Source: Verrucomicrobiaceae bacterium (GTDB lineage: Bacteria > Pseudomonadota > Gammaproteobacteria > Pseudomonadales > CAMLJR01). From it: a stretch of DNA of 64,000 nucleotides. The DNA lies in contig JAQGNY010000010.1 in NCBI GenBank assembly GCA_028293825.1, positions 1 to 64,000 of the forward strand. The letters run 5' to 3'. Shown here piece by piece: positions 1 through 64,000 of this stretch. Both the position numbers and the translations under genes were made by a program. The notes beneath the pieces are model-generated. The model had not been told where the DNA came from. It did not search any database and saw nothing but the letters and a program-made list of their open reading frames with translations. Numbering within the stretch: position 1 is the stretch's first letter; each line of letters opens with the position of its first letter.

Positions 1-1515
1 CAATTAGAGGCATTCTCTTCGGCTGACTCGCCTACACCCTTGACGGATAAACCTTCGAATAGAAAAACCACAATCAGCGATGATGATTTTGGTTTGTTCG
101 AAAGCGACGATGGCGCGGTGTCGGAAGCCGACGATAGCTTTGGGTTTTTCGAGGAACCGATTCAAGCTCAAACCGACGATGCCAGCTTTGGTTTATTTGA
201 AGATGCTCATTTAGATGTGTTGGAAAATAGCGACACGCAGTCGGAAAAAAATAATCACGTCGTTGCAACTACTCCTCCCACAATTGCGTCCATTAAATCG
301 GCTTCCGCCGCAATTTCGTCGTCGCCGAAAATGGCTTCAAGCGAAGCGACATCGATTCGCGTCAGCGTCGAGAAGGCCGATCAGCTAATTAACATGGTCG
401 GTGAATTGGTAATTACCCAGTCAATGTTGGCGCAGCTCACCACCGAGCTTGATCCCACGTTGCATGAAAAATTGCATGAAGCAATTAATCAGCTAGCGCG
501 CAATACGCGCGATTTGCAAGAAACAGCAATGTCGATGCGGATGTTGCCGATCGGAAATATTTTCAGCCGCTTTCCTCGTGTCGTGCGCGATACCGCTGCG
601 AAACTCGGTAAGCAGGTCGATTTAATTATTGAAGGCGAGGGCACCGAGCTCGATAAGGGATTAATTGAAAAATTAACCGATCCACTGACCCATCTGGTGC
701 GCAATGCCATCGATCATGGCGTCGAGGTGCCAGCCATCCGAGAAAGCTCTGGCAAGGTTGCGCGCGGCAAAATTGTTCTGAAAGCGTTTCATCAGAGCGG
801 AAATATTGTCATCGAAATTACCGATGATGGCCGCGGACTGGATCGTCCAAAAATATTATCGAAGGCGCGCGAACGCGGATTTAAAGTCAGCGACGAGATG
901 ACCGACGCGGAAGTATGGCAATTGATTTTCGAACCGGGATTTTCCACCGCGGATGCAGTGACCGATATTTCCGGTCGCGGTGTCGGCATGGATGTAGTGC
1001 GGCGTAATATTGTTGCGATGAATGGGCGCATCGAAATCGAATCGCATGCCGGGTTTGGTTCGCGTTTCACCGTGTGTCTACCACTGACGATGGCGATACT
1101 CGACGGCATGTCGGTATCGGTGAGCGGCGAAACTTATGTCGTGCCGTTAACCAATATTATCGAATCGGTACAACCCGATCCGGGCAGCATAAATATGATT
1201 GCGGAACACGGCCGCGTGATCCGCGTGCGCGGCGAATATATTCCGATCAGCCACCTTGGTACCCTGCTCGGCGAAGCGGTTTCAACCGCAAATAATGGGC
1301 AAAATAATATCGTGGTATTGCTCGAGTCCGAGGGCAAAAAATTCGCACTGCAAGTCGACGAGCTGGTGGGCGAAAGTCAGGTGGTGATTAAAAGCCTCGA
1401 AAGTAACTACAAGCGTGTGGCCGGGTTTTCTGGTGCCACCATTCTCGGCAATGGGCGTGTGGCGATGATTCTCGATGTCGATGCGCTACGCCGTATGAGT
1501 CAGCAATTTGGGTGA
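1..1515 (+). CDS. cheA: Chemotaxis histidine kinase CheA, 3' part (5' end outside window)
   Basis: The reading frame is open from the first base, so the gene is cut by the window edge; the TTG at 40 is not a real start. CheA autophosphorylates on an N-terminal Hpt domain (not visible here) and passes phosphate to CheY and CheB. Seen in order: an acidic linker with three FGLFE-like motifs (about nt 79-201), the dimerisation helices (from about 361, ADQLINMVGELV), the ATPase domain with N-box LVRNAIDHGVE (about 691), G1 DDGRGLD (about 823) and G2 GRGVGMD (about 973), then a C-terminal CheW-like domain from about 1081. It is first of a cheA-cheW-mcp-cheR-cheD-cheB run with short gaps. The kinase core looks intact. 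Confidence 0.95.
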   Translation, partial: QLEAFSSADSPTPLTDKPSNRKTTISDDDFGLFESDDGAVSEADDSFGFFEEPIQAQTDDASFGLFEDAHLDVLENSDTQSEKNNHVVATTPPTIASIKSASAAISSSPKMASSEATSIRVSVEKADQLINMVGELVITQSMLAQLTTELDPTLHEKLHEAINQLARNTRDLQETAMSMRMLPIGNIFSRFPRVVRDTAAKLGKQVDLIIEGEGTELDKGLIEKLTDPLTHLVRNAIDHGVEVPAIRESSGKVARGKIVLKAFHQSGNIVIEITDDGRGLDRPKILSKARERGFKVSDEMTDAEVWQLIFEPGFSTADAVTDISGRGVGMDVVRRNIVAMNGRIEIESHAGFGSRFTVCLPLTMAILDGMSVSVSGETYVVPLTNIIESVQPDPGSINMIAEHGRVIRVRGEYIPISHLGTLLGEAVSTANNGQNNIVVLLESEGKKFALQVDELVGESQVVIKSLESNYKRVAGFSGATILGNGRVAMILDVDALRRMSQQFG

Positions 1516-1524
1516 GGGAGCGAT

Positions 1525-2016
1525 ATGGAAAGTAATGCAATTGCGAGTGAGCGCCATGCGGCAGCCACACGCGAATTTTTAACTTTCGTATTGGGCGCTG
1601 AAGAATACGGCATCGATATTCTCTGCGTGCAGGAAATTCGCGGTTATGACGCCGTCACCAAAATCGCCAATGCGCCGGCCTTCATCAAAGGCGTTATCAA
1701 TTTACGTGGCGCCATCGTACCCATCATCGATTTACGTTTGCGCTTTAATCTTGAACGCGTCGATTACAACGAATTTACCGTCGTCATTATTCTCAACGTT
1801 TTAAATCGCACGCTGGGCATCGTGGTCGATGGCGTCTCCGACGTCATTGCATTAGCGAGCGCGGATATTAAACCCGCACCCGATTTCAGTAGCACCTTTG
1901 ATACGCAATATTTAATGGGACTTGGCACCGTGGACGATCGCATGCTGATTCTTGTCGATATAGAAAAGCTGTTGGGAAGTAAAACCATGCAGTTGCTTGG
2001 CGATAGTATCGAGTAG
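1525..2016 (+). CDS. cheW: Chemotaxis coupling protein CheW
   Basis: CheW bridges chemoreceptors to CheA in the cytoplasmic array. The 163-aa length is usual for the family. Recognisable parts are the opening strand [16 protein letters not shown], the segment [23 protein letters not shown] typical of CheW, and the end strand [11 protein letters not shown]. The ATG at 1525 follows a purine-rich GAGGGAG site. It lies 9 bp after cheA and 37 bp before the receptor gene, which supports co-transcription. Confidence 0.95.
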
Positions 2017-2053
2017 AGAAATTAATTCCACGTTTGCATGCTGGAGAAATCAA

Positions 2054-4078
2054 ATGGCCGCTTTTAAATTACGAATTGTTCGCGCTGCCGAAACCCGTGG
2101 CATCGACGAAGTTCTTGCCGTGCTCAGCGCAATGGCCGAAGGCGATATGAGTCGTCGCGTGGAGGGTCATGATGCGCATCTGGCCGATATGAAGCGTCTG
2201 ATTAATGCAATCGCCGATCGCATCACCGGCCTTAGCCAGGATGTTGCCACGATGTCTGCGCAACACGATGCCGGCGATATCGACGTGATAATCGATGAGC
2301 ATAAATACAGAGGCATTTATCAACAGCTGGCGCGTGGCATTAATGTGATGGTGGCCGGTCACATCGCCGTAAAGAAAAAAGCCATGGCCGTTGTAAAAGC
2401 TTTTGGCGAAGGTGATTTTGATATGCCGCTGGAACAATTGCCGGGCAAGAAGGCGTTTATCAACGACACTATCGAAAAAGTGCGCGGCAATATTAAGAAC
2501 TTTATAGCCGAAATGAAACATATGTCGACGGAGCACGATAAGGGCGATATCGATGTGGTTATTGACGCTGCTAAATTTAGCGGCGCCTATAAAGAGATGG
2601 CGATTAGCGTCAACGATATGGTGGCCAGCCACATCGCAGTGAAGAAAAAAGCGATGGCAGTAGTAGCGGCCTTTGGTGAAGGTAATTTCGAAATGCCGTT
2701 GGAGCAACTGCCCGGAAAAAAAGCATTTATCAACGATACGATTGAGAAAGTGCGCGGCAATATTAAAAAATTTATTGCCGATATGAAACATATGTCGACG
2801 GAGCACGATAAGGGCGATATCGATGTAATTATTGAGCCCGACAATTTCAACGGCGCCTATAAAGAAATGGCGGTCGGTATTAACGCGATGGTCGCAGGCC
2901 ATATTGCCGTGAAGAAAAAGGCGATGGCCTGCGTCAAATCGTTTGGCGAAGGTGACTTCGACGCACCGCTGGAAAAATTCCCCGGTAAAAAAGCGTTCAT
3001 CAACGACACCATTGAGCAGGTGCGCACGAATTTGCGCGCATTGATCGAAGACACCTCCATGCTCGCCGGTGCGGCGGCAGATGGCCGCATTGAAACGCGC
3101 GCCGATGCGAGCGTACATCTGGGCGATTTCCGAAAAATTATCGATGGCATCAATGTCACTTTGGAAACCATCGTGAAACCGATCGTGTCGGTTAAAAGTG
3201 CAATCGACGCGGTGTACTCGGCGGCCAGCGAGATTTCGTCGGGCAATGCCGATTTATCATCGCGCACTGAAGCGCAGGCCAGTTCACTCGAAGAAACCGC
3301 CGCGAGCATGGAGCAATTGACATCGACGGTTAAACAAAACTCGGACAACGCGAAACAGGCTAATCAATTGGCAGTGAGCGCATCTTCTATCGCGCAGAAA
3401 GGCGGTGAAGTGGTGGACGATGTAGTAGAGACAATGTCTGCAATTAATGATAGCTCGCGCAAAATTGCCGACATTATTTCGGTTATCGACGGCATCGCTT
3501 TTCAAACCAATATTCTCGCGTTAAATGCAGCGGTCGAAGCCGCGCGTGCGGGCGAGCAGGGTCGTGGTTTCGCTGTGGTCGCAGCAGAGGTGCGCAACTT
3601 GGCGCAGCGCTCGGCAGCGGCTGCGAAAGAAATTAAATCGTTGATTACCGACTCGGTTGAAAAGGTCGACAACGGCAACAAGCAAGTTGAGCTTGCCGGC
3701 TCCACCATGCAGGAAATCGTCAAGGCAATAAAACGGGTGGCGGATTTAATGGCGGAAATTTCCGCTGCATCGGATGAGCAAACCGCTGGCATCGAACAAG
3801 TAAATGTCGCGGTGACGCAAATGGATGAGATGACGCAACAAAACGCTGCCTTGGTGGAGCAGGCGGCGGCCGCGTCGGAGTCGCTGCGCGAGCAAACCGA
3901 AATGCTTACGCAATCGGTGTCGGTCTTTAAAATTGCCGGCAATGGCGCGGCGCCAAGAATTATTGCGCCGCGTGAAGTTAATCATCGGCCACGCCCATTT
4001 CCAAAATTGGGTGCACGCCCGACCTTTGCTAAGGCGCCCGCTAAATTACACGCTGAGGATGAATGGGACGAATTTTAA
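2054..4078 (+). CDS. Soluble methyl-accepting chemotaxis protein with tandem repeats
   Basis: A chemoreceptor of 674 aa with no membrane segment or signal peptide, so it is cytoplasmic. I chose the ATG at 2054 (GGAG 8 bp upstream) over 1997, which lies inside cheW. The N-terminal half is built of near-identical 90-residue units starting at nt 2369, 2639 and 2909, preceded by a degenerate half unit; each has a GEGDFD...[14 protein letters not shown] segment and looks like HAMP-type signalling modules in series. The C-terminal half is the coiled-coil signalling domain with the hairpin tip [20 protein letters not shown]. The protein ends EWDEF, matching the aromatic-x-x-aromatic pentapeptide that docks CheR and CheB, whose genes follow. 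The ligand is unknown; soluble receptors often sense internal or partner-protein signals. Confidence 0.93.
2369..3030 (+). repeat. Tandem 270-bp repeats inside the chemoreceptor gene
   Basis: Units begin at 2369, 2639 and 2909 (the third is cut off where the signalling domain starts), an exact period of 270 bp. Stretches are identical at the DNA level: the 45 nt at 2512-2556 match 2782-2826. Such nucleotide identity, beyond protein conservation, points to recent duplication or gene conversion between units. Confidence 0.9.
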
Positions 4079-4124
4079 TCGTCTTATTGATGTCATTTAA
4101 TCGCTGGTAACGGAGTGCAGGCGC

Positions 4125-4970
4125 GTGAGCGATTTTAATCCCGATCGTGAGTTTTTATTTTCAAAAGCAGATTTTGACGAGGTGCGAAGTCTGCTGCGTC
4201 GGCGTGTCGGTATTGCGTTTAACGACAGTAAAAAAACCTTGGTGTATAGCCGATTGTCGCGGCGTTTACGCGCGTTGGGTCTCGCTAGTTTTCGCGATTA
4301 CCTTAATTATTTACGCCATCACGATGAAGAATGGCAGCCATTTACCAACGCGCTGACTACTAATCTCACCGCATTTTTTCGCGAACAACATCACTTCGAT
4401 ATTCTCTCCGAGTATTTGCTGCAGTGCACCGAACGCCCAATTCGCATCTGGTGTGCGGCATCAAGTACCGGCGAAGAGCCTTATTCATTGGCAATTACCG
4501 CAGCGGAAGCTTTCGGCACACCGCACCCGCCGGTCGAGATCATTGCATCAGATGTCGACACGCGTGTGCTTGAGATTGCACGACACGGTCTGTACGAGGT
4601 ACAGCGTATTGACGAAATTCCACTGCCGATAAAACGGCGCTGGTTTATGCGCGGCAAATTTACCAACGAAGGACTCGCGCGTATCTCGCCGAATATGCAG
4701 GCGCTAATTGATTTTCGTCATATCAATTTATTCGACAGTGATTGGGGCTTCGGGCAGCCGTTCGATGTGATTTTTTGCCGCAATGTCATGATCTATTTTG
4801 ATAAGCCCACGCAGCTGCAATTGATTGCGCGCATGGTGCAGGCGTTAAAGCCGGGAGGATTATATTTTGCCGGCCACTCCGAAAGTTTTCAATTGGGCGA
4901 TTCATTGCGACCGCTGGGGCGCACCGTCTATCGCGCAGGTACCGCGTCCGATCGAGCAGCATCGGCATGA
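4125..4970 (+). CDS. cheR: Chemotaxis protein methyltransferase CheR
   Basis: CheR uses S-adenosylmethionine to methylate glutamates on chemoreceptors and so sets adaptation. The 281-aa protein has the N-terminal helical CheR domain, the SAM-binding segment WCAASSTGEEPYSLAI, and the core motif DVIFCRNVMIYFD. The start is GTG at 4125 after CGGAG. The stop overlaps the cheD start (ATGA), implying translational coupling. The neighbouring receptor ends in a CheR-docking pentapeptide. Confidence 0.96.
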   Translation: MSDFNPDREFLFSKADFDEVRSLLRRRVGIAFNDSKKTLVYSRLSRRLRALGLASFRDYLNYLRHHDEEWQPFTNALTTNLTAFFREQHHFDILSEYLLQCTERPIRIWCAASSTGEEPYSLAITAAEAFGTPHPPVEIIASDVDTRVLEIARHGLYEVQRIDEIPLPIKRRWFMRGKFTNEGLARISPNMQALIDFRHINLFDSDWGFGQPFDVIFCRNVMIYFDKPTQLQLIARMVQALKPGGLYFAGHSESFQLGDSLRPLGRTVYRAGTASDRAASA

Positions 4971-5578
4971 CGGCGCAATCGGACAGCGACCTCACGCCGA
5001 ATCGTTACTTCGATCATAAATTTAATCGAGAGGCAGTGAAGATTTTGCCGGGCGAATATTTTGTGACGCCGCGGGATATGTTGATCGTGACGGTGCTCGG
5101 ATCGTGCGTGTCGGTATGTTTGCGCGACAGCACTGCCGGCGTTGGCGGTATGAATCACTTTATGTTGCCGGGCGGTGGTAAGGATGCGGCCAATCCGATC
5201 AGCGGTTCTGCGCGGTATGGAACTTTCGCAATGGAGGTGCTGATTAACCAGCTGCTGAAATTGGGCGCACTGCGAAAACGTTTGCAGGCAAAAGTATTCG
5301 GTGGCGGCGCAGTGATAGAAAGTATGGTCACCACCAATATCGGCGAATGCAATGTCGATTTCGCTTTGGAGTACCTGCGCGTCGAAGGCATTTCCGTCAT
5401 CGCCAATGACGTACTCGATATCTATCCGCGTAAAATTTATTTCTTTCCAAAAAGCGGGCGCGTGTTGATGAGGAAGATTAAAAGTATTCACAACGCGACG
5501 ATTTTTGATCGCGAAGTGGAGTACAGCCGACGGATTCGCACCAGCTCTGTCGAAGGTGGCGTCGAATTATTTTCTTGA
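4967..5578 (+). CDS. cheD: Chemoreceptor glutamine deamidase CheD
   Basis: CheD deamidates glutamines on chemoreceptors to glutamates and can tune the CheA array. The 203-aa protein shows the conserved core VTVLGSCVSVCLRD, carrying the catalytic Cys, and GMNHFMLP, carrying the catalytic His. It overlaps the cheR stop by 4 nt and is followed by cheB after about 100 bp. Family members are 150-210 aa, so it is full length. Confidence 0.95.
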   Translation: MTAQSDSDLTPNRYFDHKFNREAVKILPGEYFVTPRDMLIVTVLGSCVSVCLRDSTAGVGGMNHFMLPGGGKDAANPISGSARYGTFAMEVLINQLLKLGALRKRLQAKVFGGGAVIESMVTTNIGECNVDFALEYLRVEGISVIANDVLDIYPRKIYFFPKSGRVLMRKIKSIHNATIFDREVEYSRRIRTSSVEGGVELFS

Positions 5579-5677
5579 ATATTGTCGTGTAGAAATTCGT
5601 ACCAATTTTTCCGTTTAATTAGGTGCTGTGTTTTTTATTGCTGCACCCGTCGGTCGATGTAAATGCGGAGGCGTACC

Positions 5678-6736
5678 GTGACAATAAAAGTGCTTGTGGT
5701 AGACGATTCCGCATTGGTACGTAAGGTATTAACCGCGATTATCAATTCCAGTAACGATCTCGAGGTGGTGGGTGCGGCGCCCGACCCGTACGTTGCACGC
5801 GACATGATCAAGCAGCTTAATCCCGATGTGCTGACGCTGGATGTCGAAATGCCACGCATGGATGGTTTGGATTTTTTGGAAAAATTAATGCGATTGCGAC
5901 CGATGCCGGTGGTGATGATTTCGTCGCTGACTGAACATGATTCAGATATTACTTTTCGCGCTTTGGAATTAGGCGCTGTTGATTTTGTTACCAAACCACG
6001 ACTCGGCATTGTCGAAGGCTTGGAAGAATATACCGACGAGATCGCTGAAAAAATTCGGGCGGCGGCGAGTGCGCGCTTAAATGTTTCGAGACCTCGCTCT
6101 GTTGAGGCTACGCAGCAAATTAGAGAGCGTCTGCCGCTCGCATCCACCGAAAAAATAATTTGTATCGGCGCGTCGACCGGAGGTACCGAAGCGATTAAAA
6201 CCGTGCTGCTGGGAATGCCGCCGGATTCGCCGGGCATTCTTATCACGCAGCATATGCCGAGCGGATTCACGCGCTCGTTTGCGGAGCGTTTAAATAAATT
6301 GACGCGCCTGACCGTAAAAGAAGCGCAGGGCAATGAACGTATTTTGCCAGGCCATGTTTTTATTGCCCCGGGCGATCAGCATCTTGAATTGCGTCGTTCC
6401 GGCGCGAATTACGTTACGGCGTTGTCGGCAGCGGCACCGGTGAATCGGCATCGCCCCTCAGTCGATGTGTTATTTGAATCGGCAGCCCGCAACGCTGGCA
6501 GTAACGCGCTGGGTGTAGTGTTAACCGGCATGGGTAAGGATGGTGCGCTGGGTTTGTTGCAGATGAAACAGAACGGCAGCTTCACGCTCGCGCAGGATGA
6601 AAATACCTGCGTGGTTTATGGCATGCCGCGCGAGGCATTTCAGATTGGTGCGGTGGACCGTGTGCTGCCGCTGAACGATATCGCCGATGTGTTGTTAGTT
6701 AAATTGCGCGAGAGTGCCAGAGGTGTGCGCGTTTGA
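5678..6736 (+). CDS. cheB: Chemotaxis response regulator protein-glutamate methylesterase CheB
   Basis: CheB removes receptor methyl groups when phosphorylated by CheA. I prefer the GTG at 5678 because GGAGG lies at 5667-5671 with 6-nt spacing, giving 352 aa starting [14 protein letters not shown]; an upstream ATG at 5663 overlaps that ribosome site. The receiver has the phospho-acceptor region [12 protein letters not shown] and the Lys in VTKPR. The methylesterase domain keeps its triad: Ser in GASTGGTEA, His in TQHMPSGF and Asp in GMGKDGALG. It is the last gene of the chemotaxis run. Confidence 0.96.
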
Positions 6737-6816
6737 TCTGGCAAAAATTATTTATTGAGGTAAGGTTTTCTGGCTGCTGCAGGTGAAATGATTTCGTGTG
6801 CGAATAATTCTATGCA

Positions 6817-8523
6817 TTACGCTGAATCGGATGCGGGCCAGCGATAGCGCAGCGAAATAGTATTTCCTGCGGAATTTGACGTAATCTCTTCGCACATCGC
6901 AGCGATCATGCGCAAACCGCGTCCGCTAAATTGTGTTTCGTCGGGCGCACGCGTTAACACTTCATCGATGTTGAAGCCGGGACCGCTATCCTCAAATGAT
7001 AAATAGAAGCGGGCGATGCCTTTATTTATTTCGCAGCGCAGTGAAAATTTAATCGAGCCCTCAGTCAACTGCGTGAGCGCTTCTTCGCGCTGAACATAAT
7101 ATGTCAGCATGCCTTCGTCGGCTTCTTTCAGCGCGGAGTCTAGGCCGAGTAAGCCGTGGTCAAGCGCGTTTACAAAGAGCTCGTTAATCATTACGGATAA
7201 ATCGGCACGAGCTGCCAGAATCAATGGGTTTGGCGGAAAATTGCTGAGTATTAAATCGAGCGGTAACTCTGCTTTGAATTGCGCCGCGGTAAATGTCATT
7301 TCCGTCTGCCACTGAAAGCCATCCCATTCGGCGTAGGTTTTTTCCAGGCCACTTCCGTCAAAATCACTGAGGCCGATATAAGTCGTCGTGTCGAAACAAA
7401 AAATCGTGGCGTCGTCGCTGAGTAATTCGCTGCCGGCGAATTGATACAGCGAATTCACCACGTGCGCGATTAATGCTTCGCCCTGTTTGCCGCTGTGCGT
7501 TAGCGTTTGCAGTAATCGTTCTTCGCCGTACATGTCGCCGTCAGCAGCGGCGGTTTCGGTGATGCCATCGGTGTAACACACCAGTTGATCGCCGCGCTGT
7601 AAATGCAGCGCCTCGGAGCGCTCGTCGAATTCATTATTGGGCAATGCGCCGAGCGCCATATGTGCAGACGGCAGCACTGTTTTAATCGCGCCATTTGCAT
7701 CGAGCACCAGCAGTGGCGGCATTCCGCCCGACCAGATTTGCAAGCGCTGGCCGTTATCCATCACCGAAATTAATACCGCCGCGCACAATAAATAATCCGG
7801 CATGCGTTTGCGAAACACGCTGTTAATTTCGCGCACGATGTCGTTAACGCCAAAACCGCGTTGCGTCATGGCGAAAAATATTTCCGCGACGGGCATTGTG
7901 CCTAACGCTGCCGATAAGCCGTGGCCGGTGATATCGGCGATGAGTACATTGAAGCCTTCGCCGGGCCGCGCCATGACCAACGCTAAATCGCCATTGAACG
8001 AACTGAATGGCGAAGCAAACGTATAGATGCCCGGTGTGCGCGGTAATGTTTTTGAGCTAATGCGTGAGAACACATCGGCGGCGATGAGATGCTCCAGATC
8101 GATTTGCGCACGATAGAGTTCAAGTTGCGTCAGTTGCGTTTCGATTTGTTTGTAGAGTGCACGTGTGCGGCGATGCGCGATTAATTTTGCCAGCAGTACC
8201 GACTGGCTGAACGGTTTAATAACGACGTCGTCGCCGTGATCCAACAGCTCGACCAGCACCTGTGTTTCGCTGGTGTCGCTTAAAAATAAAATCGGAATAT
8301 GGCGTTGAGTAAATTCACTGCGAATTTTTTTCGCTAGTTGAATGCCATCTTGATTGCCAGCGCCATGCGCAAGCACTGCCATGCCGATGCTTTCTTCATC
8401 CATCAGTACTTGGAATGCTTCGGTTTCGGAATCGGCGAAATACACTTCGCCGCCAATTTCGTCAGAGGCAGAAAAAAATAGCAGTCGAATTTCAGCCTCG
8501 GAATCGACGACTAAAATATCCAT
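6817..8523 (-). CDS. HsbR/CrsR-like receiver-PP2C phosphatase-anti-sigma kinase
   Basis: A 568-aa three-domain regulator. Residues 1-125 form a receiver, about 165-375 an SpoIIE/RsbU-type PP2C phosphatase (FNGDLA, ADITGHGLSAAL, CYTDGITET, SDDATIFCF), and about 440-565 a GHKL ATPase of anti-sigma type (NELFVNALDHGL, DSGPGFN, GRGLRMIA). This is the architecture of HsbR in Pseudomonas and CrsR in Shewanella, which switch a STAS partner by phosphorylation and dephosphorylation. The STAS gene lies 12 bp upstream and ends where this begins. Oddity: the receiver reads VLAHGAGNQDG where VLLDxxMPxxDG is expected, so the phospho-acceptor Asp appears to be Ala, although the Lys in VIKPF is kept. No clear Shine-Dalgarno is seen, suggesting coupling to the STAS gene. 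Confidence 0.88.
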   Translation of the reverse strand: MDILVVDSEAEIRLLFFSASDEIGGEVYFADSETEAFQVLMDEESIGMAVLAHGAGNQDGIQLAKKIRSEFTQRHIPILFLSDTSETQVLVELLDHGDDVVIKPFSQSVLLAKLIAHRRTRALYKQIETQLTQLELYRAQIDLEHLIAADVFSRISSKTLPRTPGIYTFASPFSSFNGDLALVMARPGEGFNVLIADITGHGLSAALGTMPVAEIFFAMTQRGFGVNDIVREINSVFRKRMPDYLLCAAVLISVMDNGQRLQIWSGGMPPLLVLDANGAIKTVLPSAHMALGALPNNEFDERSEALHLQRGDQLVCYTDGITETAAADGDMYGEERLLQTLTHSGKQGEALIAHVVNSLYQFAGSELLSDDATIFCFDTTTYIGLSDFDGSGLEKTYAEWDGFQWQTEMTFTAAQFKAELPLDLILSNFPPNPLILAARADLSVMINELFVNALDHGLLGLDSALKEADEGMLTYYVQREEALTQLTEGSIKFSLRCEINKGIARFYLSFEDSGPGFNIDEVLTRAPDETQFSGRGLRMIAAMCEEITSNSAGNTISLRYRWPASDSA

Positions 8524-8535
8524 CGCTAAAGGTGA

Positions 8536-8844
8536 TTAGGGCGAAGGGGAAATTTGAAAGGTTTTATCGAAGCGGGCAATTTCAAGAATTTTGCGCACAT
8601 TGCTATTGGCGTTGGAAAGACACAATTTGGTATCGGTGCCAAAGTGGTTGCGCATCGACAGCAGCATGCCCAACGCGGCGCTATCTATGTATTCAACCGC
8701 ACCCAGGTCCACATCCACTGATGTTGGCTTATCGGAAAATTGTTTATAGGCCGCAGAAAAATCTTTATAGAGTTGAAAGGTGAAGCGGCCAGCGATCCGC
8801 AGCGAAAGATGATGGTCGTCGAGATCCGCTTTAATCGAGTTCAT
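8536..8844 (-). CDS. STAS-domain anti-anti-sigma factor (HsbA-like)
   Basis: A 102-aa single STAS domain. The conserved segment VEYIDSAALGMLLSMR holds the Ser normally phosphorylated by the partner kinase. I prefer the ATG at 8844 (MNSIKADL) to the upstream codon at 8904 because the STAS fold begins here; neither has a strong ribosome site. In Pseudomonas the equivalent protein, HsbA, links the switch to flagellar anti-sigma FlgM and a diguanylate cyclase; that link is known for the family and not shown here. The position next to chemotaxis genes fits a motility/sessility role. Confidence 0.88.
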   Translation of the reverse strand: MNSIKADLDDHHLSLRIAGRFTFQLYKDFSAAYKQFSDKPTSVDVDLGAVEYIDSAALGMLLSMRNHFGTDTKLCLSNANSNVRKILEIARFDKTFQISPSP

Positions 8845-9035
8845 GATGGCACCGCAGAGTATTTTTGGTGAAATCAGTGTAGACGCTGGTTTTGTAGGGA
8901 TCAAAGCGCAGCGCTGACAAAATGCTTAAATTATCGAGTTAATTCAATGCGCGCTTTAATCCGGTGCGCGTAATGACAAATGCGCTTTTGTCGACCAGAC
9001 TTCTTGCGTCATTTTCTCCGTTGCGATGTTCCGTT

Positions 9036-10319
9036 ATGCCCAAGGAATCGATCGCGGTTCAGCGATTACAACCTGGTCTTTATATCGAGCTGCCTCTGAA
9101 ATGGAACGAGCATCCGTTCCTTATGGCGAAATTTCGGCTTAAAGATGACGGACAGATCAGCATCATTCGGCAGCTCGGCTTAAAAGAGGTTTGGTATTAC
9201 CCGGAAAAGTCGCAGGGTGAGCCGAAGCCGGAAGCCGTGGAGGATTCGTCGGACGCTGCGAATGAGTTGGATGCAACCCCGGAAGAAGTTAAATCGCAGT
9301 GGGAAAAAAAAGAAGAGCTGGCGGCGACATTGCGACGGCGTCGGCAGCAGATTCAGCAGGTCGAAGGCCAGTACAACGACACCGTCGATGACGTAAAAGC
9401 GCTGATGAGCAAAATGGGTAGCGCGCCGGTGCAGGCGATGAACGAGGCGACCAAAGTGGTGGGCGCCATCGTCGCAACGCTGTCTGCCGACAAGGAGGTA
9501 TTGGTGCAATTGATGAACGCCAATAACCTCGACGATAGTTTGTATTTTCACGTACTTAATGTGTCGGTGCTGGCTTTGCTTGTCGCCAAGGAAATTGGTA
9601 TCGAGGATAAAGAACAATTGATGGCGCTCGGTTTGGCGGCGTTATTACACGATATCGGTCATGTGAAATTGCCGTCGCAGTTGTTGCGAAAAACAACGCC
9701 ACTTAACAAACCTGAATTCGAGTTGTACATGCGCCATGTGCGCTTCGCGACCGAAATGATTGCGCAGCACGCCAAGTTGAAGCTCACGATCAAACCGTTG
9801 CTGCTGACGCTGATAGATCAGCATCATGTGTTCCTCGATGGCAGTGGTTACCCCGCCACTATCGCTCCGGACAAGGTGCATCAACTCAGCAAGGTGCTTG
9901 CGATCGTTAATTATTACGACGAGCTGTGCAATCATAACGATCCGTTGCAGAGCTTGACACCGCATGAAGCGTTGAGCGCGATGTTTTCGAAACAATCGGC
10001 GAAATTTGATAAACAGATTTTGCAGGCACTGGTAAAAATGCTAGGTATTTATCCGCCGGGCACGGTAGTGCAATTGTCCGATGAATCATTCGCGATGGTG
10101 ATTTATTTAAATCGCAAAGAATTATTGCGGCCCGGCGTGATGATGTATTCAGCGGAAGTGCCAAAGCAGGAAGCGGTAATTATCGATTTGGCCGATCAGA
10201 GCGAATTAACCATTCGCAAAAGTTTGCGACCGGCGCAATTAAGTGCAGAGGTATTTGAGTATTTAAGCCCACGTCAACGCGTGAGTTATTTTTTCGCGTT
10301 GAAAGAGGGCGACAAATAA
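9036..10319 (+). CDS. DUF3391 / HD-GYP-type protein with divergent active site
   Basis: About 427 aa from the ATG at 9036 (an in-frame ATG at 8964 is also possible; neither has a clear ribosome site). The N-terminus (VQRLQPGLYIELP) is the DUF3391 domain common to Pseudomonas-type HD-GYP proteins, followed by a charged coil and an HD domain (LLHDIGH). HD-GYP proteins hydrolyse cyclic di-GMP. Here the signature is altered: HHVFLDGSGYP in place of HHExxDGxGYP, and NYYDEL where DxYDAL is usual. Activity may be lost or changed, leaving a binding or scaffold role. It follows the STAS switch divergently and may share its function. Confidence 0.85.
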   Translation: MPKESIAVQRLQPGLYIELPLKWNEHPFLMAKFRLKDDGQISIIRQLGLKEVWYYPEKSQGEPKPEAVEDSSDAANELDATPEEVKSQWEKKEELAATLRRRRQQIQQVEGQYNDTVDDVKALMSKMGSAPVQAMNEATKVVGAIVATLSADKEVLVQLMNANNLDDSLYFHVLNVSVLALLVAKEIGIEDKEQLMALGLAALLHDIGHVKLPSQLLRKTTPLNKPEFELYMRHVRFATEMIAQHAKLKLTIKPLLLTLIDQHHVFLDGSGYPATIAPDKVHQLSKVLAIVNYYDELCNHNDPLQSLTPHEALSAMFSKQSAKFDKQILQALVKMLGIYPPGTVVQLSDESFAMVIYLNRKELLRPGVMMYSAEVPKQEAVIIDLADQSELTIRKSLRPAQLSAEVFEYLSPRQRVSYFFALKEGDK

Positions 10320-10358
10320 AAATTACAATGATGCTTTTGGTTACAGCCAGCTGCTCAA

Positions 10359-11312
10359 TTACAGCCAGCCTTTGCGCTTGAAATACCAATACGGCGCAAT
10401 GCCGGATAGCACCATCAGTACTACCGCCATCGGGTAACCGAGTTCCCAATTCAGCTCCGGCATGATCTGAAAATTCATCCCGTACATGCTCGCCACCAAT
10501 GTCGGTGGTAAAAAAACCACGGCGGCAATCGAGAAAATTTTAATGATTTGGTTTTGTTCGATATTAATAAAACCCTGCGCGGCATCCATCAGGAAGTTTA
10601 TTTTTTCAAACAGAAACGCGGTGTGTGACATCAATGTTTCGATATCGCGGAAAATTTCGCGACACGTGTCTTGTTGCTCGGGATAGCTGCGAATGTGACG
10701 TTGTAGAAATGAAATCGAGCGCTGCGTATCCATCAAGCACAGACGAATTTTTCCGTTGCTGTCTTCGAGCTTGGCAAGGTTGTCGATCGCGTCTTCCAAT
10801 TCGCCGCTGACTTCTTCCAGCACCATGAAGCTGACATTTTCCAGGCGGCGGTGAATATCCTCGAGCGAGTCGGCGAGGTTTTCCACTTTCTGTTCGAGCA
10901 GTGCCAGCATGATATCGAGTGAGTTTTTCGCCTCGACCCAACCGCGATGCGCGCGCATGCGCAGCAATCGAAAGTCCGGCAGTTCGGTATCGCGAAACGT
11001 CAGCAATTGGCGATCGTTAAGAATGAACGCGACCGAATCCGTTTTGTGGCGGCCTTCGCTTTGATACAGAAACAACGAGTGCACGTGAATGCCTGCGCTG
11101 TCGATGAAGTAGCGCGCGGATGCTTCGATCTCTTCCATTTCGTCGGGATCGGGCAACGGTGCCTTGTGCACGGTTTCGATTAACGCGCGCTCTTCGGCGG
11201 TGGGGTCGGTGACATCGACCCAGCTGGCTTCGGCAATTGGGATCGGTTCGCGCCCTGGGCCGGAGCGCATTTCTTTAAGGGTCATGTCGACGATGTTGAA
11301 TATGTGCAGCAT
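10359..11312 (-). CDS. corA: CorA-family divalent cation transporter
   Basis: A 317-aa inner-membrane magnesium/cobalt channel subunit. The cytoplasmic N-terminal domain and long helix are followed by two C-terminal membrane segments; the signature YGMNF ends the first, and the acidic-aromatic loop (PELNWELGYP) separates the two. The start at 11312 (MLHIFN) is chosen because the family begins near there; the longer frame to 11396 adds unrelated residues. It is divergent from carA. Its stop codon lies next to a short direct repeat of its own last codons (TTACAGCCAGC at 10341-10351 and 10359-10369), a trace of a small duplication. Confidence 0.9.
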   Translation of the reverse strand: MLHIFNIVDMTLKEMRSGPGREPIPIAEASWVDVTDPTAEERALIETVHKAPLPDPDEMEEIEASARYFIDSAGIHVHSLFLYQSEGRHKTDSVAFILNDRQLLTFRDTELPDFRLLRMRAHRGWVEAKNSLDIMLALLEQKVENLADSLEDIHRRLENVSFMVLEEVSGELEDAIDNLAKLEDSNGKIRLCLMDTQRSISFLQRHIRSYPEQQDTCREIFRDIETLMSHTAFLFEKINFLMDAAQGFINIEQNQIIKIFSIAAVVFLPPTLVASMYGMNFQIMPELNWELGYPMAVVLMVLSGIAPYWYFKRKGWL

Positions 11313-11481
11313 TGACGACGTCTCGCTGGCTGGATTTATGGGCCGGAATGCAATCCGGCGCGGATGGTATAGGCAGTGTCGCGTGATCGCAACCATCCCT
11401 CGGCGTATTTCAACTGCGCCAGTCTATCCCACACTATAGGTGACGAATGTGCGGACGACAGCTTTTCGCGGTGCGTTTGGG

Positions 11482-11511
11482 TGGACACTGCGACGGGCCT
11501 TCGCGTAGAAT
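11482..11511 (+). promoter_or_regulatory. Candidate carAB promoter
   Basis: TGGACA at 11482-11487 and TAGAAT at 11506-11511, separated by 18 bp, read as a sigma-70 promoter. It lies upstream of the carA leader hairpins and points at carA. Confidence 0.5.
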
Positions 11512-11543
11512 GCGCGTCCGCGATACACGGTGGAATAATTCTT

Positions 11544-11583
11544 AAAAAAGCGAGATGGGGCAACAACTTCATCTCGCTTTTTT
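11544..11583 (+). terminator. Intrinsic terminator in the carA leader (putative attenuator)
   Basis: A perfect 14-bp inverted repeat, AAAAAAGCGAGATG / CATCTCGCTTTTTT, with a 12-nt loop and a terminal T run. It sits between divergent corA and carA, so it ends no upstream gene on the plus strand; it lies about 30 nt after the predicted carA transcription start. A second structure follows at 11593-11632 (arms CACTTGGC / GCTAAGTG around CGTGT-TTTT-ACACG). This arrangement suggests premature termination control of carAB. Confidence 0.6.
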
Positions 11584-11681
11584 ACAAATGACACTTGGCT
11601 TTCTGTGAACGTGTTTTTACACGCGCTAAGTGCTTCCGCCTCCATCTTCAATTGTTTAGCCAGTCCTTCGAGGAGGTTCGT

Positions 11682-12812
11682 TTGATCGTCCCAGCCCTGC
11701 TCGCCCTAGAAGATGGCAGCCTGTTTCGGGGTACTGCTATCGGTGCCGAAGGCTTATCCAGCGGCGAAGTGGTATTCAACACCGCGATGACTGGCTATCA
11801 GGAGATCCTCACCGATCCCTCATACGCCCAGCAGATAGTGACGTTGACCTATCCGCATATCGGCAACACCGGCACCAACAGCGAAGACGAGGAAGCCCCG
11901 CAAATTTGGGCGACCGGTCTGATCATTCGCGATTTGCCATTGGTAGCCAGCAATTTTCGCAATCAACAATCGCTCGACGATTATCTGCGCGCGCGCAATA
12001 TCATGGGCATTGCCGATATCGACACGCGGCGCCTGACGCGCATCCTGCGCGACAAGGGCGCTCAGAACGGCTGCATTATGGCCGGCACCGTCGACGACGA
12101 AACCGCACTTGCCGCCGCGCGCGCCTTTCCCGGTCTCAAGGGCATGGACCTCGCCAAAATCGTATCGACCAAGACGAGTTATCCGTGGACGCAGGGCAGC
12201 TGGGCGCTGGGCGAGGGTTTTCGCGAATTCACTGCTACCGAATTGCCGCTGCATGTCGTCGCGTACGATTACGGCGTCAAGCGCAATATCCTGCGGATGT
12301 TGGCCGATCGCGGTTGCCGCTTGACTGTGGTCCCCGCGCAAACGTCCGCCGCCGACGTGCTCGCGCTGCAGCCGGATGGGATTTTCCTGTCCAATGGCCC
12401 TGGCGATCCCGAGCCCTGCGATTACGCAATCAAAGCTATTGCCGAGTTTCTCGAAACCGATATTCCGGTGTTCGGCATCTGTCTCGGACATCAATTGCTT
12501 GGTCTTGCCAGCGGCGCGAAAACACTGAAGATGAAGTTCGGTCACCACGGCGCGAATCATCCGGTACAGAATCTCGATAACGGCAGTGTGCTGATCACCA
12601 GCCAGAACCACGGTTTTGCGGTCGATGAAAGCACGTTGCCGGATACGATTCGGGTCACGCACAAATCGCTGTTCGACGATTCTCTGCAAGGGATTCATCG
12701 CACTGATCGTCCGGCGTTCAGTTTTCAAGGGCACCCGGAAGCGAGCCCAGGCCCGCACGATGCGGCATCGTTGTTCGATCATTTCATCGAGCTGATGCAG
12801 GCGCGCCGCTGA
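11682..12812 (+). CDS. carA: Carbamoyl-phosphate synthase small (glutaminase) subunit
   Basis: CarA hydrolyses glutamine and channels ammonia to CarB for carbamoyl phosphate, feeding arginine and pyrimidine synthesis. I place the start at TTG 11682 because AGGAGG lies at 11671-11676 with 5-nt spacing, giving 376 aa starting [16 protein letters not shown]; the family is about 380 aa. The glutaminase domain shows the catalytic Cys in [15 protein letters not shown] and the His/Glu pair in [13 protein letters not shown]. carB follows after 60 bp. The leader hairpins upstream suggest attenuation. Confidence 0.96.
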
Positions 12813-12872
12813 GCGCGACAGTTAGATAATTGAAACAAGTTTTTCGCTTAAACCCGTTCTGCCGAGATAAGC

Positions 12873-15800
12873 ATGCCGAAACGTACTGACATCAAAAGCA
12901 TTCTGATTATCGGCGCCGGTCCGATCGTTATCGGTCAGGCCTGCGAATTCGATTATTCGGGCGCGCAGGCGTGTAAGGCGCTGCGCGAAGAGGGTTTTCG
13001 CGTGGTGCTGGTGAACTCGAATCCGGCCACGATCATGACCGATCCGGCGATGGCGGATGCGACCTACATCGAGCCGGTGAACTGGCAAACCGTCGCGAAA
13101 ATTATCGAAAAAGAACGCCCCGACGCATTGCTGCCGACGATGGGCGGACAGACCGCATTGAATTGCGCGCTCGATTTAGCCAAGCATGGCATCCTCGAAA
13201 AATTCGGCGTCGAAATGATCGGCGCGAAAAAGCCCGCGATCGACATGGCCGAAGACCGCCAGTTGTTTCGTCAGGCGATGGCGCGCATCGGCCTTGAATG
13301 CCCGCGCGCAGCGATTGCGCACAGCATGGAAGAAGCGCTGCAAGTGCTCGATCAAATCGGTTTTCCGTGCATCATCCGGCCGTCGTTCACGATGGGCGGC
13401 TCCGGCGGCGGTATTGCGTACAACCGCGAAGAATTCATGGAGATTTGCGACCGCGGCCTCGACCTGTCGCCGACTAGCGAACTGCTGATCGACGAGTCGT
13501 TGATCGGTTGGAAAGAGTACGAAATGGAAGTCGTGCGCGACTCCAAAGACAATTGCATCATCGTCTGCTCGATCGAAAACTTCGACGCAATGGGCGTGCA
13601 CACCGGCGACTCGATTACCGTGGCGCCGGCGCAGACATTGACCGATCGCGAATATCAAATCATGCGCAACGCATCGATTGCAGTGCTGCGTGAAATCGGC
13701 GTCGAAACCGGCGGTTCCAACGTGCAATTCGGCGTCAATCCGGAAGACGGCCGCATGGTCGTGATCGAGATGAATCCGCGTGTGTCGCGCTCATCCGCGC
13801 TGGCATCGAAAGCGACCGGCTTTCCGATTGCGAAAATCGCCGCGAAACTGGCGATCGGTTACACGCTTGACGAATTGCGCAATGAAATTACCGGCGGCGC
13901 GACGCCGGCGTCGTTCGAGCCGTCAATCGATTACGTCGTTACAAAAATTCCGCGCTTCACCTTTGAAAAATTCCCTGAAGCGAATTCGCGTCTGCACACG
14001 CAGATGAAATCGGTCGGCGAAGTGATGGCGATCGGACGTACGTTTCAAGAATCGATTCAGAAAGCGCTGCGTGGTTTGGAAGTCGGCTCGTCCGGCTTCG
14101 AACATAAAGTCGATATCGATACCGACGACGCGCGCGACAAATTAATCAGCGAATTGAAAAACCCCGGTCCGGATCGTATTTGGTACGTAGGTGATGCGTT
14201 CCGCGCCGATATGAGCGTGGCGGAAGTGTACGAATATTCCGCCATCGATCCGTGGTTTCTGGTGCAAATCGAAGACCTGATCAAAACCGAAAATGCGCTG
14301 AAAACGGTCGCGGTTTCGGATATCGACGCCGACTTTATGCGGCGCCTGAAACGCAAAGGTTTCTCCGATAAGCGCCTCGCCGTGTTATTGGCCGTCAGCG
14401 AAAAAGAAATGCGCCGCCGTCGTCATCAGCTCGGCGTGCGGCCAGTCTATAAACGCGTCGATACCTGCGCGGCGGAGTTTTCAACCAGCACCGCGTATAT
14501 GTACTCGACCTACGAGGAAGAGTGCGAGGCGAATGTCAGCACGCGCGACAAGATTCTGGTATTAGGCGGCGGGCCGAATCGCATCGGTCAAGGCATCGAG
14601 TTCGATTATTGCTGCGTGCATGCAGCGCTGGCGCTGCGTGAAGACGGTTACGAGACCATCATGGTCAACTGCAATCCGGAAACCGTATCGACCGATTACG
14701 ACACGTCCGACCGTTTATATTTCGAGCCGGTGACGCTTGAAGACGTGTTGGAAATTGTTGCAAAAGAAAAACCAGTGGGCGTGATCGTGCAATTCGGTGG
14801 GCAAACGCCGCTGAAATTGGCGCGCGATCTCGAAGCGAATGGCGTGCCGATTATCGGCACCAGCCCCGATGCGATCGATCGCGCGGAAGACCGTGAGCGC
14901 TTCCAGCAAATGATCGAGCGTCTGCAATTGAAGCAGCCGCCGAATGCGACTGTGCGCTCGGTCGAGCAAGCGCTTAGCGCGGCGCAGAAAATTGGATTCC
15001 CGCTGGTGGTGCGTCCTTCGTACGTACTCGGTGGTCGCGCGATGGAAGTCGTGCACAAGGAAGAAGAGCTGAAGCGCTATATGCGCGAAGCGGTGCAGGT
15101 TTCCGAAGATTCGCCGGTATTGCTCGATCACTTCCTGCACGCCGCGGTCGAGATCGATGTCGATGCGGTGAGCGACGGCACTACCGTTGTTATCGGCGCA
15201 ATCATGCAACACATTGAGCAGGCTGGCATTCACTCCGGCGATTCAGCGTGTTCGCTGCCGCCGTATTCGGTCAGTGCCGAGCTGCAAGACAAAATGCGCG
15301 AGCAAGTAAAGCGCATGGCGCTTGAACTCGGTGTCATCGGTTTGATGAACGTGCAGTTGGCGGTTCAGGATGGCGAAATTTATGTCATCGAAGTCAATCC
15401 TCGCGCTTCGCGTACCGTGCCTTTCGTGTCGAAGGCAATCGGTGTTTCGCTGGCGAAAATTGCCGCGCGTTGTATGGCTGGCAAGACGCTGGCGCAACAG
15501 GATTTCACTAAAGAAGTGGTGCCGCCGTATTTCGCGGTGAAAGAGGCGGTGTTTCCGTTCAATAAATTCCCGGGCGTCGATCCGATCCTCGGCCCGGAAA
15601 TGAAATCCACCGGCGAAGTGATGGGCTTAGGCGATACGTTTGCTGAGGCTTACGCCAAAGCGCAATCCGGTGCGGGCGAACATTTGCCGCATGGCGGCAA
15701 GGCATTTCTGAGCGTGCGCGATCAGGACAAACCATTCGTAGCGCAAGTTGCGCGCGATTTGGTGCAGCTTGGTTTTACACTCTGTGCGACGCGCGGTACG

Positions 15801-16094
15801 CAGCGCATTTTGGCGGCGGAAGGGATCGAATGTCAGCGTGTTAACAAGGTAAACGAAGGGCGTCCACATATCGTCGATATGGCTAAAAACGGCGAGATCG
15901 ATTTAATCGTCAATACCACCGAAGGCCGCCAGGCAATCGCGGACTCATCGACGATTCGGCGCTCGGCGTTATCGAATAAGATTTTTTACAGCACCACGTT
16001 GGCCGGTGCAGAGGCGGTCGTGCTTGCGCTGCGTCTGGGTGAAGAGAAGGCCGTGCGGCCATTACAGGAAGTGCACAGGAGGTTAAACGCATGA
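12873..16094 (+). CDS. carB: Carbamoyl-phosphate synthase large subunit
   Basis: The 1073-aa synthetase uses two ATP, bicarbonate and ammonia from CarA to make carbamoyl phosphate. Two homologous ATP-grasp halves are visible: the first opens with [21 protein letters not shown] and the second with [18 protein letters not shown] at about residue 560. A C-terminal MGS-like allosteric domain (about 930-1073) would bind regulators such as UMP and ornithine. The stop overlaps the greA start by 4 nt, so carA-carB-greA is one transcription unit, as in Pseudomonas. Confidence 0.98.
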
Positions 16095-16573
16095 GCGCCA
16101 ATCAATTTCCAATGACCATCACTGGTGAAGCGGCGTTGCGTGAAGAATTACAGCGGCTGAAAAGTGTCGATCGCCCGCGCATTATTCAAGCGATTGCTGA
16201 AGCGCGTGCGCACGGCGACTTGAAAGAAAACGCCGAATATCACGCAGCACGTGATCAGCAGAGTTTCTGCGAAGGTCGTATTCAGGAGTTGGAAGGCAAG
16301 CTTGGCAATGCGCGCATTATCGATGTCACCAAAATTCCACGCACCGGCAAGGTGATTTTTGGCGTTACGGTCGATTTGATTAACTGCAAAACCGAAGAAG
16401 CCGTGGTTTACAAAATCGTCGGCGAAGACGAAGCGGATGTTAAACAGCATCGAGTATCGGTGACGTCGCCTATAGCCCGCGCATTAATCGGCAAGGAAGT
16501 CGGTGATGTAGTGATCGTGAAAGCGCCTAACGGCGATATCGAATACGAAATTGAAGACGTGCGTCACGTATAA
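16091..16573 (+). CDS. greA: Transcription elongation factor GreA
   Basis: GreA rescues backtracked RNA polymerase by stimulating transcript cleavage. The 160-aa protein has the N-terminal coiled coil with the tip [15 protein letters not shown], whose acidic residues reach the polymerase active site, and the C-terminal FKBP-like domain ending [14 protein letters not shown]. The start is ATG 16091 behind AGGAGG. It overlaps the carB stop. A GC-rich hairpin follows. Confidence 0.97.
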
Positions 16574-16580
16574 ATACTAA

Positions 16581-16597
16581 AGGGCGCGTGGCGCCCT
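16581..16597. terminator. Hairpin between convergent greA and yhbY
   Basis: AGGGCGC-GTG-GCGCCCT, a 7-bp GC-rich stem with a 3-nt loop, lies directly between the two convergent stop codons. There is no T run, so it may act as a weak bidirectional terminator or only protect 3' ends. Confidence 0.45.
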
Positions 16598-16605
16598 AAT
16601 CGCGG

Positions 16606-16914
16606 CTATACCGGACGCAGTAAATTCGACAGACGCGGATTCGGTTTTTTCGCCGCACGAAATATCAACACCACCTTTCCCACCGCTTGTACCAATTCCG
16701 CACGATGCTGTTCGCACAATGTGACCGCCAATTCACGGCGTGCGCTCGGGTCGGCTAGCGCCAATTTCACTTTGATCAGCTCATGGTCTTCTAGTGCGCG
16801 TTCGAGCTCCAAACTGATGCCCTCGGTAATGCCGCGCTCGGAAATCATAACGATGGGGCGCAATTGATGGCCGATGGTGCGCAATTGTTTCTTGCGGTCT
16901 GGTTCGAAAGGCAT
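16606..16914 (-). CDS. yhbY: Ribosome assembly RNA-binding protein YhbY (CRM domain)
   Basis: A 102-aa single CRM domain associated with 50S ribosome assembly. It keeps KKQLRTIGHQLRPIVMISERGITEG, including the GxxG-like region, and the later ELIKVKLA segment. In most gammaproteobacteria it is divergent from rlmE-ftsH; here the rlmE slot on its other side is decayed. Confidence 0.93.
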   Translation of the reverse strand: MPFEPDRKKQLRTIGHQLRPIVMISERGITEGISLELERALEDHELIKVKLALADPSARRELAVTLCEQHRAELVQAVGKVVLIFRAAKKPNPRLSNLLRPV

Positions 16915-16999
16915 GGCGGTTAGTCGAAGCTGGAAAGGGCGCGCATTGTAATTCAGAAACCGCGCAGCAGATAGTCATGACCAGTTGCCATCGAACCGG

Positions 17000-17245
17000 G
17001 TGCATTAGAGTTCGTGCAATGGTCTTATCGAATATTCGTACGCGACGAGTTTTTGTTTTAGGGCAGCGGCGCCGACATTGTAATCCTCGATACCATCCCC
17101 AATATGAGTGGAGCGGTGATGCAGGTATGACGTCCATCTCGTTTCAATTGAGCTTCAGTTGAACTTTAGTTTAGGTACGCTGCGGATCATGCGGGATTTG
17201 CAAAGCGTTGCGGCGCAATCGCGCACTCGTCCGATGTTAAGTAGA
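17000..17245 (+). pseudogene. rlmE: Decayed rlmE (ftsJ) relic
   Basis: RlmE methylates U2552 of 23S rRNA and normally sits between divergent yhbY and ftsH. No intact frame is present. The stretch 17071-17124 reads ADIVILDTIPNMSGAVMQ, matching the RlmE core SDMAPNMSG, with a stop just before it (17059) and another soon after. In another frame 17180-17230 reads LRIMRDLQSVAAQSRTR, like the C-terminal LREIRxLF...SRxRS region. The frames disagree and the N-terminal SAM-binding part is gone, so I read it as a frameshifted, deleted remnant. The short motif matches are suggestive; the position strengthens them. Confidence 0.55.
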
Positions 17246-17350
17246 AATGCTGATTGTCATTGCGTGGAGCAAGGTCGCTTTCTGTAGTACAGTTTCACTA
17301 GTTGTTTTCCCGCGATGCCGGGGGAAAAGCGCCTAAGAGAGGGTTCATAC

Positions 17351-19270
17351 TTGAACGACATGGCCAAAAATCTCCTGTTGTGGCTGATTATTGCGGCGGT
17401 ACTGCTGACGGTTTTTAATAACTTCAGCATGCAACCCACCAAAGAGCAGCTAACGTATTCCAGCTTTATCGAATCGGTTAAAAACGAGCAAGTAAAGCGT
17501 GTAACTATCGACGGCCAAATAATTAATGGCGAGCGCGTCGATGGTTCGGTATTTGACACAGTGCGTCCGCTCCTCGACGATCCGAAATTGATGGAAGACA
17601 TGTATAACCACAAGGTGGAAATACGTGGTGTCAAACCTGAGCAGCAGAGCCTATGGTCGCAGTTGCTGGTGGCGAGCTTCCCGATTCTGATCATCATTGT
17701 CGTCTTCATGTTTTTCATGCGGCAGATGCAGGGTGGCGCGGGCGGCCGTGGCGGTCCGATGGCGTTTGGTAAAAGCAAGGCGCGACTGCTCGGCGAAGAT
17801 CAGATCAAAACTACCTTTGCTGATGTCGCCGGTTGCGACGAAGCCAAAGAGGATGTCAGCGAGCTGGTTGAGTTTTTGCGCGACCCGGGTAAATTCCAGC
17901 GTCTCGGCGGTCGTATTCCCCGTGGCGTATTGATGGTAGGTCCACCCGGCACCGGTAAAACGCTGTTGGCGAAAGCAATCGCCGGCGAAGCTAAAGTGCC
18001 ATTTTTCTCGATCTCCGGTTCCGACTTCGTCGAAATGTTCGTCGGTGTCGGCGCGTCGCGCGTACGCGACATGTTCGATCAAGCCAAGAAGCAATCGCCC
18101 TGCATCATCTTTATCGATGAAATCGACGCGGTCGGTCGGCATCGCGGCGCTGGTATGGGCGGTGGCCATGACGAACGCGAACAAACTCTGAACCAATTGC
18201 TGGTCGAGATGGACGGCTTTGAAGCAAACGACGGCATTATCGTTATCGCTGCTACCAACCGTCCCGATGTACTAGACCCTGCATTATTGCGGCCGGGTCG
18301 TTTCGATCGTCAGGTAGTGGTCGGCTTGCCCGATATTCGTGGTCGCGAGCAAATTCTGAAAGTACATATGCGCAAAGTGCCGTTGGCCGATGATGTCGAT
18401 GCATCGGTTATTGCGCGTGGTACACCGGGTTTCTCGGGTGCGGATTTGGCGAACTTGGTTAACGAGGCGGCTCTGTTTGCGGCACGCTCCAACAAGCGCA
18501 CCGTTACCATGATGCATTTCGAGTTGGCGAAAGACAAAATCATGATGGGCGCTGAGCGCAAATCGATGGTGATGTCCGACAAAGAGAAGCTCAACACTGC
18601 GTATCACGAAGCCGGCCACGCGATTGTCGGTCGTCTGATGCCAGAACACGATCCGGTTTACAAGGTCAGCATTATTCCGCGCGGCCGCGCTTTGGGCGTT
18701 ACGATGTTCCTGCCCGAAGAGGATCGTTACAGCCTCAGCCGCCGCCATATTGTCGGCAATATCTGTTCGTTATTTGGCGGCCGTATAGCCGAGGAAATGA
18801 TCAACGGCGTCGATGGCGTCACCACGGGTGCGTCCAACGATATCAAGCGCGCCACTGAAATTGCCCGCAATATGGTTACCAAGTGGGGCTTGTCGGAAAA
18901 AATGGGCCCGCTGCTGTATGAAGAAAACGAGGAAGAGGTGTTCCTCGGTCGCTCATCGGGCGGCGGCGGTCGCAGCGTTTCCGGTGAAACGGCAAAAGAC
19001 ATCGACCACGAAGTGCGCCGTATCATCGACGAGTGTTATACGACTGCGAAAAGCTTGTTGGTTGAGAACCGCGAGAAACTCGAAATGATGGCGGACGCAC
19101 TGGTGCAGTACGAAACCATTGATGCGATTCAAATCGACGACATCATGTCCGGACGTAAACCGCGTCCGCCGGCCGATTGGACCAACAATCCACCGAGCGG
19201 CGGCAGCACGGTTCCAGCGCCGGATGACAATCGCCCCAGCCCCATTGGCGGACCTGCCGGCGAACACTGA
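17351..19270 (+). CDS. ftsH: ATP-dependent zinc metalloprotease FtsH
   Basis: A membrane-bound AAA+ protease that degrades misfolded membrane proteins and regulators such as LpxC. About 639 aa. I favour the TTG at 17351 (reads [16 protein letters not shown] about 10 nt upstream); the ATG at 17360 is also possible. Visible: a first membrane helix ([16 protein letters not shown]), a periplasmic loop, a second helix near residue 100-120, Walker A GPPGTGKT, Walker [13 protein letters not shown], the SRH region with [20 protein letters not shown], and the zinc site HEAGH. folP follows 8 bp later. Confidence 0.97.
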
Positions 19271-19278
19271 CAGTCAGC

Positions 19279-20151
19279 ATGATCATTAAACCTCTCGGTC
19301 CGGCGCTTAATTGCGCCGGACGCGTTTTAGATCTCTCCCGCCCACGCGTGATGGGCATTTTGAACGTAACGCCCGATTCGTTTTCGGACGGTGGGGTGCT
19401 CTATTCCGGTGCTAATTTAGCGCTCGATAAAGTGCTGCATCGCGTCGAACAAATGGTCAGTGAGGGCGCCGATATCATCGATATCGGTGGCGAATCGACG
19501 CGTCCCGGTGCGGCCGCTGTTTCTTCGCAAGAAGAGCAAGATCGAGTGCTGCCGGTGATCGAACGTCTCGCGCGCGATTTCGATGTCGTGCTGTCCGTCG
19601 ATACCAGCAATCCACAGCTTATGTTGGCCGCTGCTGCATCGGGAGTGGGGTTTATCAACGATGTGCGCGCGCTGGCGCGACCCGGAGCCATTGAAGCTGT
19701 CGCAGCCACCGGCTTGCCCGCGTGTTTGATGCATATGCAGGGTGAGCCGAGCTCGATGCAACAGGCGCCAGCCTATGCCGATGTAGTCGCAGACGTTATG
19801 GCATTCCTAACGCAACGTATTGAAGCGTGTACTAAACTGGGAGTCGCGCGGCGCAATCTCGTTATCGACCCTGGCTTTGGCTTTGGTAAATCCGCGCAAC
19901 ACAATCTGCAGCTGTTAAACCGTTTGGATCAGCTGCAATCCCTGCATTGTCCGATCCTGGTTGGGTTGTCGCGTAAATCGCTAATTGGTCAGGTTCTAAA
20001 GCGTCCGGTGTCCGAGCGGTTGGCCGGCAGCTTGGCATTAGCAGCCATTGCCGCAATGCGCGGAGCCGTTATATTTCGAGTGCACGATGTGCGTGAAACT
20101 GCCGATGCGGTTCGCCTCTGCACCAGCGTTTTCAAGGAGCAAGTTGAGTGA
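19279..20151 (+). CDS. folP: Dihydropteroate synthase
   Basis: FolP joins p-aminobenzoate to dihydropterin pyrophosphate in folate synthesis and is the sulfonamide target. The 290-aa TIM barrel shows the signatures [23 protein letters not shown] and SVDTSNP. It lies 8 bp after ftsH and overlaps glmM by 4 nt (GTGA), the usual gammaproteobacterial ftsH-folP-glmM order. Confidence 0.97.
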
Positions 20152-21485
20152 GCAGAAAATACTTTGGTACCGACGGTGTGCGCGGATTAGTGGGCGAAGG
20201 CCCGATCAATCCCGAGTTTATGCTCAAGTTGGGCTGGTCGGCCGGCAAAGTATTTGCGCGCGAGGGGCGCGGCAAAGTGATTATCGGCAAGGACACGCGC
20301 ATCTCCGGATACATGTTCGAATCGGCCCTTGAGGCTGGCCTAGTTGCGGCAGGCATAGACGTATCGCTGCTCGGGCCGATGCCGACGCCGGCAATCGCCT
20401 ACTTAACGCGCACCTTTCACGCACAGGCTGGCATTGTCATCAGCGCCTCGCACAACCCGTATCAAGATAACGGCATCAAATTCTTTTCCAGCGAAGGCGA
20501 GAAGTTGCCCGACGCGGTAGAAACGGCGATCGAGCAGCAAATCGAGGAGCCGATGACGACGGTTGAATCGGCGCAGCTCGGCAAGGTGGTTCGCATCAAC
20601 GACGCCGCTGGCCGTTACATCGAATTTTGTAAGAGTACGGTTCCGACCTACTTTAATTTGCGCGGTAAAAAAATCGTGGTCGATTGCGCGCACGGCGCCA
20701 CATATCACGTTGCTCCCGCCGTGTTTGAGGAGTTGGGCGCGCACGTAATTGCGATGGGCATCGAACCTAACGGTCTCAATATCAACGATGGCGTTGGTTC
20801 TACGGAGCCGGAAGCACTGCGTCAGCGCGTGCTGGCTGAGCAGGCCGATCTCGGGATCGCGTTCGACGGCGACGGCGATCGCGTGTTGTTTGTCGATCAT
20901 CGTGGTGAGGTAGTCGATGGCGATGAGCTGCTTTACATCATCGCTTGCGACCAATTGCGCACGCGCGGCAGTTGTGCCGGAGTGGTCGGCACCTTGATGT
21001 CTAATTTGGGTTTCGAGTTGGCGCTGGCGGAGCTGGAAATCCCTTTTACGCGCGCAAAAGTGGGCGATCGTTACGTCATTGAGCAAATGCTGGCGCGCGG
21101 CTGGCGGCTCGGCGGCGAAAACTCCGGCCATATCATCTGCACCGATGTCACCACCACCGGCGACGGCATCATCGCGGCACTGAAAGTGTTGTTCGCCTTC
21201 GTGATCACCGGCAAGACGCTGCACGAATTGAAAAGCGGTATGCAGAAATTCCCGCAGATCATGCAAAACGTACGCTTGGCGCGCAAATTCGATATCAACG
21301 CAGCGCCGGGCGTCAGCGATGCGGTGGCGGCGGCCGAGAAAAGATTGGCCGGCCGCGGTCGTGTGTTGTTGCGTCCGTCCGGGACCGAGCCGGTAGTGCG
21401 AGTGATGGTCGAAGGCGAGGACCGCGCGCTGGTGGAAACATTGTGCGGCGATCTCGCGCAAATTGTTAAACGCGCGGTGGCTTAA
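20148..21485 (+). CDS. glmM: Phosphoglucosamine mutase
   Basis: GlmM converts glucosamine-6-phosphate to glucosamine-1-phosphate for UDP-GlcNAc, needed for peptidoglycan and LPS. The 445-aa protein has the phosphoserine loop [13 protein letters not shown] (about residue 102), the metal loop [10 protein letters not shown], the sugar-binding GGENSGH and the phosphate-binding end [11 protein letters not shown]. The GTG start overlaps the folP stop. An intrinsic terminator follows at 21528. Confidence 0.97.
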
Positions 21486-21527
21486 GCGCCGCGTTCCTTG
21501 TGTCATCGCAGTGCTTTGGTTAACATT

Positions 21528-21559
21528 GCCCGCCGTTTTTAGCGGGCTTTGTTTTTTTT
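21528..21559 (+). terminator. Intrinsic terminator after glmM
   Basis: GCCCGC / GCGGGC with an 8-nt loop, followed by a T-rich run (TTTGTTTTTTTT). It separates ftsH-folP-glmM from tpiA-secG. Confidence 0.75.
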
Positions 21560-21606
21560 CGTAAACGTGTTTTTTAGCGGAAGTGTTTGTTTTCTAGGGG
21601 AAGTGG

Positions 21607-22356
21607 ATGCGCCGCAAGTTAGTCGTTGGCAATTGGAAGATGCACGGCAGTCATTCCGTCATCGCGCGATTGTTAACAGATTTCAAGAAAGTATTGCCGC
21701 CGTCGCTTAAAGTCGATATCGCCGTGTGCCCGCCGTTCGTTTATTTGTCTTCCACCCAACCGGTGTTAGGCGATGCTATCGCGCTGGGTGCGCAGAATGT
21801 CAGTACCGAATCGAAGGGCGCTTTCACCGGTGAAGTAGCGGCGAGTATGTTGCAGGATTGCTCCTGTACCTATGTCATCGTCGGCCACTCTGAGCGGCGT
21901 AAATTATTTAACGAAGCCAGCGCTGTCGTGGCGGAAAAGGCAGCGGTTTGCTTAGCCCATGATCTGACGCCAATTGTGTGTGTTGGCGAAAGTCAGGCCG
22001 AACGCGAAAGCGGAAACGCGCTGGATGTCATTGGCGCGCAGTTGAGCGCCGTATTCGCGCGCTTGGATGCAAGCGATTTGACGCGTGTAGTGATCGCCTA
22101 TGAACCGGTCTGGGCAATCGGCACCGGCTTAACCGCAACGCCGCAGCAAGCGCAGGATGTTCACGCTTTTATTCGGACTCGCTTGGCCGAACAGGGCGCA
22201 GCGGTAGCCGATACAGTAAAGATTTTGTATGGCGGCAGCGTAAAAGCTGACAATGCCGCCGCACTATTCGCACAACCCGATATCGACGGTGGTCTCGTCG
22301 GGGGTGCATCACTTAACGCTGAGGAATTTGCCGCGATTTGCAAAGCGGCAGAATAA
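21607..22356 (+). CDS. tpiA: Triosephosphate isomerase
   Basis: TpiA interconverts dihydroxyacetone phosphate and glyceraldehyde-3-phosphate in glycolysis. The 249-aa barrel keeps the catalytic Lys (GNWKMHG), His (VGHSERR), Glu in AYEPVWAIGTG, and the phosphate loop YGGSV. It is full length. secG starts 4 bp after its stop. Confidence 0.98.
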   Translation: MRRKLVVGNWKMHGSHSVIARLLTDFKKVLPPSLKVDIAVCPPFVYLSSTQPVLGDAIALGAQNVSTESKGAFTGEVAASMLQDCSCTYVIVGHSERRKLFNEASAVVAEKAAVCLAHDLTPIVCVGESQAERESGNALDVIGAQLSAVFARLDASDLTRVVIAYEPVWAIGTGLTATPQQAQDVHAFIRTRLAEQGAAVADTVKILYGGSVKADNAAALFAQPDIDGGLVGGASLNAEEFAAICKAAE

Positions 22357-22360
22357 AATT

Positions 22361-22750
22361 ATGGAAACGTTAATTATTGTTTTTCACGTACTGGCGGCTA
22401 TTTGCGTCATCAGTTTGGTTTTGATTCAGCAGGGCAAGGGCGCCGATATGGGCGCGTCGTTCGGCTCCGGCGCCTCGCAAACATTATTCGGAAGCCGTGG
22501 GAGCGGTAATGCGTTAACTCGTGCGACGGCAATTTTGGCCACCATTTTCTTTGCTACCAGTTTGGCGCTGTCGGTGGTCGCAAGACACCATGCGGAAAAT
22601 GCCGGTTTGGTCGATATGCCTGCGCCTGCTGCCATGGAAATCCCCGTTGCGCCAGCGCCGACAAAACCAGTTGACGAGGTTCCTTCGGTCGAGCACAATT
22701 CCGCGCCTGCTGCCGGGGAGGTTCCTTCCACACCGGCTGCACCGCAGTAA
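22361..22750 (+). CDS. secG: Preprotein translocase subunit SecG
   Basis: SecG is an accessory subunit of the SecYEG inner-membrane channel. The ATG at 22361 gives 129 aa: helix 1 (TLIIVFHVLAAICVISLVLI), the conserved loop QQGKGADMGASFGSG and helix 2 (ATAILATIFFATSLALSVV), then a Pro/Ala-rich tail that is cytoplasmic or periplasmic and unusually long. It is followed by tRNA-Leu as in E. coli. Confidence 0.95.
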   Translation: METLIIVFHVLAAICVISLVLIQQGKGADMGASFGSGASQTLFGSRGSGNALTRATAILATIFFATSLALSVVARHHAENAGLVDMPAPAAMEIPVAPAPTKPVDEVPSVEHNSAPAAGEVPSTPAAPQ

Positions 22751-22766
22751 TAAACTGCAAGATCTT

Positions 22767-22851
22767 GCCCAGGTGGTGAAATTGGTAGACACGCTACCTT
22801 GAGGTGGTAGTGGCGTAAGCTGTGCTGGTTCGAGTCCAGTCCTGGGCACCA
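22767..22851 (+). tRNA. tRNA-Leu (anticodon GAG)
   Basis: An 85-nt tRNA with acceptor stem GCCCAGG / CCTGGGC, an encoded CCA end, anticodon stem CTACC / GGTAG around loop TTGAGGT (anticodon GAG), a long variable arm typical of Leu, and the T-loop GGTTCGAGTCC. It lies directly after secG. Its 3' end is the attachment site of the element that follows and is intact on this side. Confidence 0.96.
22828..22851 (+). repeat. attL (tRNA-Leu 3' end)
   Basis: GTTCGAGTCCAGTCCTGG then GCACCA: the T-loop to CCA of tRNA-Leu. It is repeated at 32511-32533, which lacks one G. Confidence 0.85.
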
Positions 22852-22898
22852 ATAGTATGTTTTTAGATGACTCTGAATGATCTAAAAACCCAGAAGAG

Positions 22899-22922
22899 CC
22901 CCGCCAAGTGCGGGGTTTTCTG
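22899..22922 (+). terminator. Intrinsic terminator after tRNA-Leu (element-borne)
   Basis: CCCCGC-CAAGT-GCGGGG followed by TTTTCTGTTT. It lies inside the element just past attL and so replaces the tRNA's own downstream terminator, which now sits beyond attR at 32557. Confidence 0.7.
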
Positions 22923-22963
22923 TTTCTGGTGTATGTGAGTGCATCTGTACAGGTTTAAGGTTT

Positions 22964-22988
22964 AGGGGTATGTTCTAGGGTATGTTTA
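22964..22988 (+). promoter_or_regulatory. Candidate integrase arm-type sites, left side
   Basis: Two adjacent imperfect direct repeats, AGGGGTATGTTCT (22964-22976) and AGGGTATGTTTA (22977-22988). They resemble two AGGTTGTGTTTA copies beside attR (32477, 32497), as expected of arm sites for one integrase. Confidence 0.4.
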
Positions 22989-23011
22989 GGTTCGATTGAG
23001 AACGTACCCCT

Positions 23012-24334
23012 ATGCCGCGCACTGTTGTACCTCTATCTGATACCAAATGCGAAGCTGCAAAGCCCCGCGAACGTGAATGGAAGCTATCGGACGGTGAAGG
23101 CCTTTTCCTCCTTGTAAAACCCACTGGCGTCAAAACATGGCGCTTCAAATATGTCAGGCCGGATGGCCGCGAAGGGCTCGCGACGTTCGGGAAGTACCCC
23201 GCCTTAAGTCTGAAGGCAGCACGCGAGCGCAGAGCTGAGGCAAAGACTTGGCTTGTACATGGAAAAGACCCGGTCGAGGAGATGCGAGCCGGAAAGCGTA
23301 GAGCTGCTTACGATGGCAGTGACACGTTTAAGATGCGCGCGCTCGAATGGCATGCCGCAATGGCTCGCAAATGGACTGAGGGCCATGCACAGGCGGTTTT
23401 ACGCCGAATGGAGATGCACCTTTTCCCCGCGTTGGGCAGTCGGTCAATTGGCGATATCAAGGTTCGCGATCTGCTCGCGCCGTTGAAGGCAGTAGAGCAG
23501 AACGATGCACTGCATCTGGCTGCGCGCTTGCGCCAATACTGCACCGCCATCATGCGCCACGCTGTTCAACATGGCTTCACTGAGAATAATCCCGCGCGTG
23601 ACCTGGTGGGCGCTACCGCCACCGGCAAAACGAAACACCGTCCTGCGCTGCCGCTGGAGCGTTTGCCTGATCTGCTACAGGCGATTGGTAGCGATCGCGG
23701 TCGACCGCTCACTATTCTCGCCTTGCGCCTCTCTTTGTTGGTTTTCATTCGCAGCTCTGAATTGCGCTTTGCGCGCTGGAGTGAAATTGATCTCGATCGT
23801 GCCATGTGGACAATTCCAGCCGAGCGGGAAGAGGTCAAGGGGGTGAAGAACTCTTCCCGCGGCTCAAAAATGCGCACGCCGCACCTTGTCCCGCTAAGCC
23901 GCCAAGCGCTCAATGTGATCCAGCAGGTTCACCAGTTCACAGGCCCATTTGATTTCGCCTTCGCTGGTGACCACGATCCGCGCAAGCCAATGTCGGAAAA
24001 CACTGTAAACAAAGCGCTTCGGCGCATGGGCTTCGATACACAAAACGATGTGTGTGGGCATGGTTTCCGCACGATGGCGTGTTCTTCATTGGTTGAGTCC
24101 GGATTGTGGTCGCGCGATGCCGTCGAGCGCCAGATGAGCCACCAGGAGCGCTCAGGCGTGCGCGCAGCGTACATACACAAAGCCGAGCACTTGGATGAGC
24201 GTCGATTGATGGTTCAGTGGTGGGCCGATTATCTCGATGCGAATTCGCACGAACACGTCACGCCGTATGACTTCGCTCATCGCGGTAAGGGTGCGAAAAA
24301 TATCGTGAAGATTTCGAAGAAAAAACACGCCTAA
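23012..24334 (+). CDS. P4-type tyrosine integrase
   Basis: A 440-aa site-specific recombinase that integrates and excises the element at tRNA-Leu. The N-terminal DUF4102-type arm-binding domain (LSDGEGLFLLVKPTGVKTW) is followed by a SAM-like core-binding domain and the catalytic domain: Arg in FIRSSELRFARW, HGFRT as the His-x-x-Arg box and Tyr in RAAYIH. It starts at ATG 23012, where one arm of an inverted repeat overlaps the start codon and no Shine-Dalgarno is visible. It is transcribed away from the tRNA. Confidence 0.95.
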   Translation: MPRTVVPLSDTKCEAAKPREREWKLSDGEGLFLLVKPTGVKTWRFKYVRPDGREGLATFGKYPALSLKAARERRAEAKTWLVHGKDPVEEMRAGKRRAAYDGSDTFKMRALEWHAAMARKWTEGHAQAVLRRMEMHLFPALGSRSIGDIKVRDLLAPLKAVEQNDALHLAARLRQYCTAIMRHAVQHGFTENNPARDLVGATATGKTKHRPALPLERLPDLLQAIGSDRGRPLTILALRLSLLVFIRSSELRFARWSEIDLDRAMWTIPAEREEVKGVKNSSRGSKMRTPHLVPLSRQALNVIQQVHQFTGPFDFAFAGDHDPRKPMSENTVNKALRRMGFDTQNDVCGHGFRTMACSSLVESGLWSRDAVERQMSHQERSGVRAAYIHKAEHLDERRLMVQWWADYLDANSHEHVTPYDFAHRGKGAKNIVKISKKKHA

Positions 24335-24360
24335 TATTTGGGGCGAAGTGAGTTTAAGTT

Positions 24361-24963
24361 ATGTCCAAAAAACCCTCAAACACCTCAGTTCCACTACCTA
24401 TTTTTTTCCGTCATGTAACGCCTAATAAAAAACTCAGGGCGCTACCGGAAGCGCCAAAGCTCACGCTCTTCGTGGATGAGGCTGATACAGTCGAAAAACT
24501 CACGATGCTAGCGGAAGACGCCGAAAAGTTTGCGAGCACTCCATACACTACGATCGATGATCCACTTCAGGCCACTCCCGCTACGCTTTGGCGTGATGCC
24601 AGAGTGATTGCCAAAAGGGCTCGCGAATGCATTCATCTCGTCATAGGAAATGGTGGTGGGCTCGATCTCTTAAGCGCGGGATATGAGTTAGGTCGATTAA
24701 TCGAGCAATCGCAAAAAACTATTGAGGCGTGGGAAGCGTTGAGACAGAAAAAATCGAATCGCCAGCAGAGAGTGGATGCGGCAGCGGATAGAAACGCTGA
24801 AATTCGATGTGCCGCAGTTAGGGAGTGGCTTGCGCGAGCTCCACACAAACGAGGTGACAAAAAGGCATTCGCGCACGAAATCTCAGAGCGTTATCCAATC
24901 TCGTTTATAACGGTCTATGACGATTGGTTGAGCAAAGAGAGTATTAAACGATTTAGTGCCTAA
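24361..24963 (+). CDS. Hypothetical protein of the element
   Basis: A 200-aa protein not recognised. It starts 26 bp after the integrase. It has no signal peptide or membrane segment. A long helical stretch (about 95-150) is rich in Glu, Arg and Gln, and the C-terminus (KAFAHEISERYPISFITVYDDWL) looks like a small helical, perhaps DNA-binding, unit. Its place between integrase and AlpA suggests a role in excision or regulation, but that is inference. Confidence 0.6.
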   Translation: MSKKPSNTSVPLPIFFRHVTPNKKLRALPEAPKLTLFVDEADTVEKLTMLAEDAEKFASTPYTTIDDPLQATPATLWRDARVIAKRARECIHLVIGNGGGLDLLSAGYELGRLIEQSQKTIEAWEALRQKKSNRQQRVDAAADRNAEIRCAAVREWLARAPHKRGDKKAFAHEISERYPISFITVYDDWLSKESIKRFSA

Positions 24964-25049
24964 ATTACCCTCCCTGCGCGCAATCGGGGTAGTTCTTTAA
25001 ATAACCATGTGAATAATTGGGTGCACCTCTAACGAACGGTGCATTCCAA

Positions 25050-25268
25050 ATGAACGAAATCCCTGTCAATCAAATGCTTTTGCGCATGAGTGCTGCTTGT
25101 CGCGCTCTCGACACCTCACGCAATGGTCTTCGTCTCCTGCAAGAAAAATATCCAGACTTCCCGCGCGCGCTGAAATTTGGATCGACCCGCCAGGCAGCAG
25201 TTTACTTCGACGCTGTGGAGCTTCGCGCATGGATTGAGCAGCGTAAAGCGGCGAGGGATGCCCAGTGA
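25050..25268 (+). CDS. AlpA-like helix-turn-helix regulator
   Basis: A 72-aa protein starting at ATG 25050. The segment MSAACRALDTSRNGLRLLQEKYPDFPRALKFG...YFDAVELRAWIEQRKAA has the layout of AlpA/MerR-like winged helix proteins that bind the attachment region or activate element genes. Such regulators commonly accompany P4-type integrases and can act as excisionase regulators. The stop overlaps the next gene's GTG, starting a coupled run of three genes. Confidence 0.7.
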   Translation: MNEIPVNQMLLRMSAACRALDTSRNGLRLLQEKYPDFPRALKFGSTRQAAVYFDAVELRAWIEQRKAARDAQ

Positions 25269-25645
25269 CAACTTCCCATCGTCGCGCGCCAGCGTTCGCA
25301 AAAAAATTTGGGCTCTCAAATCGGCAGCGCTCAGAAAGCGGCGCTTGGATTTTTCTCGGCGCCTGGTCAGCAGCGAACAGTCTCTCTCGATCGGGGTTAC
25401 GCCGGGTACTGTGTGTGCCACCTGGCGAAGATCCGTTGCAATTCGATTGGTCAATTCTTCGCGATTGTCATGCGGTTGTTTGGCTGTACGCGCCGATCGA
25501 TGTTGATGCACTCGCGGTTGTCCTCCGTGCGGCCGGCGCACTCGACCTCTCCTTTTTTGATGCTGTTTCGCGGCAATTTCTTAGGTTGGCACTTACTACA
25601 AAATCTGAACAGCTACTTGCTGAAATCAAAGCGGAGTCGCGATGA
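25265..25645 (+). CDS. Hypothetical protein coupled to the RepA-like ATPase
   Basis: A 126-aa protein of unknown family. GTG at 25265 overlaps the previous stop, and its own stop overlaps the ATG of the ATPase (ATGA), which is why I chose this frame over two overlapping alternatives. The middle has LRDCHAVVWLYAPIDVDALAVVLRAAGA, a possible small alpha/beta fold. Small genes just before replication ATPases on such elements are often accessory replication or regulatory proteins; that is inference. Confidence 0.6.
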   Translation: MTTSHRRAPAFAKKFGLSNRQRSESGAWIFLGAWSAANSLSRSGLRRVLCVPPGEDPLQFDWSILRDCHAVVWLYAPIDVDALAVVLRAAGALDLSFFDAVSRQFLRLALTTKSEQLLAEIKAESR

Positions 25646-26892
25646 AAATTCCAGCAGGCGAGATCCAGCGAAAAATCGACGCCGATTCGGACTTGCGTAG
25701 GATTCAAGCGCAATCGAGCTCCCCTACGGTCGAGCTAGGTCACTCTCATGTCGATCTGGTGTGCGCTGCCGATATAAAGCCGGAGCCAATTCGGTGGCTA
25801 TGGCCTGGCTGGTTCGCTCGCAAGAAGTTGGCGATTCTCGCGGGTGTGGCTGGTACTGGTAAGACCACGGTTGTTATCAGTCTTGCTGCAACGCTGACCA
25901 ATGCCGGTCGCTGGCCCGATGGTAAGCCGTGTCGCATCCCCGGCAATGTATTGATATGGTCGAGCGAGGATGATCCGGCCGACACGCTGATTCCGCGATT
26001 GATTGCAGCCGGTGCCAATCTGAATCGCGTGCATATTATTCAAGGTGCGGTCGCCTCAGATGGCGAGTCAGTACCGTTTGATCCCGCAAACGATATTGCG
26101 ATGTTGCATCGCGCTGTTGACAAGCTTGGCGGCGCTGCATTGCTCATGGTCGATCCGATCGTTTCCGCTGTCGGTGGCGATATGCACAAGGCCAATGATG
26201 TGCGGCGCAGCTTGCAAGCCCTAGTAGATTTCGCTGCGGCACTTGATTGCGCAGTGATCGGTATCAGTCACTTTGCGAAGGGTAGCAAGGGGTCATCGCC
26301 CCAGGAGCGCGTCATCGGCTCTCAGGCATTCTCCGCGCTCGCACGCACGGTGTTGGTATGTGCCAAACAGGAAGACGGCGAAAGCCACGTGTTGGCGCGG
26401 GCCAAGTCGAATATCTCTCAGGACGATGGCGGTTTTTCCTACACCATCGAGCCGGCCATGGTCGACGAAAACATTGAGACCACTCGCATAAAGTGGGGGG
26501 GCTCTGTTGAAGGTAGTGCTCGCGAAATTCTGGGCGCGGTCGAGTCCGAGCCAGAGAGTTTTGACGGCGATCTAAGCGATGACGCGGCCAACATACTGCG
26601 CGACATTCTGCACCTTGGGGAGATGCTGAGCCGAGATGTTAAGGGCCAGATGCGGCAGGAGGGCTTTTCCGAAAAAGTTATCCGCACTGCTCGCGAGCGT
26701 CTGAGCGTGATTGCTCGTCCTGAGGGATTCGGGAAGGATCGCAAAACCTTCTGGAGTCTGCCCAGCTCTCCATATATGCCCGCAAGCCTCATAGATGCCC
26801 AGCAAAAGAAGAGGGCACATATGGGTGTCGAGGGCATGTATGGAGCAGACGCTGAGGAGTTCGACGTATCAATTCCGCGATCGATTTTTTAA
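25642..26892 (+). CDS. RepA-like RecA-fold ATPase / helicase (AAA_25)
   Basis: A 416-aa NTPase. Walker A is GVAGTGKTT (about residue 72) and Walker B ALLMVDPIV (about 170); ISHFAKGSKG fits the sensor region, and the layout matches the AAA_25/RepA helicases of plasmids and phage satellites. It probably unwinds the element's origin during replication. The C-terminal part (about 300-390) looks like a winged-helix tail (LSRDVKGQMRQEGFSEKVIRTAR). The stop TAA at 26890-26892 lies directly after a run of six T; a docking-domain frame continues in the -1 frame across it. Confidence 0.85.
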   Translation: MKIPAGEIQRKIDADSDLRRIQAQSSSPTVELGHSHVDLVCAADIKPEPIRWLWPGWFARKKLAILAGVAGTGKTTVVISLAATLTNAGRWPDGKPCRIPGNVLIWSSEDDPADTLIPRLIAAGANLNRVHIIQGAVASDGESVPFDPANDIAMLHRAVDKLGGAALLMVDPIVSAVGGDMHKANDVRRSLQALVDFAAALDCAVIGISHFAKGSKGSSPQERVIGSQAFSALARTVLVCAKQEDGESHVLARAKSNISQDDGGFSYTIEPAMVDENIETTRIKWGGSVEGSAREILGAVESEPESFDGDLSDDAANILRDILHLGEMLSRDVKGQMRQEGFSEKVIRTARERLSVIARPEGFGKDRKTFWSLPSSPYMPASLIDAQQKKRAHMGVEGMYGADAEEFDVSIPRSIF

Positions 26893-26912
26893 ACCAACTT
26901 CAGTCGATAGGA

Positions 26913-27296
26913 GTGCATGTAACTGCAAAAGGCGAGCGTTTACACATAAAGGCGCCGCCAGGAACGATTACACCATCACTCCGCGAGCAGCTGGTTTCCC
27001 ATAAAGCCGATTTGTTGCGACTGCTTGTGAATCATTCGCCCGCATCATCCGTGGCTTGCACGCTTGTTACGGCTGTTACGTCACAAAACGACAATGGCGG
27101 CAAAGTAATCGACCTTCGCAGCTACCTTGCGAAACTTTGCCAACGCCTACCGCTGCCGCCCGAGCATTTGCTTAAACATTATTTTACCGCCGACGATTTG
27201 GCCGACATTCGTGCTGGCTGTTATCCAGATCCACACGCGCTAGCGCGATTTATCAAAACAGACCCGCGCTATCCGTTCGGCGGGGCTACGAGCTGA
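26913..27296 (+). CDS. TubC N-terminal docking-domain-like protein, start uncertain
   Basis: The first part matches the TubC_N docking fold: LNQLQSIGVHVTAKGERLHI, then a PPGTITPSLREQL loop and a HKADLLRLL helix. The domain begins upstream of the only usual start (GTG 26913): the frame is open from 26856, and residues encoded from about 26877 already fit the fold, yet there is no ATG, GTG or TTG there. Either a rare start codon is used, or ribosomes slip back one base at the six T at 26885-26890 and fuse it to the ATPase. The C-terminal half (about 60-127) is unrecognised. TubC-like small proteins are known next to replication genes on mobile elements. Confidence 0.6.
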   Translation: MHVTAKGERLHIKAPPGTITPSLREQLVSHKADLLRLLVNHSPASSVACTLVTAVTSQNDNGGKVIDLRSYLAKLCQRLPLPPEHLLKHYFTADDLADIRAGCYPDPHALARFIKTDPRYPFGGATS

Positions 27297-27345
27297 CCCG
27301 AACGTATTCAAAATTAAAACTTATCAACTACGACGAGGTGTAACT

Positions 27346-27627
27346 ATGAATTTTATTCCTGACGATAACCCAATCGAATTAACCGAGCTGACCAATGAGT
27401 TCAAGACGAACTCGATCATGCTCATGTTTCGGTTTTTGCAGAATCTTCCAGCCGAGACCAGAGCAATTTTAATTCGGCTTCAGGAGCAGAAAGATTGGCG
27501 CGCAGGCTTGGAATTAACTATCGATAAACATGACCAGGGCAGCATATGTATGGTGATGATCTCGCAAGAGGGCGAGCGTAAGGTGATTGCAACTATTGCC
27601 GAAGGTTCGCCACAAAATGCCCATTGA
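27346..27627 (+). CDS. Hypothetical small protein of the element
   Basis: A 93-aa protein with GAGGT upstream of ATG 27346. It is acidic, with a helix (SIMLMFRFLQNLPAETRAILIRLQEQKDW) followed by beta strands. No family is recognised. Its stop codon lies within the loop of an intrinsic terminator, so it closes the replication-side transcription unit. Confidence 0.6.
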   Translation: MNFIPDDNPIELTELTNEFKTNSIMLMFRFLQNLPAETRAILIRLQEQKDWRAGLELTIDKHDQGSICMVMISQEGERKVIATIAEGSPQNAH

Positions 27628-27641
27628 GGCATTTGTTTTTT
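27615..27641 (+). terminator. Intrinsic terminator overlapping a stop codon
   Basis: AAATGCC-CATTGA-GGCATTT followed by GTTTTTT. The stop codon of the upstream gene is inside the hairpin. It isolates the replication module from the capsid module. Confidence 0.75.
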
Positions 27642-27777
27642 CAGTTACAATAACTTCCAGTCAAAGCCTGCGCGATGCAGGCACTCTGACCACTTCACCC
27701 GCGGTGCGCGATGCCCGCCGAAGTCGAATAGAAAGCGCAAATTGCGTTTTGTTTTCACTTTGGCGAGAACGTTGTTA

Positions 27778-28437
27778 ATGACACCGCAGTTTTCACTCCC
27801 TCTGTTTGAAATTCGTTCGCAGCCGCAAGGCCGTATCGATGGTTATGCTTCCGTGTTCGGGGGTGTTGACTCGTATGGCGACACTATTGCGCCTGGCGCT
27901 TACGCACAATCTCTCGCTGCGTATCGTGCCAGCGGCAATGCTCCGGCAATGCTGTGGTCACATCAAATGGATGCGCCTATCGGTCGCTGGCTCGCGCTGA
28001 AAGAGGATGCGCGAGGCCTGCGCGTCGAGGGTCAACTAAATCTAAAAACGGATGCGGGCGTGCAAGCTTTCGAGCATTTGCGTGCTGGCGATATTAGCGG
28101 CTTGTCGATCGGCTTTCGCGTTGCCAAAGGCGGATCCGAAACAGTCAATGGAGTGAACGTTCTCACCGAAATCGATTTGATGGAAATTTCAGTAGTGGCG
28201 CTGCCAGCTGATTCTGGCGCACGTGTCACGTCTGTAAAACAAATCCAACCAATCAAACCCACCACAAAACGCGATCTCGAAAAAGCATTGCATGCGCTCG
28301 GCTATTCACGCCGAGAAGCCACCCAAATCGTTACACGCGGCTTTACCGACTTCGATGCGTTTGAAGCGCTTGAAGCCGAGAAGCTTGCCAACATTGTTGG
28401 CGCGCTCAAATCCGCCACTAAAGTTTTCTCTAATTAG
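27778..28437 (+). CDS. HK97-family prohead protease
   Basis: A 219-aa serine protease that trims capsid subunits during head assembly. The family pattern is clear: GYASVFGGVDSYGDTIAPGAY at the N-terminus, catalytic His in LWSHQMDAPIGRW and Ser in GLSIGFRV. The ATG at 27778 is used because the domain begins there. It precedes the capsid gene by 10 bp, the usual order. A C-terminal extension (EKALHALGYSRREATQIVTRG) resembles scaffold-like tails of such proteases. Confidence 0.92.
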   Translation: MTPQFSLPLFEIRSQPQGRIDGYASVFGGVDSYGDTIAPGAYAQSLAAYRASGNAPAMLWSHQMDAPIGRWLALKEDARGLRVEGQLNLKTDAGVQAFEHLRAGDISGLSIGFRVAKGGSETVNGVNVLTEIDLMEISVVALPADSGARVTSVKQIQPIKPTTKRDLEKALHALGYSRREATQIVTRGFTDFDAFEALEAEKLANIVGALKSATKVFSN

Positions 28438-28447
28438 GAGTTTTATT

Positions 28448-29563
28448 ATGGAAGCCGAATTAATTTCTGAAATCAAAAAATTTAGTGATACCGCGTCCGC
28501 GCGTCTCAACGAAATTCATCAACAACAAATCCTTTTGAAGGAGCAGGTTCGCGAAATCGAGCAGAAACAAGTGCGCAGCACTCATCTAGCACCAAGAGCG
28601 AATGGGAATTTAACGTTTAACAAGGATTTCCTTAACGAAGAAAGTTTCGCAAAATTCCGATCAAGGGCGGTCCAGTCCACTGAACACTACAATCTCGCGC
28701 AAGGCATTAAAGCGCTTGTTGGTGTTGATACGGGTGATAGCCCCGCGTCAGTTTTCCCTGTGGCACCGGATCGTGCGGCCGGCGCTTATTACCAGGGTGG
28801 CGTACGTCAGTTGCGTTTGCTGAGTCTGTTGCCGGCGCTGCCGGTCAGCTCGAATCGTTATGAGTTTGCGCAGCTGAATTCGGACGGTGATGCCGCTGCA
28901 CAAGCGGACGAAGGCGACGAAAAAGCCGAAATCATTTTCGATGGCGAGCTTGCAAGCACTCCCATTGCGACGATTGCTGTTCACACTACCGCAAGCGCGC
29001 AGGTGCTCGATGACGTTGCGGGGCTCGACGCGTTGCTGCAGCGCATCATGACCTACAAGGTCCAAGACAAGCTCGAAGCTTCGCTCATTACTGGGAGTGG
29101 GACTGCAGGTAATATCGACGGCTTGTATACGCAGGCAATAGCGATCACAACAGCGCAGACAAAACCGGCTGATCGTATCGGTGAAGCCCAGTACAAAATG
29201 CAGAACGACGGCTACGAGCCGAATGTCGTGCTGCTTAATCCTGCCGATTGGTTTGCTATCAATGTGACTGATAACCTTCAGGAGGACTATGTGTATGGCA
29301 GTCCAGCGGTACCGCGCCCCAACTCCTTATGGGGCATGCCGGTGGTGACGAGTCCGAGCGTCCCTGTAGGCCGCGCGCTAATCGGTGATACCAATCAGAC
29401 GAACTTCCTCGATCGTATGCAGCCCACGCTGTACCTCACGCGCGACCACAAAGACTATGCGACTCGTAACCTTGTACTGATCCTTGTTGAGCTGCGTGCT
29501 GGTCTGGCTCTATACGATGCGCTGGCGTTTCGCAGAGTTGATCTGGAAGCGCGCTCTGGCTAA
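28448..29563 (+). CDS. HK97-family major capsid protein
   Basis: A 371-aa capsid subunit starting at ATG 28448 (AGGAG 7 bp before). The first about 60 residues are a helical, charged delta-domain-like region (scaffold, normally cleaved). The body has family features including AGAYYQGGVRQLRLLSLLPALPVSS, ATSAQVLDD-like segment in HTTASAQVLDDVAGL, and the late LWGMPVVTSPSVPVGRALIGD. Having an adjacent protease argues against an encapsulin. No portal or terminase gene is found in the element. Confidence 0.92.
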   Translation: MEAELISEIKKFSDTASARLNEIHQQQILLKEQVREIEQKQVRSTHLAPRANGNLTFNKDFLNEESFAKFRSRAVQSTEHYNLAQGIKALVGVDTGDSPASVFPVAPDRAAGAYYQGGVRQLRLLSLLPALPVSSNRYEFAQLNSDGDAAAQADEGDEKAEIIFDGELASTPIATIAVHTTASAQVLDDVAGLDALLQRIMTYKVQDKLEASLITGSGTAGNIDGLYTQAIAITTAQTKPADRIGEAQYKMQNDGYEPNVVLLNPADWFAINVTDNLQEDYVYGSPAVPRPNSLWGMPVVTSPSVPVGRALIGDTNQTNFLDRMQPTLYLTRDHKDYATRNLVLILVELRAGLALYDALAFRRVDLEARSG

Positions 29564-30041
29564 TCATTCAATTGCAGTGCACCCCCATGCCTCTAAATAA
29601 TTCCATAGGGGTAGGGGGTGCAAAAGTCTCGGACTATTTCACCGGAAACCGTCGCCCCAGTCTTTTTTTCACGCGGTCAGGTTAGAAAAAAGCTGTTTTT
29701 TTGGATCGCAGTCAGAGCGATAAATTGTAGGGGCTTAAATTCGGGCTTAGGCTTTTCGGCCATAGCCGACGAATAGTTCGCCAACAAAATTTGTTCGGAT
29801 CAATTTCTTGCGCGATTCCGTCAGGCTGATCCCACATCATGGATTAGCCTGACTACTAATGGCCAATTATGGCTAGGCGAATGAGCTCTTTGTGCGATCT
29901 GGATGCGATTGAGCGCGAATAAGTCTCATAAAGATGGCTGAGGGTATCTCTTGACCTTCGTTGGGGGCGGCCTTACTGTTCCTGCTCTACAATCTTCACA
30001 TCCATATAATCAGCAAACTCGTTCAAATCATTAGGCAGAAA
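29564..30041. promoter_or_regulatory. Regulatory gap between capsid and cargo operon
   Basis: This 478-bp gap has no gene I can support. It holds three structures: a long stem TGCACCCCC / GGGGGTGCA (29579-29623, with inner CCTCTA / TAGGGG) without a T run; an odd-centred palindrome AACAAAATTTGTT (29783-29795); and a 13-bp inverted repeat GTCAGGCTGATCC / GGATTAGCCTGAC (29820-29853). A TATAAT box lies at 30005-30010, 32 bp before the next gene. The region looks like a dedicated control region for the cargo. Confidence 0.5.
30005..30010 (+). promoter_or_regulatory. Candidate -10 box of the cargo operon
   Basis: A perfect TATAAT. No good -35 is seen at 17 bp (TGCTCT), so the promoter may need an activator or be an extended form. 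Confidence 0.35.
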
Positions 30042-30917
30042 GTGGACAGCACTCGTATTCAACCTGTTGGAGGCGATCACGCGATCGAAGTTATGGCGAT
30101 CGGCGTGGAATGGGTTATGCCGCCTCTTGACGATGGGCAAATTGCTTCGCTGCAAGCGGTGTACGAAGCCAGCGATGCTCTTAAAGGGTTTCTGCCGACG
30201 CTGACGCCAATGCAGGCTTTCGTGCTCCAAGGCATCAACCAGCCCTTGGTTGTCGACCCGAACGGAAACCAGCAGCTTGCGCCTGCGAATGTTATGCCCC
30301 CTCAGTTCATTGGACGCAACGGCGGGTTCGACCTGCAGCGCTTGGACGCCACGGGCAAAGCTACTTGGATTGCCTCAATTCGACCTGAGTTTATCTCGGT
30401 AAACTGCACCGCGTACGACCGCTGGAAGAACGTCAAACCCCAGGCACTGGAGATCCTGCGGCCGTTCTTGGATGTAGCAATGGCCAATGGCGCTAAGGTT
30501 AATGCGATCGGCCTGCAGTACCAAGATGCATTTCGGTTATTGGATGGAGCCTCTCCGGCAGCAACTGGGCAGCTCTTTCGCATGGACGGCAAATACATCC
30601 CTAAGCACCTATTTGAGCAGCCTTCTTTCTGGCATTGTCACCAAGGCTGGTTTTCGACGGCACCAGATGGACGCCGTGTTCTCAACAACGTTGCGACTGA
30701 CATAACCGATGTCAATGGCGCGCACTTTGCGCGTATCGGCGGCCAGCACCGAATGTTTGCGACTTCGGTCGATGGACTGACCCCTATGCCAATCACTGCA
30801 GGAGAAATCGACCAGATCCTGCAATGCCTACATAACGAAAACATTGATGTGATTAACGCGATCCTCAGCGATGGCGCGCTCAGGGCAATCGGCTGCACAG
30901 GGGAAACACATGAATAG
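30042..30917 (+). CDS. TIGR04255-like protein, cargo gene 1
   Basis: About 291 aa from GTG 30042 (AGG 7 bp upstream); a TTG at 29961 would add a hydrophobic stretch that overlaps the likely promoter. The segment TAYDRWKNVKPQALEILRPFLDVAM...AIGLQYQDAF follows the TIGR04255 pattern, a sporadic family of unknown function found in accessory regions. No catalytic motif, membrane segment or signal is visible. Its stop overlaps the next gene's ATG (ATGAATAG). It is the first gene of a tight three-gene operon at the right end of the element, where satellites carry cargo. Confidence 0.65.
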   Translation: MDSTRIQPVGGDHAIEVMAIGVEWVMPPLDDGQIASLQAVYEASDALKGFLPTLTPMQAFVLQGINQPLVVDPNGNQQLAPANVMPPQFIGRNGGFDLQRLDATGKATWIASIRPEFISVNCTAYDRWKNVKPQALEILRPFLDVAMANGAKVNAIGLQYQDAFRLLDGASPAATGQLFRMDGKYIPKHLFEQPSFWHCHQGWFSTAPDGRRVLNNVATDITDVNGAHFARIGGQHRMFATSVDGLTPMPITAGEIDQILQCLHNENIDVINAILSDGALRAIGCTGETHE

Positions 30918-31554
30918 CAACTCAGCTTTACCTGAGGGGTCTGCATTTTTGACCACGTCGCTAGCGAGCCCTCGCCAGTCGACGCCTACACACTCGACGG
31001 CGTACGTTGTCGGTGAGTATTTCATTTCGGTCGCCGGGCCTATGGCAAAGTCCGATATCGACTACTTGGTGTCACCCATTGCGCAGATCTGTATTCAGAT
31101 CAATGCTTGGTTGAGCCGTTTTGGCAGTCAGACAGTCGTTGAAACCGTGGACGCAACCTTGTTGGTCGCCCCACTTGGCCAGATTCCCCAGGAATACTTC
31201 GACTCTTACGAATCCATCTTCAAGGCGGTAGAGTTCTATCGAACAAGTGTGGGGCACCGGACGGGTATGGCCGCCGATGTGCCTTCGAAGGAGCAGAAGA
31301 ACGCTGCGCTGTTGGGTTTGGCCAACCTAATTTTGGCTCGGATGCCAGCGCCGTCGCCGATGTTTTTGGAAGACGGGACAGTCGGTGCCTACTGGCGTCG
31401 TGGTCTGTGCTACGCCAGCATAGACTTTGAAGTTGATGGTGAGCACAGTTGGGCGGGAACCGACGGCACGAATTATATTTCGGGGACTTGGAAAGTGCCC
31501 GATGAACCGTTGCCCCCTGCGCTCATTAGCGAATTGCTGTCGATCAGCTACTGA
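30910..31554 (+). CDS. Unrecognised protein, cargo gene 2
   Basis: A 214-aa protein with ATG at 30910 overlapping the previous stop. It has no membrane segment or signal. The C-terminal third has a pattern of strands with Gly and Trp (MFLEDGTVGAYWRRGLCYAS, then DGEHSWAGT), possibly a small beta domain. I do not recognise the family. Coupling to genes 1 and 3 suggests one functional unit. Confidence 0.65.
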   Translation: MNSNSALPEGSAFLTTSLASPRQSTPTHSTAYVVGEYFISVAGPMAKSDIDYLVSPIAQICIQINAWLSRFGSQTVVETVDATLLVAPLGQIPQEYFDSYESIFKAVEFYRTSVGHRTGMAADVPSKEQKNAALLGLANLILARMPAPSPMFLEDGTVGAYWRRGLCYASIDFEVDGEHSWAGTDGTNYISGTWKVPDEPLPPALISELLSISY

Positions 31555-31562
31555 GGGCGGCC

Positions 31563-32234
31563 GTGAGCTTTTACGATCTTGACAGCGAGTCGAAGCTGCC
31601 GCCCGTGGAGCAACTTGTTGCGAAAGACATGGACGGCGCGAAACAAACCGAGAAAATGTCCGAGTACTCCCCTGGGCCGGTGGCTGACGACGAACTGCTG
31701 GCAAGAAGCCTCGACTACCCGAACAAGCTCACTGCCCAGGGCGGCGTAGACGATTCGTTGTTCCAAGAGGCGTTTTCGCACGGAGCTTCGGCTCAGCGTC
31801 TCCTCGATGGCTGGGACGCGCACGCTTCTGAAGTGCATGGGCGATTCGAAGGACGGGCAGAGCAGCGACGTAAAGGTACCGATGGTCGCAACCCGGATCC
31901 CGAGAACCTCTATGTCGGCGCGTTCCATATGACTGCCGCCGAACTGCGGGCATGCAAGCTTGACGACGATACAGCGTCTAGGGTTCGTGTCTACGATCGT
32001 GGCGACGCTTCAGATCAACTGCACGCAGAAATCATCGTCGACGCGACCGGCTTGAGGAAGCCTCAACGCAAAGAGCTGCGCGTGCGGCTTATGATTCTGG
32101 CGCAGCGGCGCGGATTATTTGTCTCGCCGTATTTGCCGAAGGAGAATCTCAGTCGCGCCGAGGGGACGCAGTGCGAGTTGCACTTCCCACTTGCCGCCCA
32201 CGTAGGCGATGGCAAGCTGCTGAATTCAGAATAG
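31563..32234 (+). CDS. Unrecognised protein, cargo gene 3
   Basis: A 223-aa protein from GTG 31563, 8 bp after the previous stop, with GAGG just upstream. The N-terminal half is acidic and probably flexible (about 1-100). The C-terminal part has a strand-helix pattern (LHAEIIVDATGLRKPQRKEL, then RVRLMILAQRRGLFVSPYL) that may be a compact alpha/beta domain. No motif is recognised. It ends the cargo operon; attR is about 280 bp downstream. Confidence 0.65.
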   Translation: MSFYDLDSESKLPPVEQLVAKDMDGAKQTEKMSEYSPGPVADDELLARSLDYPNKLTAQGGVDDSLFQEAFSHGASAQRLLDGWDAHASEVHGRFEGRAEQRRKGTDGRNPDPENLYVGAFHMTAAELRACKLDDDTASRVRVYDRGDASDQLHAEIIVDATGLRKPQRKELRVRLMILAQRRGLFVSPYLPKENLSRAEGTQCELHFPLAAHVGDGKLLNSE

Positions 32235-32476
32235 GGCGTGGCGGCAGTGGTCGATACGCGCTCTCTGATCTGCTGCCTGTGTCAGACGACTTTGGGTCTA
32301 GCCCTCTTCGTTATGTAGAAGTTCGCTGCTGGTAAGATGCAGCGAGAGCCGACCGCGAAGGCCGAATTTGAATCAGTTAGAAAATGGGCTTTAAGCTTTG
32401 CACCTTCACTATTAGCTTAGCCTGGTAGTGGCAATTTAGGGGTTCGCTTAGGGGTCTTATTAATAATCTAATTATC

Positions 32477-32508
32477 AGGTTGTGTTTATAATCATTAGGT
32501 TGTGTTTA
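32477..32508 (+). repeat. Candidate integrase arm-type sites, right side
   Basis: AGGTTGTGTTTA occurs at 32477-32488 and 32497-32508, 20 bp apart and 3 bp from attR. It shares 10 of 12 bases with AGGGTATGTTTA beside the left end. Confidence 0.45.
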
Positions 32509-32510
32509 AA

Positions 32511-32533
32511 GTTCGAGTCCAGTCCTGGCACCA
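32511..32533 (+). repeat. attR (degenerate tRNA-Leu 3' end)
   Basis: GTTCGAGTCCAGTCCTGG then CACCA, the same as attL except that one G of the acceptor strand is missing. No tRNA body precedes it. It marks the right boundary of the element. Confidence 0.85.
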
Positions 32534-32556
32534 TTTTGAAGTCTGCCGATTTTCGC

Positions 32557-32596
32557 AGACATAAAAACCCCGCTTAATTGCGGGTTTTTTATGTCT
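32557..32596. terminator. Strong bidirectional terminator beyond attR
   Basis: Arms of 17 nt (AGACATAAAAACCCCGC and GCGGGTTTTTTATGTCT) with one mismatch and a TTAATT loop. It probably is the original terminator of the secG-tRNA-Leu unit, now cut off by the insertion. Confidence 0.75.
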
Positions 32597-32718
32597 TGCA
32601 TTTAGGTTTCACGCCGTGGAGTTGTCGAGGTCGGCGTTTTTATTCTGCATGCGTAACTTGCATCTCGAATAAATTCAGCGGTGGTGACCCCCTGCAAAAG
32701 TACGCGTTGCGAATTTAT

Positions 32719-33285
32719 TCATTTATATTTTTTTAATATTTTTGCCACCGTCTGTCGCGTAGGCTCGTCGTGAAAAGTATCGATAAGCGCCTGCAGATTG
32801 GCGTGCATTGCATTTTTGGCTTCATCGTTTCCTAGCAGTGCTTCGACGGCGCCAGTTCCAATCGAATACGCGTGAGCAACGTTGTTTAAATAATTCTTAG
32901 CGAATTCGGACGTAAAGCTGGTTGCCTCATCGGCATTCGCCGCATTTAATTTTTCGATCATCCAATAGTAATAATGCAATTGCAGACAAATATCGGAGCC
33001 CAACAGCCGGTCGATTTTCGACATGTGGTTTTCGTATATTTTGGTCGAGTAGGCCGGTCGCCAAAATGACGCCGATAAAACTTCGTGCGTGAATGCGTCG
33101 CCCTCATATTTTTCACTGTATTTATCGAGCTGCAAGCGCTGTGCGGGTTCGTGCATGTAGAGGATTTCAAGCAGAAGACTTTGCTTAATGGTGTGTGCTT
33201 CCTTGCGGTCCAAATTCCAGTCATAAACGAATTTAGAAAACAGTCCGAGTAAAAAACCTAAAAGGATATTGAGTATCGGGTCCAT
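32719..33285 (-). CDS. Membrane-anchored hypothetical protein
   Basis: A 188-aa protein. The first about 20 residues (DPILNILLGFLLGLFSKFVYDW) form one membrane helix, and the rest is a cytoplasmic helical domain. No family is recognised. It lies outside the element, past attR, and 47 bp downstream of the S46 peptidase stop on the same strand, so it may share its transcript. Confidence 0.65.
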   Translation of the reverse strand: MDPILNILLGFLLGLFSKFVYDWNLDRKEAHTIKQSLLLEILYMHEPAQRLQLDKYSEKYEGDAFTHEVLSASFWRPAYSTKIYENHMSKIDRLLGSDICLQLHYYYWMIEKLNAANADEATSFTSEFAKNYLNNVAHAYSIGTGAVEALLGNDEAKNAMHANLQALIDTFHDEPTRQTVAKILKKYK

Positions 33286-33332
33286 GGCGATTTACTCGGG
33301 CTGGGGTGATCGAATTTTCTGCCTCGATATCG

Positions 33333-35390
33333 TTAATTGCCACTCAATTCGTTGACGAGCGATTTGGCGTCGTAAATTTTATCGAGCGCTTCCAAAATGG
33401 CGGCACTGTCCACGGCCACCGAACGATTGAGCGTCGGGTCGTAGGTGTATGCACCACCGAGCGAGTGAATATTGCCGTCGAAGATCAACCCAACCAATTC
33501 GCCTTTACGATTGAGCACGGGGCTGCCGGAATTGCCGCCGATGATGTCGTTGGTGGTGACGAAATTCAGCGGCGTCGTCAATGTGAGTTTGTCTTTATTG
33601 GCGATCCACGACGCCGGTAACGCGAATGGCGCAGCACCGGTGGCGCGGGCAAAAGCACCGTCAAATTGAGTAAACGGCGTGATCTGCTGGCCGGCTTCCT
33701 CCCAACCTTTTACTACGCCGTACGATAGGCGCAACGTAAACGTCGCATCGGGATAGGTCGTATCTCCCGCCAAGGCGAAGCGTGCTTTCGCAATCGCTTC
33801 TGTATTTTTTTGCACTACTGCTTCGACCTCTCGCTCATAGCGTGTGCGCAATGCGCGCGCGTCAGGATCAATGTCGACAGCCAATCGAATAAAGGGATCG
33901 TCGCTGCTCGCAATTGCCGCAGCGCCACCGTCCCATAAGCGACGGCGAGTAGCTGGGTCCCCGAGTCGTGTGCTGCTAATTAAACGCGTGGCCAGTTGTT
34001 CGGGCGATTGCTTGCCGAGTACGCGCTGCACCAAGGACACATCTGTGCCGAGCACTTCGCGCAATTTGGTCAGCGCAAACGTGAGTTTTACTTTTTCCAA
34101 TTCGGGATAAATTGGCGCGTTGGAAAATAGAGTCGCTTCGACTTGCGGAATTACGTTGTCGTTAAATTCCGGCAGGCGTTCGGCGTTGGCTTTTACACGT
34201 TCAGCCGCACCGCGCACTAACGTGCGGGCAATTTGAAAGTACTGACTATTAAAGCCGAGACCACCTTCTATTTGGCTGAGCGGGCGCGATAAATCGCGAT
34301 GTATTTTTTCGGCTTGCGCGATAGCATCCCAAGCACCGCCGATTTCTTTGGCGAGTTTGGGTTGGCTCGCGACGTATTTGCGCAGCGCCGTTTCATCGGC
34401 CTGTTTGCGGGTAAATAATACTGGGTCGAGCAGCGTGCTTAATCTGCCACGCAATGCTTTATAACTATTTTCCACGCCAAAAAGCTCACCGGCTGCGGTG
34501 CGATTGGCTTCTGCGCCGGTAGTGCTATATGCCGTCAATACGCCACGATATTCGGCCAGCCGCAACACGGTATCTAGTACCAATTGATCGCGCAGCAATG
34601 ACAGCTGAGCGAGCGTCAGTCCGCGATCTGTCGAGCCGGGATGGCCAACTACGAAGACCGGCTCGTCTGCCGCTGGGCCTTGTGCGTTCAACGGAAAATA
34701 ATTTGCGACTTGCGCGGGCTTGTCGTCTTCGTAAACGCGAACCAGCGACATATCCAAGTCGTAGCGTGGGAAATTAAAGTTATCTGGATCGCCACCGAAA
34801 AAGGCGGCGGCTTGTTCCGGCGCGAAAACCAAGCGCACATCCTGGAAGCGATGATAGCGATACAGTTTGTACTGGCCGCCGTGATAAAGATCGATCACAT
34901 CGCAGCGCACTTTGCTGCCTTCAGTGCCGACGCATGCCGACGTCAACTTCGCTTTCGCCGCATTTTGCGCCGTTTTAAAAGCGGTGCCGTTGAGACCCTC
35001 GGTGGCGCGTTTGATATCGCCGGTTACGTCGCTGATTTTCTCCAGACGATTAACTTCCATCGCGGCGCAACGGCGTTCGTCAGCAGCTTGATGTGTAACA
35101 AAGCCTGCTTGCAAAAAATCTTGTTTGGCGTTCGAGAGTTGTTCGGCACAACGCGCCACGCAATGATGATTGGTTAACACCAGGCCATTTTTTGACACGA
35201 ACGAGGCGGAGCAGCCGCCGGCAATCCGCGCCGAACCGCGCATTGCTTGGTCGAGCCATTGCGATGTCGGCGCCCAGCCGATGTCTTTTTGCATGGCCTG
35301 CAACGGTGGATTATCCAGCGTCCACATACCTTCGGCCGACCAAGCCGGCAGTGCCGCAAGCACAACGAAAATAGCAGCGATATAGCGCAT
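33333..35390 (-). CDS. S46-family dipeptidyl-peptidase (DPP7/DPP11 type)
   Basis: A periplasmic serine exopeptidase releasing dipeptides from peptide N-termini, used in protein scavenging. About 685 aa from ATG 35390 (GGAG upstream), with a signal peptide (YIAAIFVVLAALPAWSAEG). The chymotrypsin-like triad is visible: His in LTNHHCVARC, Asp near NFPRYDLDMSLVRV and Ser in GGNSGSPVLN. A large helical insert lies between, as in DPP7 and DPP11. Whether it prefers hydrophobic or acidic residues cannot be told here. Confidence 0.93.
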   Translation of the reverse strand: MRYIAAIFVVLAALPAWSAEGMWTLDNPPLQAMQKDIGWAPTSQWLDQAMRGSARIAGGCSASFVSKNGLVLTNHHCVARCAEQLSNAKQDFLQAGFVTHQAADERRCAAMEVNRLEKISDVTGDIKRATEGLNGTAFKTAQNAAKAKLTSACVGTEGSKVRCDVIDLYHGGQYKLYRYHRFQDVRLVFAPEQAAAFFGGDPDNFNFPRYDLDMSLVRVYEDDKPAQVANYFPLNAQGPAADEPVFVVGHPGSTDRGLTLAQLSLLRDQLVLDTVLRLAEYRGVLTAYSTTGAEANRTAAGELFGVENSYKALRGRLSTLLDPVLFTRKQADETALRKYVASQPKLAKEIGGAWDAIAQAEKIHRDLSRPLSQIEGGLGFNSQYFQIARTLVRGAAERVKANAERLPEFNDNVIPQVEATLFSNAPIYPELEKVKLTFALTKLREVLGTDVSLVQRVLGKQSPEQLATRLISSTRLGDPATRRRLWDGGAAAIASSDDPFIRLAVDIDPDARALRTRYEREVEAVVQKNTEAIAKARFALAGDTTYPDATFTLRLSYGVVKGWEEAGQQITPFTQFDGAFARATGAAPFALPASWIANKDKLTLTTPLNFVTTNDIIGGNSGSPVLNRKGELVGLIFDGNIHSLGGAYTYDPTLNRSVAVDSAAILEALDKIYDAKSLVNELSGN

Positions 35391-35996
35391 CGTTGGTGAG
35401 CTCCATGATTGTTGGGCTGGCGTATTGAGCATTACTTTTATTTGATGAGTTGCATGTATTCGACAGGCAGCATGCCATAGCTGTTTGGTTATGTAAGTGC
35501 GTGAACATAAACGAGGGCAGCAATGCTGGCCCGGATTAGTTTTTTGATCGCAGTAATTTGGCGAGGGGTGCCGCTCAGGAAATAACGTGCGGTGTCCCTG
35601 CCTAAGATTAATGATCGGCTTTAAGTTCGGCGTACAGCCATTTCAGAAAACGTTCGGTGGTTTGCGCGGGCTAGTGAGAGGCAGGATGCGGTTGGGTGAT
35701 AGGGCACGCACTACTTTCCGATAGGTAAGGCGGTTGAATTTACTGTTGTTTATGCCCTCAATACGCAGCGTGTGTTTTCAAATTTAAGAAGGACCGAATT
35801 GTCTGCGCCTCTCGTCTGCGTCAGTGTTTTAGCCGCACTTACGAAAATCTTGTTTTGTGGTTGGCGATTGCGTAGAATCTGCCGCCCTTTAGTAACCAAA
35901 GCAATCGGTTCGTATTGGATCGAGCGCTGCCTGTAATTGCCCCGGCTTGCCGGATAGTTACAACCCTTTGCAAACAGGCCTTACGGAGTAACAGCA
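35391..35996. other. Upstream region of rplU and of the S46 gene
   Basis: About 600 bp with no supported gene. The right part holds the rplU promoter and a 5' leader with a CCGGCTTGCCGG hairpin; the rest shows nothing I can support. Confidence 0.6.
35850..35878 (+). promoter_or_regulatory. rplU-rpmA promoter
   Basis: TTGTTT (35850-35855) and TAGAAT (35873-35878) with 17-bp spacing, about 120 bp before rplU. The spacing and the location fit a sigma-70 ribosomal-protein promoter. Confidence 0.6.
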
Positions 35997-36311
35997 ATGA
36001 GCTATGCAATTATCGAAACCGGTGGTAAGCAACACCGCGTTATCCCCGGCGAAATATTGAAAGTCGAGAAAATCGAAGCCGCAACCGGCGCATCGATCGA
36101 CTTCGATAAAGTTTTACTGGTTAGCGACGGCGAAAACGTCCAAATCGGCGCTCCCTATGTTATCGGCGGCAAAGTTACCGCTGAAGTGGTTGAGCAAGGC
36201 CGTCACGACAAAATCAGGATCATCAAGTTTCGCCGCCGTAAGCATCACATGAAGCAGATGGGCCACCGTCAGTGGTACACCGCTATCAAAATCACTGGCA
36301 TCAGCGCCTAA
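35997..36311 (+). CDS. rplU: 50S ribosomal protein L21
   Basis: L21 binds 23S rRNA domain VI. The 104-aa sequence opens [15 protein letters not shown] and contains [21 protein letters not shown], both hallmarks of L21. The start is ATG 35997 after CGGAG. It is followed by rpmA after 36 bp and then obgE, the usual order. Confidence 0.98.
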
Positions 36312-36347
36312 CCGCTGGCCTAGTTAAGAAATTCGGGAGAAAGTGCA

Positions 36348-36605
36348 ATGGCTCACAAGAAAGCAGGCGGTAGTACCCGTAACGGTCGCGATTCCCATAG
36401 CAAGCGCCTTGGCGTTAAGCGTTATGGCGGCGAGCAAGTGACTGCAGGCAGCATCATCGTTCGTCAGCGCGGCACCAAAATGCGCGCGGGTTTGAACGTA
36501 GGCATCGGCAAGGACCATACCTTGTTCGCCAAAATTAACGGCGTTGTTCTGTTCGAGACTAAAGGTCTACAGCAGCGCAAAGTCGTGAGTGTAGTAACGG
36601 CCTGA
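36348..36605 (+). CDS. rpmA: 50S ribosomal protein L27
   Basis: L27 reaches the peptidyl-transferase centre with its N-terminus. The 85-aa protein starts [19 protein letters not shown], has [19 protein letters not shown], and has no N-terminal extension needing cleavage. GGGAG precedes ATG 36348. An intrinsic terminator follows, so rplU-rpmA form a bicistron. Confidence 0.98.
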
Positions 36606-36624
36606 GGTTGTCTCAGGCGCGCGG

Positions 36625-36651
36625 AAAAGCCCCATTCGTTGGGGCTTTTTT
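36625..36651 (+). terminator. Intrinsic terminator after rpmA
   Basis: AAAAGCCCC / GGGGCTTTT with a 7-nt loop, then further Ts. It separates rplU-rpmA from obgE. Confidence 0.85.
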
Positions 36652-36716
36652 GTTTGCGGCTAATATTCCGTGTATGCCACGCGATATCGGCCCCAACGCC
36701 TAGTGGGTAAGTAGCA

Positions 36717-37916
36717 ATGAAATTTGTCGATGAAGTCGTCATCAAGGTTCAAGCCGGCAATGGTGGCAATGGTTGCATGAGCTTTCGCCGCGAAAAATCG
36801 ATACCGTTTGGCGGCCCAGATGGCGGCGACGGCGGCGATGGCGGCAGTATTTTTTTGGAAGCCAGCGGCTCGGTTAATACCATGGTGGATTTTCGCTATG
36901 TGCGCGGCTATCAGGCGCGCAGTGGCGACAGCGGTCGCGGCGCTAATTGCACCGGCCACGGCGGCGAAGATATGACACTGTTCGTGCCAATCGGTACGAC
37001 CGTGATCGATGAAGACACCGGTGAAATCCTCGGCGATTTATCGCAGCCCGCGCAGCGCTTGCGTGTCGCCCAAGGCGGCTGGCACGGACTCGGTAATGCG
37101 CGGTTCAAATCGTCGACTAATCGCTCACCGCGCCAAACCAGCAAAGGTACCGAAGGTGAGCAGCGCAGCCTTCGCCTCGAAATGAAAGTGCTGGCGGACG
37201 TCGGTCTGCTCGGGCTTCCTAACGCGGGCAAATCGACGCTGATTCGCGCGGTGTCGTCGGCCAAGCCTAAAGTGGCCGATTATCCGTTTACGACATTGAT
37301 CCCGAATCTCGGTGTGGTCCGCGTGCAGGCGCATCGCAGCTTCGTTATGGCGGATATTCCCGGTTTGATTCCCGGCGCGTCGGAAGGCGCCGGTCTCGGT
37401 GTGCGTTTTCTCAAGCATTTGACCCGCACTCGGCTATTGCTGCATCTGGTCGATGTAATGCCGCCGGACGAAAGCGATCCGGTAGCCGCCGTGCAGGGCA
37501 TTGTCGCTGAGCTCGGCCAATTCAGCCCGGCGCTCGCCACACGCGAGCGTTGGCTGATCTTGAACAAAGTGGATTTGCTGCCGCCGGATGAGCGCGAAGC
37601 GCGTTGTCAGGATATCGTCGAGCGGTTGCAGTGGCGGGGCCCGGTTTATCGCGTCGCCGCCATCAGTGCCGACGGCACGCGCGAGCTGAGCGGCGATATC
37701 ATGACCCACCTCGAAAACCGCTGGCTGGCAGAAGCGAACGATCCCTCGTTGGCCGAACACGAAAGCGAAGTGCAGGCGCTCATGCAGGCCGAATCGCGCG
37801 AACGTATTCAAGCGCTGGCGGCGGAGCGCAAAGCCCGACGTCTGCAGCAACAGGCTGACTCGGAAGACGATGACGACGACGATTACGGCGTCGAGGTGGA
37901 ATACGCGCCGTACTAA
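36717..37916 (+). CDS. obgE: Obg GTPase (ObgE/CgtA)
   Basis: An essential ribosome-associated GTPase in 50S maturation and stringent control. The 399-aa protein has the glycine-rich Obg fold ([24 protein letters not shown]), the G domain with [27 protein letters not shown] and the NKVD motif, and a very acidic C-terminal tail (about 380-395, EDDDDDD). It lies between rpmA and proB. Confidence 0.97.
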
Positions 37917-37967
37917 CTAATAGGCGCGCAGGTAGCAGCCAGTAAACCATTCCGGTAAGGCCATACC

Positions 37968-39083
37968 ATGAGAGAACAAGTGCATCGGGCGCGCCGCTGG
38001 GTCGTAAAAATCGGCAGCGCGTTGCTCACCAATGATGGTCGTGGGCTGTACCTGGCCGCTATCGAGCAATGGGTGCGGCAGATTGTCGAGTTGCGTCAGC
38101 GCGGTATCGAGGTTGTATTGGTTTCCTCTGGCGCGGTCGCCGAAGGCATGGTGCGGCTCGGCTGGAAAACTCGCCCACATGCGCTGCACGAATTGCAGGC
38201 CGCTGCCGCCGTCGGGCAGATGGGTTTGGTCCAGGCGTACGAATCGCAATTCCAACGTTACGGCCTGCACACCGCACAGGTGTTACTCGGGCACGACGAT
38301 ATTTCCGCGCGTGACCGCTATCTGAATGCACGCGGCACGCTGCAGACGCTAGTTCAGCTCGGCGTGGTCCCGGTCATCAATGAAAACGATACCGTCGTTA
38401 CCGATGAAATTCGCTTTGGCGACAACGATACGTTGGGCGCGCTGGTGGCAAATCTGATCGACGCCGATTTGCTGGTAATCCTCACCGACCAGGAAGGCTT
38501 GTTCGATGCCGATCCGCGCCACAACGCAGGCGCCACGCTGGTCGCGCAGGGTCGCGCTGGCGATCCGCAGTACGAGCAAATGGCGGGCGGCGGCGGCGCG
38601 TTGGGTCGCGGCGGCATGCTCACCAAGATTCGCGCGGCAAAACTGGCGGCACGCTCCGGTGCTGCCACGGTTATCGCCAGCGGTCGGCAGGACAATGTAT
38701 TGATCCGCCTGGCCGATGGCGAGGATCTCGGCACGCTGCTGGTTGCCGATCAGCAGCCGCTGGCGGCGCGCAAGCAATGGCTGGCCGGGCTGATGCAGAT
38801 TGGCGGTCAACTCATTCTGGATGACGGCGCTGTACGCGTGCTGCGCGACTCTGGTCGCAGCTTGCTGCCGGTGGGCGTGAAATCGATCAGCGGCAAGTTT
38901 CGACGCGGTGATTTAGTGTCGTGCGTCGATTTGGCCGGTAATGAGATCGCACGCGGGCTGGCCAATTACAGTGTCGAAGATACGCAAAAAATCATCGGTT
39001 TCAGCAGCGACAAAATCGAAGAAATACTCGGTTATCAGGGTGAGAAAGAACTCATTCACCGCGACAATCTGATCGTGATGTAA
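37968..39083 (+). CDS. proB: Glutamate 5-kinase
   Basis: ProB phosphorylates glutamate in the first step of proline synthesis. The 371-aa protein has the amino-acid-kinase fold ([42 protein letters not shown]) and a C-terminal PUA domain (from about 275). The next gene begins directly after its stop. Feedback by proline is usual for this two-domain form. Confidence 0.97.
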
Positions 39084-39842
39084 ATGACGGCAATCGGTTT
39101 TGCGCTGAAGAAAATAATAAGTGCGTGCGTGATGCCGCTGTCGTTGATTGTATTTTTATTGACGTTTGGTTGTGTCTGTTTGTGGCTGAAGCGTTATCGC
39201 GCGGCGCGCTGGTGCGTGACCAGCAGTTTGGTGCTTCTGCTCGTTGTCAGCTGCACCGCGATTTCTGATTTATCGCTGCTTCCTCTTGAAGAACAATATG
39301 CAAAATGGGATGGCCGCGCCAGCGATCTCGCGCTGGTCGTGGTGATGGGCGCCAGTCAAAGCGATGCGCCGCGTCTGCCGCTGACAAACCGTCCCAACTC
39401 TGCTGCGATTTATCGCCTGCTGGAAGGGCTCGCCGTTTATCGCGCTAATCCCGGCAGCAAATTAATTCTTTCCGGCGATGAAGTGCACCCCGAGTTGATG
39501 AGCCGGGTGGCAGTGGCGATTGGTGTTCCGGCAGCGGATATTTTGTTGCAGGCGCGCTCGCACGATACCGAGGAAGAGGTGAAGTTGTTGGCGCCGATGG
39601 TCGTGGGTCAGCGCTTCGCGGTCGTCACCTCGGCGGCGCATATGCCGCGCACGATGCAGTTGTTTCACGCAGCGGGTCTCGAGCCGCAGGCGGTGCCGGC
39701 GCATTTTCTCGACCGCGATAATCCACATCCCAACTGGCACGATTTCAAATTGCCCGATGCCGACAGCATCGCGCGCACCGAATTTGCCGCGCACGAATAT
39801 ATGGGCTTGGCCTGGTTAAGCGTTAAAGCGTGGTTTGAATAG
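39084..39842 (+). CDS. YdcF/ElyC-family membrane protein (DUF218)
   Basis: A 252-aa inner-membrane protein. Two N-terminal membrane helices (about 10-30 and 40-60) precede a DUF218 domain with VVVMGASQS, ILSGDEVHPELMSRVA and TSAAHMPRTMQLF. ElyC relatives influence peptidoglycan precursor handling; the exact substrate is unknown. It begins directly after proB with no gap, so it is co-transcribed, and shares a bidirectional terminator with rpsT. Confidence 0.85.
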   Translation: MTAIGFALKKIISACVMPLSLIVFLLTFGCVCLWLKRYRAARWCVTSSLVLLLVVSCTAISDLSLLPLEEQYAKWDGRASDLALVVVMGASQSDAPRLPLTNRPNSAAIYRLLEGLAVYRANPGSKLILSGDEVHPELMSRVAVAIGVPAADILLQARSHDTEEEVKLLAPMVVGQRFAVVTSAAHMPRTMQLFHAAGLEPQAVPAHFLDRDNPHPNWHDFKLPDADSIARTEFAAHEYMGLAWLSVKAWFE

Positions 39843-39857
39843 AGAAAATCGAGCAAT

Positions 39858-39885
39858 AAAAAAGCCGACATCAGCCGGCTTTTTT
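39858..39885. terminator. Bidirectional terminator between the YdcF-like gene and rpsT
   Basis: AAAAAAGCCG / CGGCTTTTTT with an 8-nt loop; Ts follow on both strands, serving both convergent genes. Confidence 0.85.
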
Positions 39886-39900
39886 GTCACGCTTAAAATA

Positions 39901-40179
39901 TTAAGCAGCTGCTTTTTCGGTCAGCGCTTTGATCTGCGTGTTCAGGCGGCTCTTGTGACGAGCAGCCTTATTCTTGTGAATAATGCCTTTATCAGCGATG
40001 CGATCGATAACCGGAACAGCGGCGGCATAAGCCGTCTTTGCGCCTTCAGCGTCGCCCTTTTGAATTGCTGCAACCACTTTCTTGATGTAGGTGCGCACCA
40101 TAGAGCGTAGGCTGCCGTTGTGCAGGCGCGCTGATTCTGCCTGCTTGGCGCGTTTGCGCGCTTGTATTGTGTTCGCCAC
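39901..40179 (-). CDS. rpsT: 30S ribosomal protein S20
   Basis: S20 binds 16S rRNA near its 5' end. The 92-aa sequence begins [20 protein letters not shown] and is helical and basic throughout. The start codon is GTG, preceded by AGGAG; in E. coli rpsT uses a weak UUG start that supports autoregulation, so a weak start may serve the same purpose here. Confidence 0.97.
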
Positions 40180-40247
40180 TGCAAAACTCCTGGATACGAG
40201 TCGTAGAAATTCGAGAGGCGCGATTATTCATATCTCAGGTGGCATTG

Positions 40248-40622
40248 TCAACCGGAAAAGTGCTGCCATAGCGATGGAACCCAGACAATTGCGAACAATA
40301 TGAGGGTGACAAAAACACCGGCGGAGCCAATATCTTTGGCTTGTCCCGACAGTGGATGCATCTCGGAACCGAACCGATCGACTGCAGCTTCAATCGCCGA
40401 ATTAAACAGTTCGGCAAGAATCACCAGCGCACAGGTGATGACGAGCAGCAATTTGTGAGTCAAATCGTGGCCAACCCAAAACGCCAAAGGAATGCATAAA
40501 CACGACAGCGTCGCTTCAATACGAAAAGCCTCTTCGTATTTCCACGCGGCGCGCAGACCTTTGAAGGAGTAACCGGTGGCAGCAATTAAACGGGCGAATC
40601 CCGTTTTGCCGGGTTTAGTCAT
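40248..40622 (-). CDS. dgkA: Diacylglycerol kinase
   Basis: DgkA phosphorylates diacylglycerol to phosphatidic acid in the inner membrane. The 124-aa protein begins MTKPGKTGF, has an N-terminal amphipathic region, three membrane helices and the active-site segment ELFNSAIEAAVDRFG. ATG 40622 is chosen over 40658 because it matches the family length of about 120 aa. It lies upstream of rpsT on the same strand. Confidence 0.94.
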   Translation of the reverse strand: MTKPGKTGFARLIAATGYSFKGLRAAWKYEEAFRIEATLSCLCIPLAFWVGHDLTHKLLLVITCALVILAELFNSAIEAAVDRFGSEMHPLSGQAKDIGSAGVFVTLILFAIVWVPSLWQHFSG

Positions 40623-40705
40623 CATAGCCGCGGTTCCAAAAAGACAAATGCCGCGCATGGTAGCGGCTGTTTGGTACCGATTAAAGGCTGGCGTGCAAAT
40701 GATTA

Positions 40706-40975
40706 TTAGCGGGAGCGTTGACGTCGGTCGCGGCGTTGATCAGTGGGGCGCGTTGAAATCGAATTATTCGAAGGTTTATCAATGTCTGCGCGCGCTACGG
40801 GTTGCGGCGGCCACGGCGTAAACAGCGGCGTGGCGCATTGCGCCAGCGTGTCGGCGAAGGCCGCGCTTTGCGGTTTTTCATGCGCGCGCACGGGATTCGA
40901 ATCCAGTTCAATTCGGCTCGAGTCGAGGCTTAAATTATTCGATGTCAGAGTGCCGGTCATTGGATTTACCGCCAT
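40706..40975 (-). CDS. Small hypothetical protein
   Basis: An 89-aa frame starting ATG 40975. It reads as coding by codon use (alternating GC-rich third positions), is Ser/Asn/Asp-rich at the N-terminus and ends in an Arg-rich tail (DQRRDRRQRSR). No family, membrane segment or clear ribosome site is seen. The opposite-strand frame over the same DNA is likely a shadow. Confidence 0.4.
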   Translation of the reverse strand: MAVNPMTGTLTSNNLSLDSSRIELDSNPVRAHEKPQSAAFADTLAQCATPLFTPWPPQPVARADIDKPSNNSISTRPTDQRRDRRQRSR

Positions 40976-41144
40976 CGCAAAAATTGAAACAGTGGGCTTA
41001 GTATCGATTAAAACGAAAAACGCGCCAGTTTAAATTGAGGTCACATCGTCGTTGCTGAAACAGTAATGTATGAGCTTATCAAGGACAGCTGTATTAATTT
41101 GCACAATTTTTCCCTGATCGGAGTGCTTTTGTAGAGACCCTGAC

Positions 41145-41160
41145 GCGCATAATTGTGCGC
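41145..41160. promoter_or_regulatory. Palindrome upstream of the RND pump genes
   Basis: GCGCATAATTGTGCGC, with arms GCGCA and TGCGC, lies about 110 bp before the RND start in an otherwise gene-free stretch (40976-41271). It resembles an operator for a dimeric repressor; no regulator gene is adjacent. Confidence 0.35.
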
Positions 41161-41271
41161 TTACCTCTGCAGTAATTAATTGCCTGTTCGTTGGTCTGTC
41201 GCGATTAACATTTGGTACGGGACGCACTATTTAAATCGCTCCCTTTTCTGTTTTTATCAAGGAATTCTGGC

Positions 41272-44200
41272 ATGTGGATTGTTCGCGTCGCTTTACAGCG
41301 GCCGTATACCTTTATCGTGCTCGCGTTACTGCTGTTGATTATCGGCCCGCTGACAATCCTGCGCACGCCCACCGATATTTTTCCGAACATTGATATTCCG
41401 GTTATCAGCGTGGTGTGGGGCTACGACGGTTTGCCCGCGGAAGAAATGGCCAACCGCATGATCGGTACGTTCGAACGGGTGATGACGATCACCGTTAACG
41501 ATATCGAACATATCGAATCGCAATCGCTCAACGGCATCGGCGTGGTGAAAGTATTTTTTCACCCGGGCACCAAAATCGACTTAGCGATGAGTCAGGTAAC
41601 ATCGGTTTCGCAAACCGTATTGCGCAGCTTTCCGCCGGGCACATTGCCGCCGCTGATTCTCAGCTATAACGCGTCGAGCGTGCCGGTATTGCAGCTTGCG
41701 CTGTCCAGTAAAAAACTCACCGAAGCCGAGATGTTCGATTTCGGCAACAGCTTTATCCGCACGCAATTGGCGACAGTGCAGGGCGCGTCGCTGCCGTATC
41801 CGTACGGCGGCAAGATGCGCAACATCATGGTCGATATAAATCCGCGCGCGCTGCAGGCGAAGGGTTTGTCGGCGCAGGATGTGACCAATGCAATCGGTGC
41901 GCAGAATTTAACGCTGCCATCGGGAACGCAAAAAATTGGTGATTACGAATACAACATTCGTTTGAACGGCAGCCCCGCCGATGTTGATGCATTGAATGAT
42001 CTGCCGATTAAAACCGAAAATGGCACCACGACTTATATTCGCGATGTTGCGCATGTGCGCGACGGCTATTTGCCGCAAACCAATATCGTTCGTGTCGATG
42101 GTCAGCGCGCCGCGCTGATGACGATTCAAAAAACCGGCAATTCATCCACGCTCGATATTATCGATCGCATCAAAGCGCTATTGCCGCAAATTAAAGATAG
42201 TGCGCCGCCTGAATTAAATATTCGCGCGCTGGCCGATCAATCGGTGTTTGTACGCTCGTCGATCGATGGCGTTGTGCATGAGGGCGTGATTGCCGCTGCG
42301 CTCACCGGCCTGATGATTCTGCTGTTTCTCGGCAGTTGGCGCAGCACGCTAATTATTACGATTTCAATTCCGCTGTCGGTGCTGGCGTCAATCATGACGA
42401 TGGCGGCGCTCGGCGAAACCATCAACATCATGACGCTGGGCGGGCTTGCGCTCGCGGTCGGTATTCTCGTTGACGATGCAACCGTCGCCATCGAAAACAT
42501 CAACTGGCATCTGGAGCAGGGCAAGGACGTCGAAGAGGCCATTCTCGACGGTGCGCAGCAAATCGCAGTGCCGGCGTTAGTGTCGACGCTGTGTATTTGT
42601 ATCGTGTTCGTGCCGATGTTTTTCTTGAGCGGCGTATCGCGGTATTTATTCGTACCGCTGGCGGAAGCGGTCGTATTCGCCATGCTGGCTTCGTATATTT
42701 TGTCGCGCACATTGATTCCGACGCTGGCTAAATATTTATTGCACAAGCATGTCGCGAAAGAAGACAAAGAATCCCCGAATGCGCTGCAGCGTTTTCAACA
42801 TCGCTTCGAGGAAAGCTTTGAAAAAGTGCGCGGGCGTTACAGCAATTTGCTCGAAAGCGCACTGCGCTATCCGCGGTTTTTCCTGAGCGGTTTTCTCGCG
42901 ATTATTGTCGTCTCGATATTATTGTTGGCGCCGTGGCTGGGCAGCGACTTTTTCCCGAGCGTCGACAGCGGTGCGATTAAATTGCATTTGCGCGCGCATA
43001 CCGGCATGCGTGTCGAGGAAACCTCGCGCGTAGTGGCCGATGTCGAAAAATTCATTCGCACGATTATTCCAGAGCACGAACTCGGCACCGTCGTGCAAAA
43101 CGTCGGCTTGCCGGTGAGCGGCATCAATTTAAGTTATTCGAATTCGGCGCCGATCGGTTCGGCCGATGCCGATCTTTTAATTTCGTTGCAAGACGGTCAC
43201 GAGCCGACGGCCGATTACGTGCGCACATTGCGCCGCGAGTTGCCGGAGCGATTCCCCGGCGTGACCTTTTCGTTTTTGCCGGCAGACATCGTCAGTCAGA
43301 TTCTCAATTTCGGTCTGCCCGCGCCGATCGATGTGCAGGTAGTGGGTTACAACGCGGTGGCAACGCGCGAAGTCGCCAATCAACTGTTGCAGAAATTTCG
43401 CAAAGTGCCGGGCATGGCCGATCTGCGCATTCAGCAGCCGCACGATTTACCGCAAATACAGGTGAATATCGATCGCACGCACGCGCAGCAACTCGGCTTA
43501 TCGCAGCGCGATATCGCCACCGATTTGTTGATTTCGCTCAGCGGTAGTTTTCAAACGTCGCCGTCGTTCTGGCTCAGCCCGAAAAATGGCATTCAATATT
43601 CAATTGCGACGCAGATGCCGCAGTACAACGTTGACTCGCTCGATGGTCTGCGCAATTTGCCGATCACCAGCGGTAACAGTCAGCACCCACAAATTCTCGG
43701 CGGCTTGGCGACATTCAGTCGCAGCAGCACCACCGGTGTTGTTTCGCACTACAACGCGCAGCCGGTGATCGATATTTTCGGCGCAGTGCAAGATCGCGAT
43801 TTAGGGGCGGTCGCGAAAGATGTTCTGAAAATTCTGGATGAGGCCAAAGCCGATTTGCCCAAAGGCGTGCAGATATTAGCGCGCGGTCAAATGGAAACGA
43901 TGCGAACCTCGTTCACCGGTTTGTATGTCGGTCTCGCCTTCGCGATCGTGCTCGTGTACTTGCTGATCGTGGTGAATTTCCAGTCGTGGCTCGATCCATT
44001 CATCATCATCACCGCATTGCCCGCCGCTATTGCCGGCATTGTGTGGATGCTGTTTTTGACCGGCACGACCTTGAGTGTGCCGGCGTTAACCGGCGCCATC
44101 ATGTGTATGGGCGTGGCTACCGCCAACAGTATTCTGGTGGTGAGCTTCGCGCGCGAACGCTACCTCGCCACCGGCGATGCCACGGCGGCGGCAATCGAAG

Positions 44201-44424
44201 CCGGCTTCACCCGGTTTCGTCCGGTATTGATGACGGCGCTGGCGATGATTATCGGCATGGTGCCGATGTCGCTCGGCCTCGGCGATGGCGGCGAACAGAA
44301 TGCGCCACTCGGTCGCGCGGTCATCGGCGGTTTGCTCAGCGCCACCGTGGCGACATTGTTTTTCGTGCCGGTGGTGTTCCGCACGTTTTACGCACGCCGT
44401 AAACCTGCAGCCACACCCGTCTAG
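41272..44424 (+). CDS. RND-family efflux pump permease
   Basis: A 1050-aa inner-membrane proton antiporter pumping drugs, dyes or lipophilic compounds. It starts at ATG 41272 (AAGGA upstream) with MWIVRVALQRPYTF. Features are twelve membrane helices in two groups, the large periplasmic loops, the proton-relay region GILVDDATVAIENI in helix 4, and MTALAMIIGMVPMSLGLGDGGE near the end. The length fits the hydrophobe/amphiphile class. Gene order is pump then adaptor, the reverse of the common order, and no outer-membrane channel gene is adjacent. Confidence 0.92.
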   Translation: MWIVRVALQRPYTFIVLALLLLIIGPLTILRTPTDIFPNIDIPVISVVWGYDGLPAEEMANRMIGTFERVMTITVNDIEHIESQSLNGIGVVKVFFHPGTKIDLAMSQVTSVSQTVLRSFPPGTLPPLILSYNASSVPVLQLALSSKKLTEAEMFDFGNSFIRTQLATVQGASLPYPYGGKMRNIMVDINPRALQAKGLSAQDVTNAIGAQNLTLPSGTQKIGDYEYNIRLNGSPADVDALNDLPIKTENGTTTYIRDVAHVRDGYLPQTNIVRVDGQRAALMTIQKTGNSSTLDIIDRIKALLPQIKDSAPPELNIRALADQSVFVRSSIDGVVHEGVIAAALTGLMILLFLGSWRSTLIITISIPLSVLASIMTMAALGETINIMTLGGLALAVGILVDDATVAIENINWHLEQGKDVEEAILDGAQQIAVPALVSTLCICIVFVPMFFLSGVSRYLFVPLAEAVVFAMLASYILSRTLIPTLAKYLLHKHVAKEDKESPNALQRFQHRFEESFEKVRGRYSNLLESALRYPRFFLSGFLAIIVVSILLLAPWLGSDFFPSVDSGAIKLHLRAHTGMRVEETSRVVADVEKFIRTIIPEHELGTVVQNVGLPVSGINLSYSNSAPIGSADADLLISLQDGHEPTADYVRTLRRELPERFPGVTFSFLPADIVSQILNFGLPAPIDVQVVGYNAVATREVANQLLQKFRKVPGMADLRIQQPHDLPQIQVNIDRTHAQQLGLSQRDIATDLLISLSGSFQTSPSFWLSPKNGIQYSIATQMPQYNVDSLDGLRNLPITSGNSQHPQILGGLATFSRSSTTGVVSHYNAQPVIDIFGAVQDRDLGAVAKDVLKILDEAKADLPKGVQILARGQMETMRTSFTGLYVGLAFAIVLVYLLIVVNFQSWLDPFIIITALPAAIAGIVWMLFLTGTTLSVPALTGAIMCMGVATANSILVVSFARERYLATGDATAAAIEAGFTRFRPVLMTALAMIIGMVPMSLGLGDGGEQNAPLGRAVIGGLLSATVATLFFVPVVFRTFYARRKPAATPV

Positions 44425-44456
44425 CCTTGTTTAGAAAATTCAGAGAATTGGTAAAG

Positions 44457-45635
44457 ATGAATTCATTGACATCGAAAATAAATCGACAGCAGCGACTGCT
44501 GGTGATCATCGTCGTGTTGCTGGTTGTTGCGCTGATTATTTATGGCATCGCCAAACGCTTGAAAAACGGGCATGACCTGCAGCAGCGTATCGATAGCACG
44601 GCGGTCGTCGTGGTCGAAACCATCAAGCCCGGTCAGGAAGAGGGCAAGGAAGAGTTGATGTTGCCGGGCGATGTGCAGGCGTTTGCAGATGCGCCGATTT
44701 ACGCGCGCACGTCGGGTTATCTGAAACGCTGGTTGATCGATATCGGCACCCATGTGAAGAGGGGCCAGCTACTGGCGGAAATCGACGTACCCGAACTCGA
44801 TCAACAATTGCTGCAGGCGCGCGCCGATTTAGCCAATGCGCGAGCCAACGCGCAGCTCGCCACCAGTACGGCGGAGCGCTGGAAGCAGCTGCTCGACAGC
44901 GATTCGGTGTCGAAGCAGGACGCCGATGAGAAAATCAGCGACGCGCTGGCGAAGAAATCGCTGGGCGAATCGGCCAGCGCCAATGTCGAGCGCCTGAAAG
45001 AGCTGCAGCTGTATAAAAATCTGGTCGCGCCGTTCGATGGCGTCGTCACCGCGCGCAATATCGATATCGGTGCCCTGGTCAACGCCGGTTCGGGTGTCGA
45101 ATTATTTCGGGTCAGCGCCAGCGACAAGCTGCGGGTGTATGTCGATGCGCCGCAGTATTACGCGCCTTTCCTGAAACCCGGGCTCGAAGCGACATTGGAT
45201 TTTGCCGAGCGTCCTGGGCAGAAATTCACCGGCAAATTGGTGCGCACTGCCGAGGCGATTGATGCGTCTGCGCGCACATTGCGCCTGCAATTTGAAGTCG
45301 ATAACGCGAACGGTGAATTGCTTCCGGGCTCGTATGCGCAGGTGCATTTGCAACTGAACGGCACGCGCGGTTTACGTCTGCCGATCAATACGCTGATTTT
45401 TCGCGGCGATGGTTTGATGGTCGCAACGGTTAATGCCGATCAGCACGTGGTGCTGAAAACGATCGTGATTGGTCGCGATTACGGCACGTCGTTTGAGGTG
45501 GCTTCCGGTGTCGGGGCCGACGATGCAATTATCATCAATCCGCCCGATTCGATCGTCGATAACCAGCAAGTTCGATTGGCCAAACACGACGATGTTGCCG
45601 ATGCAAATGCAGGCAATAAAGACGCAAAACATTGA
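44457..45635 (+). CDS. RND efflux membrane-fusion (adaptor) protein
   Basis: A 392-aa periplasmic adaptor linking the pump upstream to an outer-membrane channel. ATG 44457 lies 32 bp after the pump stop. An N-terminal anchor (LLVIIVVLLVVALIIYGIA) precedes a lipoyl/barrel-sandwich part (ADAPIYARTSGYLKRWLIDIGTHVKRGQLLAEID), an alpha-hairpin and beta-barrel domains (LVAPFDGVVTARNIDIGALV). A hairpin follows the gene. Confidence 0.92.
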   Translation: MNSLTSKINRQQRLLVIIVVLLVVALIIYGIAKRLKNGHDLQQRIDSTAVVVVETIKPGQEEGKEELMLPGDVQAFADAPIYARTSGYLKRWLIDIGTHVKRGQLLAEIDVPELDQQLLQARADLANARANAQLATSTAERWKQLLDSDSVSKQDADEKISDALAKKSLGESASANVERLKELQLYKNLVAPFDGVVTARNIDIGALVNAGSGVELFRVSASDKLRVYVDAPQYYAPFLKPGLEATLDFAERPGQKFTGKLVRTAEAIDASARTLRLQFEVDNANGELLPGSYAQVHLQLNGTRGLRLPINTLIFRGDGLMVATVNADQHVVLKTIVIGRDYGTSFEVASGVGADDAIIINPPDSIVDNQQVRLAKHDDVADANAGNKDAKH

Positions 45636-45678
45636 GCGCCGATTAGCTTCGCGCGCCAATTGATACCTTTTTTGGCGC

Positions 45679-45707
45679 GGGCGCGGTTTGGGCCGCGCCC
45701 TTGATTT
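45679..45707 (+). terminator. Hairpin after the RND operon
   Basis: GGGCGCGG-TTTGGG-CCGCGCCC followed by TTGATTT. A GC-rich stem with a weak T run, so probably a terminator. Confidence 0.5.
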
Positions 45708-45782
45708 CCCGAAGTTGATACCCATCCGTTATCCTCGCCGATCAGTTCCGATGCAACTCAACGTTTAACGCAGGAGATTGCG

Positions 45783-46424
45783 ATGTCGATATTCAACTAC
45801 AGCAGAAAACAAGCCGTGATGCCGACCGCCGAGCAGGCCCTGCCGGGTCGCGACAAAGCGGTACCGGTCCCCGCGCAACACTTCGCGCTCAAATCGCCGT
45901 TAACGCCGCCTTTTCCCGCGCATTTCGAACAAGCGTTATTTGGCTTCGGTTGTTTTTGGGGTGCGGAGCGCCGCTTCTGGCAACAGCCCGGCGTATTCAC
46001 TACCGCCGTCGGTTATGCCGCTGGCAGCACTCCGAATCCAACTTATGAGGAAGTGTGCAGCGGCATGACCGGGCATAACGAAGTGGTGCTGGTGGTGTTC
46101 GATCCGGCCAAAACCAGTTACGAAAAATTAGTAAAAGTATTCTGGGAAAGCCACGATCCAACCCAGGGGTTTCGTCAGGGCAACGATGTCGGCACGCAAT
46201 ATCGCTCTGGCATTTATGTGTTTTCGAAAGAGCAGCGAGAAATTGCCGAGCGCACGCAGGCGCAGTTCCAGGCAGCGCTAACCGAGGCCGGACGCGGTTC
46301 GATCACTACCGAAATTCTCGACGCACCGCCGTTTTATTATGCCGAGGATTATCACCAGCAATACCTGGGGAAAAATCCCAGCGGTTATTGCGGGCTCGGT
46401 GGCACTGGCGTTTGTCTCAACTAG
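45783..46424 (+). CDS. msrA: Peptide-methionine (S)-S-oxide reductase
   Basis: MsrA repairs the S form of oxidised methionine. The 213-aa protein resembles E. coli MsrA in length. The catalytic Cys is in [14 protein letters not shown], the substrate-binding part includes [11 protein letters not shown], and a C-terminal YCGLGGTG carries a resolving Cys. The start is ATG 45783 after AGGAG. Confidence 0.96.
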
Positions 46425-46918
46425 CGTTAACGAATATTCAATAACGTCCGCGTTGTAATTAACTCGCAACATAGCGGTGCCGTTAGTCTTAATTGTTAGC
46501 GCTTTTGTTATTTATTGCGAAAGCGCTAACTCAATCACTAATCCCGAACTTTCTTCGACTAAATCGCGATCAATTAAATTTGGTGAAAATAATTTTCAAC
46601 GAATTAGGTCAGCCAAATTTTAGACGCTTATAAAATAAAGCGCTCTTCTTGTGTAGCGACTGCCATTACTCTGGCGCGCTCTCGTTAAATTTATCGCCCC
46701 TCGCTAAAAAATTTGCGCTCCGTCGGTATAAGAAATCATAGCGTCTAATTTTTCGCGTCATTTCATTGCACCGATTGTGTGCCTGCGTAAATTTTACGAT
46801 TAACCCGCTGTCGCGCTTTGATTTTTCATTGCGCGCGAATTTTTTTTCGTCTTCTACACTCTGCTTCAGGCCGATGCAGTTTATTGGTTTCCATAATATT
46901 GAGCCGAGGAATAGTCCG
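46425..46918. other. AT-rich gap with a hairpin
   Basis: About 490 bp with no supported gene. It contains an 11-bp perfect inverted repeat GTTAGCGCTTT / AAAGCGCTAAC (46495-46505 and 46520-46530) with a 14-nt AT-rich loop and no T run, which could be an operator or a weak terminator for msrA. Confidence 0.45.
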
Positions 46919-47134
46919 GTGAAGAATCTAACGAAAATACTCAGCGGCTGCGTGGTTGCTGCAGCAATTGGCTTAACCGGATGTGGCGGCGGTGGCGGTA
47001 GCAGCAGCGCTGCAGCGCCAGCTAATTCGGGCGGCGGCAGTAACAACAGCAATAACAACGACACCGTGCAGGGAATTGCAACGCCGAGCAGCGTTTCGGT
47101 AGTCACAGCACAGAACGCCAGCGCTGGCGGTTAA
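46919..47134 (+). CDS. Small glycine/serine-rich lipoprotein
   Basis: A 71-aa protein from GTG 46919 (GAGGAA 8 bp before). A signal peptide ends in the lipobox LTGC (about residue 17-20), followed by a Gly run and a Ser/Asn/Gly-rich linker, ending ASAGG. No folded domain is visible. Stop and next ATG are 19 bp apart, so it is probably expressed with the 771-aa secreted protein. Confidence 0.65.
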   Translation: MKNLTKILSGCVVAAAIGLTGCGGGGGSSSAAAPANSGGGSNNSNNNDTVQGIATPSSVSVVTAQNASAGG

Positions 47135-47153
47135 TTCCTTCGCGGAGAAAATT

Positions 47154-49469
47154 ATGTACGCATTTGAAAAAAAATATTTACAGAAAATTATTTTAGCGGC
47201 CACTGCTGTAGTGCCGACATTCGCATTAGCTGCGCCGCCATCGACATCGGCTTATGGCACTGACGCGCAGCATAGTTATGTCGAAGATGCGACCTCAAAA
47301 GGCATCGGCCAGGTAAATATGATCACCTGTATCGTCGGTGCGCTGGCACCGGATAAATTGGTCAATCAAGGTGCTTATCTGGCGTTGGTCGACGAGAGCA
47401 AATGCGATCCAAATTCGCGTTCCAGTTCGAGTAATTCCGGTTCAACCGACGCTGCGCAAACAGCGAGCTTTATGACCGCGACCGTGAACTCGACACGCGC
47501 ATCGAACACCACGCCGATGATGACGAAAGCGTGGCTCGACGAATCCGACGAAGATAAACAAACCACAATTTTTGTTCATATCGCGGCGTCGCAAGCACCG
47601 ACTACTGGCAATCAGTACGGTATTTTCCGCCTCGATTACTGCGGTAAAGAAGCCGGAGACAGCGGCGCGTGCAAGATGAATGGCCTGCTCGACGCAGGTG
47701 CGAATGGTCTGTCGTATTTTGAAAACGAAGAGGGCGATCACGGCGTCAGTACCAAAGCGCTGCGTTTAAATGCCAGCAGCAATGACAGCGGCACCGGTGC
47801 GTTATCGTTGAATGAAGACGGTTCGCCGGTGACATTTAATTTCGCTTACAACCACGATTATTTTTTGCGCGGCGATCAATGTTTCAGCCGCGATGCCAGC
47901 GATGCGGACACGCAATTTTCGGTATGGCGCTACGGTCTTTACGATGCCACCAGCGGCGATCGCGTTACCGTGAACTCTGGATTTTCGATTGAGTACACGC
48001 CGAATGCCAGTACCACGGTTTATAACGGCTATCTCGGCTATTACGGCTTGCAATTGCCTGCTGATGCGACAGCCGCGTTAAATGCAGAAGCTAATCCAGT
48101 CGTGAAAAAAGTGGATTATTCCAATGCCGGGCAAGAGCCCACACGCACTGCTTACAACGTAGTGAGAACGCCGGGCAAGCTGACCAAATATTCGAAACAA
48201 ACACGCACGCTGAAGCAGATCGACAAAATTAAATTGAATGTGTCGGTGGGCAATAACGCCGCTGGATTTTTTGCCGGTGCGAATGATTTTGCGCAATACG
48301 AATTGTATTGGGACGATGCGGCCGGTGTGTTTAAAGTCGATGGCAAAATGAATTGCAGCAACAACGGTTGTCAGCTCGAAACATTCGTGACCGAGCAACC
48401 GGCCGCGCTAGCGTTCTTTGCAGCTCAGGGTGGTGTGCAAGGTTGGTCGAATTCACTCGGCGGCGAAATATTTATCGATTTGCACGGAATCAGCGCTATT
48501 GATAGCAGCACATCGAGCTCGGTTGCCGTGGTGTATCGCTCGCAGGATTTGGTCTATCCCGAAGATATGCCGGCAGCGCTGTACTGTGTGCGCGATTGTC
48601 CGACCGCGGCATCGATTAGTGCGTATTTCGGTCAAGGTCAACAAGGTCAGCTGCAATCGCCTTCGCTGCTTTCCAATAATTGGAATCCGTTGCCGAGCGG
48701 CGAACAGATTGCCTATACGACAAGTGCCGGCGTGTTGAAAGATGCAGCGAATAGTTCGGTAGTTTTCACCGATCAATCCGCGCTGAATAATTTTCCGCAA
48801 TATCAAGGTGGCATCCGCAGTGGCCGGTTATTTACCGCAGCGGATTTAAGTGCCGTTGCGTGCGACGATCAGCCGGGTAAATTGTGCGATTACAAAGTCA
48901 GCTCGCTGGCGGTGTATTACGTGTGGGAAACCGGCGCCAATAGCTTCAATCAATTTGCCGGCGTGAAAGACAGTAACAATCACTTCCTGCATTTTGAAGC
49001 GCCGTTGCAATTGAATTATTCGGTGCCGAGCGACAGTGCTAAATACGGTGAATATGCTGGTAAATCGATCGTGTTGCAGTACGCGGGCTTCGGTGAGCTG
49101 GGCGGTATTCCCGGTTACTGCGTATCGCATACAACCAATCAACCGGTCGATTGTTATTCGCAAAATGGCAGCGACGATATTCGTTATGTGCCGGCATTTA
49201 TCATTCCTGCCGCGAGCAACCAAGTCAGCGATGGTACACACACGTATTTGGTGAAATGGCTGGAGCGTGAAATCCGTTTTGCACGCAAAGATACTACGGC
49301 CAATCCATCGGCTTGCGCGGGTCTCAGCACCGGCAATATCAATGTGGTATTACCGACCGCAGCGGATTTGAAAGATCCGTCGTCGTCTGCACAGACCGAT
49401 GTGTACCTCGGTGTTAAACCGGTATTAACCGGCTCGCCGCGTGTTATTCAAGGTGAAGTGAAATATTGA
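47154..49469 (+). CDS. Large secreted protein of unknown family
   Basis: A 771-aa protein with a Sec signal peptide (KIILAATAVVPTFALAA) and no later membrane segments. The mature protein is rich in Gly, Ser, Asn, Asp and Tyr, with few Cys, and short repeats are not evident. The sequence does not match a family I know. It could be a surface or exported adhesin-like or enzyme-associated protein. It pairs with the small lipoprotein just upstream and ends in an intrinsic terminator. Confidence 0.75.
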   Translation: MYAFEKKYLQKIILAATAVVPTFALAAPPSTSAYGTDAQHSYVEDATSKGIGQVNMITCIVGALAPDKLVNQGAYLALVDESKCDPNSRSSSSNSGSTDAAQTASFMTATVNSTRASNTTPMMTKAWLDESDEDKQTTIFVHIAASQAPTTGNQYGIFRLDYCGKEAGDSGACKMNGLLDAGANGLSYFENEEGDHGVSTKALRLNASSNDSGTGALSLNEDGSPVTFNFAYNHDYFLRGDQCFSRDASDADTQFSVWRYGLYDATSGDRVTVNSGFSIEYTPNASTTVYNGYLGYYGLQLPADATAALNAEANPVVKKVDYSNAGQEPTRTAYNVVRTPGKLTKYSKQTRTLKQIDKIKLNVSVGNNAAGFFAGANDFAQYELYWDDAAGVFKVDGKMNCSNNGCQLETFVTEQPAALAFFAAQGGVQGWSNSLGGEIFIDLHGISAIDSSTSSSVAVVYRSQDLVYPEDMPAALYCVRDCPTAASISAYFGQGQQGQLQSPSLLSNNWNPLPSGEQIAYTTSAGVLKDAANSSVVFTDQSALNNFPQYQGGIRSGRLFTAADLSAVACDDQPGKLCDYKVSSLAVYYVWETGANSFNQFAGVKDSNNHFLHFEAPLQLNYSVPSDSAKYGEYAGKSIVLQYAGFGELGGIPGYCVSHTTNQPVDCYSQNGSDDIRYVPAFIIPAASNQVSDGTHTYLVKWLEREIRFARKDTTANPSACAGLSTGNINVVLPTAADLKDPSSSAQTDVYLGVKPVLTGSPRVIQGEVKY

Positions 49470-49496
49470 AGTGCTAAGTTTCAGCTAGTTTTTTTG

Positions 49497-49519
49497 GGGA
49501 GCTTCGGCTCCCTTTTTTT
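49497..49519 (+). terminator. Intrinsic terminator after the secreted protein
   Basis: GGGAGC-TTCG-GCTCCC then seven T; a stable UUCG tetraloop. Confidence 0.9.
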
Positions 49520-49550
49520 ATGTGCAGTGGTTGGGGCGTGCATCAAATTC

Positions 49551-49658
49551 GCCGCTCAACCCATTTACTTACTACGACTCACCGTAAATACATTCCTGTA
49601 GGCTCGTGGTCGGTATCCATGCCGCCCGCGGTCGCTGCAAGTAAATGGGTTGAGCAGC
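49551..49658. repeat. Miniature inverted-repeat element
   Basis: A perfect 17-bp inverted repeat, GCTCAACCCATTTACTT (49554-49570) and AAGTAAATGGGTTGAGC (49639-49655), enclosing about 70 bp with no coding potential. The core (CATTCCTGTAGGCTCG, then ATCCATGCCG) looks like intergenic dispersed repeats. It lies between the terminator and the rsmE stop. Copy number cannot be judged here. Confidence 0.5.
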
Positions 49659-49696
49659 TTTTATCGAAAGTAATTTTTAAATAACTATGAAGTGCA

Positions 49697-50407
49697 TTAA
49701 ACAAACAGACGAGCTGTCAGCATCGTCAGTGCATTTTCAACGCGCAAAATTCGCGTGCCCATATTCACGGCCTGCAATCCTGCGTCTTCCAGCTTTTCGA
49801 TTTCATACGGCGTAAATCCGCCTTCCGGTCCGATCGTCAACGTGCACGGTTGATTGATCGCAACAGGGCAGAGTGGAATGACGCCGGGATGTGCGACAAG
49901 TCCGAGTTTGTCTTTTACCATTTGCGGCAATTGATCTTCGACGAAAGGTTTGAAGCGCTTTTCCAAGCGCACACTCGGTAATACGGTGTCACCGGATTGC
50001 TGCAATCCATCGAGTAAATAATCGCGAATAATTTCAGGTGCCAGCACCGGCGTTTGCCAGTAGCTTTTTTCCACCTTGAAGGTGTTGATTAAAATCAATT
50101 CGCGCACGCCGAATTCGGCGACGCTGCGGATAATTCGCCGCAACATTTTCGGGCGCGGCAGCGCGAGAATAATCGTTAGCGGTAATTTGGCGGGCGGTTG
50201 TTGTGAGAGAGCGACATTGATCTCAATGCTGTTGTTATCGATGCGAAGTATTTCGCCGCTGCCGATCAACCCATCGATATTGCCGACTTTAATTATTTGC
50301 TTTTCTACAGCGCCGAGCACTTCACGAATATGTTGCGCGCGTTGATCGCTCAGTCTGACGCGATCGGGCGCAACATAATCGCTGGCTTGTAGCAGAATTA
50401 AATTCAT
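49697..50407 (-). CDS. rsmE: 16S rRNA m3U1498 methyltransferase
   Basis: RsmE methylates U1498 of 16S rRNA. The 236-aa protein has the N-terminal PUA-like domain and the SPOUT knot with LTIGPEGGFTPYEIE and NMGTRILRVENAL, the SAM-binding loops. It lies 34 bp downstream of rimO on the same strand. Confidence 0.95.
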   Translation of the reverse strand: MNLILLQASDYVAPDRVRLSDQRAQHIREVLGAVEKQIIKVGNIDGLIGSGEILRIDNNSIEINVALSQQPPAKLPLTIILALPRPKMLRRIIRSVAEFGVRELILINTFKVEKSYWQTPVLAPEIIRDYLLDGLQQSGDTVLPSVRLEKRFKPFVEDQLPQMVKDKLGLVAHPGVIPLCPVAINQPCTLTIGPEGGFTPYEIEKLEDAGLQAVNMGTRILRVENALTMLTARLFV

Positions 50408-50441
50408 TCGAGAGCGTGTTTTTTATTCAAAGACGGCGCTT

Positions 50442-51791
50442 TCATTCGAAGACTGCAGGAACTGCCCACATATCGTATTCGTCGGCATCGATCACTTCGA
50501 CCACAAGCGTATCGCCGGCTTGTAAATCGCTGAAGCCTTCGAGATATTCGGCATCGATAAATACACGGCCGTCGATTTCCGGCGCATCGGCCCACGAGCG
50601 CGCAACCGCGCCTTCTTCAACAACTTCGTCGATCAACACTTCGATTTGCGTGCCGATTTTGCGTTGTAAACGCGCGGCGCTGATCGCCTGTTGTTTTTCC
50701 ATAAAACGTTCATAGCGATCTTTTTTAACGTCGTCGGGAACATGGTCCGGTAAATCGTTCGCCGGCGCGCCTTCGACCGGCGAATATTCGAAGCAGCCGA
50801 CGCGATCGAGCTGTGCTTCGTCGAGCCAGTCGAGCAACATTTGAAAGTCTTCTTCGGTTTCGCCGGGAAAGCCGACGATAAAGGTCGAGCGAATGGTTAG
50901 CTCGGGACAGATTTCACGCCAGTGCTTAATGCGGTCCAACGTTTTTTCCTGATGAGCGGGACGCTTCATTAATTTCAAAATGCGCGGGCTGGCGTGCTGA
51001 AACGGAATGTCGAGATACGGAAGGATTTTGCCTTCGGCCATCAATGGAATCACGTTGTCGACGTGCGGGTATGGGTACACGTAATGCAGGCGTACCCAGA
51101 CACCGAGTTCGCTCAGCGCTTCACATAATTCCTGCATGCGCGTTTTCAGCGGGCGGCCGTTCCAGAAACCGGTGCGGTATTTAACGTCGACACCGTAGGC
51201 GCTGGTGTCCTGCGAAATCACCAGCACTTCGCGCACGCCGGCTTTCACTAGCCGCTCGGCTTCTTCCATCACATCGCCAATCGGACGGCTGACCAAATCG
51301 CCACGCATCGACGGAATAATGCAGAACGCGCAGCGATGATTACAGCCTTCGGAAATTTTCAAATAAGCGTAATGGCGCGGTGTCAGTTTGACGCCCTGCG
51401 GCGGCACCAGATCGATCAACGGATTGTGCGTTTGCTGCGGCGGCAGGTATTTGTGCACCGCGTCCATCACTGGCTCGTACAGTGCGGCACCGGAAATCGA
51501 CAGAATTTGGGGATGTTCTTTTTGAATGCGCTCGGCATCCGCGCCCGCGCCCATGCAGCCCGTCACGATCACGCGGCCGTTTTCCTTCAGCGCCTCGCCG
51601 ATCGTATCGAGCGATTCTTGCTTGGCGCTGTCGATGAAACCGCAGGTATTGACCACGACCACGTCGGCGTCCTGGTAAGTCGGCACGATGTCATACCCTT
51701 CGAGCTTCAGCTGCGTAAGGATGCGTTCGGAGTCGACCAGCGCTTTGGGGCAGCCGAGACTGACGAAACCGACTTTGGGGTTTGCTGACAT
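50442..51791 (-). CDS. rimO: Ribosomal protein S12 methylthiotransferase
   Basis: RimO adds a methylthio group to an Asp of ribosomal protein S12. The 449-aa protein has the N-terminal MTTase domain ([17 protein letters not shown]), the radical-SAM iron-sulfur site CNHRCAFC, and a C-terminal TRAM domain. Length and order are as in the family. It starts at ATG 51791. Confidence 0.97.
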
Positions 51792-52010
51792 GGAGGGCGA
51801 ATCTCTGGGACGCGATGAGGGCCGGCATTTTACCTGAGGTCGCGCGCCTGCGTCATTTCAGTAGAAACCACAATGTGGGCCGAAATGGAGTCATGAGGGA
51901 AAAATGACGTGAGGATGTCGATTATCGCGACGTGGGCGCGACTACTCAGTGAAGCGAGGAAATCGAAAACCGGTTCCCGTCAAAAACTTCATCCTTATAG
52001 GAGCGAACCG
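51792..52010. other. Gap between rimO and the DUF899 region
   Basis: Upstream sequence of divergent rimO and the small ORF at 52011. No promoter is clear. Confidence 0.4.
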
Positions 52011-52127
52011 ATGCGTCCTCTATGTCTCGCATCTATCGCACTAAGCGCCGCTGGCGTTGCCTCGGCGGGTGGGCTAGTCGCGTTTTTGGCTTTAAGCGAC
52101 GCGATCAGCGCAGCCCGTTCAGCCTAG
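52011..52127 (+). CDS. 38-aa hydrophobic small protein
   Basis: ATG 52011 has AGGAG at 51999-52003 with 7-nt spacing, better than most genes here. It encodes 38 aa with a central hydrophobic stretch (SIALSAAGVASAGGLVAFLAL), a likely single membrane helix. Its stop is 25 bp before the DUF899 gene, so it may be a small partner or a leader. Codon use cannot be judged at this length. Confidence 0.4.
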   Translation: MRPLCLASIALSAAGVASAGGLVAFLALSDAISAARSA

Positions 52128-52152
52128 AAAATCCCAGCAAGGAGAAACAATC

Positions 52153-52938
52153 ATGAGCAATTTGCACAATCATTCAGTGGTTTCCCAAGCCGAATGGGTG
52201 GCGGCGCGACAGGCGCTACTGGTTAAAGAAAAAGAATTGACGCGCGAGCGCGACCGTTTAATGCAACAGCGCCGCGAGTTGCCCTGGGTCCAAGTGGAGA
52301 AAAATTATCTGTTCGACGGCCCGGACGGCGTCGTAGCGCTGGCCGATTTGTTCCGCGGTCGCAGTCAGTTGATCGTGCAGCACTTTATGTTTGGGCCGGG
52401 CTGGGAGGAGGGTTGCGTCGGCTGCTCGTTCGGCGCCGATCATGTCGATGCGGCGCGCCAGCATTTCGAGCATCACGATGTCGCATTTGCAGCTGTGTCG
52501 CGCGCGCCGTGGAGCGAGATCGCACCGTTCAAACAACGGATGGGCTGGCGCTTTCCGTGGGTGTCATCGGCGCACAGCGATTTCAATTACGACTTCAATG
52601 TGGCGTTTACGCCCGAGCAAATCGCCAGTGGCGGCGCGATCTACAACTTCGAACCGAATGCGACGCAGGAGGAGGATTTACCCGGTTGTAGCGTGTTTTA
52701 TCGCAATGCGGCCGGCGAGATTTTTCGCACATATTCGGCGTTCGGACGCGGCGACGAGTCGGTGTTGACGACCTATATGTTTCTCGACATGACGCCGAAA
52801 GGCCGCGATGAAAACGGTCCGAATTTCAATCTAACCGATTGGGTCAGGCATCACGATCGCTACGACCATAACGGCAAGGTCGACGCTTCCGGCCGCGCGG
52901 AAAAGTCCGACGCCGGCTGCTGCGCGAAGGTGCAGTAG
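52153..52938 (+). CDS. DUF899 thioredoxin-like protein
   Basis: A 261-aa cytoplasmic protein of the DUF899 family. It has the family opening (AEWVAARQALLVKEKELTR), the aromatic-rich VQHFMFGPGWEEGCVGCSF with paired Cys, and a tail ending in GCCAK. The fold is thioredoxin-like, but substrates are unknown. AAGGAG lies 8 nt before the ATG. Confidence 0.88.
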   Translation: MSNLHNHSVVSQAEWVAARQALLVKEKELTRERDRLMQQRRELPWVQVEKNYLFDGPDGVVALADLFRGRSQLIVQHFMFGPGWEEGCVGCSFGADHVDAARQHFEHHDVAFAAVSRAPWSEIAPFKQRMGWRFPWVSSAHSDFNYDFNVAFTPEQIASGGAIYNFEPNATQEEDLPGCSVFYRNAAGEIFRTYSAFGRGDESVLTTYMFLDMTPKGRDENGPNFNLTDWVRHHDRYDHNGKVDASGRAEKSDAGCCAKVQ

Positions 52939-53112
52939 CTGATTTGTTTAAAGCGAACACGGCAATGGAATGCCGCTGCCGAATACGTCGTTATTTAACT
53001 GCTTCAAACGCTGTTTTCCTGCTGCAACGGTGCTGTGGAAACGCGTAAGCTGTCGGCCTTTTTGGCGCTGACAGTTTCGCAATCTGCGCGCGTCACAACA
53101 CAGGAGAACGCC

Positions 53113-53976
53113 ATGCGTTGGTCGAAGTCTTTGGGAACAAAAAGCAGCGCCTTGGTGGTTGCGGCTATGGCGCTGGCGGCATGTCAGACCGTCGATCCGG
53201 TGCCTGAAGGCAGCGCGCGCATCGCGCAGGCGTGGTCGCGCAATGAGTTAGCGCCGCCGCTCAGTGGCGATTACGGCAAGGAATTTACGTTGGACACGGC
53301 CTATCGTGTTCAGCGCGCGGCATTCCAGCAGTTTTATCAGGGTACGTCCGCGTTGGGTTTTAAAGCGGCGTTGACCAGCCCGGCTGCGCAGCAAATGTAT
53401 GGCGTCAATCAGCCGCTGGCCGCAGCGCTGCCGCCGAATGCGCAACTGAAGCGCGAAGAAGATGGCTATCACCAAGTGCTCAAAGAGTTTCGCCAGCCGA
53501 TGGCCGAGCTGGAAATCGGCTTTCGTATCGGTCAACGCATCAAAACGCCGATCGCCGACGTGCGTGCGTTGCAGGCGCTGGTGACGGAAATTTCGCCGGT
53601 GGTGGAATTGCCCGAATTCGCGCATCAAGGCGCCGACAACAAATTCGGCGTCACCGACATCATCGCGTCGAATGCCGGTGCGCGACGTTTAATACTCGGC
53701 GCGGCGCGTGCGCCGGCGCAGATCGATGCGAATAACGTCGCCGTTACGCTGTATCGCGAAGGCGAAGTGTTGACGCAGGGCACGGGTCGCGATGTGCTCG
53801 GCGATCAATGGCAGGCGTTGTTGTGGTTGGTCAATCGCGTGGTGGCGAGCGGCTGGCAGATCGAGCCGGGACAGCTACTGATTACCGGCACGATGGGCAG
53901 GCCGGTGAAATTGCGCGACGGTCTGTACGTGGCGGATTTCGGCAAGCTCGGCCGTATCGAGTGGATGGCGGAATAG
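53113..53976 (+). CDS. Lipidated MhpD-like hydratase homologue
   Basis: A 287-aa protein resembling the MhpD/fumarylacetoacetase fold of 2-keto-4-pentenoate hydratases (ALGFKAALTSPAAQQMYGV, then PMAELEIGFRIGQRI). Unusually, it begins with a signal peptide and lipobox LAAC (about residue 20-23), so it would be a lipoprotein facing the periplasm. AGGAG lies before ATG 53113. Catalytic acid residues at AELEIGF are retained. Function outside the cytoplasm is not known. Confidence 0.75.
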   Translation: MRWSKSLGTKSSALVVAAMALAACQTVDPVPEGSARIAQAWSRNELAPPLSGDYGKEFTLDTAYRVQRAAFQQFYQGTSALGFKAALTSPAAQQMYGVNQPLAAALPPNAQLKREEDGYHQVLKEFRQPMAELEIGFRIGQRIKTPIADVRALQALVTEISPVVELPEFAHQGADNKFGVTDIIASNAGARRLILGAARAPAQIDANNVAVTLYREGEVLTQGTGRDVLGDQWQALLWLVNRVVASGWQIEPGQLLITGTMGRPVKLRDGLYVADFGKLGRIEWMAE

Positions 53977-54029
53977 TTTTATATATGACGGGCGTTTCGA
54001 TGCGGTCGATATTTATTTAATGAAAGCAA

Positions 54030-54536
54030 TCAAATATCGATGCGTGTCGACTCACTGTAATTGCGCACCGGCACACCTTGCGCACGCAGCAGTGTCAGTA
54101 ATTTTTTGCTGTCGTCTTTGCTCAGAAAATTGCCGATAGGAATTTGCTGATCGCGGCTGCACAGGAATATTTTCAGCGGGTCCCACGGGTGGGCCTGCAC
54201 TTCGACCGAAAGCGATATTGCTTCGCGTGTGAATTGCCAAGTAAAACGCGGGTAATACGCGCCTTTTTGCAGAATTAATTGCTGCTGGCTGAAGCGAAAC
54301 ACATGGCGTTGTTGCAACTTCCAGCACACGTAGTAGAGCGCGGTCGCGAGTCCAAGCACTTCAAGTCCGGCGAATGGCGCGATCGGCCATAAACCGCGAA
54401 ACACGAAAAACCCCGCAATCAAACTCCACCACGCCGCAAATGCCGCAATGATCAATTTGTTCAGCTGCCAACTGGCGGAGCGATTGGGCTGCGCAATCAG
54501 AAGGGATTCGGCGAGATCTTCGTGCAATGTAACCAC
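54030..54536 (-). CDS. DUF2244 membrane protein
   Basis: A 168-aa inner-membrane protein. Two adjacent membrane helices (about 27-70) precede a soluble C-terminal domain with the family's aromatic pattern. The NRSASWQ opening is typical of DUF2244. DUF2244 genes often lie beside cytochrome oxidase genes, which is not the case here. Function is unknown. Confidence 0.82.
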   Translation of the reverse strand: MVTLHEDLAESLLIAQPNRSASWQLNKLIIAAFAAWWSLIAGFFVFRGLWPIAPFAGLEVLGLATALYYVCWKLQQRHVFRFSQQQLILQKGAYYPRFTWQFTREAISLSVEVQAHPWDPLKIFLCSRDQQIPIGNFLSKDDSKKLLTLLRAQGVPVRNYSESTRIDI

Positions 54537-54634
54537 GGCGGCGGCACCTGTTTACGAGTCACCAGCCGGATTGTATGCCAATTACCGCTCGATCAAAACG
54601 CGTGGTTCAGAAAGGCGAGATTAGGCAGCAGTGA

Positions 54635-55300
54635 TTAAAAAGGAGTGGGCGCCTCGAACAGAATGGGTTCGCCGCTCGAAGGATGCGTGATGCGCAATTG
54701 CCGCGCGTGCAGCATTAAGCGGTCGGTCGCGTTGCGCGCCGCTTCATGCGCATAAAACGGGCAGCCCAAAATGGGGTGGCCGATTTCGGCCAGATGCACG
54801 CGCAGCTGATGCGAGCGTCCGGTAACCGGGCGTAATTCGACGCGCGCTCTGTTCTCGGCGGCGTAGCGCTCCATCACGCGGTAATGCGTCAGCGCATGTT
54901 TGCCGTTGACCGGGTCGATGATTTTTCGTGGCCGATTGGGCCAGTCAACGATGATCGGCAATTCGATTTTGCCTTCATCGTCGGTGGGTAAACCCCATAC
55001 CAACGCTTCGTAGAATTTTTCCACTTCGCGCTGTTCGAACTGGCGATTAACACGGCGATGCGCCTCGGCATTGCGCGCCAATAGCATTAGCCCGGAGGTG
55101 TCGAAATCGAGCCGATGGATAATACGCAGCTCGCCGAATTCATCGCGCAACCGCGACGGCACGCAATCGCGATTGGCCGGATCGCGCCCCGGCACCGACA
55201 ACAAACCATAGGGCTTATCGACGGCGACGAGATCGTCGTCCGCAAATACGATGCGAATTTGACGCTCGCAGAAAGGAACAATAAACGGTGTGGCGGACAT
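54635..55300 (-). CDS. rluA: Pseudouridine synthase RluA
   Basis: RluA makes pseudouridine at 23S U746 and tRNA U32. The 221-aa protein matches E. coli RluA in length and in the motif HRLDFDTSGLMLLA, whose Asp is catalytic, along with WPNRPRK and PVTGRSHQLRVHL. The start is ATG 55300. Confidence 0.92.
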   Translation of the reverse strand: MSATPFIVPFCERQIRIVFADDDLVAVDKPYGLLSVPGRDPANRDCVPSRLRDEFGELRIIHRLDFDTSGLMLLARNAEAHRRVNRQFEQREVEKFYEALVWGLPTDDEGKIELPIIVDWPNRPRKIIDPVNGKHALTHYRVMERYAAENRARVELRPVTGRSHQLRVHLAEIGHPILGCPFYAHEAARNATDRLMLHARQLRITHPSSGEPILFEAPTPF

Positions 55301-55392
55301 CGGTATAGGAGCACTGATCTAAAGGCCGGCCATGATAAGGCGCTGACGACAGTTATCGCCAGCGTCGGCTCAGATCGTATCTTTACATTTAT

Positions 55393-55779
55393 TTAAGATT
55401 GGTAGCGCACCAACTTTTCGATAATCAAGCCGAAAAACTGATGGTCTTCGGCCTTCTGATAAAACCAGCCCAGATGTTCGCCGCAATCGGAGCAGCGCGC
55501 GAATTGCCAAGTGTGTTCTTTAAACCACGTGTATTCGCCGGTGGCGGCGCCGGCGATATCGCAGCCGGGTGCCAATTTGAAACAGCCGATTAAAAATTGC
55601 GCGCCGCTCGGGTTCATGAAGCGGTGTTGATGTTGACGATCGATTTGCAATTCTTCGCGCTGTGTCGTGATCGCGGCGTGGCAGAAGCGGCACAAAATTA
55701 ATTCGCGATAAGGCAGCGCGGAATGTTGTTTCAAATCCGGTATTAAGTGTTCAAGCGGATTGGTGGTGGATTGGTGCAT
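55393..55779 (-). CDS. Bacterial CULT (cereblon-type) domain protein
   Basis: A 128-aa protein made of one CULT domain, the fold that in human cereblon binds thalidomide-type ligands. Seen: two zinc-binding pairs (CRFC, CSDC), the FMNPSGAQFLIGCF segment, and the three Trp of the aromatic cage in TWF, HTW and GWF. The end, FFGLIIEKL, also fits. The family is known in a few bacteria as single-domain proteins, with cyclic imide or degraded-protein ligands proposed. It is divergent from a methyltransferase gene with only 32 bp between start codons. Confidence 0.88.
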   Translation of the reverse strand: MHQSTTNPLEHLIPDLKQHSALPYRELILCRFCHAAITTQREELQIDRQHQHRFMNPSGAQFLIGCFKLAPGCDIAGAATGEYTWFKEHTWQFARCSDCGEHLGWFYQKAEDHQFFGLIIEKLVRYQS

Positions 55780-55811
55780 GGTACCATCGCAGCGTTGGAT
55801 TTTCGTTTCGT

Positions 55812-56507
55812 TTGAGTATAGTCACGTTGCCGGACTCTTCCTCCACCAGCGGACAAACGGTATTAACTGCGCGCTTAAATAATGTTTTGCGCGCCGCGCG
55901 AGCTGAGTGCGCGACCTTGCCGAATGTGCCCGAAATTGATTTGTTATTGCTCAATGCCGATTTTTCGAGCGCCGCATTATCTGCCCAAGAAATGCAGGCG
56001 GTATTGAATTATCCAGCGTATTGGGCATTCTGCTGGGCCAGCGGCCAAATGCTTGCGCGCTATCTGTTGGATAACCGCGAATTGGTGCGCAATAAAACCG
56101 TACTCGATTTCGGCTGTGGTTCCGGTGTTGTCGCGATTGCTGCAGCGAAGGCCGGTGCCGCTCGAGTGATCGCCTGCGATCTCGATGACGATGCATTGTT
56201 GGCCACGCAATACAATGCCGCGTTGAATGATGTCCAATTAGAAATCGCAAAAAACTATTTCGATGTCGAGAGCCGCATCGATTTAATTATTGCCGCCGAC
56301 ATACTTTACGATCGCGCGAATTTAATTTGGCCGTCGCGATTTTTACAGCGCGCGCCGCAAGTATTAATTGCCGATTCGCGCATCCGCAATTTCGCTGAGC
56401 CGGGTTATAAACAAGTAGCCGAGTTAGTCGGTTCGACGTGGCCGGATCTGGACGAGTTCGATGAGTTTCGCGTGGTGAAGTTTTATTGCGGTGGTAAGGA
56501 GAATTGA
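55812..56507 (+). CDS. Class I SAM-dependent methyltransferase (Nnt1/COG3897-like)
   Basis: About 231 aa; the start is TTG 55812 and is uncertain. The Rossmann fold shows the SAM loop VLDFGCGSGVVAIAA, acidic DLDDDAL and AADILYD at the active-site strand. Similar to lysine or small-molecule N-methyltransferases. Divergent from the CULT gene, so the two share a control region. Confidence 0.82.
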   Translation: MSIVTLPDSSSTSGQTVLTARLNNVLRAARAECATLPNVPEIDLLLLNADFSSAALSAQEMQAVLNYPAYWAFCWASGQMLARYLLDNRELVRNKTVLDFGCGSGVVAIAAAKAGAARVIACDLDDDALLATQYNAALNDVQLEIAKNYFDVESRIDLIIAADILYDRANLIWPSRFLQRAPQVLIADSRIRNFAEPGYKQVAELVGSTWPDLDEFDEFRVVKFYCGGKEN

Positions 56508-56599
56508 ATCGATAATTGAGGAAATTAAATTATCGAGAAGCTCTCGCGAATAATTTTGCCGATCGGCACGCGATTGCACGCGCCGATCGGCATTTTCAT

Positions 56600-57802
56600 T
56601 TACTGCGTTAACTTAAATACGATGGGTATAAGCGTCTCGAAAATGGCACCTTGTAATTCGTCACTCGGTTTTGGGAATGGCGCTGCTTTCTGTGCTGCAC
56701 GTTCCGCCGCTGCATCAAGCAAATCGTCAGCAGGTTGAACAATTTCGAAACTGGCCAGACTGCCGTTACGGTCGACTTTGACCTTCACCATCACCAAACC
56801 TTCGATGCTTTCTTTAATAGCTCGCTTCGGGTAATCGATATTTTTCACCACCAGCTTGCGCAGCTGGCCGATGTATTCGCTGCGTAAAATCCGTTGCTTC
56901 TCTGCATCGGGGTTTAGCGCGGCAACGACTGGCGTAGCAGCAGTCTGGGCCGGGTCAGCGGCTGGTGCGGGTAATGCTGTTGCTGGAGCGGATGCAACTT
57001 CCTTGGCTTTTTGTTCGGCTTCAGGTTTCGCGGCTGCGACGGGTTCGGCTTTTTTCACCGGAGCGGCTGGTGCTGAAACCGGTGCCGGCGGCGGTGTTGG
57101 ATGTGGCGCCGCGCTCGGAGCTGCTGCTGTTACCGCGCTGGTAGCGCTGGCGACGGCTGCTTCAGATTCGGTTTTAAAGCCCCAGCCGGCGATCACTTTT
57201 TTGCGTGCATCGTTCGGATGAACGGTGTTGAAACGCGCGACCAAATCGGCGCCGGTTTTGTCTTTCGGCAGGTCGAGAATATCGCGCTTAAATTCAGAGC
57301 TGGGCGGGCGCTGACCAACCCACGTATTCAACAGCATCGTAAATAACGCGGCATTGTCGGTACGCAGCGCGGTCACACCGTTCAGCGAAACCAGCGTGGT
57401 GTTGTTAGCAGTGAGTTCGATGATGAGCTGATCGCCTTCCACCAAGTCACCCTTTGGAATACTGCTGAACGCGACGATATCCAATGCATTCGCATTGATG
57501 ATCGCACTGGGGTTATTAATGGTGATTAATTGGTTGAGCATTTGCGCGAAGCGCAGCGCCGGCCAGCGATCGGCCGTGATGTGCAATTCCATGCGCTTTT
57601 TGCCGGGCATATTGGCGATCGCTGCAGCGTCGTGACCGGGCCAGCCGAGATAGAGCGCGCCGACGTAATATTCCTTGCGCAACTGCTCGAAGCTGGCAAT
57701 ACCGTTAATGCTGAGATCGCCGTTTTGTGCGTTGGCTGTCGTTACGTTTAAAAGGATCAACCAGGTGGTGGTAACAAAAAACCGTACTAGGTGCTTCATC
57801 AT
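56600..57802 (-). CDS. TonB C-terminal protein with chalcone-isomerase-like N-domain
   Basis: A 400-aa exported protein: a signal peptide (about 1-25), a domain (about 30-195) resembling bacterial chalcone-isomerase-like proteins (YYVGALYLGW), then a Pro/Ala linker rich in Lys and Glu (about 220-300), and a C-terminal TonB domain (about 310-400, YPKRAIKESIEGLVMVKVKV). TonB domains couple the inner membrane to outer-membrane receptors. No membrane helix other than the signal is seen, so its anchor is unclear. Confidence 0.75.
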   Translation of the reverse strand: MMKHLVRFFVTTTWLILLNVTTANAQNGDLSINGIASFEQLRKEYYVGALYLGWPGHDAAAIANMPGKKRMELHITADRWPALRFAQMLNQLITINNPSAIINANALDIVAFSSIPKGDLVEGDQLIIELTANNTTLVSLNGVTALRTDNAALFTMLLNTWVGQRPPSSEFKRDILDLPKDKTGADLVARFNTVHPNDARKKVIAGWGFKTESEAAVASATSAVTAAAPSAAPHPTPPPAPVSAPAAPVKKAEPVAAAKPEAEQKAKEVASAPATALPAPAADPAQTAATPVVAALNPDAEKQRILRSEYIGQLRKLVVKNIDYPKRAIKESIEGLVMVKVKVDRNGSLASFEIVQPADDLLDAAAERAAQKAAPFPKPSDELQGAIFETLIPIVFKLTQ

Positions 57803-58080
57803 TATTATGCCGCTGTATCTGCCGTGATAAATCAGGTCCCGTTCAACGGTACCTGCCAGTGAGTTGACATTATCGAGCGCTGGGCCGCGACAATGTGTCC
57901 GGTTCGTCTAAACCGACGCTAAAGATAGACCATAATTCTGACGCCAGCGAACCCGATATCAATCGCAGAAATACATAAACTATGCTGTGCATCACGGTAA
58001 GCGTGACTACAGTTAAGTGGTAATACTCCTCGGGCAGAGGTCACAACAATTACGCGGGTTTACCCTGCGGACGTGCGTCG

Positions 58081-58752
58081 ATGAATATAAAAGAAATACG
58101 ACAAATCCCCAGCGGGGAGTTAGTTACGTTGCTGGCACGCATTCCCTTTTTTAAGGAATTGCGTTTGCGCGACGAAGATCAGCTGCAGCTGCTGCTGACC
58201 TACAGTTGTCTGGTCGAATTGGCGCCCGGCGAAACCATCATGAGGCGCGGGCAAAAAGGCACGTGGCTGTATTTCCTGGTCAAGGGCAAGCTGCTTGTCT
58301 ATCGCGATGAGCCCAGTCCTACCGACGAAATTAATGTCATAACTCCCGGCGAATTGTTTGGCGATCTGGCGCAGCTTGGCGATCACGAGCGCAAAGCCAC
58401 GGTCGCCGCCTCGCCGGATCGCAGTGCATTGTTGTTCGCCTGCGATTTCAAAGCCTTCGGCGCGCTGGATAATTTGAGCCAAGTGCATCTCAACACCAAA
58501 TTGCTGTTTTATCGCACAGTCGTGCATAGCGTGCGCTGGCGGCTGGAGGTTTTACGCATGGAGCAACCGCAGCATCCGCTGGTCAGTGATTTGCTGAAAA
58601 TGCCGGTGTATTCCGGTGCGCGCGATAGCGCTGACGAATTGCGGGCGTTACATCAACAGGCGCGCAGCCTTGCCGATATTCTCGAACGCTGGAATCGTGA
58701 AGACGGCAAAATCGATGAATTCTTCGTCGCCAACACCGCTGCGGCGTCGTGA
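58081..58752 (+). CDS. Cyclic-nucleotide-binding domain protein
   Basis: A 223-aa cytoplasmic protein with a single cNMP-binding beta barrel (about 15-140; ETIMRRGQKGTWLYFLVKGKL, then GELFGDLAQLGD). It has no helix-turn-helix, unlike CRP, and the C-terminal part (about 150-223) is helical. It may sense cyclic nucleotide or act as a partner of the CheY-like regulator encoded 105 bp downstream. Confidence 0.82.
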   Translation: MNIKEIRQIPSGELVTLLARIPFFKELRLRDEDQLQLLLTYSCLVELAPGETIMRRGQKGTWLYFLVKGKLLVYRDEPSPTDEINVITPGELFGDLAQLGDHERKATVAASPDRSALLFACDFKAFGALDNLSQVHLNTKLLFYRTVVHSVRWRLEVLRMEQPQHPLVSDLLKMPVYSGARDSADELRALHQQARSLADILERWNREDGKIDEFFVANTAAAS

Positions 58753-58857
58753 TTGCAATCGCTTAAGCAAAAAATGCAGGTCTGCACGGCAATTCTGTGC
58801 GAGCTGGCTATACTCAGGGCTTACGTGTGGTAATCCAGCCGGTGAGCTTTCATCTCG

Positions 58858-59223
58858 ATGTCCATTCCATTGCTGATCTGTGACGACTCCAACATGGCGC
58901 GCAAACAGGTGTTGCGCTCTCTGCCCGAAGGTTGGGATGTCGAAGTGACTTTCGCGACTAATGGCGTCGAAGGTTTGGCGGCAATTCGTGCCGGCAAAGG
59001 TGAAATGGTTTTTCTCGATCTGACCATGCCGGAAATGGACGGTTACGGTGTGCTGGAGCACATTCGCAGCGAGGGCTTGAAGTCGGTCGTGATTGTTATC
59101 TCGGCGGATATTCAACCGGAAGCGCGCGATCGCGTTAGAAAGTTGGGGGCACTGGAGTTTATTCAGAAGCCGATCAACGGCGAAAAATTAATGCACACAT
59201 TGAAAGAATTTGGTTTGTTGTAA
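58858..59223 (+). CDS. CheY-like single-domain response regulator
   Basis: A 121-aa receiver with no output domain. It has the acid pocket CDDSNMARK, phospho-acceptor Asp in FLDLTMPEMDG, Ser in VISADI and Lys in IQKPING. The sequence is closer to stand-alone regulators than to the flagellar-motor CheY. ATG 58858 follows a GGTGAG. It follows the cNMP-binding gene. Confidence 0.9.
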   Translation: MSIPLLICDDSNMARKQVLRSLPEGWDVEVTFATNGVEGLAAIRAGKGEMVFLDLTMPEMDGYGVLEHIRSEGLKSVVIVISADIQPEARDRVRKLGALEFIQKPINGEKLMHTLKEFGLL

Positions 59224-59250
59224 TTCGTCACCGCCTGCGTATTTTTTTCG

Positions 59251-59856
59251 CTACATATCGCCCACGTACCAACGATCACGCCACGCATCCATCACTCGCG
59301 CCGGATACCACAGTTTTCCGTAACTTCCGTTGTAGCGGGCCAGCGCATTCATCCAGCTGCCGCTTTCTTTCTGCATGTAGTACTTCAATATCTGGCAGCC
59401 GTAACGCAGATTAGTGTTCACATCGGTGAGATTGTCCTCCGAGTGTCCGATTTCGTTTTTCCAAAATGGCATGACCTGCATTAAACCCTGAGCGCCAGCG
59501 CGGGAAATGGCGTAGTGATCGAATTTACTTTCTACCTGAATTAACGCGAGCACCAAATCGGGTTTCAATTGCGCGCGCTTGGCTTCGCGATGAATTGCGC
59601 GCAGCAAATTCAAGCGCTCTTCCGGATTCGGCATAAATGGCGTGAGCCGTGTCGACATATCGAGCAGCCATACTTCGGCGTCGAAGCGATCGGCAAAACT
59701 ATCCGATTTGTCGATGGCTGCTTTTAGAAATACGCGCATTTCTGCGCGTTCCTGTTCGTCGCGCGGCATACCGCCGGCGTGTGCAACAGGTGCATACGCC
59801 AGCGCTAAAACGACGAGCAGATTAAGTGCGCGGAATGTGTTGTTGAATAAAAGCAT
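59251..59856 (-). CDS. Lytic transglycosylase (SLT family)
   Basis: A 201-aa exported muramidase cleaving peptidoglycan. A signal peptide ([17 protein letters not shown]) precedes the SLT domain with the catalytic Glu in [22 protein letters not shown], then GLMQVMPFW and [14 protein letters not shown]. Its start overlaps the end of proS by 35 nt. Confidence 0.92.
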
Positions 59857-61564
59857 CGACTTCGCTTAACAGAATTTCACGCGCTTCCGCTTCGCGTCGA
59901 CCCTTGTATTCCAGTTTGCTTTCCGCCAAACCACGGTCGCCGATAACGAAGCGGTGTGGAATGCCGATCAAATCGATATCGGCGAATTTCACGCCGGGGC
60001 GCTCATTGCGATCATCGAGTAACACAGCATAGCCCATTGCCTGCAACTGGCTGTAAAGCGCATCGGCCTGGGCACGCACCGCTTCCGATTTCTGTGCATT
60101 GAGCGGCACCACGGCAATTTGAAACGGCGCCAGCGCATCCGGCCAGATGATGCCTTTGTCGTCGTGATTCTGTTCTATAGCCGCAGCGACGACGCGGCTC
60201 ACGCCGATGCCGTAACAGCCCATCACGGCGATTTGTTCGCGGCCTTCTTCGTTCAGCACTTTTGCATTTAACGGTGTGGAGTATTTGGTGCCGAGCTGAA
60301 AAATATGACCGACTTCGATGCCGCGTTTGATCTGCAAATTGCCATGGCCGTCGGGGCTGGGATCGCCTTCGACGACATTGCGTAAATCCGCAATCTGCGG
60401 CAACGGCAGATCGCGCTCCCAATTGGCGCCGGTGAGATGAAAGCCATCTTCGTTGGCGCCGATTACGAAATCGGCAAGATGCGCAGCGCTGCGATCCGCG
60501 ATGATCGGAATCGTCAAGCCGATAGGCCCGAGCGAGCCGGGCTTGCAGCCGATGATTTTCTGAATTTGCTCGTCGCTGGCAAATTGCAACGGTTTAGCGA
60601 CACCGGCGACTTTTTCCGCCTTGATATCGTTGAGCTCGTGATCGCCGCGCAATACCAACGCAACTAATGAAGCGGTTTTTCCTGCTTTTTGTTCATCGTC
60701 CGTGATGGCACCGAGCACGATTAATGTTTTCAGCGTTTGCCGCGCATCGATTTTTAATAACGCGCTGATTTCCGCAATCGTGTGTGCATTCGGCGTTGCG
60801 ATTTTTTGCAGCGTTTGCGTCGCTGCCGCGCGTGCCGCAATGGGTGCTATCGCTTCGGCCATTTCGACATTCGCGGCGTAATCGCTGCTGTCGGAAAACG
60901 CAATGTCGTCTTCGCCGGATGCGGCCAACACATGAAATTCGTGCGAACCGGTGCCGCCGATCGAACCGGTATCGGCCAACACAGGGCGAAAGTTCAGACC
61001 GAGACGCGAGAAAATATTGCAGTACGCGCGGTGCATGATGGCGTACGTTTCCAGCAGCGATTCATGATCTTTATGAAACGAGTACGCATCTTTCATGATG
61101 AATTCGCGTGCGCGCATTACACCGAAACGCGGCCGAATTTCATCGCGAAATTTGGTTTGAATCTGATAAAAATTCACCGGCAATTGTTTGTAACTTTTTA
61201 TTTCGTTGCGAAACAAATCGGTGATGACTTCCTCATGCGTCGGTCCCAAACAAAACGCGCGGTCGTGACGATCGCCAAGGCGCAATAATTCCGCGCCGTA
61301 TTGTTCCCAGCGGCCCGACTCCTGCCACAACTCCGCTGGCTGCACGACCGGCATCAATACTTCCTGCGCGCCGGCATTGTTCATTTCTTCGCGCACGACG
61401 GCTTCCACTCTGCGCAATACGCGCAAACCGAGCGGCAACCATGTATACAAACCCGAGGCGAGTTTGCGAATTAAGCCGGCGCGCAGCATCAATTGGTGAC
61501 TGATGACTTCAGCGTCGGCGGGCGTTTCCTTTTGAGTAGCGAGAAGAAATTGGCTTGCGCGCAT
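59822..61564 (-). CDS. proS: Prolyl-tRNA synthetase
   Basis: ProS charges tRNA-Pro. From ATG 61564 ([19 protein letters not shown]) it is 580 aa. The class II motifs are visible ([17 protein letters not shown] and DAYSFH), with an inserted editing domain (about 225-385) that hydrolyses mischarged Ala-tRNA, and the anticodon-binding C-terminal part. A start at 61582 is less likely by family comparison. Confidence 0.97.
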
Positions 61565-61635
61565 GACGGTTGTGGCTTCCAATAATCGAAAAGAGCAGGC
61601 ATTTTACGATTGATCGCGGTGTTGGAGGAAGAATC

Positions 61636-62067
61636 ATGTTCGAGTTGCATACCCAATTGATCAAAGACAGCGTCATGGTGGGCGATTTGAGCTTGAGCCG
61701 CGTGTTGCTGTGCAACGATTCGCAATACCCGTGGCTGATATTGGTGCCGCGCCGCGCCGATGTGGTCGAGTTATTTCAATTGTCGCGTATCGATCAACAG
61801 CAGTTGCTCGATGAAATCAGTGCTGTTAGCGCGGCGCTGGCGGGACATTTTCGCGCCGACAAAATGAATGTCGCGGCGCTCGGCAATGTCGTTCCGCAAT
61901 TGCATGTGCACATCATTGCGCGCTTTAAAGAGGATGCAGCATGGCCGCGCCCGGTGTGGGGCGTGCAGCCCGCCGTCGCCTATGCGGATGAAACCTTACA
62001 GCAGCGCATGACCGAGCTGGAACAACTGCTATTGCCGCATGGCCTGCAATCGGCACGTTCGCTTTAA
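61636..62067 (+). CDS. HIT-family nucleotide hydrolase
   Basis: A 143-aa protein from ATG 61636 (GGAGGAAG upstream) of the HIT family, which hydrolyses nucleotide phosphoramidates or dinucleoside phosphates. The motif reads QLHVHIIAR: the first His of the classic HxHxH is Gln, while the two following His, including the nucleophile position, remain. It lies 5 bp before lhgO. Confidence 0.85.
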   Translation: MFELHTQLIKDSVMVGDLSLSRVLLCNDSQYPWLILVPRRADVVELFQLSRIDQQQLLDEISAVSAALAGHFRADKMNVAALGNVVPQLHVHIIARFKEDAAWPRPVWGVQPAVAYADETLQQRMTELEQLLLPHGLQSARSL

Positions 62068-62072
62068 TTCGG

Positions 62073-63308
62073 ATGAAATACGATTTCATCGTAATTGGTG
62101 GCGGTATTGTCGGCGCTGCCACCGCATGGCAATTAATTCAAACCTATCCCTCGCGTTCGACTTTATTAGTCGAGAAAGAAAGCGATTTCGCGCGCCATCA
62201 AACCGGGCGCAACAGCGGCGTTATTCATGCGGGCGTCTACTACGCACCGGGAAGTCTTAAAGCGCAGTTCTGCAAAGAGGGCGCTGCGGCAACCATCGCT
62301 TTTTGTCGCGAGCATAATTTGCCGTGGCAACAATGCGGGAAATTATTGATCGCCACCAGTGCGCTGGAAATAGAGCGCATGCACGCGCTGTTTAAGCGGT
62401 GCCAGCAAAACGAAATTGCGGTGGAATTGCTGACCCGGACGCAACTGCGTGAGCGTGAGCCAAATATAAGCGGTGAAGGCGCGATCTATGTGCCCGCGAC
62501 GGGGATGACCGATTACGCCGCTATTTGTCGCAAGCTTTTGCAATTATTCGTTGCGGCTGGCGGGTCGGTGCGCGCGAGTACCGAAGTAAAAACGATTGTC
62601 GAGCACGCTAATAGCATCTCGATAATTACGAGCCGCGACGAAGAACTGCGCGGTGATTATTTAATTTCGTGCGCCGGTGTGATGGCGGATCGCTTGGCGC
62701 GGTCACAGGGGTTGCGCGCCGATTTTCGTATCGTGCCGTTTCGCGGCGAATATTTTCGACTGCGCGACAATTCCGCATTGGACAATGTCCCGCTGGACCA
62801 TGCCGCGCTGAATGTATCCCATCATATTTATCCAATACCCGATCCGACGCTGCCTTTTCTTGGCATTCATCTGACGCGCATGATCGATGGCGGCATTACC
62901 ATCGGCCCCAATGCGGTGTTGGCGCCCGGGCGTGAGGCATACACAAATGCGCGGGTTAATTGGGGCGATATGACAGATATGGCGATGTTTTCAGGGTTTT
63001 GGCGTCTGCTGCCGCAATATTGGCAGCAGGGCGCACGTGAATTGAGAAACAGTTTATTTATCGATGCGTATCTGCGTGAGGCGCAAAAATATTGTCCGCA
63101 TTTAACGCGCGAAGATTTGTTGCCCCATCCTTCCGGTATTCGTGCGCAGGCTGTCGATCGTACCGGCAAACTTGTGCAGGATTTTTTGTTTGTTGAAAGC
63201 ACTCGCAGCTTACATGTATGCAATGCGCCATCGCCTGCAGCGACATCGGCAATTCCTATTGCGCGTCACATTGTTGAGCGAATTTCCCCGCGTTTTTCTG
63301 CTGTTTAA
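62073..63308 (+). CDS. lhgO: L-2-hydroxyglutarate oxidase
   Basis: LhgO is a membrane-associated FAD enzyme oxidising L-2-hydroxyglutarate to 2-oxoglutarate. The 411-aa protein has the Rossmann FAD motif FIVIGGGIVGAATAW, RHQTGRNSGVIHAGVYY and a late FAD loop (APSPAATSA). Length and order match the family. Confidence 0.93.
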   Translation: MKYDFIVIGGGIVGAATAWQLIQTYPSRSTLLVEKESDFARHQTGRNSGVIHAGVYYAPGSLKAQFCKEGAAATIAFCREHNLPWQQCGKLLIATSALEIERMHALFKRCQQNEIAVELLTRTQLREREPNISGEGAIYVPATGMTDYAAICRKLLQLFVAAGGSVRASTEVKTIVEHANSISIITSRDEELRGDYLISCAGVMADRLARSQGLRADFRIVPFRGEYFRLRDNSALDNVPLDHAALNVSHHIYPIPDPTLPFLGIHLTRMIDGGITIGPNAVLAPGREAYTNARVNWGDMTDMAMFSGFWRLLPQYWQQGARELRNSLFIDAYLREAQKYCPHLTREDLLPHPSGIRAQAVDRTGKLVQDFLFVESTRSLHVCNAPSPAATSAIPIARHIVERISPRFSAV

Positions 63309-63502
63309 GCAGCGTCGAATCAAAAAAGCCGTGAAAATCAGCCTTTTTTCACCGTTGTGGTAGAAAAATGCTTGTATTGCAGTATTTGTTCGTCTATATG
63401 TTGCGCAGACATTTGCTGACGATGCGTAATTTATCGGTTTTTCTAGCTAAATTTGCGTAGCAGCAGTGTCGTTGGGGTGAATTCAACTCGCATAGGATCC
63501 TA

Positions 63503-63952
63503 ATGATGGCAACGATAAAAGCTGCACCAAAGAAAGCTGCACCGAAGAAAGCCGCACCAAAAACCGCCGCTAAACCGGCTGCTAAAAAAGCTGTTGCGAA
63601 AAAAGCAGTTGCTGCTGCACCGAAAAAAGCAGCGGCCGCAGTAACCGCCAAATTGTCGAAAAGCCAAGTGCTGACCACGATTGCAGAAACCACCGCGTTA
63701 ACGCGCAAACAGGTTTCCGCAGTATTCGATGAAATCGAGTCGCTGATCGAGCGCAGCATCGGCAAAAAAGGTTTGGGCGAATTTACGCTGCCCGGCCTGC
63801 TGAAAATCACCACGGTGAAAAAGCCTGCGAAAAAAGCTCGCAAAGGCATCAATCCGTTCACCGGCGAAGAAACAACATTCAAAGCCAAGCCTGCCAGCGT
63901 CGCGGTAAAAGTGCGTCCGCTGAAAAAACTGAAAGGTTTTGTTGAGGCGTAA
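63503..63952 (+). CDS. HU-family DNA-binding protein with histone H1-like tail
   Basis: A 149-aa nucleoid protein. The first about 50 residues are Lys/Ala/Pro repeats (KKAAPKKAAPK) like histone H1 tails, followed by an HU/IHF fold (SKSQVLTTIAETTALTRKQV) and the DNA-binding arm (about 110-140, PAKKARKGINPFTGEE). Such two-part HU proteins compact DNA. The start is ATG 63503 or 63506. Confidence 0.93.
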   Translation: MMATIKAAPKKAAPKKAAPKTAAKPAAKKAVAKKAVAAAPKKAAAAVTAKLSKSQVLTTIAETTALTRKQVSAVFDEIESLIERSIGKKGLGEFTLPGLLKITTVKKPAKKARKGINPFTGEETTFKAKPASVAVKVRPLKKLKGFVEA

Positions 63953-63964
63953 TTAGCTGTTTTG

Positions 63965-63992
63965 ACATCGGAGTCCTCGGGCTCCGATGTTT
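63965..63992 (+). terminator. Intrinsic terminator after the HU gene
   Basis: ACATCGGAG / CTCCGATGT, 9-bp stem, then TTT. Confidence 0.75.
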
Positions 63993-64000
63993 CACTCCCC

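Follow-up and report, generated by a model that had tools for sequence, protein, structure and literature searches.

The described systems that come closest to the locus analyzed here are the toxin-antitoxin-chaperone (TAC) modules. In CmdTAC, an ADP-ribosyltransferase (ART) is set free when the chaperone is drawn away by a phage capsid protein (PMC11618068). Our locus, a trio of co-directional genes, resembles CmdTAC and other TAC modules (PMC11618068, PMC5105189) in its link to phage and in its three genes, for which an ART-like effector, an antitoxin, and a third protein acting as stabilizer or sensor are proposed. It differs in that its gene 1 product shows no likeness to SecB among the structural matches listed, and in that the resemblance of its gene 3 product to an effector is weak. 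The order of genes in TAC modules is toxin, antitoxin, chaperone, and would be reversed in the trio if gene 3 encodes the toxin and gene 1 the stabilizer. A further comparison is with RES-Xre, represented by VPA0770-VPA0769; RES toxins are NAD-using enzymes (PMC12457610). VPA0770 is one of the structures that match the model of gene 3 weakly, but the invariant residues are R-E-S in RES proteins and R-S-H in the gene 3 family, and gene 2 has no match to a helix-turn-helix family.

A relation in sequence exists to PDC-M32A and PDC-M32B, which PADLOC lists as predicted phage-defense candidates and for which the literature searched gave one passing mention and nothing functional. By profile comparison, gene 2 of the trio is a remote homolog of PDC-M32A in its C-terminal part and gene 3 is one of PDC-M32B, and the two stand in the same order. 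PDC-M32A, however, is a single protein of about 375 residues, and its N-terminal region (about 250 residues) has no counterpart in gene 2 (214 residues in total). Canonical PDC-M32 pairs also lie inside type I restriction-modification (R-M) operons and, in the loci read, have no TIGR04255 gene, unlike the trio, whose gene 1 belongs to that family. For TIGR04255 itself no function is described in the literature searched, and neither its three-gene organization nor the swapping of gene pairs reported below was found there.

The trio and its host element

The window, that is, the whole stretch of 64,000 nucleotides that was analyzed, carries on its forward (+) strand gene 1 (30042..30917; 291 aa, GTG start), a TIGR04255 protein; gene 2 (30910..31554; 214 aa, ATG start), with a C-terminal domain designated LEW; and gene 3 (31563..32234; 223 aa, GTG start), a remote PDC-M32B relative. 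Genes 1 and 2 overlap by 8 bp and a gap of 8 bp separates genes 2 and 3, just as a first-pass annotation made from the letters alone had laid them out, and the start codons of all three align across four close homologs.

The trio sits in an element of about 9.7 kb (22828-32528) integrated in a tRNA-Leu gene, whose ends are an 18-bp exact direct repeat of the 3' part of the tRNA. The attL core (22828..22845, +) falls in the 3' part of tRNA-Leu gag (22767-22851, ARAGORN) and the attR core (32511..32528, +) lies 277 bp 3' of gene 3. Between them are encoded a tyrosine integrase (23012..24334, +; Phage_integrase 57.6 bits, Arm-DNA-bind_3 83.8, Phage_int_M 94.3), a prohead serine protease (27742..28437, +; Peptidase_S78 110 bits, phrog_80 180 bits), an HK97-type major capsid protein (28448..29563, +; Phage_capsid 98.7 bits, phrog_10 160 bits), and an AAA_25 ATPase. 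No portal, terminase, or tail genes were seen among the ORFs of these 9.7 kb. The element has the integrase, att sites, and capsid gene by which capsid-encoding satellites are recognized, and lacks a complete set of tail and lysis genes. It is either such a satellite or the remnant of a prophage, and if the former, may be an unusually minimal one. The trio begins 480 bp 3' of the capsid gene and ends 277 bp inside the right end of the element, so that its placement at the right end of something phage-satellite-like, proposed earlier, is confirmed by the att repeat and by the integrase, protease, and capsid genes.

Recurrence of the trio

The complete trio occurs, in the same order, in an IMG/VR prophage contig (L033) and in two metagenome-assembled genomes, one from Gammaproteobacteria (L035) and one from Burkholderiales (L036). 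Separate searches with each gene led to these loci. Viral-contig scans with gene 1 and with gene 2 converged on a single IMG/VR contig (L033/L034), in which gene 3 adjoins, and a scan of genome contigs with a gene 3 alignment found L035 and L036; scans with gene 3 as a single sequence were empty, and a two-sequence alignment was needed as the query. Plasmids and phages searched by tblastn yielded no match to gene 1 or gene 2, and plasmids none to gene 1 of two related loci (L063 and L060). Protein identities to genes 1, 2, and 3 of the window are 76, 67, and 71% for L035 and 58, 52, and 61% for L036 (BLASTP), and 56, 48, and 61% for L033 (global alignment). From a reading of its ORFs, L033 is situated in a P2-like prophage. 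In L035 and L036 the trio stands between housekeeping genes, without a visible phage element, and in L035 a C5 DNA methylase and an SNF2-like helicase lie upstream of serS and the trio. The description of the three genes as a cargo operon is borne out, and they recur as a unit in other genomes and in mobile elements. In L033, as a separate observation from the reading of ORFs, the trio is preceded (L033:1-4015) by a PAAR-like protein and by repeated genes that resemble effector and immunity genes of type VI secretion.

All three genes are coding sequences subject to purifying selection, with dN/dS values, from a comparison of the window with L035, of 0.19 for gene 1, 0.19 for gene 2, and 0.21 for gene 3. 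DNA homology with L035 (75.8% over 2253 bp) starts at 29937 and runs to about 32183, which takes in the trio and 105 bp upstream of it. Since the block in common consists of these parts only, it looks like a compact transferable cassette, and the conserved upstream stretch (29937..30041, +) fits a control region that moves with the genes. The trio had been credited with its own control region and a -10 box; the former is in keeping with this conservation, while for the latter a consensus scan of the + strand from 29560 to 32600 gave no match to a sigma-70-like site.

The position of the trio next to a capsid gene raises the idea that it is a satellite-specific tool that exploits or limits a helper phage, through packaging, capsid size, or interference, rather than a general defense. 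Besides the distance of 480 bp, relatives that by reading of ORFs lie in P2-like prophages (L033 and L070) or beside a terminase (L074) agree with such a role. We nevertheless consider it improbable. The chromosomal copy in L035, with 67-76% protein identity, has no phage genes nearby, and no protein of the trio matches a head, tail, or packaging family. Furthermore, no relative of the capsid gene of the element, present in a single copy in this genome, was found in the viral contigs, from which it follows that the two do not travel together.

Genes 2 and 3 are remote relatives of PDC-M32A/B

Searches of Pfam, NCBIfam, PADLOC, and PHROGs returned nothing credible for genes 2 and 3, the top match being to Pfam for gene 2 (E 0.16), and direct comparison with the PADLOC models for PDC-M32A and PDC-M32B gave no match at E<=1. 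To this extent the earlier statement that the two genes match no family holds. It fails for profile-profile comparison, which ties both to PDC-M32A/B by way of a large class of TIGR04255 operons. In that class gene 2 has the signature LPxxWDG...DGxIxLEW and gene 3 the signature DDExLxR...AF...LSV...HA, and PADLOC assigns the former to PDC-M32A (C-terminal part only, about 250-360 of 375) and the latter to PDC-M32B. We refer to the two as the LEW and M32B families.

A first comparison by hhalign, with families of seven members, was too weak (E 0.0019 for gene 3 and 0.24 for gene 2). Subsequent comparisons, with larger families, align residues 116-182 of gene 2 with the LEW family at E 4.6e-5 and residues 40-158 of gene 3 with the M32B family at E 4e-5, against 0.15-0.31 for cross-family controls. 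With a larger M32B family, the E-value for gene 3 is 1.9e-9 over 131 columns, as compared with 0.24 for the best of 30 column-shuffled controls. An iterated HMM built from gene 2 of L070 retrieves gene 2 of the window, and one locus, L063, forms a bridge, in that its gene 1 matches that of the window at E 1e-27 while its genes 2 and 3 match both groups. The C-terminal DGxIxxxW (LEW) domain of gene 2 is homologous to the C-terminal part of PDC-M32A. Judged by these alignments, genes 2 and 3 are new, divergent, remote relatives of the predicted defense candidate PDC-M32A/B, and the search for remote homologs turned up these defense-candidate relatives and no ordinary metabolic or structural family.

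A hydrophobic N-terminal segment of the "chaperone addiction" sort was considered as a feature of every gene 2 and rejected, as a strong peak occurs in only 19 of 44 and gene 3 controls are similar.

TIGR04255 operons carry matched, exchangeable gene pairs

The suggested resemblance of gene 1 to TIGR04255 proved correct; residues 103-283 score 48.6 bits, above the curated NCBIfam cut-off of 30, and hhalign against 26 TIGR04255 proteins gives E 9.1e-8. The motif WHxxQGWF (residues 197-204) is conserved, and gene 1 of the window is placed in a distinct WHxxQGWF clade of the family. TIGR04255 genes are sporadic, being found in 34 of 369 and 29 of 398 genomes sampled (about 7-9%).

A TIGR04255 gene is usually the first in an operon of two or three genes, with gene 2 overlapping or abutting it and gene 3 next, an organization that the window fits. 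When the gene 1 alignment served as the query, IMG/VR contigs yielded eight more operons (L069-L076), all with genes 1, 2, and 3 in this order. As read from their ORFs, three adjoin integrases (L069, L071, and L072), L070 is in a P2-like prophage, and L074 adjoins a terminase. Their third gene is M32B-like in L070, L071, L073, and L074 and encodes a HEPN protein in L069, L072, L075, and L076. Among other TIGR04255 loci, 44 of 57 have a third gene of recognizable class, and both HEPN and PIN occur as replacements for gene 3. On reading, the HEPN proteins that take this place lack the canonical Rx4-6H motif.

Among typed loci, the type of gene 2 tracks the type of gene 3. LEW proteins are paired with M32B in 21 of 21 cases, HTH proteins with a class designated QG/CD in 11 of 11, and the HEPN-partner type with HEPN in 5 of 5; a short-partner type of gene 2 goes with QG/CD in four loci and with HEPN in one, the sole mismatch among typed pairs. 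Cognate antitoxin-toxin pairs would be expected to behave in this way. The class of the third gene changes at least 8 times on the gene 1 tree, against 25 with shuffled labels, a count that is approximate because the tree was built quickly and has long branches. The starred clade to which the window belongs (15 members in the gene 1 tree) contains both M32B and HEPN third genes. Matched pairs that can be swapped behind a constant protein are what would be expected of toxin-antitoxin or defense modules with exchangeable effectors.

QG/CD is our label for a large unnamed family with the signature QGD...S(Q/N)(T/S)CD, which supplies the third gene in 21 of 57 TIGR04255 operons (HTH-type, L003-L067) and whose N-terminal pattern may resemble that of MazF/PemK proteins. 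In L004, L006, L039, and L040, the third gene has HLAWH...GLTCATF motifs and looks like an NlpC/P60-type cysteine peptidase.

Linkage to restriction-modification and other defense genes

PDC-M32A/B pairs lie within apparent type I R-M operons in four loci (L117-L119 and L121). In L119 the pair lies between HsdM and HsdS, the flanking genes being confirmed by matches to PDB sequences, and in L126 a PDC-M32 module stands beside an AAA ATPase. Such locations suggest that a PDC-M32A/B module can also guard an R-M system. At E<=1e-12, 257 PADLOC models were matched near TIGR04255 operons and 27 in control regions, an enrichment that is suggestive only, because models and not proteins were counted. 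The comparison covers 138 proteins near 20 TIGR04255 operons (together with L035) and 139 control proteins from the same contigs; it is inflated by the redundancy of R-M models, and the neighbor set includes five L035 genes that were picked knowingly.

The insertion of PDC-M32A/B between hsdM and hsdS, along with the C5 methylase and SNF2-like helicase upstream of the trio in L035, could be taken to mean that the trio is an accessory of DNA restriction or modification, a regulator or booster of R-M rather than a toxin module. We rank this last among the alternatives, as very unlikely. There are no R-M genes beside the trio in the window, L033, or L036, and HEPN and PIN proteins, as replacements for gene 3, suggest effectors directed at RNA.

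More serious is the view that the trio is a plain addiction module, with gene 3 as toxin, gene 2 as antitoxin, and gene 1 as stabilizer, which retains in the chromosome the element that carries it and for which protection from phage is absent or incidental. The trio is found in an integrated element and its relatives in prophages, its gene 2/gene 3 pairs are matched, and TIGR04255 is sporadic (34 of 369 and 29 of 398 genomes), all as such a module would have it. What speaks against it is that the trio in L035 and L036 stands amid housekeeping genes with no visible element to stabilize, that type I R-M operons contain related gene 2/gene 3 pairs, which points to defense, and that a constant third subunit is rarely needed by addiction modules. 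On balance we regard simple addiction as rather unlikely, but as the foremost of the rivals, ahead of the helper-phage function and then the R-M accessory.

Predicted structures of genes 1 and 3

Twenty-four members of the gene 3 family were compared. R48 and H154 are present in 24 of 24 and S76 in 23 of 24, and the AF2 model, which is confident (pLDDT 83.8, pTM 0.80), puts these residues on predicted strands 45-51 (R48), 75-80 (S76), and 154-159 (H154). A Foldseek search with the model gave no match, and the viral structure library was uninformative. A second structural look ranked folds of the ART class first, though with weak scores (S1 of pertussis toxin, Z 3.8 over 114 residues; the mART domain of SdeA, 3.4; the RES toxin VPA0770, 2.9; C3larvin, 2.5), so that the fold of gene 3 is possibly of the ADP-ribosyltransferase/RES class. 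ART enzymes keep R/H, S/Y, and E at three strand positions, to which the strands bearing R48, S76, and H154 correspond, and in this the sequence lends the resemblance independent support. The full triad is absent from gene 3, in which the third invariant residue is H154 and E156 is not conserved across the family; because the third residue is His and not Glu, we do not file gene 3 as an ART.

Profile searches found no relatives of genes 1 and 3 among PDB sequences. The AF2 model of gene 1 is likewise confident (pLDDT 88.2, pTM 0.81) and shows a duplicated alpha+beta fold. Its top structural match is a spermine synthase domain (Z 8.7 over 99 residues), and its others are to guanidino kinases, AdoMetDC, and TBP, at the level of common arrangements. 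SecB is not among the structural matches listed, although gene 1 may still be SecB-like in structure. Because the fold gives no clear match, a sensing or chaperone role for gene 1 is put forward as an analogy.

Proposed function of the trio

Since the trio recurs intact and its genes 2 and 3 are related to predicted anti-phage genes, it is probably a self-contained, toxin-type defense module. More specifically, we give a probability of roughly one half to the reading that it is a mobile, three-part, toxin-antitoxin-like abortive-infection module against phage, which travels as cargo of a capsid-encoding satellite (or remnant prophage). Gene 3 would be the effector enzyme, using the Arg-Ser-His triad on its three strands to alter or use up some essential molecule. 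Gene 2 would be the cognate antitoxin or adaptor, whose C-terminal LEW domain keeps gene 3 inactive. Gene 1 would be a constant sensor or scaffold that stabilizes the pair and frees the effector once a phage product engages it, compare CmdC. What the analysis establishes is a conserved co-directional operon that recurs as a unit and is under purifying selection, the homology of genes 2 and 3 to PDC-M32A/B, and gene 2/gene 3 pairs that co-vary and are swapped behind TIGR04255; toxicity, neutralization, and sensing are inferred from this anatomy. An anti-phage role, offered at first on the grounds that satellites often carry such systems, gains from the defense-candidate relatives in PADLOC and from their R-M operon context; an effect of the trio on phage is still something that we infer.

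A broader interpretation, which we advance tentatively and hold to be possible rather than probable, is that bacteria have an undescribed, modular immune system of three genes with TIGR04255 as its constant sensor, behind which matched antitoxin-effector pairs are swapped among PDC-M32-like R-S-H enzymes, HEPN, QG/CD, and possibly PIN and NlpC/P60-like proteins. The trio in the window would then be a divergent subtype borne by a satellite, and its toxin would be of a new kind, using NAD or modifying RNA. There is a real chance that this wider TIGR04255 system is new altogether. In either case, an orphan family is tied to a repeated operon logic, a constant gene with a swappable cognate pair, and to suspected defense genes, and becomes directly testable as a defense or toxin-antitoxin system; the trio in the window offers a compact test case of 2.2 kb with predicted key residues.

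Other features of the host element

One gene of the element (window 26913-27293) contains a TubC_N docking domain (39.7 bits). The name of this domain comes from peptide synthetases, and its role in a satellite is not obvious. At the other end of the element, just to the right of attR, the terminator-like hairpin CCCGCTTAATTGCGGG is followed by T6 (window 32569-32584) and reads as a bidirectional terminator.
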